DNA of 38,511 bases from Cytophagaceae bacterium (GTDB taxonomy: Bacteria; Bacteroidota; Bacteroidia; Cytophagales; Spirosomataceae): contig CANFWR010000009.1 of the NCBI GenBank assembly GCA_947450865.1, forward strand, positions 1 to 38,511. The letters are read 5' to 3'. The notes beneath the pieces were generated by a model, which saw only the letters and a program-made list of their open reading frames with translations, ran no database searches and was not told the DNA's origin. Made by a program: the position numbers and the translations under genes. Below, piece by piece: positions 1 to 38,511 of the stretch (its first letter is position 1; every line of letters starts with the position of its first letter).

Positions 1-1349
1 AATTGATTCTTATCTGACAGACCGCCGATCATTTTAGAGAAGGTCATGGGACGGAAAGGCCCCTGCGTCGTCGTGTCTTCGCGCGACCAAACCACCTTCA
101 CCGGGCTATCCACTTGCTTCGCCACATTAATCGCCTCCACGATATAATCGAAGTATAGTCTTCTGCCAAAGCCTCCGCCAATAAACCCAGCGTGCAACGT
201 AATATCTTCTGGATTAATGCCCAAAACCGCCGGCATACTTCCCATCATTCCCGGGCCTGTTACTGAAACAGGCACCTGAGTCGAAGTCCAAATCTCCACT
301 TTCTTCCCCTTCACCTGCACCGTGCAGTTCATCGGTTCCAACGGATGATGCGCCACCATAGGTGTCTCATAGAAGGATTCTACCACCTGATTTACAGGAA
401 TATCAATCGATCCTTTTTGCTTATCTAAAATGCCCTCTTCTTTCGATAGTGCACGTAATTTATTCTCGTAATCACTGGAATTAAATGTCTCAAAACCTTT
501 CCTATCCCAGTCAATTTTCAAGGCTTTTCTTCCTTGCACCGCCGCCCAATAGGTCTTCGCGATGACCGCCACACCAGTCGAACTGTATTTCCCAATCACG
601 CGTTCAGCTGATACCACTTTCACTACACCCGGAACTTTCATCGCCGCAGTGGCGTCGAACGTTTTCAACGTTCCACCTATCACAGGACATCTTTCCACGC
701 TGGAATAAAGCATTCCCGGCACATCCGCATCGATACCGAATTCTGCCTTCCCGGTTACTTTTAGGGGAATGTCTGGACGCTTAACTGATTTTCCAAGCAT
801 TTTGAAATCCTTCGGATCCTTTAATTTAGGCTCTTTTGGGATTTCTAATAAAGAGGCGGCCTCCGCTAATTCTTCGTATTTCAAAGAGCGATTCGTGGCA
901 GCGTGTAAGACTTTTCCTTCTTTCGCCGTGCACGATTCAGGGCTAACTCCCCAAGTCTGACTGGCGGCTTTGATAAGCATTTCTTTCGCGGATGCACCTA
1001 TCTTGCGGTAGGTCAAATAACCTTCACGAACAGTGGAACTTCCGCCGGCCCATTGGCCTCCGCCGAATTCTTTCTCTCCGCTGGTGTTCTTGATGGTGAT
1101 TTGGTCCAAAGAAACTTCCAATTCTTCCGCTATCATGGAGGCAACGGCCTGATAAGACCCTTGTCCCATTTCAGGATTTGGGTTGAATATCGTGATGCCG
1201 TTGGCGTCAATTTTTATGAAAGGCGTTAGGGATTTTGCCGTGGAAATGACCGCTGTGCTTTCTCCTTTTACGTAGGACAATCCTAACCAAAACGTTAGTC
1301 CCGTTGCCCCTGCTTTTTTGATGAAACTTCTTCTAGATTCGAGTGACAT
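1..1349 (-). CDS. Tat-exported molybdopterin-binding aldehyde oxidoreductase large subunit (IorB/CoxL-like), partial
   Basis: This is the large, molybdenum-cofactor-binding subunit of a xanthine dehydrogenase-family hydroxylase that oxidises aldehydes or N-heterocycles. The left edge of the window cuts it, so about 449 N-terminal residues are seen and the C-terminal part with the catalytic Glu is missing. The start is the ATG at 1349, followed at once by SRRSFIKKAG, a twin-arginine motif, then a hydrophobic stretch, so the enzyme should be exported folded. A GGGFGRR cofactor-binding motif lies near residue 410. It lies 5 bases after the [2Fe-2S] subunit gene and surely forms one complex with it. 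It resembles the gene at 18612-20852 throughout (NPEMGQGSYQ against NPEFGQNVMT near the N-terminus). The substrate cannot be read from sequence. The family call is secure; the exact enzyme is not. Confidence 0.93.
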   Translation of the reverse strand, partial: MSLESRRSFIKKAGATGLTFWLGLSYVKGESTAVISTAKSLTPFIKIDANGITIFNPNPEMGQGSYQAVASMIAEELEVSLDQITIKNTSGEKEFGGGQWAGGSSTVREGYLTYRKIGASAKEMLIKAASQTWGVSPESCTAKEGKVLHAATNRSLKYEELAEAASLLEIPKEPKLKDPKDFKMLGKSVKRPDIPLKVTGKAEFGIDADVPGMLYSSVERCPVIGGTLKTFDATAAMKVPGVVKVVSAERVIGKYSSTGVAVIAKTYWAAVQGRKALKIDWDRKGFETFNSSDYENKLRALSKEEGILDKQKGSIDIPVNQVVESFYETPMVAHHPLEPMNCTVQVKGKKVEIWTSTQVPVSVTGPGMMGSMPAVLGINPEDITLHAGFIGGGFGRRLYFDYIVEAINVAKQVDSPVKVVWSREDTTTQGPFRPMTFSKMIGGLSDKNQ

Positions 1350-1354
1350 AAGGC

Positions 1355-1834
1355 TTAAGATTTAACTGTTTTGGACGCGTTTTTGGCAGCGGTTTGAATG
1401 GCTGACTTGATCCGGGAATACGTACCGCAACGGCAAATATTTCCGGACATATAATTCTCAATATCGGTTTCGCTAGGCTTGGGATTTGATTTCAACAAAG
1501 CGGTGGATGACATGATTTGGCCAGATTGGCAATAGCCACATTGCGGCACTTGGTGCTCGATCCAAGCCGCTTGAATAATCTTCTCTAAACGCGTTGATGC
1601 GCCTTCAATAGTCGTGATTTTCTGTTTCGCGGTGATGCTCCCCACTGGGGTTTGGCAAGAACGAATGGGTTGTCCATCTAGCTGCACCGTGCAAGCGCCA
1701 CATAGGCCCTGACCGCAGCCAAATTTCGTTCCTTTCAATCCTACGATATCGCGGATGGCCCACAATAAGGGCATTTCTGGATCCACCTCGATGCGGTGAA
1801 CTTTCTGATTAATCGACAGTTCGATTGTTTTCAT
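1355..1834 (-). CDS. (2Fe-2S)-binding subunit of aldehyde/isoquinoline oxidoreductase (IorA-like)
   Basis: This small electron-transfer subunit of 159 residues carries two [2Fe-2S] clusters from the Mo site of the large subunit towards an external acceptor. The N-terminal plant-type ferredoxin domain shows FGCGQGLCGACTV around residues 38-50 plus a later Cys in RSCQTP. The C-terminal helical domain shows CGYCQSGQ and NICRCGTY, giving the classic second cluster set. It has no signal peptide, so it probably crosses the membrane as a passenger of the Tat signal on the large subunit (inference). The gene lies just upstream of the large subunit and 60 bases after the XRE regulator. It is a close paralogue of 20854-21312. 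The family is certain and the physiological substrate unknown. Confidence 0.95.
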   Translation of the reverse strand: MKTIELSINQKVHRIEVDPEMPLLWAIRDIVGLKGTKFGCGQGLCGACTVQLDGQPIRSCQTPVGSITAKQKITTIEGASTRLEKIIQAAWIEHQVPQCGYCQSGQIMSSTALLKSNPKPSETDIENYMSGNICRCGTYSRIKSAIQTAAKNASKTVKS

Positions 1835-1835
1835 A

Positions 1836-1884
1836 GATTTAGAGTATTCTTTGGATACTAATTTAGCATCTAATTCTCTAAATC
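1836..1884. repeat. Inverted repeat upstream of the molybdenum hydroxylase pair
   Basis: GATTTAGAG at 1836-1844 is matched by its exact reverse complement CTCTAAATC at 1876-1884. With one mismatch the arms extend to 13 bases. The repeat fills the gap between the XRE regulator stop and the [2Fe-2S] subunit start. It could be an operator for the adjacent regulator or a looped mRNA leader. There is no poly-T tract, so a terminator is unlikely. Confidence 0.5.
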
Positions 1885-1893
1885 CATTACACT

Positions 1894-2385
1894 TTATTCC
1901 CCTTTCTTCAACTTATCGTATTCCCGTTGTTCTAAGGATCCTACTTCAATCACATAGGCATTCACATATTGAATCCCTAGTCCTAATCCCCAACCCAACA
2001 TTGGCCAGATAGGCCATGGAATTTGATTCCATTTAATTTCGCCAGGCATCGTCAAATACCAAATAACCCAGAGAAAAGGGATGACGATTGCATAAGCGCT
2101 CAAACTTCTTTTAAATTTCGCACGCCTTTTAGCTAATGCCCACAATTGTTGGTCTGTACTCTCCATGATATTTCGTTTTTCGGTTTCGTCATCTGGAGCA
2201 TACAATAAGGTCAAATTCACTCCTAAGACTTCGCCTATCGCATTCATAGAATACAGGCTGGGCTTACCTTCATTGCGCTCCATGCGTTGCACGGTGCGCA
2301 GGGCGATGCCTGACTTTTCCGATAACTCGTTTTGCGTAAGGCCCTTCGATGTGCGGATTTCCTTTAATTGTTCTCCAAAATTCAT
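1894..2385 (-). CDS. XRE-family helix-turn-helix regulator with C-terminal 2TM domain
   Basis: This is a 163-residue membrane-tethered transcription factor. Residues 1-60 form a Cro/C1-type HTH (KGLTQNELSEKSGIALRTVQRMER around 14-37). Residues from about 90 to 145 carry two hydrophobic segments (SAYAIVIPFLWVIWYLTM and PMLGWGLGLGIQYVNAYVI), which match the 2TM domain common in Bacteroidota. A charged tail follows. The gene precedes the molybdenum hydroxylase pair on the same strand, with an inverted repeat between them, so local regulation of that pair is plausible but unproven. The ligand or signal is unknown. The domain calls are secure. Confidence 0.85.
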   Translation of the reverse strand: MNFGEQLKEIRTSKGLTQNELSEKSGIALRTVQRMERNEGKPSLYSMNAIGEVLGVNLTLLYAPDDETEKRNIMESTDQQLWALAKRRAKFKRSLSAYAIVIPFLWVIWYLTMPGEIKWNQIPWPIWPMLGWGLGLGIQYVNAYVIEVGSLEQREYDKLKKGE

Positions 2386-2444
2386 GTGGCAAAATTGGGG
2401 TAATTATCGTTAGTAACAAACGCCAAAGACATGACTTCTTTGCG

Positions 2445-3098
2445 TCATCTTTTAAAATTTTCAATCGCCCGGTGCGATCCATCGCATCCCGGTTTTTTCT
2501 TCGTTAGGCCGCAAATGCAATCCGTTAAACCAAATCCTTTTAGGATGTATTTCTCATTTTTCTCGATGCGCGAGGTTCGCGTGGCGGATTGTTTTCCGTC
2601 CAAAAAATACATTAGATAAGCACGCTGCCGGCCAGGGGTAAGTGCTGAGAAAGCTGTTTTCAAGGCTGGCTTTAGAGCGAAATGTGCCTCTAATTCTTCT
2701 GGTGCCTGAAGCGTGGCAGGCTCCCTTTTTTCCAATTTCAACCCTAGTTTCTCCGCTTCAATGGCTTCAAAGACGTAGGCTTTGATGGTGGCTTCTTTGG
2801 CCTGAATCTCTTCCACAGATTTGAATTTCATCCAGCGACCGAATTGCGTATGGTCTCCCGGTTTAATCAATAATTTCTCCTCATCTTGCAAAAGTCCCCC
2901 TTTGAAAAAATTTAAAGCGCAATGCTCTTTTAAGGAGGCAATCCCTACTAAGTTTTTACCACCAAACATATACACCGGAGAAGCCCATTTATAAGTCTCC
3001 TCTAATAAACAGCCAAGTAAAATGCCACGCAAATAGGCCATTTCTGCTGGCCACTTGTCGGCACTAAGTATCAATTCGTCTACTTTAGGGTTTTTCAT
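2445..3098 (-). CDS. YdeI/OmdA-type DUF1801 protein with C-terminal CDGSH iron-sulfur motif
   Basis: This is a 217-residue cytoplasmic protein. The N-terminal part (about 1-115) is a DUF1801 domain (KWASPVYMFGGKNLVGIASLKEH and FFKGGLL are typical). Residues about 130-185 are the YdeI/OmdA-type helical region (FSALTPGRQRAYLMYF). The end of the protein has CICGLTKKKPGCDGSH, which fits the CDGSH consensus C-x-C-x2-[ST]-x3-P-x-C-D-G-[SAT]-H exactly, so it may bind a [2Fe-2S] cluster. The function of the family is poorly known; some members are linked to bacteriocin or stress tolerance. The gene is 59 bases upstream of the XRE regulator on the same strand and divergent from the GH3 gene. Confidence 0.85.
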   Translation of the reverse strand: MKNPKVDELILSADKWPAEMAYLRGILLGCLLEETYKWASPVYMFGGKNLVGIASLKEHCALNFFKGGLLQDEEKLLIKPGDHTQFGRWMKFKSVEEIQAKEATIKAYVFEAIEAEKLGLKLEKREPATLQAPEELEAHFALKPALKTAFSALTPGRQRAYLMYFLDGKQSATRTSRIEKNEKYILKGFGLTDCICGLTKKKPGCDGSHRAIENFKR

Positions 3099-3151
3099 GT
3101 GATTAGAAATGGTTACGGTTTTGCTTTCCTATACAAAGAAAGAAAAAACCT

Positions 3152-5155
3152 ATGAAATCACGTGTGCTTATTGCCTTGCTTTTTGCCTCTAGTTCACTAC
3201 TAGCCCAAACTCAACCCGTTATCGTCGCCATGAAAACGCCTACGTTAAGGGTGGGAAAATTGTCCTTCAAGGACTTAAACAAGAATAATAAACTGGACAA
3301 ATACGAAGACTGGCGTTTGTCGGCTTCAGAGCGCGCTAAGGATTTAGTTTCGCAAATGAGTTTGGAAGAAAAAGTAGGCTTCATGCTGATCAGCACAACC
3401 AGAATGGGAGGCGATCAAGTTTTCAATAATGGGGTTCAGGGTGGTGGTCCTAGACCAAAAATCACCGAAGGATTTAATGAAGAAGACCAGGTGCAAAGTA
3501 CCAATATGTTCACCCGTAAACCATTAGCTTTCCCTAATATGGGAGCTGCTGGTACGACGAAAGGGGTAACACAATTTCACTTACGCCATTTCATTTTGCG
3601 GGCGAATGCGGAACCTGCGATTTTGGCAAAATGGTCAAATAACTTACAAGAACTTTGCGAGTCCACACGCCTAGGCATCCCAGCAATTGTTGCCTCCAAT
3701 CCGCGTAACCACGTAACGACGGATGCATCCGTTGGGCTTAGTGTGGGTGTTACGTCCTTTTCTAAATGGCCGGGTGAATTAGGTTTAGCAGCGATGCGTG
3801 ACTTTAAATTAACGCGCAAATTTGCTGAAACGGCGGCGACCGAATGGCGCGCAGTAGGACTGCGTAAAGGGTATATGTATATGGCTGATTTAGCGACAGA
3901 ACCACGCTGGGGACGTGTGGAAGGGACTTTTGGGGAAGATGCTGATTTAGCTTCTAATATGATTACCCAAATCGTTTTAGGTTTCCAAGGCACTAAACTT
4001 TCTACATCGTCTGTCGCAATGACTACGAAACACTTTCCGGGAGGTGGTCCTCAAGAAAATGGACAAGATTCCCACTTCGACTGGGGAAAATTCGCCCATT
4101 ATCCAGGTAATATGTTTAGTTACCATGTGAAGCCATTTAAAGCGGCGATTGCAGCTGGAACATCCGCTATAATGCCCTACTATTCTGCACCAAAAGGAAA
4201 GGAATTCGAAGAGGTAGGATTCTCATTTAATAAAGCCATTATTCGCGATTCCTTACAAGGCAAACTAGGGTACAAGGGTATTATTAATTCCGATACGGGT
4301 CCTATTGAAATGATGCCTTGGGGGGTGGAAAACCTCACGATACCGGAACGTTATCAAAAAGCCCTCATCGCGGGAGTAGATATTTTCTCAGGTTCTGCTG
4401 ATCCAACAACCTTGATCGAGGTCGTTAAGAAAGGATTGGTTTCGGAGGAGCGCATCAATCAATCTGTCGCCAAATTATTGGTGGAGAAATTCGACTTAGG
4501 CTTATTTGAAAATCCCTACGTGAATGTGGATGAAGCGGTGAAAATTGTGGGGAATAAAGAGGCGGTGGCTGCAGCCGATTTAGCACTACGCAAATCGATT
4601 GTCTTATTACGCAACGATGAAAAACGTTTGCCTATCGCTAAGAATACCAAAGTCTATTTCGAGACCTATTTCAATTCCGGTCGCAACCCGGCGGAAGCAA
4701 TCAAAGTGTCAAAACCGAATTACCCCGGCTTAGAATTCGTATCCACGAAGGAAGAGGCGGATGTGGTTTTATTGTGGTTAATTCCAACTTCAGGGGGCTT
4801 ATTCAGCTCGCAGGGCTCTAAAATCGACTTGAATTTATCTAAGAATCGCATCGATGTGAATCATGTAAATGAGATTTTGAATGCAAAGCCGACGATTGTG
4901 GCCATCAATTACACGAACCCTTGGGTGATTGAAGAGATTGATAAGGGAAAAGCGGCCTCCATTATTGCGACTTTTGGAACAACTCAAGAAGCACTTCTTG
5001 ATATAGTGACGGGAGCTTATAAACCGACGGGTAAAATGCCATTCACCACTCCTGTAAACCAGGCGGCGGTAGAGGCGAATAAATCAGATGTTCCGGGATA
5101 TATGGAAGGACCGGGTTATGGTTTGTTTGCGTTTGGACATGGATTGACTTATTAG
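3152..5155 (+). CDS. Exported glycoside hydrolase family 3 (beta-glucosidase/beta-xylosidase-like)
   Basis: The 667-residue enzyme begins with a signal peptide (MKSRVLIALLFASSSLLAQ) and probably acts in the periplasm on beta-linked oligosaccharides. The GH3 TIM-barrel domain spans about 45-430 and includes EPRWGRVEGTFGED and KHFPGGGPQENGQD. The predicted nucleophile is Asp381 in GIINSDTGP, where most GH3 enzymes have SDW. The alpha/beta sandwich domain begins near residue 475 (ALRKSIVLLRND). The protein stops exactly at FAFGHGLTY, so it lacks the C-terminal fibronectin-like domain that often follows. It is monocistronic, with a strong terminator right after the stop. The family is clear; the substrate is not. 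Confidence 0.93.
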   Translation: MKSRVLIALLFASSSLLAQTQPVIVAMKTPTLRVGKLSFKDLNKNNKLDKYEDWRLSASERAKDLVSQMSLEEKVGFMLISTTRMGGDQVFNNGVQGGGPRPKITEGFNEEDQVQSTNMFTRKPLAFPNMGAAGTTKGVTQFHLRHFILRANAEPAILAKWSNNLQELCESTRLGIPAIVASNPRNHVTTDASVGLSVGVTSFSKWPGELGLAAMRDFKLTRKFAETAATEWRAVGLRKGYMYMADLATEPRWGRVEGTFGEDADLASNMITQIVLGFQGTKLSTSSVAMTTKHFPGGGPQENGQDSHFDWGKFAHYPGNMFSYHVKPFKAAIAAGTSAIMPYYSAPKGKEFEEVGFSFNKAIIRDSLQGKLGYKGIINSDTGPIEMMPWGVENLTIPERYQKALIAGVDIFSGSADPTTLIEVVKKGLVSEERINQSVAKLLVEKFDLGLFENPYVNVDEAVKIVGNKEAVAAADLALRKSIVLLRNDEKRLPIAKNTKVYFETYFNSGRNPAEAIKVSKPNYPGLEFVSTKEEADVVLLWLIPTSGGLFSSQGSKIDLNLSKNRIDVNHVNEILNAKPTIVAINYTNPWVIEEIDKGKAASIIATFGTTQEALLDIVTGAYKPTGKMPFTTPVNQAAVEANKSDVPGYMEGPGYGLFAFGHGLTY

Positions 5156-5156
5156 A

Positions 5157-5184
5157 AGAAGGGGGCAGAAATGCCCCTTTTTTT
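5157..5184 (+). terminator. Intrinsic terminator of the GH3 gene
   Basis: The stem GGGGCA-GAAA-TGCCCC (5162-5177) is extended by flanking A-T pairs and followed by a run of seven T. It starts directly after the GH3 stop codon. An ATG inside it (5171) is in frame with the next gene but is unlikely to be the start. Confidence 0.88.
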
Positions 5185-5212
5185 ATATCTTTGGTTCAGA
5201 ACATTACAAGCT

Positions 5213-5701
5213 ATGAACCCACATTTTCCAGCCTTCAAAAGGATCATTACGAATCCGGTATTATTCAAGTTTTTTGTTTTCCAAAAACTATCATCAGCCT
5301 TCTGGGCTGGTCTATCGATGGCTCATTTCGATGAAGAATCGTGTGGGGTTCGCGTGAAGCTTTCGTGGTTTAATCAGAATCCGTTTCGATCCATGTATTT
5401 CGCGGTAGAGGCGATGGCGGCGGAAATGAGTTGTGGGATGTTGGCTTTTGGACAGGTATACAAACGCCAGCCGGCGGTGAGTATGCTAGTCGAAAAACTC
5501 GAGGCGAAGTTCGTTAAGAAGGCAACAGGGGTAATTATTTTTACCTGCGCCGATGGCGCTGCAATACGAGATACCGTGAATGAAGCTTTGCAAAACCCAG
5601 CGGGAACAAAACTCCAAGTGACCTCGATTGGCCGAAATCAAGCGGGAGAGATTGTGGCTGAATTTTACTTTACGTGGACCTTTAAGGCGAAAAATTTATA
5701 G
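5213..5701 (+). CDS. DUF4442 domain-containing protein (hotdog thioesterase-like)
   Basis: This is a protein of 162 residues from the chosen ATG at 5213; an earlier in-frame ATG at 5171 lies inside the GH3 terminator. The sequence has the DUF4442 pattern: SAFWAGLSMAHFDEESCGVRVKLSW, then NPFRSMYFAVEAMAAEMSCG, then FVKKATGVIIFTCADG. DUF4442 is a hotdog-fold family thought to hold thioesterase-like proteins, but the substrate is unknown. Cytoplasmic, with no signal peptide. The last 6 bases overlap the convergent outer-membrane-like gene. Confidence 0.85.
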   Translation: MNPHFPAFKRIITNPVLFKFFVFQKLSSAFWAGLSMAHFDEESCGVRVKLSWFNQNPFRSMYFAVEAMAAEMSCGMLAFGQVYKRQPAVSMLVEKLEAKFVKKATGVIIFTCADGAAIRDTVNEALQNPAGTKLQVTSIGRNQAGEIVAEFYFTWTFKAKNL

Positions 5702-6328
5702 GTTGTATTTCAGTCCCACTGTAGCAATAACTTGTCCATCTGTAATAGTATAATTGCCAAAGGCTTTGGCTTGAAAATGAGAATTGATATCATACGAAAT
5801 CGTCTCCGCTACTCCGGTTAAATCTCCCACAGATAAATAATATCCCTGTGATAAAAATCCCCAGTTCTTGTGGCGATAATTCGTGTTACCTGAAATCAAC
5901 GTTACTTTAAAATCTGTATTTCGGGCTTGGCCATTCAGGATAAATGAACCGATACTCATCTTTTTGCTAACTGGATAATTCAATGTTAACTCCCGGCCAA
6001 AGAAACTCGTAACCTCGTAATTCTCTGTCATTTGAAAAGCCGGCATGTGGATTCCAAGGATGGCCTTGAATTTTTTATCAATAAACTTATAACGCGTAAT
6101 CAAAACCACAGTCGTAGGCGTCATACTCTTCATGCGCATCATATACATCAAATTCCCAGTAACTCTTCTCTTAGGATTTGTCCCCGCATTGATGATTAAA
6201 TTAGGCTCTTTCGAGGTAAATGCAGGGATGAAGGAGAATCCTCCAGTGCTCATTTCGATACTTCCTGTTTGCGCTTTTAGTGTGCTGGTCGCAAATATGA
6301 TAAAGCAAAGCGTTATAAATTGTTTCAT
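5696..6328 (-). CDS. Small exported beta-barrel-like protein, function unknown
   Basis: This 210-residue protein starts with a signal peptide (MKQFITLCFIIFATSTLKAQ). The mature part is rich in alternating polar and hydrophobic strands and ends in VGLKYNL, a pattern seen in outer-membrane barrels. I recognise no named family. No lipobox and no internal helix is visible. It is a single gene with a candidate -7 promoter element 29 bases upstream and overlaps the DUF4442 gene tail to tail by 6 bases. The outer-membrane location is inferred. Confidence 0.75.
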   Translation of the reverse strand: MKQFITLCFIIFATSTLKAQTGSIEMSTGGFSFIPAFTSKEPNLIINAGTNPKRRVTGNLMYMMRMKSMTPTTVVLITRYKFIDKKFKAILGIHMPAFQMTENYEVTSFFGRELTLNYPVSKKMSIGSFILNGQARNTDFKVTLISGNTNYRHKNWGFLSQGYYLSVGDLTGVAETISYDINSHFQAKAFGNYTITDGQVIATVGLKYNL

Positions 6329-6356
6329 TTTGATACATTAGGGTTAAAAACCGGTG

Positions 6357-6364
6357 CAAAGGTA
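6357..6364 (-). promoter_or_regulatory. Bacteroidota -7 element (TACCTTTG) for the small barrel protein
   Basis: TACCTTTG on the minus strand fits TAnnTTTG and lies 29 bases before the ATG at 6328. No clear -33 TTG was found at the expected distance. Confidence 0.5.
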
Positions 6365-6413
6365 CGCTTTTTCTTTCTGAAAACATCCTATGGGTTTTTT
6401 CAGTTAGTATTTT

Positions 6414-7865
6414 ATGGCCTCATCGAATAGTTATTTCCTAATTTTCCCACATCTATTGTTTGAGGAAACCCTCGCTCAAGAAGCGGCTATTTTCTATGTC
6501 GTTGAATCTGATTTATTCTTCAAACAATACGCCTTTCACAAACAAAAAATACTCTTCCACCGGGCTTCGATGCGTGCCTTTGCAGATCGACTTCGTGCGG
6601 CTGTTAAAACGGTAGAATACATCGATGCGCAAGATCCGCGCGCTTCGGAAGTTGAGCTGGTTTCTTCCATCGAAGGCCCCATTTCGCTGTTTGACCCAAA
6701 TGATTATCTACTGGAACGCAGGTTACGTCGCGCAGGTAATATTCACTTATTAGCAAGCCCAAACTTCCTCAATACCGACACCGCACTGCTCGGTACACGC
6801 AAGCCTTATTTTCAAACGGCCTTTTATACCCAGCAGCGAAAAGACCGTGGAATTCTACTCGAGGACGACGGGAAGCCGATGGGCGGCCAATGGACTTTTG
6901 ATGCGGATAACCGCAAGAAAATTCCGAAGAATACATTCATCCCAGCACAGTTTCCAGAGGCTGTTCCAAACGAATATATCCTGGAGGCGATAGACTATGT
7001 TACTGCCAATTTCTCGGACAATCCAGGTTCTTTAGATCGCCCATTTTCGGGAGCTTATTACCCCGTGACGCACGCGGAAGCACAGGCCGCTTTGGATCAA
7101 TTCATCCAGGAACGGATGCCGCTTTTTGGTGATTATGAAGACGCCATTAAGGCGCAAGAAAAGACTTTATTTCACAGTATTTTAAGTCCACTAATTAATG
7201 TGGGATTACTAAATCCGGCGCAGGTGATCAAACGCGTCGCGACTTCGAATGCCCCCTTAAACAGTGTGGAAGGCTTCATTCGCCAGGTCGTAGGTTGGCG
7301 GGAATTTGTGCAGTTATTATATCGAAAAATCGGGGTACAACAGCGTACCACGAATTATTGGGGATTTACGAAAGAGATGCCAGCTGCCTTTTATACGGGT
7401 ACAACAGGGGTCGAACCGATCGACCAAACGATTCGCAAGCTATTAAAAACAGGTTATAGCCATCACATTGAACGCCTAATGGTGCTGGGGAATTTTATGT
7501 TATTGTGCGAAATTAAACCCGATGCGGTTTATCGCTGGTTCATGGAACTGTACATCGATGCGTACGATTGGGTGATGGTGCCTAATATTTATGGGATGTC
7601 GCAATTCAGCGATGGTGGTTTGATGACTACGAAACCCTACATCTGTGGCTCGAATTACATCTTGAAAATGAGTGATTACCTGAAGGGTGAATGGCAGGAG
7701 ATTTGGGATGGTTTGTTTTGGCGATTCTTAGATAAACAGCGTGAAACGTTTCGTAAAAATCCGCGGTGGGCGATGCTGATCAGTACTTGGGACAAGATGC
7801 CTTTGGAAAAAAGAGAGGCTCACCTAAGCCGAGCTGAAGCTTATTTAGCTCAATTGTCTGCTTAA
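6414..7865 (+). CDS. Cryptochrome/photolyase family protein, PhrB (prokaryotic 6-4)-like
   Basis: This 483-residue flavoprotein belongs to the deoxyribodipyrimidine photolyase-related branch whose type member, Agrobacterium PhrB, repairs 6-4 photoproducts. The N-terminal alpha/beta domain (FLIFPHLLFEE, FYVVESDLFFKQYAFHKQKI) is followed by the helical FAD domain with VEGFIRQVVGWREFVQLLY, TGYSHHIERLMVLGNFMLLCE, VMVPNIYGMSQFSDGGLMTTKPYICGSNY and IWDGLFWRFL. Only two Cys exist (365 and 411). The cysteine-rich loop holding most [4Fe-4S] ligands in PhrB is replaced by KMSDYLKGEWQEIWDGLFW, so the cluster is probably absent. The 3' end overlaps the convergent FAD-domain gene by 21 bases. Repair or signalling cannot be told apart from sequence. 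Confidence 0.92.
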   Translation: MASSNSYFLIFPHLLFEETLAQEAAIFYVVESDLFFKQYAFHKQKILFHRASMRAFADRLRAAVKTVEYIDAQDPRASEVELVSSIEGPISLFDPNDYLLERRLRRAGNIHLLASPNFLNTDTALLGTRKPYFQTAFYTQQRKDRGILLEDDGKPMGGQWTFDADNRKKIPKNTFIPAQFPEAVPNEYILEAIDYVTANFSDNPGSLDRPFSGAYYPVTHAEAQAALDQFIQERMPLFGDYEDAIKAQEKTLFHSILSPLINVGLLNPAQVIKRVATSNAPLNSVEGFIRQVVGWREFVQLLYRKIGVQQRTTNYWGFTKEMPAAFYTGTTGVEPIDQTIRKLLKTGYSHHIERLMVLGNFMLLCEIKPDAVYRWFMELYIDAYDWVMVPNIYGMSQFSDGGLMTTKPYICGSNYILKMSDYLKGEWQEIWDGLFWRFLDKQRETFRKNPRWAMLISTWDKMPLEKREAHLSRAEAYLAQLSA

Positions 7866-8921
7866 TTTATTCCAAAACGAAAAGAAGCTATTGAACTCCC
7901 CTTGCAAGCCGGGCGCTAAACTTGGATGCACTTCCCGAACACCTTGAAAATGGGCATTGATCGGGTGATCACGGAAAATACCTTTCAAATTAAGGTCTGC
8001 ATATTCCCCATAATAGACTTGAATTCCCGCTATATTTTCAGCAAGTGATAGGATGAATTCGATAGTCTTAGGGGCCATCGGATGTTTGGCAAAATGACTC
8101 GGTTCTAAAACCAAAATTCGATTGCCCATTTCCCCTTCATGAAAAGTAGGATCCAATGTGTAATAGGTGTAGATGAAAGTGGGAATATCAGGCAGAATCT
8201 CTAGAGGCTGCGTAACCGGTGCAGTAAAAACAAGCTCCGCTTCCACCGATTTAGAAAGATGATCAGGAACAGGTTGCGAAGGCAAATCCTCGTAATCAAA
8301 ATCCAAGAAAGTCCCTCTTTGCTGACTACCGGTATAACGATTGATGTTCTCCTGATTCGCGTAATACAGCTTATTACTAAACGTCCCGGCGCACCATTGC
8401 CAACTCAGCGCATTGCTCGCTAAATCGCCGTCCAACAAATGGTAATACATCCACTGAGCAGGTTCTAACCAATGGTATTTGGCCACATTACAAATCGTCG
8501 CAGCAAGGTACATGCGCAGGTGATTATGTAGATATCCTGTTGTGGGGAAATTCTTTAATGCCCCATCTAAAGCTTGAATGCCTGTTGTAGATTCTAACAC
8601 CGCACGAGGGATTCCAAAACGCTCAATGCCCTCTTGCGGATGGCGAATATCGTCAAAGATAGCATCGCCCTTTTGAAACCAAGTACGCGTATAAAACTCG
8701 CGCCAAGCTAATTCTTGGATGAATTTTTCCGCTTGTTCTAAACCGATTCCACGATCCTTTAATCGTTTGACGACTTGGGGAACCGTGATAAAACCGCGGG
8801 ATAAATAGGGGGATAAATAAGAGACTCCGCCGGTAAGGAAGTTGCGCGAACGAGCGTATTTATCTACGTCAAACCGATCGATTTGCGCTAGTATTTCTTC
8901 GCGTTTTGTCGAAAACTTCAT
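7845..8921 (-). CDS. Photolyase FAD-binding domain protein without N-terminal antenna domain; C-terminal alpha/beta domain
   Basis: This 358-residue protein opens directly with the photolyase helical FAD domain (residues 1 to about 225): YARSRNFLTGGVSYLSPYLSRG, FIQELAWREFYTR, TGYLHNHLRMYLAA and NALSWQWCAGTFSNKLYY. The Rossmann-like domain that precedes it in canonical photolyases is missing. Instead residues about 240-358 form another domain with RILVLEPSHFAKHP, a helix, GIQVYYGEY and finally GEFNSFFSFWNKL, which recalls the FTPFW end of the normal N-terminal domain and suggests a circular permutation (inference). The start overlaps the TIGR03643 stop as TAATG, so the two are translationally coupled. 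Proteins of this layout occur in other Bacteroidota but I know of no characterised one. Confidence 0.88.
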   Translation of the reverse strand: MKFSTKREEILAQIDRFDVDKYARSRNFLTGGVSYLSPYLSRGFITVPQVVKRLKDRGIGLEQAEKFIQELAWREFYTRTWFQKGDAIFDDIRHPQEGIERFGIPRAVLESTTGIQALDGALKNFPTTGYLHNHLRMYLAATICNVAKYHWLEPAQWMYYHLLDGDLASNALSWQWCAGTFSNKLYYANQENINRYTGSQQRGTFLDFDYEDLPSQPVPDHLSKSVEAELVFTAPVTQPLEILPDIPTFIYTYYTLDPTFHEGEMGNRILVLEPSHFAKHPMAPKTIEFILSLAENIAGIQVYYGEYADLNLKGIFRDHPINAHFQGVREVHPSLAPGLQGEFNSFFSFWNKLSRQLS

Positions 8922-9217
8922 TAGCGCTTGCTGATTTTATTCAGGCTGATGCTGCGTTGCAGCGTGCATTTGAAACGTGGATCTACAGCCACGCGTTTTT
9001 GCAGATGTTTAGTGCCGCGTCCAGTCATTCGCTTGCGCCACATCCGGAAACTCGACTCCTTACTATTCAGACGCATGAATTCAATGACCTCTTTTTCCTT
9101 TAGGCCAAACTGAAACTCGATCGCCTCAAAAGGCGTGCGATCTTCCCAGGCCATTTGGATAATGCGGTCAATATCTTCGTCCGAAAACTTATTTGCTACG
9201 TCTACACTTTTCACCAC
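8921..9217 (-). CDS. TIGR03643 family protein
   Basis: This is a 98-residue basic protein of unknown function. The diagnostic core is FSDEDIDRIIQMAWEDRTPFEAIEFQFGLKEKEVIEFMR, which looks like a small helix-turn-helix-type fold, followed by a Lys/Arg-rich tail (MWRKRMTGRGTKH). The start is GTG at 9217 (a second GTG follows at once) because no ATG lies before the core, which places it 29 bases inside the DUF2256 gene in another frame. The stop overlaps the FAD-domain gene start by one base. From memory, this family often sits near photolyase/cryptochrome genes, in line with the arrangement here. A DNA- or RNA-binding partner role is only a guess. Confidence 0.82.
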   Translation of the reverse strand: MVKSVDVANKFSDEDIDRIIQMAWEDRTPFEAIEFQFGLKEKEVIEFMRLNSKESSFRMWRKRMTGRGTKHLQKRVAVDPRFKCTLQRSISLNKISKR

Positions 9218-9326
9218 AATAGATGATTTGGTCCCAATTCTTCTCCCACTTCTTGCGCCAGGCGAAAGGGCGATTACAGACAGGGCAGATTTTGGAGGGT
9301 AAATGTTGTTTTTTAACGCCTTGCAT
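9189..9326 (-). CDS. DUF2256 small zinc-ribbon protein
   Basis: This short gene encodes 45 residues. It has KICPVCNRPFAWRKKW followed by WDQIIYCGEKCR, i.e. Cys pairs C-x2-C and C-x3-C, which are expected to bind one zinc ion, as in DUF2256. It overlaps the downstream TIGR03643 gene by 29 bases in a different frame, so the two are almost certainly cotranscribed. The ATG lies directly after the T-tract of a terminator hairpin, leaving no leader of its own. The role is unknown; the neighbouring photolyase-type gene suggests a function in light-dependent repair or signalling. Confidence 0.85.
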   Translation of the reverse strand: MQGVKKQHLPSKICPVCNRPFAWRKKWEKNWDQIIYCGEKCRRSK

Positions 9327-9361
9327 AAAAAAGGGCTTGCCTATTAAAGACAAACCCTTTT
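9327..9361 (-). terminator. Intrinsic terminator after the DinB-like gene, abutting the DUF2256 start codon
   Basis: On the minus strand AAAAGGGTTTG (9361-9351) pairs with CAAGCCCTTTT (9339-9329), with one G-T wobble and an 11-base loop, followed by T residues. The next base begins the ATG of DUF2256. The stem also has an A/T frame that could work in both directions. Confidence 0.8.
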
Positions 9362-9380
9362 CTAATCAGAATGTTTCAGA

Positions 9381-9896
9381 CTAGAACAACTTCTCAGCTG
9401 GAGGAGTTGCACCCGCTAAGCGAATATATACTGTTGCTTGACCACGGTGGTGTGTTTGGTGTTCAAACGCTTTATCGATTGCTTGACCACGCGTTACATC
9501 GAAGCGGCCAAATAATTTAATCGACTCTCCTAACTTCGCATCCGGTGCATTTTTAATTGCGTTGATCGCAAAATCATAGGCTGCTAACACTTTCTCCGTT
9601 ACGCTTGCTTTCGCTACGTCATTCGATTTTTCTAAATCTTTTGCAGTAGGTGCTACATCAGTAGCCATTCCTACGATTCCATAAAGCGCATCACTTAAGT
9701 GAAGCATTTGGCCTGCGAAAGAACGCATTTCTTTCGTAGGCTTTAACGCATAACCCGTTTCAGGCATCGCATCTAAATACTCTTTCGTAAAAGCACGTGC
9801 GCGCTCCCAATCTTTAATTAAATTTGCCTTAGGTGTTTGCGCCTGAAGGCTAGTGGCCATCGCTAAAATGGCGAAAAAGGTGAATAGTTTTTTCAT
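9381..9896 (-). CDS. Exported DinB-family protein
   Basis: This 171-residue protein has a signal peptide (MKKLFTFFAILAMATSLQAQ) and a DinB-like four-helix bundle. Candidate metal ligands are the His in GQMLHLSDALYG and the His pair in EHQTHHRGQATVYIRLAG, as in DinB/YfiT proteins, which bind a divalent metal. The helix FLFEHQTHHRGQ-type motif close to the C-terminus is diagnostic. Most DinB proteins are cytoplasmic thiol-dependent transferases, so an exported one has unclear chemistry. It is monocistronic, with a terminator 20 bases after the stop. Confidence 0.85.
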   Translation of the reverse strand: MKKLFTFFAILAMATSLQAQTPKANLIKDWERARAFTKEYLDAMPETGYALKPTKEMRSFAGQMLHLSDALYGIVGMATDVAPTAKDLEKSNDVAKASVTEKVLAAYDFAINAIKNAPDAKLGESIKLFGRFDVTRGQAIDKAFEHQTHHRGQATVYIRLAGATPPAEKLF

Positions 9897-9949
9897 GTTC
9901 GTTATAATTTATAGGGATTGTTTACTCGTTTATTAACTGTTTTTCATCT

Positions 9950-10735
9950 TTATACATTAATCTCGCCTCGCAAATATAACACAGCTTCGCCCGCAATTTC
10001 CACGCGATCTCCCACTAATTTACAGGTTAAGTCCCCTATCCGTAAAGATAATTGACGAGCCGTTAATTCCGTTTTACCTAAAATCGAAGCCCAATAAGGC
10101 GTCAGAGTCGTGTGCGCAGAACCCGTCACCGGATCTTCATTTACGCCACAAGCAGGACCAAAAAAGCGGGACACAAAATCGGTTGTTTCGCCCGGAGCGG
10201 TTACGATAATCCCGCGAACAGGATGCGCTTTTAATGCTTCGAAATCGGGTTGCAAAGCCAAGATTTCTGCTTCCGAATCGTAGACAAATAAGTAGTCCGT
10301 TTTGCCTTTAAAAACTTTGACAGGCGCCTGAGATAATCCAATCGCAAACGCTGGCTTTAAGGGTAATTCCGATAAGGTATCCACCGGAAAATTCAAAGCT
10401 AAAATGGTGCCGTTCTTTGTAACAGATAAAGGGCCACTTCGGTGAGAAATGAAGTTGATTTGGTCCCCTACAAAACCCAATTCATTGAACAAAACATATG
10501 AACTCGCTAAGGTCGCATGCCCACACAAATCCACTTCAACGGTGGGTGTAAACCAACGAATTTCACATTCATTCCCAGCAGGAACTATAAAGGCGGTTTC
10601 TGCTAAATTATTCTCCGCTGCAATATTTTGCATCACGGCATCTGGAAGCCATGTATCCAAGGGGCAAACGGCGGCAGGATTGCCTTTAAAGCGTTCGTTC
10701 GTAAAGGCGTCGACTTGGTAAATAGGGATTTTCAT
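9950..10735 (-). CDS. PhzF family isomerase/epimerase
   Basis: This 261-residue cytoplasmic enzyme has the diaminopimelate-epimerase-like double fold of PhzF. Visible motifs are YQVDAFTNERFKGNPAAVC at the start, the catalytic Glu46 in NNLAETAF, and GVNEDPVTGSAHTTLTPYW in the C-terminal half. PhzF of phenazine producers isomerises DHHA, but no phenazine genes are nearby, so the substrate here is unknown and a housekeeping or detoxifying role is more likely. A near-consensus -7 box (TACCTTTA) and a perfect 24-base palindrome lie just upstream. Confidence 0.9.
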   Translation of the reverse strand: MKIPIYQVDAFTNERFKGNPAAVCPLDTWLPDAVMQNIAAENNLAETAFIVPAGNECEIRWFTPTVEVDLCGHATLASSYVLFNELGFVGDQINFISHRSGPLSVTKNGTILALNFPVDTLSELPLKPAFAIGLSQAPVKVFKGKTDYLFVYDSEAEILALQPDFEALKAHPVRGIIVTAPGETTDFVSRFFGPACGVNEDPVTGSAHTTLTPYWASILGKTELTARQLSLRIGDLTCKLVGDRVEIAGEAVLYLRGEINV

Positions 10736-10749
10736 AGGGCTGTAAAGGT

Positions 10750-10773
10750 ATAACTTATTTTAAAATAAGTTAT
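10750..10773. promoter_or_regulatory. Perfect 24-base palindrome upstream of the PhzF gene
   Basis: ATAACTTATTTT is followed directly by its reverse complement AAAATAAGTTAT. It abuts the near-consensus -7 box TACCTTTA (10743-10750) of the PhzF gene and lies 21 bases after the stop of the upstream gene. An operator is plausible; an AT-rich bidirectional terminator is the alternative. Confidence 0.55.
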
Positions 10774-10793
10774 CTAATTTCAGCACAAGAAAC

Positions 10794-11039
10794 TTACGCT
10801 ACTTCCTCGTAAACTGCATCTAGATAATCGTAAATCAAATTGAAATAGTTTACTGCTAAATCTCCCGCTTCATTGTCGTTTGAAAGATCAAATACGGTTG
10901 ATTCAAAAATACATTTTTCAAAAATCTGATCAATGTAATAATCCACGTCAAAAATTGATTTTGAATTCGAAGTGTAAGATTCAAAAACAGTTCTTACAAG
11001 CTCCATTTGCGGTTGTGAAAGACTTAATGCTAATTCCAT
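10794..11039 (-). CDS. Small acidic hypothetical protein
   Basis: This encodes 81 residues, rich in Asp, Glu, Phe and Tyr, with no Cys-rich motif except one Cys and no signal peptide or membrane segment. Predicted to be largely helical (LSQPQMELVRTVFESYTSNS, YFNLIYDYLDAVYEE). I recognise no family. A TATTTTTG -7 element lies about 30 bases upstream of the ATG, which supports expression as a real gene. The downstream PhzF gene has its own promoter-like sequence, so the two may be separate units. Confidence 0.65.
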   Translation of the reverse strand: MELALSLSQPQMELVRTVFESYTSNSKSIFDVDYYIDQIFEKCIFESTVFDLSNDNEAGDLAVNYFNLIYDYLDAVYEEVA

Positions 11040-11068
11040 GATCTGATATGTTTAGATGTTTTTCTATT

Positions 11069-11076
11069 CAAAAATA
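11069..11076 (-). promoter_or_regulatory. Bacteroidota -7 element (TATTTTTG) for the small acidic protein
   Basis: TATTTTTG on the minus strand fits TAnnTTTG, 30 bases before the ATG at 11039. No -33 TTG at ideal spacing was seen. Confidence 0.4.
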
Positions 11077-11201
11077 AAGAAATACCCGAGTCTGAATTTT
11101 AACAAATGGTTAAAGAATTAGGTGATATGTGTTATGAATTTTGGCAAAATAATTTAACACCCGCATAATACTTTTCTATCATTAAAAGATCAATTTGCTG
11201 T

Positions 11202-11975
11202 ATGAAAAATTATCTATTACTCCTTCTATGTTTTTCACTAAATACAGTAGCTAAACCGCGCATCTCTGCCCACCGCGGAAATACCGGGCGGGCACCTGAA
11301 AATACGTTGTCTACTTATAAAAACGCGCTTAAACTGCGGGTGAATTTCATCGAAATTGACGTGCGAACTTCGGCAGATGGACAACTCGTCATCTTGCATG
11401 ATGGGACGTTAAATCGGACGACTACAGGTGCAGGCCCAGTGAAAAATATACCTTTTTCAGAATTAAAAAAACTATCAGCAGGGAAAGGATTCGAAGGATT
11501 TGAAAAAGAGAAAATTCCAAGTTTAGAAGAAGTTTGCAAGCTTATTTCACAATGGAATAAATTGCATTCAAAAAAGACATTTATCTATGTGGATTGCAAA
11601 GAAGTGACTCCAAAGCCCTTAGTTGAAATACTAAAAAAATACGACCTCGCTTTCGAGTCTTGCTTTTATGGCAATGATTCGTTTTTGTTCTCCTTAAAAC
11701 AGGAATTTCCACAAGCTAGACTGATGCCAAGTCTTAGAAAAAAAGAAGAAATAGCCACTAAAATTTCTTCCCTCCAACCATATGCATTCGATGCTAATTA
11801 TTTAACACTCACACCAGAAATGGTCCAGGAGGCACATTCTAAAAGTGTTCAAGTTTTCACTGATTTATTAGGCCCATTAGACAAAGTGGAGAATTACCAA
11901 AATGCCGCCAAAATGGGTGTCGATTTAATACAAACTGATAAGCCAGCCTTAGTCTTTAAAACCCTTAAAAACTAA
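11202..11975 (+). CDS. Exported glycerophosphodiester phosphodiesterase
   Basis: This 257-residue enzyme hydrolyses glycerophosphodiesters to glycerol-3-phosphate and an alcohol. It has a signal peptide (MKNYLLLLLCFSLNTVA) and so probably works in the periplasm. The GDPD TIM-barrel motifs are all visible: ISAHRGNTGRAPENTLSTY, FIEIDVRTSADGQLVILHD and the C-terminal GVDLIQTDKP. The catalytic His pair (in AHRG and LHD) and metal-binding Glu/Asp are present. The gene stands alone, divergent from the small acidic gene, and its end overlaps the DUF4386 gene by 27 bases. Confidence 0.93.
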   Translation: MKNYLLLLLCFSLNTVAKPRISAHRGNTGRAPENTLSTYKNALKLRVNFIEIDVRTSADGQLVILHDGTLNRTTTGAGPVKNIPFSELKKLSAGKGFEGFEKEKIPSLEEVCKLISQWNKLHSKKTFIYVDCKEVTPKPLVEILKKYDLAFESCFYGNDSFLFSLKQEFPQARLMPSLRKKEEIATKISSLQPYAFDANYLTLTPEMVQEAHSKSVQVFTDLLGPLDKVENYQNAAKMGVDLIQTDKPALVFKTLKN

Positions 11976-12605
11976 ATAAAGTCCCAACGAAAATTCCCAA
12001 AGCGCAATCGGAACCGCGGATAAACCGGCGATAGGTGCGCGCTGATCATACACTCCATACAAAACGGCTACATCGCCAGCTACCAACGTAAAGGCTCCGA
12101 TGATTCCGATGATGGGTAAAATGCGGGGAACCAATCGTGTTTGAAAAAGCAAAGTTCCTAAAAGCAAGGCATTTACGGCCGGAATGAAACTTTGGCTAAT
12201 CAAAAACAAACGATCATACAACATCACTAACCCACGGGAAACCAACTGTGCTTCTGCACCTAGTGAGCGCAAATTCAAGACCGTTAACAAACTCGCAACT
12301 CCCGCAAAAATCAGGGTCGCTTCTAAAATCCGAGCAGCCACAAAACCCAAAGCAAGCATTTCATTTTGCTTCTTTAGGACCGGATAAAACGCCAGCGCAG
12401 TCCCGATGCAGGCCAAAGCCATCACCAATTCTAACATTCCTCCGAGCACCACATCAGTTGATGGAGCTGAGCCGAGAACAAAATTAGGCTGGTGAATTTC
12501 GTGGTAAAGCGATAAAGTTGGTATTGAAATAAAGGTCAACAGGTAGAGAATACCGGCGGTCAAGGAGGTTTTGCGTGATGCTGTCATAGGATGCAAGTAC
12601 GACAT
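11949..12605 (-). CDS. DUF4386 family membrane protein
   Basis: This 218-residue integral membrane protein has about six hydrophobic segments (for example AGILYLLTFISIPTLSLY, GMLELVMALACIGTALAFYPVL and FSLGLYLVFKGF). The pattern with LVFKGF at the end matches DUF4386, a family without known function. An alternative start is Met7 (12587), which sits just before TASRKTSLTAGILYLLTF. Its end overlaps the convergent glycerophosphodiesterase gene by 27 bases. Confidence 0.85.
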   Translation of the reverse strand: MSYLHPMTASRKTSLTAGILYLLTFISIPTLSLYHEIHQPNFVLGSAPSTDVVLGGMLELVMALACIGTALAFYPVLKKQNEMLALGFVAARILEATLIFAGVASLLTVLNLRSLGAEAQLVSRGLVMLYDRLFLISQSFIPAVNALLLGTLLFQTRLVPRILPIIGIIGAFTLVAGDVAVLYGVYDQRAPIAGLSAVPIALWEFSLGLYLVFKGFKD

Positions 12606-12649
12606 TTCAATTAAGACAATTTGGATTATTATTTAAACGGCAAGCCTGC

Positions 12650-12657
12650 TATCTTTG
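12650..12657 (+). promoter_or_regulatory. Bacteroidota -7 element (TATCTTTG) for the GNAT gene
   Basis: TATCTTTG is a perfect TAnnTTTG match only 6 bases before the ATG at 12664, implying a leaderless or very short-leader mRNA. The in-frame TTG at 12655 lies within this element and should not be taken as the start. Confidence 0.5.
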
Positions 12658-12663
12658 AAATCA

Positions 12664-13200
12664 ATGAATGTAATAACGATCCGACCGGCCTCCCCTTTAG
12701 ACCTCGCTGCCTTACAAGCCATCGGTCGAAAGACCTTTGAGGAGGCTTTTGCCGCTAACAATTCTGAGGAGAATTTGGCCGCTTATCTCGAAGAGGGATT
12801 TTCAAAGGAGAAACTCGAGGCGGAATTACGAAACGAGAATTCAAAATTTTACTTCGCGCTTCAAACAAATGAGATAATCGGTTATTTGAAAGTAAACATG
12901 GGTGTTGCGCAAAGTGAAAAACAAGATCCAATCGCACTCGAAATTGAGCGCATATATGTGCTTCAGCAATACCACGGGAAACAGGTGGGATTATTACTTT
13001 ACGAGCAAGCTTTAGCGATCGCAAAAGCACGCAAGGCGCCCTATATATGGCTTGGGGTTTGGGAGGAGAATCCGCGGGCCATTCGGTTTTACCAGAAGCA
13101 GGGATTCGTGGAATTTGGCGAACATATTTTTCAGCTAGGAGATGATGCGCAAAGGGATGTGTTGATGAAAAAATTACTATCTGATTTTTTCGAAGAATAA
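12664..13200 (+). CDS. GNAT family N-acetyltransferase
   Basis: This 178-residue acetyltransferase transfers acetyl from acetyl-CoA to an unidentified amine. The fold is shown by IRPASPLDLAALQAIGRKTFEEAF at the start, IERIYVLQQYHGKQVGLLLYEQAL (the acetyl-CoA binding Q/R-x-x-G-x-G/A loop region) and IWLGVWEENPRAIRFYQKQGFVEFG. I chose the ATG at 12664, as the earlier TTG overlaps the promoter. It is like the YjaB/SAT group of bacterial GNATs. The 3' end overlaps the dihydroorotase gene by 24 bases. Confidence 0.88.
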   Translation: MNVITIRPASPLDLAALQAIGRKTFEEAFAANNSEENLAAYLEEGFSKEKLEAELRNENSKFYFALQTNEIIGYLKVNMGVAQSEKQDPIALEIERIYVLQQYHGKQVGLLLYEQALAIAKARKAPYIWLGVWEENPRAIRFYQKQGFVEFGEHIFQLGDDAQRDVLMKKLLSDFFEE

Positions 13201-14520
13201 GCGGGAACCTTTGGCATCCGACATAAACGCATCGTCCTGATAAACGAGATTTCCATTCACAAACGTACGTTTCACCTTAGCCGAAAGTCGCTCCCCCACT
13301 ACCGGTGCCCATCCACACTTATACAAAAGGGATGACGAGGTAATATCCCATTGGGCATTGGGTCGTATTTCAACGACATCCGCATAGTAGCCTTCGCGTA
13401 GATACCCTCTCTCTTTTAAACGGTAGATATCCGCCACCCGATGACTGGTTTTTTCGACAATTTGTTCGACGGAAATTTCCCCGCGAGAAGCTAATTCAAA
13501 CAGGAGCGGCAAGGTATGCTGTACGATGGGCGCCCCCGATTTTACTTGTTCGTAGGTTCCTTGTTTTTCTTCCTTACTGTGAGGCGCATGATCTGAGGCA
13601 ATGATATCGATGCGCCCTTCTTTGAGTGCCTGGATTAACTTTACACGATCAAATTCGGTCTTGATAGAGGGATTCCATTTAATATCGCCTCCTCTTTTTT
13701 CATAGTCTTTCTCCGTAAACCACAGGTGATGAATACAGGCTTCTGCTGTTACTCGTTTGTTTCTATAATCGGTAGAGGCGGGGAAAAGCATCGCTTCTTC
13801 GCCGGTGGAAATGTGGAAAAAATGGAGTCTATTTTGGTATTTTGATTGTATGTCCAAAACCCGTTTCGTGGCTGTCACGCAGGCCTCCGTACTTCGAATT
13901 TTGGCATGTAAAGCAAAGGGGATTTTGCCTTTCGTTTCGGTAAAATACCGCTCGTAATTTTGATCAATAATGGATTCGTCCTCGCTATGTAAGGCAACCA
14001 AGGTTTCTGCACGCGAGAATAATTTTTCCAAATATTCCGGGTTATTCGCTAGAATTTGTTGCTCATTAAAGTACAGCCCATCATCGGTAATGCCACAAAC
14101 ACTCTCGTTATCTACCCGCAAGGCCTTCTCTAAATTCCCGGCGGTTACCCCCATGAAGAAGGAATAATTAGCGAGCGATTGCTGCGCCGCGGCTTGGTAT
14201 TTTTGCTCTAATAAATCACGGGTTAGCGTATTAGGAACAGTGTTAGGCATATCCATAAAGGAGGTTACGCCGCCTGCCACTGCTGCTCTAGATTCTGTCG
14301 TTAAATTGCCTTTATACGTTAATCCCGGATCTCTAAAATGCACCTGATCATCAATCATTCCGGGGATCAAATAATTCCCATTGATGTCGAAAACGTCCGT
14401 ATGGGGATCAGAAATATGAGTGGCTATTTTTTCAATTCGACCATGATGAATCAACACATCCGAAAAAAAGGAGGTGCCTTCATTGACTATTTTAGCATTA
14501 ACGAGTAATTGTTTTTTCAT
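13177..14520 (-). CDS. pyrC: Dihydroorotase-type amidohydrolase (PyrC-like)
   Basis: This 447-residue cytoplasmic amidohydrolase is predicted to interconvert carbamoyl-aspartate and dihydroorotate in pyrimidine synthesis. Typical motifs are IPGMIDDQVHFRDPG, AGGVTSFMDMPNTVPNT, HFFHIST, HHLWFTEKDYEKRGGDIKWNPSIK and DIIASDHAPHS. Two oddities are visible. The first His of the HxH motif is Gln59, as in other Bacteroidota enzymes. The site expected to hold the carboxylated Lys reads GITDDG (Thr145), without a lysine. The gene overlaps the Sua5 gene start-to-stop by 4 bases and is the last gene of the SbtA operon. Activity as a real dihydroorotase is likely but not certain. Confidence 0.87.
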   Translation of the reverse strand: MKKQLLVNAKIVNEGTSFFSDVLIHHGRIEKIATHISDPHTDVFDINGNYLIPGMIDDQVHFRDPGLTYKGNLTTESRAAVAGGVTSFMDMPNTVPNTLTRDLLEQKYQAAAQQSLANYSFFMGVTAGNLEKALRVDNESVCGITDDGLYFNEQQILANNPEYLEKLFSRAETLVALHSEDESIIDQNYERYFTETKGKIPFALHAKIRSTEACVTATKRVLDIQSKYQNRLHFFHISTGEEAMLFPASTDYRNKRVTAEACIHHLWFTEKDYEKRGGDIKWNPSIKTEFDRVKLIQALKEGRIDIIASDHAPHSKEEKQGTYEQVKSGAPIVQHTLPLLFELASRGEISVEQIVEKTSHRVADIYRLKERGYLREGYYADVVEIRPNAQWDITSSSLLYKCGWAPVVGERLSAKVKRTFVNGNLVYQDDAFMSDAKGSRLFFEKIR

Positions 14521-15467
14521 TTGGCTGCGGCTCTTTCAAATCGATCATTAATGGTACGTCCCAAATTATAATTAGGCAGACGCTCTACAATAATTAATTC
14601 CACCCCTGATTTTTCTAATTGATGCAAGGCATCATACATATTTGTGGCGGCTTCTTTAAAACTTCCACTAGGAGAGAGAATATGATTGATAGCGACTTTG
14701 GGACTATCAATTTTCACTTCTTTAAACCATAAAATAGCCACTTTCTTTTCCTGAACAGCACTCAACATAAACAGCGGTTCATAGCTAATAATTAATTCAC
14801 ACAGGGGCGAATAATGCTTCTTGCTTCTGCCGGGTGCTAGGTGAACGGACTCGGAGGATGTTCTGTCCAAAATACGTCCGACTACCTCCTCAATTTGCTC
14901 CATTGAAATAGCGCCATACCGCAGTAAAACGACCTCATCTCCATCAAAAGAGAGAATGGTCGACTCTACTCCTGCTTCGCAATTACCTCCTTCTAAGATG
15001 GGAATTTTGGGGAAATAATTCTCCACATGCGCAGCGCAGGTAGGGCTAATTCGGTTGTAGGGATTTGCACTAGGGGCCGCTAAAGGAAAATCTAGCGTTT
15101 CCAATAAGGCTAAAGTTGTGTTGTGGTTAGGCATTCTTATGGCAACTGTCGATTGATGAGCAGTTATAACACCAGAAATAAACTCACTTTTAGGCAGGAT
15201 TAAGGTAAGAGAACCGGGCCAAAAACGCTCCGCTAAAAGGGAGGCTTTCGGAGGAAAATGCGACACCAAGGTGTGCGCTTGTTCCATCGATTTTACGTGT
15301 ACAATTAAAGGGTTGGTATTAGGCCTTCCTTTGGTACTGAAAATCTTCGCAATCGCTTGCTCATCGTAAATGTTTGCCGCTAAACCATAGACGGTTTCCG
15401 TAGGAATTCCTACCACCTCGCCTCGCTCTAACTGGGCTTTTACAAAAGCTATATCTGACGTAATCAT
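14517..15467 (-). CDS. L-threonylcarbamoyladenylate synthase (Sua5/TsaC type)
   Basis: This 316-residue enzyme makes threonylcarbamoyl-AMP from threonine, bicarbonate and ATP, the first step of t6A37 tRNA modification. The YrdC domain (1 to about 185) has PTETVYGLAANIYDEQAIAKIF, STKGRPNTNPLIVHV with the Lys/Arg pair, and FPLAAPSANPYNRISPT with Ser/Asn. The C-terminal Sua5 domain follows a linker with LAPGRSKKHYSP. Long Sua5-type length, not the short TsaC. It is joined to the dihydroorotase gene by a 4-base overlap and starts 8 bases after DUF6671, so all are one operon with the bicarbonate permease. Confidence 0.95.
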   Translation of the reverse strand: MITSDIAFVKAQLERGEVVGIPTETVYGLAANIYDEQAIAKIFSTKGRPNTNPLIVHVKSMEQAHTLVSHFPPKASLLAERFWPGSLTLILPKSEFISGVITAHQSTVAIRMPNHNTTLALLETLDFPLAAPSANPYNRISPTCAAHVENYFPKIPILEGGNCEAGVESTILSFDGDEVVLLRYGAISMEQIEEVVGRILDRTSSESVHLAPGRSKKHYSPLCELIISYEPLFMLSAVQEKKVAILWFKEVKIDSPKVAINHILSPSGSFKEAATNMYDALHQLEKSGVELIIVERLPNYNLGRTINDRFERAAAK

Positions 15468-15475
15468 ATTAATAC

Positions 15476-16318
15476 TTAGGGGTTACAAAAATCACAAAAC
15501 ATGGGGTCCTCCATCGTTTTCGAATCAGGGAAATAAACACAAGTCGTGTAGTGGCATCCTTCACAACTATAAATAAGCGATTTAACTGATTTCGTAGGTA
15601 AGGAGCAACAAGAACAAACTAGGCCACGAATAACATCGGTGGGGCTAAATCCAGGTCTTTGGCAGGTAGGACAACAGCTCTTCATCTTCTCCACTAATTT
15701 TCCCACCAGCTCCTGTATAACAGACATCCGAGTCGGATTATTCATCGCACGCATATCGGTTTCCAGGGTATAGGTTCCAAAGCGATTAACAGCCTCCTGA
15801 ATCGCTTGGTTTAATCGATCTTCAGATCTAATTCCTTTCGCCACGTAAACCTCTGGACTTTTCACATGTAAACCATGACTAGGAAATTTAACCTGTTGTA
15901 AAAAATCGGCTAAATCCTGCTCTGAACCCTGCTCAAATGAGGCATAATTTGTTTGCAGGCTGGTGTGCTTTACCACAATCTCCAGCTCCCTTTTTCGGTC
16001 TAACAGTAGCAGAATTTCTTCATCCGCAGGCAGAAAATACAGCGTAGGATGTGGGCCAAAAGATCCTTCAGAACCAATGGCAAAATCGGCATCACATTCC
16101 GCTAAAGCTAAAATGCATTTTTGCCTAGCCGCCTCTACTGGTGTTAATACACGATCCACTTCTCCTGTGAATGTGCCCAAAAGATCCGTATCTACATCTT
16201 CTGAAACGATATATTTCATCCCAAATGCCTCTTGTAATGCCGGTCCAATCACCTGTTCTTTTTGGTGTTTTGTCGCAATGACGACTTTTCGCCCGTTGAA
16301 ATTGTGTTCACTAGCCAT
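15476..16318 (-). CDS. DUF6671 family protein with C-terminal zinc ribbons
   Basis: This 280-residue cytoplasmic protein matches DUF6671. The N-terminal region has GRKVVIATKHQKEQVIGPAL and GEVDRVLTPVEAARQKC, and a possible metal or nucleotide pocket DFAIGSEGSFGPHP. The C-terminal 90 residues hold eight cysteines in CxxC-type pairs: CCPTC, CSCC, CEGC with a later Cys, and CDFC, enough for two zinc ribbons. The function is unknown. It overlaps the SbtA stop by 8 bases and precedes Sua5 by 8 bases, so it belongs to the bicarbonate operon; whether it is an enzyme or a regulator cannot be read. Confidence 0.85.
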   Translation of the reverse strand: MASEHNFNGRKVVIATKHQKEQVIGPALQEAFGMKYIVSEDVDTDLLGTFTGEVDRVLTPVEAARQKCILALAECDADFAIGSEGSFGPHPTLYFLPADEEILLLLDRKRELEIVVKHTSLQTNYASFEQGSEQDLADFLQQVKFPSHGLHVKSPEVYVAKGIRSEDRLNQAIQEAVNRFGTYTLETDMRAMNNPTRMSVIQELVGKLVEKMKSCCPTCQRPGFSPTDVIRGLVCSCCSLPTKSVKSLIYSCEGCHYTTCVYFPDSKTMEDPMFCDFCNP

Positions 16319-17279
16319 GGATAATTTGCATATACAAAGGCAATCCTATCGTAATGTTTAAGGGGAATGTAACGCCTAATGCCATCGGAATATAGATTCC
16401 CGGATCTGCTTTAGGGGCCACTAAACGCATCGCTGCAGGTACTGCAATGTAAGAGGCACTGGCGGCCAAAACAGCGAATATCAGTCTATTCCCCACATTA
16501 TCGGTGATAAATTGTGATAAAATGGCGACGGAGACCCCATTAAAAAGTGGCACTAGCAAGGCAAAAAGCAATAAAAAATAACCCTGTTTTTTAAACGCCT
16601 TAAACCTGCTAGCAGCCACCATCCCCATATCTAATAAAAAGATCGCTAAAAAACCCTTAAATATGTCAGACGTAAAATGCTTGATCCCTACGGATTGAGT
16701 CGAATCAGAGACGAATCCAATGAGTAAACTGCCAAAAATCATCAGCACACTTCCATTCGTCAGGGAGTGTTTCATAGCCTCCTTCCACTGCACCGGCGCT
16801 ATTTCTGTTTTTTTGTCCGGAAATAAATTCAGTAGAATTACTCCCATAACAATGGCAGGAAACTCCATTGATGCCATGACTGCCACCATTTCACCTCCCA
16901 TTTTTACCTGATTCATCTCTAAAAATGCGACTGCCGTCACAAAGGTCACCGCACTGACAGATCCATAGGATGCTGCGATAGCACCCGCGTCAGAGGAATT
17001 TAATTTTACCCGTAAAATGAAGTAGGAGTAAATGGGAATAATCAACGCTAATAACATGCCAAACAAGAGACTAACAATTACTTCATTCGAAATTCCAGTC
17101 ACTGCTAATTCGCTTCCGCCATTAAATCCGATAGAGAATAGCAGATACAGTGAAATGAAGTTTTTGGATGCCGCCGGAACCTCTAAATCGCTTTTTACAT
17201 ATTTTGCTATCACTCCCAGAATAAAGAATAATAGAGTCGGATTAGTTAAGTTAAATGTCAATAATTCAAAATTAATCAT
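16311..17279 (-). CDS. SbtA-type sodium-dependent bicarbonate permease
   Basis: This 322-residue integral membrane protein has about ten hydrophobic segments in two repeats. It matches the SbtA/DUF897 family: LTNPTLLFFILGVIAKYVKSDLEVP at the start, ISLYLLFSIGFNGGSEL, SSDAGAIAASYGSVSAVTFVTA and LIFAVLAASASYIAVPAAMRLVAPKADPGIYIPMALGVTFPLNI. SbtA of cyanobacteria brings HCO3- in with Na+. In a heterotroph it would supply bicarbonate for carboxylation or carbamoylation, which fits the Sua5 and dihydroorotase genes downstream. No SbtB (PII-like) gene is adjacent. Overlaps the next gene by 8 bases, and the small membrane protein gene before it by 8. Confidence 0.92.
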   Translation of the reverse strand: MINFELLTFNLTNPTLLFFILGVIAKYVKSDLEVPAASKNFISLYLLFSIGFNGGSELAVTGISNEVIVSLLFGMLLALIIPIYSYFILRVKLNSSDAGAIAASYGSVSAVTFVTAVAFLEMNQVKMGGEMVAVMASMEFPAIVMGVILLNLFPDKKTEIAPVQWKEAMKHSLTNGSVLMIFGSLLIGFVSDSTQSVGIKHFTSDIFKGFLAIFLLDMGMVAASRFKAFKKQGYFLLLFALLVPLFNGVSVAILSQFITDNVGNRLIFAVLAASASYIAVPAAMRLVAPKADPGIYIPMALGVTFPLNITIGLPLYMQIIHG

Positions 17280-17448
17280 CTTGCGAATGTTTAGTGAATA
17301 AGTGTAAAAAGGATAATTCTAGAAGAATAACAAGGGCAGCGTAGAACTTCTTTAATAGGGGATCTGTCAATACTATTAGCTCCAAAAATCCCCAGCAGAT
17401 GAGCAAGAACAGTACACCCAATAAGAGCAAATTAACGAATGCTTTCAT
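17272..17448 (-). CDS. Small two-segment membrane protein, first gene of the SbtA operon
   Basis: This gene encodes 58 residues from the ATG at 17448 (an earlier in-frame ATG at 17517 would add a promoter-region-derived, poor N-terminus). It contains two hydrophobic segments (FVNLLLLGVLFLLICWGFLELI and FYAALVILLELSFLHLF) and a polar end HSQDD. No family is recognised. It overlaps SbtA by 8 bases and may be a subunit or folding partner of the permease. A real gene is likely because of the tight overlap, but the function is unknown. Confidence 0.6.
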   Translation of the reverse strand: MKAFVNLLLLGVLFLLICWGFLELIVLTDPLLKKFYAALVILLELSFLHLFTKHSQDD

Positions 17449-17452
17449 CCCA

Positions 17453-17470
17453 TTATTTTTCGCAAAATAA
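17453..17470. promoter_or_regulatory. Palindrome between the SbtA operon and the LysR gene
   Basis: TTATTTT-TCGC-AAAATAA, with 7-base perfect arms, lies 4 bases before the first operon ATG (17448) and 58 bases before the divergent LysR start. The position suits a LysR-type binding site, but it is also AT-rich and could be chance. Confidence 0.4.
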
Positions 17471-17528
17471 ATAAAGGAATATTGATAATTTTTATTTAAG
17501 TTTATAATGAAATACATAATGATGCGTT

Positions 17529-18440
17529 ATGAACTATACCCTAAATCAATTACAGATTTTCTTGAAAGTGGTGCAAACGACTAGCATTACAAAAGCGGCG
17601 GAAGAGCTTAATCTAACTCAGCCTGCGGTTTCCATTCAAATCAAAAACCTGCAAGCCCAATTCGACATTCCACTCATCGAAATCATTGGGAAGAAAATTT
17701 ACATCACTGATTTTGGAAAAGAGATTGCAGAATCTGCTAAAAATATCCTAGACCAAGTCTATGCCATTAATTACAAGAAGATGGCTTTCAAAGACCAATT
17801 AGTGGGTCGCCTTAAAATATCCATTGTCTCTACAGGGAAATATGTTTTGCCTTATTTTTTAACCGAATTCTTGCGTTCTAATCCAGGCGTAGAAATTAAT
17901 ATTGACGTAACAAATAGGGAAAAAGTAATGGAAAGTCAGCTAGATAATGAGGTCGATTTTAGTCTCGTTTCAGACGCCTTAGATAACCCCACATTTGACT
18001 CCATCGACCTACTTTCAAATGATTTATACCTCATAGGTAACAGTGAAACAGCGAAGATGAAGCCCACCTTTAATTACCTAGATTTCAAAAACGAACTGCC
18101 CCTCATTTTCCGTGAATACGGGTCAGGTACCCGAAAAGTGATGGAGAGTTATTTCAAAAAGCAAGGAGTGGATGGATTGAAAAAAATTGAATTAACGTCG
18201 AATGAAGCTGTTAAGCAGGCGGTGATTGCTGGACTAGGCTATTCGATTATGCCCATCATTGGAATCAAAAATGAAATCAAATCGGGTTCTCTCAAAATCA
18301 TCGAACGGGATGGTTTACCCATCTCTACTAAATGGAAATTAATTTGGCACAAGGATAAAAATTTGTCGCCTGTTTCGAAGGCATTCTTAGCTTATTTAGC
18401 CGAAAATAAAGAGCAGATCAAGCAGAAATACTTTCAATAA
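17529..18440 (+). CDS. LysR-family transcriptional regulator, divergent from SbtA operon
   Basis: This 303-residue LTTR has an N-terminal winged HTH (LNQLQIFLKVVQTTSITKAAEELNLTQPAVSIQIKNLQ, 5-43) and a periplasmic-binding-like effector domain from about 90 (GRLKISIVSTGKYVLPYFL). It resembles CbbR/CmpR-type regulators that act on carbon uptake in autotrophs (inference from its neighbour, not from a unique motif). Being divergent from sbtA with 80 bases between start codons, it very likely controls that operon and itself. Its transcript ends in a hairpin right after the stop. Confidence 0.92.
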   Translation: MNYTLNQLQIFLKVVQTTSITKAAEELNLTQPAVSIQIKNLQAQFDIPLIEIIGKKIYITDFGKEIAESAKNILDQVYAINYKKMAFKDQLVGRLKISIVSTGKYVLPYFLTEFLRSNPGVEINIDVTNREKVMESQLDNEVDFSLVSDALDNPTFDSIDLLSNDLYLIGNSETAKMKPTFNYLDFKNELPLIFREYGSGTRKVMESYFKKQGVDGLKKIELTSNEAVKQAVIAGLGYSIMPIIGIKNEIKSGSLKIIERDGLPISTKWKLIWHKDKNLSPVSKAFLAYLAENKEQIKQKYFQ

Positions 18441-18441
18441 A

Positions 18442-18468
18442 AAAGCCAAGCAAAATTTGCCTGGCTTT
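18442..18468 (+). terminator. Hairpin terminator of the LysR gene
   Basis: AAAGCCAAGCAAA pairs with TTTGCCTGGCTTT (one mismatch) at 18442-18468, directly after the TAA. The T-tract is short (TTTAATTGATTATTTTTT further on). The stretch 18469-18611 before the next gene is AT-rich with a 12-base palindrome TTTGCATGCAAA (18535-18546) and no ORF. Confidence 0.75.
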
Positions 18469-18611
18469 AATTGATTATTTTTTCATTAATTAAACTAACA
18501 CAATTGATTGATTGATTTAATTGAGTCAGAGTCGTTTGCATGCAAAACTATAGAGGCATTTTGAATAATAAAATTTAAACTATTTTATAAAAATCATAAA
18601 ATAAATTAATG

Positions 18612-20852
18612 CTATGCCTTTAGCTGCGGTTGAAAAGGCTGCTGGTAAAAACGCTTACCCGTCGCCTTATACAAGGCGTTCGCAACCGCCCCAAAAATCG
18701 GAGGAAACGGTGGCTCACCTAATCCCGTAGGATCAATCTCATTCTTCACAAAATGCACGTCGATTTTCTTCGGCGCCTCGTTGTGACGAATCATACGATA
18801 AGTATCGAAATTGCGTTGATCTGTACGACCCTCTGTTAAGGTTAATTGGCCAAATAAGGCATTGCCAATTCCGTCAATTGCCGCACCTTCCGCCATATTT
18901 TTAGCTCCCTCTGGATTCACAACAACACCACAATCTAGAGCAGTAGTTACTTGATCGACTGTTACTTGATCTCCTTTTACGCGTAAATCAATGACTTGAG
19001 CTGCATACGAATTGTGGCAGAAATACGCCGAAACTCCGCGCTTTTTACCCGCATTTTCGGGTTTCCCCCAGCCCGATTTCTCGCGAACTAATTCCAACAC
19101 GCCCATGTAACGGCTCGCATCGTAATCGTTGGTTTTTCCTACTGGATTATCCTTAGCCCGTTGTAATAATTCCAAACGGAAGGCAATCGGATCCTTACCC
19201 ATGTATTCTGAAATCTCATCCAAGAACGATTGTTCTGCCGCTGCATTAAAATTAGAACGCGGTGCACGGAAGGCTGCAATGGTAATGTTAGATGGGATCA
19301 CCCAGCTTTCGGCTAAGTAATTATCAATCGCTCCTGCTGGAAAACGATTCGCATGCAGAGGGGATTCAGGAACTCCTCCACCTTTGGCATGAAAAGCAAT
19401 CAGCTTCTTATTCTCATCAAATGCCGCGCGATACGTCAATTGATACATTGGGCGATAAGTCCCACCACTCACATCGTCCTCACGCGTATAAATCAGTTTA
19501 ATCGGGGCGTTAGCTTGCTTCGAAATCAAGGCCGCCTCAATCATATAGTGACCGTAGGCACGACGACCGAAACCGCCACCCATACGAGCTAATTCAATGG
19601 AAATATTTTCCTTCGGAATGCCTAAACGTGCCACCATCGATGGAACCATAAAATCTGGAATCTGAATAGGTGCCACGAATCGCACTTTGTCCCCTACAAA
19701 ATGCGCAAAGGTATTCGTCGGTTCCATAATATTATGCGCTAAAAACGGTGCCGTATAGGTTCTTTCAATGACGTGTTTCGCCTCCCCAAACGCCTTTTCT
19801 GGATCCCCGTCTCTACGCTCAATTTTGCCTGGTTTTTTATCCATTTCCAGCATTTGAGCATAATGCTTTTTCGTGCTTTCTAAACCTGCTGGAATTGTTC
19901 TTTCTTGGCCATTTTGACCCATCTCCTTCTTCTCTGGCGCTACTTCCCAAACCGCTTTCAGCTTCTTGCGCGCATTCATCACATCCCAGGTAGACTTGCC
20001 CACAATAGCAATTACTTCATTAAAAGCACGTGTATCAAACCCGGCAAATTTGTGGTCATCATTATATACTTTGATTGGGAAAATATCCACGATACCTGGC
20101 ATCTTTTTCGCCGCAGTCGCATCAAAGGATTTTAATTGCATCCCAAAAGCCGGTGGACGTTCCGTCATCGCATACAACATGCCTGCTTCGCGGTAGTCCA
20201 TCCCAAATAAGGGTTTTCCTTGTACGATTTTAGGGGCTACCACATTCTTCTGAGGAGTACCAATTAAGCGGAACGATTGATTTCCTTTCAAGACGATATC
20301 CTTAGGCACGGGTAATTTCGCAGCTGCCGCGGCAAAAGTTCCGTAGGTTTCTGACTTGCCACTAAACGCATGTGTGACCATTCCGTTAGCGGTGGTCAAT
20401 TCTGTTACTGGCAAATTCCAGGCCTGGCTTGCCGCCGTCAAAATCATCTGACGCGCTGCCGAACCCACCGTCCGCAATTGCTTCCAAGCCATGCGAATAC
20501 CTTGGCTACCTCCGGTAAACTGACGCGGAAATGCTTTGGGGTCGTAATTCCCTTGTTCCACTTCCACTTGCTTCCAATCCACGTCTAATTCCTCTGCAAT
20601 TAACATCGGTAAAGAGGTCATCACATTTTGGCCAAATTCAGGGTTAGGAGAAAATATTTTGATAGAATTATCCGACGCAATTTTGATGAAACTTGTCACC
20701 TCTTGCCATACGGGTTCGATGTTCAATTCGCCTAAGGATTCCAACGGCTTCGCGCTTGCGAACCAAGAAATACCCAGCATCATACCTCCTCCGGATAGCG
20801 ATGATACTTTCAAAAACGAACGTCTGCTGAGATTTGAGTCTGTCTTTTTCAT
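18612..20852 (-). CDS. Tat-exported molybdopterin-binding aldehyde oxidoreductase large subunit (IorB-like)
   Basis: This 746-residue complete enzyme oxidises an aldehyde or heteroaromatic substrate with a molybdenum-cytosine-dinucleotide-type cofactor. The N-terminal LSRRSFLKVSS is a Tat motif followed by a hydrophobic stretch, so export of the folded enzyme is expected. Motifs: FSPNPEFGQNVM near residue 65, GGGFGRRAYGHY near 425, AAFRAPRSNFNAAAEQSFLDE, ALDCGVVVNPEGAKN and TGLGEPPFPPIFGAVANAL with the catalytic Glu713. The gene follows the [2Fe-2S] subunit by one base. It is the complete counterpart of the truncated gene at the left edge. No c-type cytochrome subunit or XdhC-like maturase is adjacent. 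Confidence 0.95.
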   Translation of the reverse strand: MKKTDSNLSRRSFLKVSSLSGGGMMLGISWFASAKPLESLGELNIEPVWQEVTSFIKIASDNSIKIFSPNPEFGQNVMTSLPMLIAEELDVDWKQVEVEQGNYDPKAFPRQFTGGSQGIRMAWKQLRTVGSAARQMILTAASQAWNLPVTELTTANGMVTHAFSGKSETYGTFAAAAAKLPVPKDIVLKGNQSFRLIGTPQKNVVAPKIVQGKPLFGMDYREAGMLYAMTERPPAFGMQLKSFDATAAKKMPGIVDIFPIKVYNDDHKFAGFDTRAFNEVIAIVGKSTWDVMNARKKLKAVWEVAPEKKEMGQNGQERTIPAGLESTKKHYAQMLEMDKKPGKIERRDGDPEKAFGEAKHVIERTYTAPFLAHNIMEPTNTFAHFVGDKVRFVAPIQIPDFMVPSMVARLGIPKENISIELARMGGGFGRRAYGHYMIEAALISKQANAPIKLIYTREDDVSGGTYRPMYQLTYRAAFDENKKLIAFHAKGGGVPESPLHANRFPAGAIDNYLAESWVIPSNITIAAFRAPRSNFNAAAEQSFLDEISEYMGKDPIAFRLELLQRAKDNPVGKTNDYDASRYMGVLELVREKSGWGKPENAGKKRGVSAYFCHNSYAAQVIDLRVKGDQVTVDQVTTALDCGVVVNPEGAKNMAEGAAIDGIGNALFGQLTLTEGRTDQRNFDTYRMIRHNEAPKKIDVHFVKNEIDPTGLGEPPFPPIFGAVANALYKATGKRFYQQPFQPQLKA

Positions 20853-20853
20853 C

Positions 20854-21312
20854 TTATTTCGTAGCGGCTAGTTGAATGGCTTTTTTGATACGCGTATAGG
20901 TTCCACAACGGCAAATGTTGCCGGTCATGAAATTCTCAATATCTTCTTCCGTTGGATTAGGGTTGTTTTTCAAGAGAGCCGCGGCGCTCATGATTTGGCC
21001 AGACTGACAATACCCGCATTGTGCGACGTCCACATCCACCCACGCTTTCTGTACCGGATGATCACCCTTCGCAGATAAGCCTTCGATGGTGGTGATTTCT
21101 GTTCCTGCCAAAGCCGAAATAGGCAACTGGCACGACCGAACCGCCTCCCCATTTAAATGCACCGTGCACGCTCCGCAAGAGCCCACGCCACAACCGTATT
21201 TAGTACCTTCCATGCCGAGAATATCTCGGAGCACCCACAAAAGGGGCATGTTTTCGTCCGCCTCTACCTGGTGGACTTTCTGGTTAATCTTAACGGAATA
21301 TTTCTTGATCAT
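20854..21312 (-). CDS. (2Fe-2S)-binding subunit of aldehyde/isoquinoline oxidoreductase (IorA-like)
   Basis: This is the 152-residue electron-transfer subunit with two [2Fe-2S] clusters. It has [17 protein letters not shown] with a later Cys in RSCQLP (first cluster) and [11 protein letters not shown] plus [14 protein letters not shown] (second cluster). It shares most of its sequence with 1355-1834, including INQKVHx(2)E near the start and [23 protein letters not shown] near the end. No signal peptide, so co-export with the Tat-bearing large subunit is expected. A TATATTTG promoter element lies 28 bases before the ATG. Confidence 0.95.
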
Positions 21313-21339
21313 AGTCTGAATGATTTATGAGAATCGAAG

Positions 21340-21347
21340 CAAATATA
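21340..21347 (-). promoter_or_regulatory. Bacteroidota -7 element (TATATTTG) for the second molybdenum hydroxylase operon
   Basis: TATATTTG on the minus strand is a perfect TAnnTTTG match, 28 bases before the ATG at 21312. A -33 TTG at ideal spacing is not obvious. Confidence 0.5.
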
Positions 21348-21389
21348 GACAAATCAAACGCTTCCGAATTATAGAATTCAAACAACGAA

Positions 21390-21944
21390 TTAATCGATCT
21401 TTTTAATAAACTTCGCCGGCACCCCACCCACAATCGTATTAGCATGAACGTCTTTCGTCACCACGGCACCAGCTGCTACAATCGAATTTTCACCTACCGT
21501 CACCCCCGGCAAAATAATGGCGCCAGCTCCTAGCCATACATTTTTGCCAATGTGAATAGGTTTTAGATCTAGGCTTTTGCGATTGCTTGGATCCACCCGG
21601 TGGTTCTCTGTCAGTAATTTCACTTGCGGCCCGATCAACACATCGTCTTCAATGATGATTCCGCCCAAGTCTAAAAACGAACAGCCATGGTTGATAAACA
21701 CATTTTTCCCTATCGTCGTATGCTTTCCAAAATTGGTTGAAAATGGGGCTAAAACAGTCGTCGATGGATCAATGCTTTGGCCTAAAATTTCAGATAAAAT
21801 CGCGCGAATGTCATCCGCGTTACCTGAAGCATTCAGCTTAGCAGAAAGCGCAATCGTTTGATTCACGATCTCCCAAACCTCCGCCCATTGTGGGTCAGTA
21901 TGCGGAATGATTCCGCCAGCACGCATGCGTTCGAAAATGTTCAT
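21390..21944 (-). CDS. Left-handed beta-helix O-acetyltransferase (maltose/galactoside acetyltransferase-like)
   Basis: This 184-residue acetyltransferase transfers acetyl from acetyl-CoA to a sugar hydroxyl, as LacA/Maa relatives do. A helical N-terminus (MNIFERMRAGGIIPHTDPQWAEV) is followed by hexapeptide repeats from about 70 (IGKNVFINHGCSFLDLGGIIIEDDVLIGP). The catalytic His is in LLTENHRVDP. The C-terminal GVTVGENSIVAAGAVVTKDVHANTIVGGVPAKFIKKI is characteristic. Starts about 8 bases downstream of the T-tract of the FabV terminator, so it has almost no leader of its own. The substrate is unknown. Confidence 0.92.
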   Translation of the reverse strand: MNIFERMRAGGIIPHTDPQWAEVWEIVNQTIALSAKLNASGNADDIRAILSEILGQSIDPSTTVLAPFSTNFGKHTTIGKNVFINHGCSFLDLGGIIIEDDVLIGPQVKLLTENHRVDPSNRKSLDLKPIHIGKNVWLGAGAIILPGVTVGENSIVAAGAVVTKDVHANTIVGGVPAKFIKKID

Positions 21945-21952
21945 ATACTCAT

Positions 21953-21980
21953 AAAAAAAGCCATCCTCTCAGATGGCTTT
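21953..21980 (-). terminator. Intrinsic terminator of the FabV gene
   Basis: On the minus strand AAAGCCATC (21980-21972) pairs with GATGGCTTT (21965-21957), with loop TGAGAG and a T-run behind. It lies 5 bases after the FabV stop codon and directly before the acetyltransferase gene start. Confidence 0.88.
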
Positions 21981-21984
21981 CAGT

Positions 21985-23187
21985 CTATTTCACTACCGTA
22001 ATTAATCCCGGAATCTCTACCAGTTCGTTCGCTTCCGCAGCATAATCTACGCCATCGAAACCAAAGCCAAACAAATTTAAGAAATCGGATTTATAACCAT
22101 TTAAATCGCCTATCGCTGAAAGGTTTTCTGTCGTAGCTCCTTTCCACAATTCAGCTACTTCTTTTTGAACCTCATCATTCATTTCCCAATCGTCGATGCG
22201 GATACGTCCTTTTTCATCTACTGGAATTGCTCCGTTCGTATACAGACGCGCGCTGAATAGACGTTGGATTTGCTCGATGCAACCCTCGTGTGTTCCTTCT
22301 GCTTTCATTATTTTGTACAACAACGAGATGTATAATGGAATCACTGGGATAGCTGAACTCGCTTGAGTTACTAAGGCTTTGTTCACGGAAACGAAGGCTT
22401 TGCCTCCTATTTTGGCCAAATCATCTGTAATCTTAAACGCCGTCGATTCTAAATGGTCTTTCGCCATTCCAATCGTTCCTTTACGGTAAACCGGCTCCGT
22501 AACTTTAGGTCCAATGTAGGAATACGCAACGGTCATCGCGCCATCCGCTAAAACACCTGCGTTCAACAAGGCATCCATCCACATCTGCCAGTCTTCGCCA
22601 CCCATTACTTCCACCGTGTTCGCGATATCTTCATCGCTGCAAGGTGTAATCGTCACATCTGAAACAATCCCCGTGTGGAAATCAACCGTTTTATCCGTGA
22701 ACGTATCGCCAATAGGCTTCAAAACCGAACGGTGCAACACGCCCGTAACCGGGTGTTGACGAACGGGTGAAGCTAAACTGTAGATTACTAAATCAATTTG
22801 GCCTAAATCTGCCTTGATTAAATCAATCGTTTGAGCTTTTACTTCGTTAGAGAATGCATCGCCATTAATGCTTTTCGCATAAAGACCCGCTTTACCTGCG
22901 GCTGCTTCGAAAGCAAGGCTATTATAATATCCTGGAGAAGCCGTTTTGCCTTCTGCAGGTGCTTTTTCAAAAAATACGCCAATAGTCGCAGCATTCGATC
23001 CGAATGCACTCGTGATGCGAGAGGCTAAACCAAAACCCGTCGAGGCTCCGATGACAAGCACTTTTTTAGGGCCATCGATGGCTCCCTTTGACTTCACATA
23101 GTCAATTTGATTTAATACGTTTTTTTCACAACCTTTCGGGTGTGATGTCAAACAGATAAACCCTCTCATTCTAGGTTCAATAATCAT
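21985..23187 (-). CDS. fabV: Trans-2-enoyl-ACP/CoA reductase FabV
   Basis: This 400-residue NADH-dependent enzyme performs the last reduction of fatty acid elongation and is a triclosan-insensitive alternative to FabI. The start is the ATG at 23187 (MIIEPRMRGFICLTSHPKGC), matching the family N-terminus; a TTG 24 bases earlier lies inside the -7 element. Motifs: KKVLVIGASTGFGLASRI for NADH binding, VYSLASPVR-like region (LVIYSLASPVRQHP), and the catalytic Y-x8-K at Tyr234/Lys243 in VYRKGTIGMAKDHLE. Length equals the usual 397-400 residues. It stands alone between its promoter and terminator. Confidence 0.96.
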   Translation of the reverse strand: MIIEPRMRGFICLTSHPKGCEKNVLNQIDYVKSKGAIDGPKKVLVIGASTGFGLASRITSAFGSNAATIGVFFEKAPAEGKTASPGYYNSLAFEAAAGKAGLYAKSINGDAFSNEVKAQTIDLIKADLGQIDLVIYSLASPVRQHPVTGVLHRSVLKPIGDTFTDKTVDFHTGIVSDVTITPCSDEDIANTVEVMGGEDWQMWMDALLNAGVLADGAMTVAYSYIGPKVTEPVYRKGTIGMAKDHLESTAFKITDDLAKIGGKAFVSVNKALVTQASSAIPVIPLYISLLYKIMKAEGTHEGCIEQIQRLFSARLYTNGAIPVDEKGRIRIDDWEMNDEVQKEVAELWKGATTENLSAIGDLNGYKSDFLNLFGFGFDGVDYAAEANELVEIPGLITVVK

Positions 23188-23208
23188 AGTGCTCGAATTT
23201 TGTTTGTG

Positions 23209-23216
23209 CAAAGATA
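23209..23216 (-). promoter_or_regulatory. Bacteroidota -7 element (TATCTTTG) for fabV
   Basis: TATCTTTG on the minus strand fits TAnnTTTG and lies 22 bases before the fabV ATG at 23187. Its TTG lies in frame with fabV but is part of the promoter, not a start codon. Confidence 0.55.
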
Positions 23217-23277
23217 GTCAAAGGACCTAATTATCCATAGAAAAGGTAGATTTACTCGAATCCTGACTTTTAACATT

Positions 23278-24618
23278 ATGAAAAAGTTTTTCCTCCTTAT
23301 CCTCCTCAGTTTCACGGCCTTTGCCCAGCAAACGACGAATAAACCGGAACGCGTTAATTGGTTCCAGGACCTCGGTTTTGGGATGTTTATCCACTGGAAT
23401 GTGGATGTTAGTTTAGGCGCGGTGATTAGTCATTCGCTGTCGGGCGCTTCTGACGACTATGTCAACAAATACATCAATGAGCTTCCGGGCTACTTCAATC
23501 CGGAGCAGTTTAAGCCCAAAGACTGGGCGAAACTAGCTAAACTTGCCGGCATGAAATACGTGGTATTCACAGCCAAACACCACGCGGGTTTTGCGATGTT
23601 TAATACCAAAACAACTCCGTTCAATGTGATGAACACGCCATTTAAAAGGGACATCACAAAAGAAATTGTAGAAGCATTTCGCGCTGAGGGAATCGCTGTG
23701 GGAATCTATTTTTCCCCCGATGATTTTTACTATTTACATACCCACAACCAGCCCATTGGTCGAGCTCAAGATCCCGCTCATTATCCGAAGACCAATCCCG
23801 GTTTAATGGAATATGACAAAGCCCAACTCAAGGAACTATTAACTCAATACGGGAAAATCGATATCCTATTCATCGACGGCCCTGGCGATGGTCTACGTGA
23901 ATTTGCTTGGTCAATCAATCCGGATTTAGTGATCACCCGCGATGCGATGAAAACGCCGGAACAAACAACACCAAACGCTTCACTGCCTAGACCTTGGGAA
24001 GCCTGTTATACGATGGGAACAGATTGGCAATACAAACCCACGAATGATCCCCAAAAATCAGGAACAACGGTTATCAATATGTTAGCCGAAATCCGGGCGA
24101 AAGGGGGGAACTTCTTGCTGAATGTAGGCCCTAAACCGAATGGCGAAATTCAGATCGAACAAGAGGCCATTCTTCGTGAAATGGCGCTTTGGAACTTCGC
24201 GTATTCTGAAGCCATTTATTCGGTGAAACCGATGCCAATTATTAAGGAAGAAGGCGTTTGGTATACACAATCGAACGATGAGAAATACATCTATGCCTTT
24301 ATCTTGCGCTCTTCGCCGGACGATTGGAAATACGGGGAACGCAAGCATTTCGTGCTCTCAAACGTGATTGGCAACGAGAAAACGACTGTGGAAACACTCG
24401 GTTATAAAGGGCAACTCGTGGAATACAAACAAGATTTTGATGCCAAAACCTACGTCCATGCCAGCCCCTTAGGCTTAACTATTAGCGCCGTCAATGGCCA
24501 GCGCTTCTACACAAATAACAGATGGCCGAATGCCGTCGTATTGAAAATTTCGAACGCAAAAGGGCGTTTGCCTCTAGCGGATAAAACTAAACAAAGCTCC
24601 ATGGATGGAGCCAAATAA
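23278..24618 (+). CDS. Exported alpha-L-fucosidase-like GH29 enzyme
   Basis: This 446-residue enzyme has a signal peptide (MKKFFLLILLSFTAFAQ) and is predicted to cleave alpha-linked fucose from glycans. The GH29 barrel is shown by WFQDLGFGMFIHWN, YVVFTAKHHAGFAMFNTKTT, GIAVGIYFSPDDFYYL and YGKIDILFIDGPGDG, where Asp200 is the likely nucleophile. LLNVGPKPNGEIQ near residue 280 is also a GH29 signature. A C-terminal beta domain follows. It lies 2 bases upstream of a GH105-type gene in the same operon, so the two probably act on the same polysaccharide. Confidence 0.9.
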   Translation: MKKFFLLILLSFTAFAQQTTNKPERVNWFQDLGFGMFIHWNVDVSLGAVISHSLSGASDDYVNKYINELPGYFNPEQFKPKDWAKLAKLAGMKYVVFTAKHHAGFAMFNTKTTPFNVMNTPFKRDITKEIVEAFRAEGIAVGIYFSPDDFYYLHTHNQPIGRAQDPAHYPKTNPGLMEYDKAQLKELLTQYGKIDILFIDGPGDGLREFAWSINPDLVITRDAMKTPEQTTPNASLPRPWEACYTMGTDWQYKPTNDPQKSGTTVINMLAEIRAKGGNFLLNVGPKPNGEIQIEQEAILREMALWNFAYSEAIYSVKPMPIIKEEGVWYTQSNDEKYIYAFILRSSPDDWKYGERKHFVLSNVIGNEKTTVETLGYKGQLVEYKQDFDAKTYVHASPLGLTISAVNGQRFYTNNRWPNAVVLKISNAKGRLPLADKTKQSSMDGAK

Positions 24619-24620
24619 CG

Positions 24621-25748
24621 ATGAAAAAACTAATCCTATTTTTACTGATTGCAAGCCCGATTTTCGCGCAAAAAGAATTGACAAATTGGCCCGCAAAAGC
24701 GAATCCTTTAAGCGTAGGAAAAAGGACAGCGGAGCGATTCATGGCTGTTCCTCATTCTCGTTATGGAGTGACTTTCTCTAATCCTCCAGCGACCCAAATC
24801 ACCTATCCCGATGTATGTACGTGGCTAGGCGCTTTAGGCTTTGCGCAGAAAACGCAAGACGCAGACTTGATGAAGCGATTGAATGATAAAACTGCTTTAT
24901 TACTAACGGAAGAGGCACATCTTCAGCCGAAGAAGAACCACGTGGATAACTTCGTTTTTGGCGCAATTCCTTTAGCCTTCCATCTACAAAATGGAAATCA
25001 AGATTTGAAAAAGTTAGGCCTTGCGTATGCAGATGAGGAATTCAAAACACTTAGTCCAGAAGAATATACAAGCTTAAAACCGGAGGTACGTAACTGGTAT
25101 GGCGCAGGATTAAGCTGGGTGACGCGTTTTTGGATGGATGATATGTATATGATTACGGCGGTGCAGGCGAAGGCTTTTGAAGTCACAAAAAACCGGAAAT
25201 ACCTTGACCGCGCAGGCTACGAAATGGTGGCTTACTTAGACACCTTACAAAACGCGGATGGCTTATTTTACCACGCACCAGATGTACCCTACTATTGGGG
25301 GAGAGGCGACGGGTGGTTAGCAGCAGGCATGGCGGATTTATTAAAAGTATTGCCAAAAGACAACCCACACCGACCACGCATCATGAAGGGGTATCAGGAC
25401 ATGATGCGCGTTTTATTGAAACACCAAGACGCGAATGGCATGTGGCATCAGTTGATTAATGACCCCAATTCTTGGCCAGAAACTTCTTGCACAGGCATGT
25501 TTACGTATGCCTTTATTGTGGGGGTAAAACAAGGTTGGCTACCTTCCGCAACCTACGGAAAAGCGGCGCGAAAAGCCTGGATTAAATTGCAAGATTACGT
25601 GAACGAGAACGGCGATTTGACAGAGATTTGCGAGGGAACAAACAAGAAAAATGATCACCAATACTATTTGGATCGTAAAAGAATTGTGGGAGATTTGCAC
25701 GGCCAAGGCCCATTGCTTTGGTGTGTTAATGCTTTACTAGAAAAATAA
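24621..25748 (+). CDS. GH105-type (GH88/105) unsaturated uronyl hydrolase-like, exported
   Basis: This 375-residue enzyme with a signal peptide (MKKLILFLLIASPIFAQ) is an alpha6/alpha6-barrel hydrolase of the YteR/YesR type, which removes unsaturated galacturonyl residues from rhamnogalacturonan oligosaccharides. RFWMDDMYMITAVQAKAF holds the paired Asp173/Asp174, and YYWGRGDGWLAAGMADLL holds Asp230, matching the GH105 DD and WGRxxGW motifs. MWHQLINDPNSWPETSCTGMFTYAF near 275 is also typical. The neighbouring fucosidase points to pectin or mucilage side-chain breakdown. The exact substrate is not certain. Confidence 0.9.
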   Translation: MKKLILFLLIASPIFAQKELTNWPAKANPLSVGKRTAERFMAVPHSRYGVTFSNPPATQITYPDVCTWLGALGFAQKTQDADLMKRLNDKTALLLTEEAHLQPKKNHVDNFVFGAIPLAFHLQNGNQDLKKLGLAYADEEFKTLSPEEYTSLKPEVRNWYGAGLSWVTRFWMDDMYMITAVQAKAFEVTKNRKYLDRAGYEMVAYLDTLQNADGLFYHAPDVPYYWGRGDGWLAAGMADLLKVLPKDNPHRPRIMKGYQDMMRVLLKHQDANGMWHQLINDPNSWPETSCTGMFTYAFIVGVKQGWLPSATYGKAARKAWIKLQDYVNENGDLTEICEGTNKKNDHQYYLDRKRIVGDLHGQGPLLWCVNALLEK

Positions 25749-25749
25749 A

Positions 25750-26166
25750 ATGGCTTTCATTACGATTGAGACGACGATTAATGCTCCCATCGCGCATGTT
25801 TGGGAGAAATGGACAAAACCGGAACATATCCAAAACTGGAACTTTGCGTCCCCAGATTGGCACTGCCCGTCCGCGAAATCAGACCTGCAAGTGGGTGGAG
25901 AATTTCACTATGAAATGGCCTCGAAAGATGGGTCGATGAGCTTTGATTTTTGGGGTACTTTCCAACAAATCGAGGAGCAAAAATCACTCGATATTCTTAT
26001 CGGAGATGGCCGTAAAATGAAAGTTACTTTCGCATCCACCGAAATGGGCACGAAAGTAACTGAACAATTTGAGCCGGAAAATCAAAACCCGGAGGACATG
26101 CAACAAGCCGGTTGGCAGATGATTTTAGACAACTTTAAAAGCTACGCGGAAAGCGCTACTTCCTAG
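25750..26166 (+). CDS. SRPBCC (AHSA1-type) family protein
   Basis: This 138-residue protein has the START-like helix-grip fold typical of AHSA1: TIETTINAPIAHVWEKWTKPEHIQNWNFASPDWHCPSA at the start, VGGEFHYEMASKDGSMSFDFWGTF in the middle and QQAGWQMILDNFKSYAES at the end. Members bind hydrophobic ligands or act as Hsp90 co-chaperone homologues; no activity can be assigned. It begins one base after the GH105 stop and is probably in its operon. Its end overlaps the metalloprotease gene by 11 bases. Confidence 0.88.
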   Translation: MAFITIETTINAPIAHVWEKWTKPEHIQNWNFASPDWHCPSAKSDLQVGGEFHYEMASKDGSMSFDFWGTFQQIEEQKSLDILIGDGRKMKVTFASTEMGTKVTEQFEPENQNPEDMQQAGWQMILDNFKSYAESATS

Positions 26167-28639
26167 GATTTAAAATCAACGAAACGCGCTCCAAACAATC
26201 ATCTAAATGATAGCGCACTTCTTTGTCTACAAACTTCGCTTTCGAAGCCGCTAAACTAGATTGAAGCGCCTTCAACTCGCCACGCACGATTGACCGCACA
26301 TCGGATTGTGCTACCGGATAGGTTTCGCGAGCACCGAAAGGACTAGCAGGAGCAACAGGCGCCTGTTCCGTCATCAACGATTTCATGCGTTCAATGTAAG
26401 CCTTCTGTAAATTACGACGGTATTGATCGATGTTTTTACCGCTTGCTAATTCAGTCCAAATGCCTCCGCGTACGTCTTGAAAAAGATCAATGGTCTTGTA
26501 ATGATTAGGGGCGGTTAAACCAGAGTTATCCAAACGCGCAAAAGTCTCTAAACTCAACATGCGGTTCAATGGGCTAACTTGTAGGCTTCTCATTCGATCG
26601 ATATATCCCGCCATGTTGTGGGTAACTACTTCTCTGTTGATCAACCAATCCACATTCGTAAATACATTTGAAACGATCCAATTAACTGCGGCTTGTTGAC
26701 TCGCTTTAGGCACGGGATTATAGGAAGAAATGTTTTGATTCGGTTTGGCATATTGCTCATAAACGCCGCCCACCATCGTCGTCACGTGGCCCACATAACG
26801 CGACCAAGAACTCAATAATTCATCATTTAATTCGATCAAATCCTCGTAATCATTCGTCTTTTTGCTCGTCCAATCGGCTAAGTTTTTAGCCACATATTTC
26901 AAGTTTTTCACCCCATACGTACTCGCACGAATGGGATCATTCCCGATGTCTTCGGTTTGAGAACTAGGATCAAAAGTAGTTCCTTGATTACCAAAACGGA
27001 ATCTGGCATCCCCTGCTTTGGCCTCAATCCACTTATCTAACGTAGGCACTTCATCTTCTGGACGAGCCGCGTCTGGTAACACCCGATAGCCCCAATTCAC
27101 GGCATAGTTATCATAAGGCCCCATTTGTCGGATGTAGCGAACGCCCTGGTCACCCGGCTGCGCGATGTAATTAAAGCGCGCATAATCCATGATACTAGCT
27201 GAGATTCCCTCCTTATTCGTGAAGTCTGCCTTGCGGTAATTCTCCACTTCATATGAGCTACTAGCCCCCATGTTGTGTGGGAAACCTAAAGCATGTCCCA
27301 CCTCGTGTGAAATCACCATTTCCATCATCTCGCCAATGTCCTCTTCGCGCGTATCAAGCGTACGAGCGTTCGGATTCGAGGCTCCGGTTTCTAATAGGAA
27401 GCGATTGCGGTACGAACGCAAATGGTTATGGTACCAAATAATGTCACTCTCTATAATCTCCCCAGAACGTGGGTCGCTAACGCTTGGTCCTGTGGCATTT
27501 CGAGTCGTACTCGCCACATACCGAATCACCGAATACCGAATGTCTTCTGGTGAAAAATCTGGGTCCTCCGCCGCGGTCGGTGGATCTTTGCAAATGATGG
27601 CATTTTTAAACCCGGCTACCTCAAAGGCTTTTTGCCAATTCTCCACCCCTTTCTTCATGTGTTTGCGAAGCTTCATCGGGGTCGCAGGATCCAGATAATA
27701 AACGATAGGCTTAATAGGTTCCACTAGTTCCCCGCGCTTATAAGCTGCCATGTCTTTAGGCTCTAGGCGCCAGCGCTGGATGTAGGATTTTTGAACGGAT
27801 TTTAATTCCTCGCTCGAATAATCATACTGCTTTTGGGTAAAATAACCCACGCGCTCATCAAATAAACGAGGCTTCATCGGCTTCTCTGGCAATAAAATCA
27901 TCGACTGATTCATCTGCAAACTGATGGTCTCTGTGTAGGGTGTTGCGGATGGCTTCGAAGCATTGTAGGTGAAATCTTGTAACACCTCGATGTTCAATGG
28001 GAATGATTTGATGGAACGAATGAAACTCCGAGACGCATCTAAATTTCTTACCCCGTGTGTCACGCGCAAAGAGGCATCTAATGCACTCATCGCAGGAATG
28101 TCACTGCTATAAAACTTGGTCACATCGATCACGACATTCGAAGAGTCTTTGCTATACGTTTCAATATCAAACATATACAGCGTAGGCTCGTAATTATTTG
28201 CCTTTACGGATAAGCTGATAGGCAATGAATCTGCTGCTACTGCCGCATAGGATTTGATTTTAATTAAGATCTTTTCTTGGAATTTTTCCCATACGATCAA
28301 TTGCTCGCGCGAAGATGTTCCGGCATTCACATAGCCTCCGCCAATCCCCGTTGGAAGTTTGGCGATTTGGCTAACTAATAACATGTCTTTTCCCATATGT
28401 TTTTTCGGGATTTCGAAATAGAATTTGTCGCCTATTTGGTGAGTGGTGAATAAGCCTTTTTTAGATTTTGCGTCCTTGGTGATTACCTGATCGTAAGATT
28501 TAGCCTTCGATGCGGGCTTCTTCGCGGCGGAAGAATCAGCTAGTTTAGGCTGCACTGGTGCAGGTCCTTTAGCGCTTTGAGCGTGTATTAAAAAAGGGAT
28601 GGCTACTAGGCCGAAGATGAGGAGAAGTGCTTTTTTCAT
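26156..28639 (-). CDS. Exported zinc-dependent metalloprotease (DUF5117/DUF5118 type)
   Basis: This 827-residue protein has a signal peptide (MKKALLLIFGLVAIPFLIHAQ). Its N-terminal half has the DUF5118/DUF5117 layout (KGLFTTHQIGDKFYFEIPKKHMGKDMLLVSQIAKLPTGIGGG). The active site HEVGHALGFPHN starts at His445, giving HExxHxxGxxH with zinc ligands His445, His449 and His455 and catalytic Glu446. SIMDYARFNYIAQPGD follows as the metzincin-type Met region. The C-terminal quarter is helical. The family is common in Bacteroidota and thought to be secreted; its targets are unknown. It is monocistronic, and its end overlaps the SRPBCC gene by 11 bases. Confidence 0.92.
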   Translation of the reverse strand: MKKALLLIFGLVAIPFLIHAQSAKGPAPVQPKLADSSAAKKPASKAKSYDQVITKDAKSKKGLFTTHQIGDKFYFEIPKKHMGKDMLLVSQIAKLPTGIGGGYVNAGTSSREQLIVWEKFQEKILIKIKSYAAVAADSLPISLSVKANNYEPTLYMFDIETYSKDSSNVVIDVTKFYSSDIPAMSALDASLRVTHGVRNLDASRSFIRSIKSFPLNIEVLQDFTYNASKPSATPYTETISLQMNQSMILLPEKPMKPRLFDERVGYFTQKQYDYSSEELKSVQKSYIQRWRLEPKDMAAYKRGELVEPIKPIVYYLDPATPMKLRKHMKKGVENWQKAFEVAGFKNAIICKDPPTAAEDPDFSPEDIRYSVIRYVASTTRNATGPSVSDPRSGEIIESDIIWYHNHLRSYRNRFLLETGASNPNARTLDTREEDIGEMMEMVISHEVGHALGFPHNMGASSSYEVENYRKADFTNKEGISASIMDYARFNYIAQPGDQGVRYIRQMGPYDNYAVNWGYRVLPDAARPEDEVPTLDKWIEAKAGDARFRFGNQGTTFDPSSQTEDIGNDPIRASTYGVKNLKYVAKNLADWTSKKTNDYEDLIELNDELLSSWSRYVGHVTTMVGGVYEQYAKPNQNISSYNPVPKASQQAAVNWIVSNVFTNVDWLINREVVTHNMAGYIDRMRSLQVSPLNRMLSLETFARLDNSGLTAPNHYKTIDLFQDVRGGIWTELASGKNIDQYRRNLQKAYIERMKSLMTEQAPVAPASPFGARETYPVAQSDVRSIVRGELKALQSSLAASKAKFVDKEVRYHLDDCLERVSLILNPRK

Positions 28640-28649
28640 TCGTTAGTTG

Positions 28650-28664
28650 AATTTGGTCCAAATT
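28650..28664. promoter_or_regulatory. Palindrome upstream of the metalloprotease gene
   Basis: AATTTGG-T-CCAAATT forms perfect 7-base arms 11 bases before the metalloprotease ATG (28639). It may be an operator or an RNA leader hairpin. The rest of the gap up to 28711 has only an ATTCATGAAT palindrome. Confidence 0.35.
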
Positions 28665-28711
28665 AATGAAATAATTCATGAATCGACGAATGCCTTGTAG
28701 GTTAAAACCCT

Positions 28712-29266
28712 TTATTTCACTTCCACATCAAAGGTAAGGTCTATATCCGAGCTTCCGCCCGCTTCTTGACCCGTCTTAACGCTAACCCCATTTAATTCAG
28801 GCTGGTGTTTTAATAATAGATTTAATTTCCCGATTCCAGCAGTGGATTGAGTTAGAACTGACGATGATAAACCGATAGGCAAACCATTTTTATCCTTGTC
28901 TAAAAGGGTCGTTGTTAATAAGGAAGCAGGTGTCGTCTTGAATACAAATAGATGAACATCTGATTCATCCTGAATCTCTTCGGTAATGTCTTTTACTGGA
29001 AATTTCGTGTCATCATAAACCCCGATTGCTAAAGAATAAGTCACGCCTTTATTTAGCACGATTTTGTCAAACTTTTCTGGAAGTGTCCTCGGATCCCCAT
29101 CCAAGTCTTGAAACGTATAAATAATGGCTGTTTTCGCTGTAAGGTCCGTAAATTTTAGCACAACACGCGTAATCAATTCATTGTCATCCATGGGCTCCAA
29201 CTCATGGTCCTTTTTGCAAGAAGTGAATAATATGGCTGCGATTAAAATGGGTAGGTATTTTTTCAT
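28712..29266 (-). CDS. Lipoprotein, Bacteroidota-specific beta-rich family
   Basis: This 184-residue protein has a lipoprotein signal (MKKYLPILIAAILFTSCKKD, lipobox LFTSC, Cys17), so it is membrane-anchored. The rest is predicted beta-rich with ELITRVVLKFTDLTAKTAIIYTFQDLDGDPRT. From memory, similar Bacteroidota proteins carry the label 'type 1 periplasmic binding fold', but the sequence gives no function. It ends 72 bases before the metalloprotease start on the same strand; a shared transcript is possible but not shown. Confidence 0.8.
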   Translation of the reverse strand: MKKYLPILIAAILFTSCKKDHELEPMDDNELITRVVLKFTDLTAKTAIIYTFQDLDGDPRTLPEKFDKIVLNKGVTYSLAIGVYDDTKFPVKDITEEIQDESDVHLFVFKTTPASLLTTTLLDKDKNGLPIGLSSSVLTQSTAGIGKLNLLLKHQPELNGVSVKTGQEAGGSSDIDLTFDVEVK

Positions 29267-29366
29267 TTAGTGTTGACTTTTTACTGCGCCAAAGTTCCGC
29301 AAATAATGTCCTAAAAGTAAGCCTAATAGTCGATAGAATCTACCTTTTTGGTCTACGAAATTATCT

Positions 29367-29374
29367 TATATTTG
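29367..29374 (+). promoter_or_regulatory. Bacteroidota promoter (TTG-16-TATATTTG) for the GntP gene
   Basis: TATATTTG fits TAnnTTTG, with a TTG at 29348-29350 as candidate -33 element, though the 16-base spacer is shorter than usual. It lies 19 bases before the ATG at 29394. Confidence 0.5.
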
Positions 29375-29393
29375 TGCAGATCAATCTGTAGTT

Positions 29394-30680
29394 ATGACCA
29401 TTTGGCTCCTCATCGGCATCGCCATCCTAGTTTTAGTGACCCTCATCTCGGTCCTGAAGCTGCAGCCATTTATTTCCTTTCTAGTCGTTTCGCTAGGCCT
29501 GGGGTTGGCTGGTTCACTCAGCACAGAGCAGACGATTGCCGCCATGCAAAAAGGAATTGGAGGAACCTTAGGTTCCATTATTCCCATTATCATTTTAGGG
29601 GCTATGATGGGAAAGATGGTGGCCAAAAGCAAGGCGACTTTCGTGTTATCTGAATACTTTGTTCTGCTTTTTGGCCCGAAAAGTTTGCCCATTGCTTTCA
29701 TGTTAATCGGGTTTATCGTAGGCCTTCCGCTCTTCTTTTCTGTCGCATTCCTATTACTGGCACCCTTAGTTTTATCCACCGCAGAACGATACCATTTACC
29801 GCCGGTTTATTTGGGGATTCCCATGCTAGCATCCCTTTCGATCACTCAAGGGTTCTTACCGCCACATCCCGCGCCCTATTATTTAGTGACACATCTGCCC
29901 GGCGCAGAAATGGGGACGACACTCGGTTATGGAATCTTAATTTCGATTCCAGCGATGTTAGCGTCGGGATGGTTGTTCGGAAAGACTTTGAAAAATATTC
30001 CTGCGTCACCCATGTCTTTCGTGGAAGCTGATGAATCTGGCCAAAACCCCAGTGTTGCAACCAGTTTATTCATCTTATTACTGCCCGTTGCACTCATTGC
30101 TGTCAAATCGTTTGTTCATTTACCGCTCTTTGATTTACTGGGAGAACCCATGGTTGCGCTACTAATCTCGGTTTTTGTTTCCGTCTATTTTCTAGGTATC
30201 AGACGCGGAATTACTTGGTCAGAAATCAGCGGATGGCTAGTAGATTCTATCAAAGAAATTTCACCGCTCATGTTGACTTTTGGAGGTGCAGGCGCCTTCA
30301 AGGAAATATTGCAAGAGATGCACGTAGGCGATGCACTGCATGAAATGACTCAAGGATCGGAGGTAAATCCCCTGATTATTGCCTGGGGAATTGCCGCCGT
30401 ATTGCGGATTGTAACCGGCTCATCTACGGTTTCAGGCATTACCACCGCTGGTTTGATTTTGCCCTTATTAGCCTCCTCAGGGGTAAATCCCAATCTCCTA
30501 GCATTAAGCATCGGCTCTGGGTCCATGGTGCTTTCGCATGTGAATGATGCAGGATTTTGGCTCTATAAAGAATACTTTGGCGTATCCATCAAAAACAGTT
30601 TGCGCTCCTGGACCATCATGGAAACCATTCTTGCGGTCGTGGGATTGCTAGGAGTTCTCGGTTTGGAATTAGTTTTGTAA
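29394..30680 (+). CDS. GntP-family gluconate/organic acid:H+ symporter
   Basis: This 428-residue membrane protein with about twelve hydrophobic segments belongs to the GntP family (PFISFLVVSLGLGLAGSLSTEQTIAAMQKGIGGTLGSI and QGFLPPHPAPYYLVTHLPG are characteristic). It likely imports gluconate or a related sugar acid into the cytoplasm. Neighbouring glycosidase genes suggest it supplies sugar acids from polysaccharide breakdown, but no kinase or dehydratase is adjacent. Its end overlaps the Gfo/Idh/MocA gene by 12 bases. The family is clear and the substrate is inferred. Confidence 0.92.
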   Translation: MTIWLLIGIAILVLVTLISVLKLQPFISFLVVSLGLGLAGSLSTEQTIAAMQKGIGGTLGSIIPIIILGAMMGKMVAKSKATFVLSEYFVLLFGPKSLPIAFMLIGFIVGLPLFFSVAFLLLAPLVLSTAERYHLPPVYLGIPMLASLSITQGFLPPHPAPYYLVTHLPGAEMGTTLGYGILISIPAMLASGWLFGKTLKNIPASPMSFVEADESGQNPSVATSLFILLLPVALIAVKSFVHLPLFDLLGEPMVALLISVFVSVYFLGIRRGITWSEISGWLVDSIKEISPLMLTFGGAGAFKEILQEMHVGDALHEMTQGSEVNPLIIAWGIAAVLRIVTGSSTVSGITTAGLILPLLASSGVNPNLLALSIGSGSMVLSHVNDAGFWLYKEYFGVSIKNSLRSWTIMETILAVVGLLGVLGLELVL

Positions 30681-31754
30681 TAGCACTTTCTTTCCTGTTT
30701 TTGCTGACTCTCTAGCCGCGGATAAAATCTCTACGACTACTTGATTTATTTCAAAAGAAGACAAGTCCATTTTTGGTTTAATTCTGCCTTGAACAACCGC
30801 TGCTAAATAGGGAAACACATTCGAAACTTCATGAGGAAGTGGATCCAGCGAAAGCATTCCTTCGTTCCCAAATCGGTCCCCCGTCACATAGCGCATCTTG
30901 TTCGTTTTATCGGCAACTAAAATTCCTTTGGTACCATAAACCTCTGTATCTTTTCGGTCAAAAGGCCAATTCCAAGACGCTTGAATAATCGCTTGGCAAT
31001 CCGGATAGGTTAAAATAATGCTGGCTTCATCGTCTACTTTCGGATACACATCCGGCTTCAGTTGTTGGGTTACTGCAGTCACCGCTATCGGTTTTTTGCC
31101 CTCCATTAACCAGGTCATAATATTCGCACCATAACAGCCAAAATCAATAATCGCCCCGCCACCATTCATCACCGGATCCGTTAACCAGTTTAGAAATTCC
31201 GGAGCACATCCGATTTCTTTAGGCCCACGATGTCCATCCATGATCACCACTTTTCGGATGGTGCCTAAGGCCTTTTCTTCCTTGACCAATTGCCACATTT
31301 TGGCATGAGACGAATACCACGTCGTTTCGAAATTAGTCAACAAGTGAATTGGGTGTTTCGCTACAATCGCCTTCATTTGATTCAGGTGATCCATATTAAC
31401 TGCCAAAGGCTTCTCTACAATCACATGTATTCCCTTAGGCGCGCACACCTTAACCACTTCGAGGTGCTCATAAATACTATTGAATGCCGCGATTGCTTCT
31501 GGCTTCGTTTTAGCGATTAAAGCTTCTAAAGAAGGAAACCAAAGGGAATCTGGCAGATTTTGTTTCTTCAAAAGCGACATCGCTAATTCCTTATTGGGTT
31601 CTGCAAAACCGACAATAACCACATCCTGCTGCGGTTTTTTAATCGCCGTGTATACTTGTCCTACGTGACCGTGGGTCATTCCGGCAATGCCGACACGCAG
31701 CGGTTTGGCCTGAAAAACAAAGGGGAATAAGAGGAATAAAAGTAGCTTTTTCAT
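30669..31754 (-). CDS. Exported Gfo/Idh/MocA-family oxidoreductase
   Basis: This 361-residue NAD(P)-dependent sugar dehydrogenase-like enzyme begins with a signal peptide (MKKLLLFLLFPFVFQA) followed at once by PLRVGIAGMTHGHVG, the dinucleotide-binding loop. The catalytic Lys is in HVIVEKPLAVNMDH near residue 116. NGGGAIIDFGCYGANIMTWLM is typical of the C-terminal domain. Export is unusual since free NAD is not expected in the periplasm, so the cofactor is probably tightly bound, as in glucose-fructose oxidoreductase. It is divergent from the exported propeller/cytochrome operon, which could link the two (inference). Confidence 0.9.
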   Translation of the reverse strand: MKKLLLFLLFPFVFQAKPLRVGIAGMTHGHVGQVYTAIKKPQQDVVIVGFAEPNKELAMSLLKKQNLPDSLWFPSLEALIAKTKPEAIAAFNSIYEHLEVVKVCAPKGIHVIVEKPLAVNMDHLNQMKAIVAKHPIHLLTNFETTWYSSHAKMWQLVKEEKALGTIRKVVIMDGHRGPKEIGCAPEFLNWLTDPVMNGGGAIIDFGCYGANIMTWLMEGKKPIAVTAVTQQLKPDVYPKVDDEASIILTYPDCQAIIQASWNWPFDRKDTEVYGTKGILVADKTNKMRYVTGDRFGNEGMLSLDPLPHEVSNVFPYLAAVVQGRIKPKMDLSSFEINQVVVEILSAARESAKTGKKVLLQN

Positions 31755-31794
31755 GATTGTAGTATTTTAGCAGGAAATTATAAAATTTAACGTA

Positions 31795-31802
31795 TATATT
31801 TG
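31795..31802 (+). promoter_or_regulatory. Bacteroidota -7 element (TATATTTG) for the exported propeller/cytochrome operon
   Basis: TATATTTG fits TAnnTTTG and precedes the chosen ATG (31839) by 36 bases. The TTG at its 3' end (31800-31802) is in frame with the propeller gene but belongs to the promoter. Confidence 0.55.
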
Positions 31803-31838
31803 GAATTAATCTCAACCTACTTAAAAGACAGTTTGGCT

Positions 31839-32906
31839 ATGCCCCTCTCTATCCTGCGTCGTGACTTTATCAAGTCGAGTGCTGCCCTGTTTTGTAGTTC
31901 CTTATTACCTACTCAGACTATGAAAAAAATAGCCCCTAAACCAGGTGAAGTCACCCTAGGACATGGTTCTTTTCGATACAAAGTGGTCCCTAATTGGGGG
32001 ATGCTTGACGCTGGGAAAAACCCAGTAAACGACTGTCACGAAATGGTGGAAGATGCGAAAGGGAGACTGATTTTATTGACAAATGAAACAAAGAACAATG
32101 TTTTAATTTACGACAAGTCTGGAAAATTACTGGAGACCTGGGGTCATTCATATCCAGGTGGACATGGATTAACTATCTTAAATGAAGGCGGCGAGCAATA
32201 TTTATTAATCTGCGACACAGCGCGCCACCAAGTCATTAAAACCGATTTAAAAGGCCGCGAAATTTTCAAAATAGAATACCCAAAAGAAACAGGCATGTAC
32301 GATGCCCCTAATCAGTTTTTGCCCACCGAAACGGCAGTCAATCCACGCAATGGAGACATCTATGTTGCGGATGGATATGGGGCTAATTACATCACGCAAT
32401 ATGACTCGAAAGGTCGTTATATCAGACATTTTGGAGGAAAAACGAATGGTTACGCTGATGACAAATTCAACTGCTGCCATGGGGTTTTAGTAGATACAAG
32501 AGACGCCTCGAACCCAACGCTTTTAATTACAGATCGGGTAAATAATTCCTTGAAAAGATTTACTCTCGACGGAAAATTCATCACCCGCTACCACTATCCT
32601 GGCTCCTATATTTGCCGTCCGATTTTACATGGTAAACACATTCTCGCTGCTTGTTTTCGCAGTACAAGCGAATCACTTGTAGGTTCAGGTTACCTTCAAA
32701 TCTTGGATCAAGATATGCGCGTCATTTCGACACCAGGTGGTTCAGCTCCTGTATATCAAAACGGTATACTTCAAGCACAACACAAAGAGGACGAACATGC
32801 CGTTTTCATCCATCCACATGATGTTTATGCGGACTCAGATGAAAATATCTACGTGCCGCAATGGGCCTCCAACAAGACTTACCCGGTTAAGTTAGAACGT
32901 ATTTGA
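31839..32906 (+). CDS. Tat-exported six-bladed beta-propeller (NHL-like) protein
   Basis: This 355-residue protein starts with LSILRRDFIKSSAALFC, a Tat motif with hydrophobic stretch; the start is the ATG at 31839, because the TTG at 31800 lies in the promoter. The mature part has NHL/propeller repeats (VLIYDKSGKLLETWGHSYPGGHGLTI, LKGREIFKIEYPKETG, GDIYVADGYGANYITQYDSKGRYIRHFGG). HPHDVYADSDENIYVPQWASNKTYPVKLERI ends the sequence. Such propellers often bind ligands or carry a quinone, and this one may present a substrate to its operon partners (inference). It ends 2 bases before the next start. Confidence 0.88.
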   Translation: MPLSILRRDFIKSSAALFCSSLLPTQTMKKIAPKPGEVTLGHGSFRYKVVPNWGMLDAGKNPVNDCHEMVEDAKGRLILLTNETKNNVLIYDKSGKLLETWGHSYPGGHGLTILNEGGEQYLLICDTARHQVIKTDLKGREIFKIEYPKETGMYDAPNQFLPTETAVNPRNGDIYVADGYGANYITQYDSKGRYIRHFGGKTNGYADDKFNCCHGVLVDTRDASNPTLLITDRVNNSLKRFTLDGKFITRYHYPGSYICRPILHGKHILAACFRSTSESLVGSGYLQILDQDMRVISTPGGSAPVYQNGILQAQHKEDEHAVFIHPHDVYADSDENIYVPQWASNKTYPVKLERI

Positions 32907-32908
32907 TC

Positions 32909-35224
32909 ATGAAAAGCAGCCTGCGTATCCTACTCGTTTTTGCCATCGCCGTGATGGGCATATTCGTGTATTCCCGCTGTTCAGATACCCAAGCGCAAGA
33001 AAGCGCCATGCCGGATGTCATTGACTATAATTACCACATCCGACCTATTCTTTCAGACCGCTGTTTCAAATGCCACGGGCCAGATGCGAATAAGCGGAAA
33101 GCTAATCTTCGCCTCGACACTCCAGAGGGGGCTTATGCGGCCTTTAAGGACAATCCCTCGATGCACGCGATCGTCCCGGGGCACCCAGAATCTTCGGATG
33201 CCTTCCAGCGATTAATCACTAAGGACACCTCACTTCGCATGCCTACGATGAGTTCGCATTTAACAGTTTCGTCTCATGAAATCGATTTAATTGAAAAGTG
33301 GATCAAACAAGGTGCCGTCTACAAACCGCACTGGGCCTTTATTAAGCCTACTAAATCAGAATTGCCTGATGCAGATGAAGACTGGGTCCGCAATCCCATC
33401 GATTATTTTGTCTATGCTAAAATGGCTGAAAAGTCCTTGAAGCCAAGTGCGGAAGCTAGCAAAGAGCAATTGTTAAAGCGCGTTTGTCTGGACTTAACAG
33501 GTCTGCCGCCCACCCTCGAAATGCAGGATCGTTTTCTAAAAGACGACAGCCCGCAGGCGTATGAAAAGATGGTTAATGAGTTGTTAGGCAGCAAACATTA
33601 TGGGGAGAAAATGTCCATTCAATGGCTAGATTTAGCCCGTTATGCGGATTCGCATGGCTACCAAGATGATGGGTTGCGTACTATGTGGCCTTGGCGGGAT
33701 TGGGTGATTCATGCGTTTAATTCGAATTATTCCTATGCGAAATTTGTGACTTGGCAGTTAGCTGGTGACTTATTGCCTAAGCCTTCTAAAGAGATGTTAC
33801 TCGCTACCGGTTTCAATCGCAATCACAAGATTACCCAAGAAGGCGGGGTGATCGACGAGGAATACCGCGTAGAATATGTGAATGACCGGACGAATACCTT
33901 TTCCAAATCCTTCCTAGCCCTTACCTTCGAATGTGCCCGCTGCCACGATCACAAGTATGATCCTATTTCGCAAAAGGACTATTATAGCACGTATGCGTTC
34001 TTCAATCAGGTACCTGAGAAAGGATTGTTTGGGACGATAGATGCCTCGTTCGCAGATCCGCCTAATATGTCGATCTCCACGAAAGACGTGCAATCTATCT
34101 TGAAGTTTATTCACAAAAAAGATACCGCTTCAGTGGACGTTATGGTAATGGCTGATTCTAGTAAACATCGCCCTACCTATGTATTATCTAGAGGCAATTA
34201 CGATATGCCTGGGCCTGAGGTGGGCTTTGGGTTGCCAAAAAGTATATTGCCATTCACCCCTGCGAAGTATAGTCAAAATAGACTTGGTTTAGCGCGCTGG
34301 GTTTTAGATCCTCAAAATCCTCTGACTTCCCGTGTCTTTGTAAATCGCATGTGGGCACAGTTTTTTGGTCGAGGTATTGTGAAAACGGTGGGGGATTTTG
34401 GTATGCAAGGCGAACTGCCTACGCATCCGGAATTATTGGATTGGCTAGCGGTTGACTTCCAAACACACGGCTGGAATATCAAACGTTTAGTGAAACAAGT
34501 CGTGATGTCCGCAACTTACAGGCAAGCTTCAACGGTCACATCGGAATCCCAGCAAGTGGATCCGGAAAATATCTATTTGTCCCGCATGTCCCGCATTCGC
34601 ATTCCGGCAGAGCAGATTAGAGATCAGGTTTTGGCCTCCGCAGGCATATTAAACAAGGAAATCGGTGGTCCTAGTGTAAAGACCTATCAGCCAAAAGGCT
34701 TGTGGGAAGTAGCCACATCTGGCCGCGGATCGTTGATGAATTACATCCAAGATCATAACCAAGATTTATACCGACGCGGGATGTATGTCTTTATCAAACG
34801 CACGGTGCCGCCGCCTACCATGTTGATTTTCGATGCGAGTAACAGAGATCAATGTGAAGTCCAAAGAGGCCGAACGAATACTCCCTTGCAGGCTTTGGTG
34901 ATGATGAACGACCCCCATGTACTAGAAAGTTCGCGCGTTTTAGCCAGCCAATTTTCTCATGAAAAAGGAAGCATCGATGAAAAATTAACGCGGGCCTTTA
35001 GGCGAATTGTGTGTCGGGCACCGAAAGAAAAAGAGCTCTCGATGCTGAAAAAATATTATGAAGCGGAACAAACTTCCTGCACACAAAACCCGAAGAAGGT
35101 TCAAAAACTGATGAAAATAGGGGAATATAAACAGGATAAAGCGGCGGTCACAGGATCCACAGCGGCGATGATGTTGACCATTCAATTAATCTTTAACCTA
35201 GAGGAGGCTATCATGCGCGTTTAA
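32909..35224 (+). CDS. Exported PSCyt1-DUF1549-DUF1553 cytochrome-like protein
   Basis: This 771-residue protein has an N-terminal hydrophobic signal or anchor (RILLVFAIAVMGIFVYS). The first domain is a planctomycete-type cytochrome (PSCyt1) with CFKCH at Cys52-His56 and the context YHIRPILSDRCFKCHGPDANKRKANLRLD. The DUF1549 domain follows with VNELLGSKHYGEKMSIQWLDLARYADS and a second CxxCH, CARCHDHKYDPIS (Cys342-His346). DUF1553 (LARWVLDPQNPLTSRVFVNRMWAQFFG, then RGRTNTPLQALVMMNDPH) ends it. Two haem c sites are thus suggested. The start is ATG 32909. It is one base from the DUF1501 gene. The role is unknown. Confidence 0.93.
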   Translation: MKSSLRILLVFAIAVMGIFVYSRCSDTQAQESAMPDVIDYNYHIRPILSDRCFKCHGPDANKRKANLRLDTPEGAYAAFKDNPSMHAIVPGHPESSDAFQRLITKDTSLRMPTMSSHLTVSSHEIDLIEKWIKQGAVYKPHWAFIKPTKSELPDADEDWVRNPIDYFVYAKMAEKSLKPSAEASKEQLLKRVCLDLTGLPPTLEMQDRFLKDDSPQAYEKMVNELLGSKHYGEKMSIQWLDLARYADSHGYQDDGLRTMWPWRDWVIHAFNSNYSYAKFVTWQLAGDLLPKPSKEMLLATGFNRNHKITQEGGVIDEEYRVEYVNDRTNTFSKSFLALTFECARCHDHKYDPISQKDYYSTYAFFNQVPEKGLFGTIDASFADPPNMSISTKDVQSILKFIHKKDTASVDVMVMADSSKHRPTYVLSRGNYDMPGPEVGFGLPKSILPFTPAKYSQNRLGLARWVLDPQNPLTSRVFVNRMWAQFFGRGIVKTVGDFGMQGELPTHPELLDWLAVDFQTHGWNIKRLVKQVVMSATYRQASTVTSESQQVDPENIYLSRMSRIRIPAEQIRDQVLASAGILNKEIGGPSVKTYQPKGLWEVATSGRGSLMNYIQDHNQDLYRRGMYVFIKRTVPPPTMLIFDASNRDQCEVQRGRTNTPLQALVMMNDPHVLESSRVLASQFSHEKGSIDEKLTRAFRRIVCRAPKEKELSMLKKYYEAEQTSCTQNPKKVQKLMKIGEYKQDKAAVTGSTAAMMLTIQLIFNLEEAIMRV

Positions 35225-35225
35225 T

Positions 35226-36677
35226 ATGGAAAACGAATTCTTTAAAAATCGACTGAACATAACGCGCCGCCACTTCTTTGGTCAAGCAGCGGCGGGCATA
35301 GGCGGATTAGCACTAGGTTCCCTGTTAGTTCCTGAACTTTTCAAAGGGGATGCTGCGGCTCAATCCTTGCCATTAGGTGTTGCCCATTTTGCCCCTAAAG
35401 CAAAGCGCGTGATTTACCTTTGCCAAAACGGAGCCCCTTCCCAATACGAGAGTTTTGATTACAAGCCCACCTTGACTAAAATGGCAGGGCAAGATTTACC
35501 AGAATCGATTCGAGGTGGCCAACGACTTACCGGCATGACGGCATCGCAGGATAAATTCCCGTTAGTAGGTTCGTTTTATGATTTCAAACAATACGGAAAA
35601 TCAGGCACCTATGTCAGCGATTTATTCCCACACATTGGATCCATCGCGGATGACATTTGCGTGATTCGAACGATGAATACGGATGCCATCAATCACGACC
35701 CTGCATTGACCTTTTTACAAACTGGAGCGCAGGTGGGAAACCGTCCGAGCATGGGTGCTTGGATGTCGTATGGATTAGGAAGTGAGAATAAAAATCTACC
35801 CGCATTCTGTGTGTTGCTTTCGAGGGGACGCGGAAATGGACAGGGGGTTTATTCGAAGCTTTGGACGAATGGATTCTTAGATTCAACGCATCAAGGGGTA
35901 GTATTCAGCAGTTCAGAAGACCCCATTCTCTATTTAAATGATTCCGATGGTATTGATAAAGCAGGACGACGACGAATGCTAGACCAGCTTGCGGAATTAA
36001 ATCACGAGGGATTTGCGGAGAATAAGGATCCGGAAGTAGAGGCCAAAGTGCAACAATACGAAATGGCTTACCGCATGCAAACAGCGGTTCCAGAATTAAC
36101 AGATTTATCCAAAGAGCCGGATCACATTATTAAAATGTATGGGCCGGAATGTTTAGTGCCGGGAACCTATGCAGCAAACGTTTTACTAGCACGCAAACTT
36201 TCAGAATCAGGCGTTCGGTTCGTACAGATTTACCACCAAGGCTGGGATTCACACGGCAACCTGCCGCAAGAAATGGCGATGCAAGCACAGGATGTAGACC
36301 GGTCGTCAGCGGCATTGATAACCGATTTAAAACAACGCGGTTTGTTAGACGAAACGCTCGTGATTTGGGGTGGGGAATTTGGGAGAACTAATTATTGCCA
36401 AGGAAAATATACGGTCGATAATTATGGCCGCGATCACCATCCGCGTGCCTACAGTATTTTCATGGCAGGTGGCGGTGTGAAGGCGGGAACGGTGTACGGG
36501 GAGACAGACGAGTTAGGTTACAATGTCATTAAAGACCCCGTGCATATTCATGATTTCCATGCCACCGTGCAGCATTTAATGGGGATAAATCATGAGCAGT
36601 TGACCTACAAACATTTAGGCCGTCGCTACCGATTAACGGATATTGCGGGAAATGTTATACCTGGATTAATCGCATAA
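35226..36677 (+). CDS. Tat-exported DUF1501 protein (sulfatase/alkaline phosphatase-like)
   Basis: This 483-residue protein carries a Tat signal (NITRRHFFGQAAAGIGGLALGSLL). The DUF1501 core shows RVIYLCQNGAPSQYESFDYKP, VCVIRTMNTDAINHDPALTFLQTG-type and NRPSMGAWMSYGLGSENKNLPAFCVLLS, YHQGWDSHGNLPQ, WGGEFGRTNYCQG and GRDHHPRAYSIFMAGGGVKAGTVYGETDE. These match the alkaline-phosphatase-like superfamily, with Asp/His clusters that may bind metal. In many genomes DUF1501 genes follow DUF1549/DUF1553 genes; here the gap is one base. The stop overlaps the next start as TAATG. No enzymatic activity is established. Confidence 0.93.
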   Translation: MENEFFKNRLNITRRHFFGQAAAGIGGLALGSLLVPELFKGDAAAQSLPLGVAHFAPKAKRVIYLCQNGAPSQYESFDYKPTLTKMAGQDLPESIRGGQRLTGMTASQDKFPLVGSFYDFKQYGKSGTYVSDLFPHIGSIADDICVIRTMNTDAINHDPALTFLQTGAQVGNRPSMGAWMSYGLGSENKNLPAFCVLLSRGRGNGQGVYSKLWTNGFLDSTHQGVVFSSSEDPILYLNDSDGIDKAGRRRMLDQLAELNHEGFAENKDPEVEAKVQQYEMAYRMQTAVPELTDLSKEPDHIIKMYGPECLVPGTYAANVLLARKLSESGVRFVQIYHQGWDSHGNLPQEMAMQAQDVDRSSAALITDLKQRGLLDETLVIWGGEFGRTNYCQGKYTVDNYGRDHHPRAYSIFMAGGGVKAGTVYGETDELGYNVIKDPVHIHDFHATVQHLMGINHEQLTYKHLGRRYRLTDIAGNVIPGLIA

Positions 36678-38511
36678 TGGGGAAGATCGAAAAGATAGGA
36701 AATTTACTTTTGTGGGGCCTGCAAGGCTTCCTTATTTTCCTTTTATTATTCCAGTCGAGCATTGCATTACCCATTGCCGGAATCGGCCATTTACATCCTC
36801 TGATTTTACACTTACCTATCGGATTTGGCGTCTTATTGTTAGGTCTTTTTAGCATCAAAAAACAGCTCGCTTCCTTCGAGGTGTTGGCGGAATTTTTACT
36901 TTTATTAACTGCCCTATTTTCTACGCTTACTGCAATATTCGGTTTGTTTTTGGCCAAAGAAGGAGGCTACGAAACCTCCGCCATAGACTGGCATCAGTGG
37001 TCAGGCGTGGCTGTTTCCTTTGTGTATTTTGCGTGGGTTTTAGCGCGTAGAAATCTTCTCGCGGGAGCCGCGCTGGGCTTCATCGCATTGCTCTTCGCGG
37101 GACATACTGGAGCGAGTATCACACATGGGGAAGATTATCTGAGCTTTGGTTCTAAAGCCGCAGAAATAACGCCTGAAAGTGTCGTATTTGAAGACATTGT
37201 ACAGCCCATCTTAAAAGCTAAATGCGAGTCTTGCCACAACGACCAAAAATCGAAAGGAGCGCTCAAAATGAATAGCGTTGCAAACCTGATGAAGGGCGGA
37301 AAACATGGTGCGATTTGGAAGGCAGGAGATGCCTTAAATAGTCATTTGGTTCATCGAATCAAATTGCCCATGAACGCGAAAGAGCACATGCCTCCGCTGG
37401 GTAAAGCGCAGTTAACGCCTGATGAAATCACCCTCTTAACTTTATGGGTAAAAGAGGGGGCTTCTTTTGAACAGAAATTAGGGCAATATAGCCGCGAATT
37501 TCAAAAGCTAGTTCAACCTGCCACATCGACAACGAGCTCGAAAGAATACGATTTTTCTGCCGCTTCCGAATCTGAAATCGCCTCAGTAAACACCCCCTAT
37601 TGCACCGTTTATCCTATCGCTTATGAATCCCCAGCATTGCAGGCAGATTTTTACGTGGCGGCTAAATTTGATCCAAAAACATTATCGGATTTAACCCAAG
37701 TCAGTGAGCAATTAGTGGGATTGCAACTCTCCAAAATGCCCATAAGCAATGAGTCGCTAAGTCTGGTTTCGAAGTTCCCTAACTTAGAAAAATTGAATCT
37801 AAACTTTACGTCTATTGATGACGCAGGTCTAAGTCAATTAACCGGATTAAATCACTTGGAACAACTGTCTATTTCAGGAACGAAAATAGGCCGCTCAGGA
37901 ATTTCGAAACTACTTCCAAAGCTAACGACTTTAAAAGAAATTCACGTTTGGAATACATCCTTAACCTCCGCTGATTTAGCCGCTTTACAAAAGCAATTCC
38001 CTACCGTAAAATTCGATGTGGGTTACATTCCGAAAGAGGAAACCTTACAGATAAATCCACCCATTTTAGTGAATGAAAATCTGATTTTGCGGCCGGGAGA
38101 AAAGCTGAATTTCAAGCATACGTTGAGGGATGTTATTTTCCGGTATACGGTGAATGACTCAATACCAGACAGTCTTTCATCCTTACAAACGAAGTCGGCA
38201 ATTAACATTACTAATTTTACCAAAGTTCGGATTCTTGCCACCAAGCCCGGATGGCTCGCCAGCAAGTCTATCGATATGCGCGTTTATAAATCTCAATTCA
38301 TCCCGGTCCGAATAGATTTGCTAACCCCTCCAGACCCCACCTATCCTGCAGCTGGCGGTGCCAGCTTACACGATTTTGTATTAGGTGCTCGTGAGGTAAA
38401 AGGCGTTTCTAATTATTCCTGGCTTGGCTTTAAAGAAACAGACTTCGATGCGGTCGCATCCTTCTCACAACCTACACAAATCCATGGTGTCACTCTTTCT
38501 TATTTAGAAAA
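36677..38511 (+). CDS. DUF2231 membrane - c-type cytochrome - LRR fusion protein, partial
   Basis: The gene runs off the right edge; about 611 residues are seen. Residues 1 to about 145 carry four or more membrane helices with GHLHPLILHLPIGFGVLLLGL, a DUF2231-type opening. A periplasmic cytochrome domain follows with CESCH at Cys183-His187 (IVQPILKAKCESCHNDQKSKGALKM) and a MPP-type axial Met candidate in KEHMPPLGKAQL. Next are leucine-rich repeats (LVGLQLSKMPISNESLSLVSKFPNLEKLNL), then an FN3/chitobiase-like beta domain (VRILATKPGWLASKSIDMRVYKS). It may be the membrane electron acceptor or scaffold of the operon (inference). The start is set by the TAATG overlap with DUF1501. Confidence 0.88.
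   Translation, partial: MGKIEKIGNLLLWGLQGFLIFLLLFQSSIALPIAGIGHLHPLILHLPIGFGVLLLGLFSIKKQLASFEVLAEFLLLLTALFSTLTAIFGLFLAKEGGYETSAIDWHQWSGVAVSFVYFAWVLARRNLLAGAALGFIALLFAGHTGASITHGEDYLSFGSKAAEITPESVVFEDIVQPILKAKCESCHNDQKSKGALKMNSVANLMKGGKHGAIWKAGDALNSHLVHRIKLPMNAKEHMPPLGKAQLTPDEITLLTLWVKEGASFEQKLGQYSREFQKLVQPATSTTSSKEYDFSAASESEIASVNTPYCTVYPIAYESPALQADFYVAAKFDPKTLSDLTQVSEQLVGLQLSKMPISNESLSLVSKFPNLEKLNLNFTSIDDAGLSQLTGLNHLEQLSISGTKIGRSGISKLLPKLTTLKEIHVWNTSLTSADLAALQKQFPTVKFDVGYIPKEETLQINPPILVNENLILRPGEKLNFKHTLRDVIFRYTVNDSIPDSLSSLQTKSAINITNFTKVRILATKPGWLASKSIDMRVYKSQFIPVRIDLLTPPDPTYPAAGGASLHDFVLGAREVKGVSNYSWLGFKETDFDAVASFSQPTQIHGVTLSYLE

Follow-up and report, generated by a model that had tools for sequence, protein, structure and literature searches.

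A probable Bacteroidota member of the inverted-order photolyases, with the FAD domain first and a trimmed alpha/beta domain last

A gene of a Cytophagaceae bacterium raises the question of whether the two domains of a photolyase can stand in reversed order in one chain. The gene lies in assembly GCA_947450865.1, contig CANFWR010000009.1, positions 1-38,511 of the forward strand; this whole stretch of 38,511 nucleotides is the window in what follows. We consider it likely that its 358-residue product belongs, as a Bacteroidota representative, to the inverted-order photolyases (the NewPHL/SPL and Phr4/5/6 kind), with a catalytic FAD domain that is followed by a trimmed alpha/beta domain. The domain order, the folds, the two-step homology of the C-terminal domain and the retained active site support this reading; the repair chemistry is inferred.

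Domain order and conservation of the protein

In the 358-residue protein, Pfam matched FAD_binding_7 only (residues 67-188, E 8.3e-20). Neither PF00875, the N-terminal DNA_photolyase domain of class I, nor PF04244, the DPRP domain that marks PhrB, was found in it by Pfam, and its C-terminal 138 residues gave no Pfam or NCBIfam match at E up to 1. Residues 11-187 were aligned by phmmer with residues 208-395 of E. coli photolyase. The AlphaFold2 model of the whole chain, built on an alignment of 29 sequences, had a pLDDT of 95.0 and a pTM of 0.91, and VIA placed its residues 1-220 on residues 195-463 of E. coli photolyase (Z 15.8, rmsd 3.0), the whole-model rows covering only the FAD half. Since the FAD domain starts at residue 1, there is no space for an N-terminal alpha/beta domain. 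An earlier note on this DNA had described a chain that opens with the FAD domain and lacks the N-terminal alpha/beta domain, and the VIA result agrees with it; the sequence stretches quoted there are present in the translation. No helix or strand is listed between residues 216 and 247 of the model, and the alpha/beta domain follows (Table 1). The reversal of order relative to canonical photolyases, also proposed in that note, holds with each half matched separately and the alignments running in chain order. A circular permutation in the strict sense would mean, beyond this, that the two halves fit a classical photolyase in space at the same time.

Table 1. Coordinates of the inverted-order photolyase gene, the parts of its product and the neighbouring genes in the window
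Feature	Position	Strand	Basis
Inverted-order photolyase gene, 358 aa from ATG	7845..8921	-	ORF, Pfam FAD_binding_7 only, AlphaFold2 fold
FAD/DNA-binding domain, residues 1-220, N-terminal	8262..8921	-	VIA against E. coli photolyase, phmmer
Linker between the FAD and alpha/beta domains, residues 221-246	8184..8261	-	Limits by eye from secondary structure
C-terminal alpha/beta domain, residues 247-345	7887..8183	-	AlphaFold2 alone, VIA, hhalign
C-terminal helix, residues 346-357, FFSFW motif	7851..7886	-	Helix in both models, alignment range, conservation
DUF2805/TIGR03643 protein, directly upstream of the photolyase	8921..9217	-	PF10985 E 7.1e-33; TIGR03643
Small Cys-rich DUF2256 protein; gene overlaps that of DUF2805	9189..9353	-	PF10013 E 1.7e-21; ORF
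PhrB-type photolyase, DPRP and FAD domains, convergent	6414..7865	+	PF04244 E 9e-41, PF03441 E 9.8e-8

None of our searches returned a protein that has an alpha/beta domain ahead of its FAD domain and matches the whole chain. No solved structure was found to match an inverted photolyase over both halves, either with the Bacteroidota profile (44 matches at E up to 1e-5) or with the Ruegeria protein (7 matches at E up to 1e-10). In PHROGs, the unnamed family phrog_25969 matched the FAD half (residues 14-181), and no family matched the C-terminal domain.

The genes for DUF2256, DUF2805 and the photolyase overlap in series on the minus strand, with the DUF2805 stop and the photolyase start sharing TAATG, and the PhrB-like gene converges from the other side. 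Its product has the ordinary domain order, and its 3' end shares 21 bases with the 3' end of the inverted photolyase gene. The DUF2256 frame has an alternative start at 9326 through an in-frame ATG. In the 2.38-Mb, 91% complete assembly, FAD_binding_7 was present in three proteins, namely a conventional photolyase on another contig, the inverted photolyase and the PhrB-like neighbour.

Of 194 genomes sampled within the order, 29 had a full-length copy, its own included, the 28 others being 41-62% identical, and 17 of 296 genomes of the phylum, again its own included, had a copy, in one case (G338) as two pieces within one open frame. From a profile scan of contigs, we kept the best 80 of 584 confirmed relatives, which we take by their names to be Bacteroidota, except for a Rhodobacteraceae (L045) and two entries named (uncultured) bacterium (L063 and L064). 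The 29 copies and 79 of these loci (the partial L102 was dropped) make up a set of 108 sequences. Mean column identity was 59% over the whole chain and 54% over the C-terminal part, and the SFFSFW motif retained its F346 and W350 in all 108 aligned sequences. The C-terminal part is conserved and is not a product of chance. A truncated class I gene was rejected as an explanation, the whole chain being conserved in relatives. In viral contigs, 18 stretches fitted a pattern, none was confirmed, and no relative was found.

Relationship of the C-terminal domain to the photolyase alpha/beta domain

The last 117 residues, folded alone by AlphaFold2, gave a model with a pLDDT of 92.5 and a pTM of 0.77, in the order strand, strand, two helices, strand, short helix, strand, strand, terminal helix. 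We compared this model by VIA and considered the best 50 of 414 chains with Z of 2 or more, counting rows less than 1 Z apart as tied. Photolyase N-terminal domains ranked first, though within about one Z unit of the universal stress proteins, which were the best unrelated fold at Z 5.8. The top match was Rhodobacter CryB (Z 7.0), aligned only as far as residue 92, and the Caulobacter and Agrobacterium (6-4) photolyases (Z 6.7 each) followed with alignments through residue 117. For E. coli photolyase (1dnp), residues 4-117 of the model corresponded to residues 1-162 of the chain (Z 5.9, 113 residues). These are modest scores, a Z of about 7 lying in the range that the documentation of VIA assigns to models that have no clear match. 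Superposing the segment on photolyase N-terminal domains had been suggested earlier as a check, and the comparison places these domains, not an unrelated fold, at its head, by a narrow margin.

Among the best 50 of 414 rows, 33 had the photolyase/cryptochrome fold, a count that includes a trypanosome mitoribosome assembly protein (7pua_Ff) owing to the whole-model VIA result, and 32 of the 33 reach residue 117. In three of those 32 (ranks 10, 13 and 35; rmsd 6.0-6.1) the alignment ends at chain residue 296, so that the last helix is misplaced. The remaining 17 rows, seven of them titled universal stress proteins, end at residues 90-104. Among these 50, the final helix is covered to its end only in rows of photolyase fold, in line with the earlier observation of an FTPFW-like end. 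The FTPF motif of E. coli photolyase is at 150-153. An ungapped alignment of the last helix would put F346-F-S-F349 on FTPF, VIA itself giving end points only. We propose that the C-terminal helix with FFSFW is the counterpart of the FTPF segment, which comes after the alpha/beta domain in classical photolyases.

The sequence comparison relied on proteins that carry an alpha/beta domain behind or beside an N-terminal FAD domain. Such FAD-first photolyases were found on Deinococcus plasmids and in one genome of the same phylum (G462). The alpha/beta domain is fused C-terminally in L116, L120 and L122 and encoded by a separate overlapping frame in L114 and L159. The split pair of the same-phylum genome consists of an FAD frame and a 148-residue alpha/beta frame, and that of Deinococcus sp. 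QL22 of an FAD frame and a 173-residue frame. For PF00875, the second frame of L114 (E 2.3e-4) and L120 (E 7.2e-4) gave matches below the curated cut-off, and L116 gave none, among the three Deinococcus proteins examined.

By hhalign, the Bacteroidota C-terminal domain did not match the classical N-terminal domain directly (score 12.75, with 49 of 100 shuffles as high), and the direct link was also missed with 29 sequences; the classical profile leaves out the partial L127 and L128. The comparison with the alphaproteobacterial C-terminal domains also failed (11.55, with 37 of 100 shuffles as high). The Bacteroidota profile (108 sequences) matched the split/Deinococcus alpha/beta domains (5 sequences) with a score of 29.5, a probability of 41% and an E of 2.8e-4, end to end over 103 columns, and none of 100 and none of 400 column shuffles scored as high (top 21.4). 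The split/Deinococcus profile in turn matched the classical N-terminal domains (41.8 over 125 columns, probability 88%, E 3.3e-6, 0 of 50 shuffles) and the alphaproteobacterial C-terminal domain (24.8 over 44 columns, 0 of 50 shuffles). Negative controls against FAD-domain profiles scored 12.6-17.7. Shuffled classical profiles reached 29.55 (1 of 100) and 31.1 (1 of 200), so that, in this wider sense, chance can produce a score such as 29.5. With smaller profiles (29 and 4 sequences), the bridge score of 16.0 was below a negative control of 20.0. Foldseek had no photolyase among the 50 matches listed for the domain (best E 0.055), and an HMM of the domain searched against PDB sequences up to E 10 gave five weak matches, none to a photolyase.

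We conclude that the C-terminal domain is most likely homologous, in two steps, to the classical alpha/beta domain, a link that is good, not strong, when fold and profile are taken together. The profile check on this segment proposed in the earlier note succeeds through the split/Deinococcus bridge and fails as a direct match to the classical N-terminal domain. Its underlying claim, that the C-terminal part resembles the alpha/beta domain, is supported by VIA and the two-step profile link. These results suggest that, in the reversed Bacteroidota photolyases, the extra C-terminal domain is no new domain but the old alpha/beta domain, placed at the opposite end of the chain.

Active-site residues and gene neighbourhood

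Residues are named here by E. coli photolyase numbering and with their roles in that enzyme. Equivalents of W277, N341, N378, W382 and W384 were present in 108 of 108 Bacteroidota sequences, W359 in 107, M345 in 101 and E274 in 100. We take the equivalents of E274, W277, N341, M345 and W384 to be the CPD-site residues. The W382-W359-W306 triad is incomplete, with W174 and W151 present and the position of W306, the third electron-chain Trp, deleted. This position is a gap in all 108 sequences (in six, a Trp occurs somewhere in this segment), and W157 is Trp in all of them. At the R342 position, all 108 Bacteroidota sequences and 5 of 5 Deinococcus/split sequences have His, and 12 of 12 class I sequences have Arg. 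None of the four Fe-S cysteine columns has a Cys in any of the 108 sequences, the counts for the five Deinococcus/split sequences being 5, 5, 5 and 4, and one of six alphaproteobacterial rows has a Cys in the first column only. An Fe-S type like Phr4/6 was rejected on this ground.

The residue pattern is consistent with a CPD photolyase whose reduction path is altered, and the protein probably repairs CPDs. It would bind FAD, be reduced to FADH- and absorb blue or near-UV light; an electron would pass to a CPD flipped into the FAD pocket, split it and then return. The probable role of the C-terminal domain is to cap or brace the FAD domain. Being short and without a helix between the fourth and fifth strands, this domain may have lost the antenna role. 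As the third Trp is deleted, reduction would have to proceed through another outer donor, for which W157 is invariant, or through a flavin reductase, which is encoded nearby in some relatives. By analogy with the published NewPHLs, the protein may prefer single-stranded DNA.

Around the best 80 of 584 relatives, within the flanking sequence covered, the neighbours were a PhrB-like gene in 42, DUF2256 in 39, DUF2805 in 36, another photolyase in 26 and a flavin reductase in 19, the last identified in L006 by PF01613. DUF2805 was upstream on the same strand in 36 of 36 cases. At least one of these neighbours was found at 68 of 80 loci, and, among the 44 loci flanked on each side by close to 5 kb or more, at 39. 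The window's ORF list contains no flavin reductase beside the photolyase. The arrangement can fairly be read as a co-operating repair island, and DUF2256, DUF2805 and the flavin reductase are conserved neighbours and candidate partners open to test. More speculatively, and at rather long odds in our judgment, DUF2256, DUF2805 and the inverted photolyase, with a flavin reductase and one or two further photolyases, may form a co-evolved multi-part light-repair system. Antenna and outer Trp would then have been given up, the partner proteins would serve reduction or the handover of damaged DNA, and the domain order would be that of a fused ancient two-gene photolyase. A literature search on DUF2256 returned no paper on photolyases by title.

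Known inverted photolyases and the origin of the order

NewPHL, or short photolyase-like (SPL), proteins reportedly go back to Emmerich 2020 and Xu 2021. They resemble the protein studied here in having an N-terminal FAD domain without a preceding alpha/beta domain, and a further C-terminal domain, which in NewPHLs is of the Z-domain type. Excerpts of later papers assign them an inverted topology and activity on CPDs in single-stranded DNA (AEM 2026, PMC13274461, which names the characterised NewPHLs with UniProt entries A8LJA9 and M7YZC8), treat SPLs, which lack the N-terminal domain, as possibly ancestral (PMC9649867) or as a possible origin of the family (PMC9498864), and count them as one of eight groups (PMC9178010). 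An excerpt of a study of marine picocyanobacteria (mBio 2022, PMC9426592) describes reversed domain order in Phr4/Phr5 and Phr6, and a Phr7 with an FAD domain and a C-terminal Z-domain that acts on single-stranded DNA. The reversal had been put forward as a notable evolutionary event, but the inverted class is thus already published. Beyond that, we describe a two-step homology of the C-terminal domain, a domain order that changes once on the tree, split pairs that form a bridge, and the surrounding genes. Searches on photolyase with circular permutation gave no paper on the subject by title or start of abstract, and those on inverted photolyase with Bacteroidetes no related paper by title.

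Like the Bacteroidota proteins, the six alphaproteobacterial homologues, which likely belong to the NewPHL/SPL group, have W306 deleted (6 of 6) and His in place of R342 (5 of 6). They are longer (388-410 residues against about 360), and their C-terminal domain has no direct profile match to that of the Bacteroidota. The Bacteroidota FAD domain falls on the same side of the tree as the alphaproteobacterial, Deinococcus and split rows (100/100), the characterised NewPHLs of D. shibae and M. mesophilicum being outside this tree. Phr4/Phr5 and Phr6, as far as the excerpt describes them, likewise have an FAD domain followed by an alpha/beta domain, as two genes or one, and the same-phylum split pair has the layout of Phr4/Phr5; their four reported Fe-S cysteines (PMC9426592) set them apart from the Bacteroidota proteins. 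Class I CPD photolyases have the FAD domain and the CPD-site residues in common with the inverted protein, but their alpha/beta domain precedes the FAD domain, their third Trp is present in 12 of 12, and they lie on the opposite side of the tree. The PhrB/DPRP prokaryotic (6-4) photolyases share the locus and a distant FAD-domain similarity, whereas they have an N-terminal DPRP domain, the conventional order and a far branch.

The FAD tree comprised 22 of the 108 Bacteroidota inverted proteins, six alphaproteobacterial, three Deinococcus fused, two split and 27 conventional rows; 11 of 21 class I rows were used, and the PhrB-like row of L058 was left out. One branch separated the 33 inverted and split rows from the 27 conventional ones, with support of 100/100 and in 100% of 200 bootstrap trees. 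With six PhrB-like (DPRP) rows as the outgroup, support for the inverted clade was 90/60, and long branches meet there. A single origin of the reversed order is favoured, its direction depending on the root. The order most likely arose once, perhaps by separation of the domains and re-joining the other way round. Its place on a single branch, as the tree suggests, bears on whether short and split photolyases are ancestral.

The strongest competitor to a single reversal concerns this last point. The FAD and alpha/beta domains may first have been separate genes and then have been joined in opposite orders by two independent fusions, with no permutation of a single chain. The split pairs inside the inverted clade would suit such a history, as would the split phr4/phr5 and fused phr6 reported in the excerpt of PMC9426592 and the view, in excerpts of papers citing Xu 2021 (PMC9649867, PMC9498864), that a short photolyase stands at the family origin. 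The PhrB-type outgroup, however, also has an N-terminal alpha/beta domain, which makes the inverted order derived under that root (weakly, at 90/60). We regard two fusions as possible but the less probable history.

A different objection is that the C-terminal domain might be an unrelated Rossmann-like fusion, similar to universal stress proteins, and its resemblance to the photolyase domain convergent. The modest Z values, against 5.8 for universal stress proteins, the absence of photolyases from the 50 Foldseek matches listed and from the HMM searches, the failed direct hhalign and the shuffled classical profiles at 29.55 and 31.1 all leave room for it. We nevertheless find convergence unlikely, since the 32 rows that reach residue 117 among the best 50 of 414 are all photolyase-fold (29 without the aberrant end at 296), and the end-to-end profile match (0 of 500 shuffles) is to split/Deinococcus domains that themselves match the classical one. 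Slightly less likely still is a degenerate or cryptochrome-like protein without DNA repair, serving as a light sensor or flavin store. The Trp deleted in 108 of 108 sequences and the small partner genes of unknown role could be taken that way, but the retained CPD-site equivalents and a neighbourhood shared in many relatives with other photolyases speak for a repair enzyme. An inverted-order CPD photolyase remains our preferred reading.

Split gene pairs occur within the same clade as the inverted photolyases. A search of 72,556 plasmid records with the 148-residue split frame (E up to 0.01) gave matches to four Deinococcus records only. Against 395 genomes of the phylum, the frame matched only its own genome, in itself and in one weak match (E 1.4e-5) that lies within a 479-residue frame.

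Histidine beside the CPD-site asparagine

Residue 134 of the inverted-order photolyase corresponds to R342 of the E. coli photolyase, and the neighbouring Asn is that of the CPD site. The R342 position is occupied by His in 118 of the 119 inverted or split sequences and by Arg in all 12 class I sequences. On this alignment, the His is a possible signature of the inverted/split photolyase class.

Coordinates of the features discussed
Feature	Location	Strand	Remark
His in place of Arg, next to CPD-site Asn	window, 8520-8522		residue 134
PhrB-like gene	window, 6414-7865	+	
Extra photolyase	L033:7493-8956	-	best NCBIfam match crypto_DASH, under cut-off
Extra photolyase	L035, about 6248-7507	-	best NCBIfam match crypto_DASH, under cut-off
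Split photolyase (FAD ORF and alpha/beta ORF)	L159:953-2187	-	Cys present in the FAD ORF

PhrB-like neighbour and adjoining photolyase

Prokaryotic (6-4) photolyases usually carry an Fe-S cysteine cluster. In a seven-row comparison, this cluster is absent from the window PhrB-like protein and from five further Bacteroidota PhrB-like genes adjoining inverted photolyases; unlike these six, the PhrB-like gene from Pedobacter sp. Leaf170 (L058) does encode clustered Cys residues at the Fe-S position. In two close relatives (L033 and L035), an additional 487-residue photolyase adjoins the PhrB-like gene, and the counterpart region of the window (about 5700-6414) lacks it.

Split and other related photolyases

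The FAD ORF of L159, a split photolyase locus in a same-phylum genome, is overlapped by a 148-aa alpha/beta ORF, the same gene layout as in cyanobacterial Phr4/Phr5. A Bacteroidota-type inverted photolyase (47% identical) occurs in L045, a record titled Rhodobacteraceae bacterium, possibly through mis-binning or transfer. A DUF3429 gene adjoins or lies near the inverted photolyase in three alphaproteobacterial loci (L118, L119, and L181). Both halves of the photolyase fold are matched by a trypanosome mitoribosome assembly protein (PDB 7pub_Ff / 7pua_Ff; Z 15.3 and 5.6).
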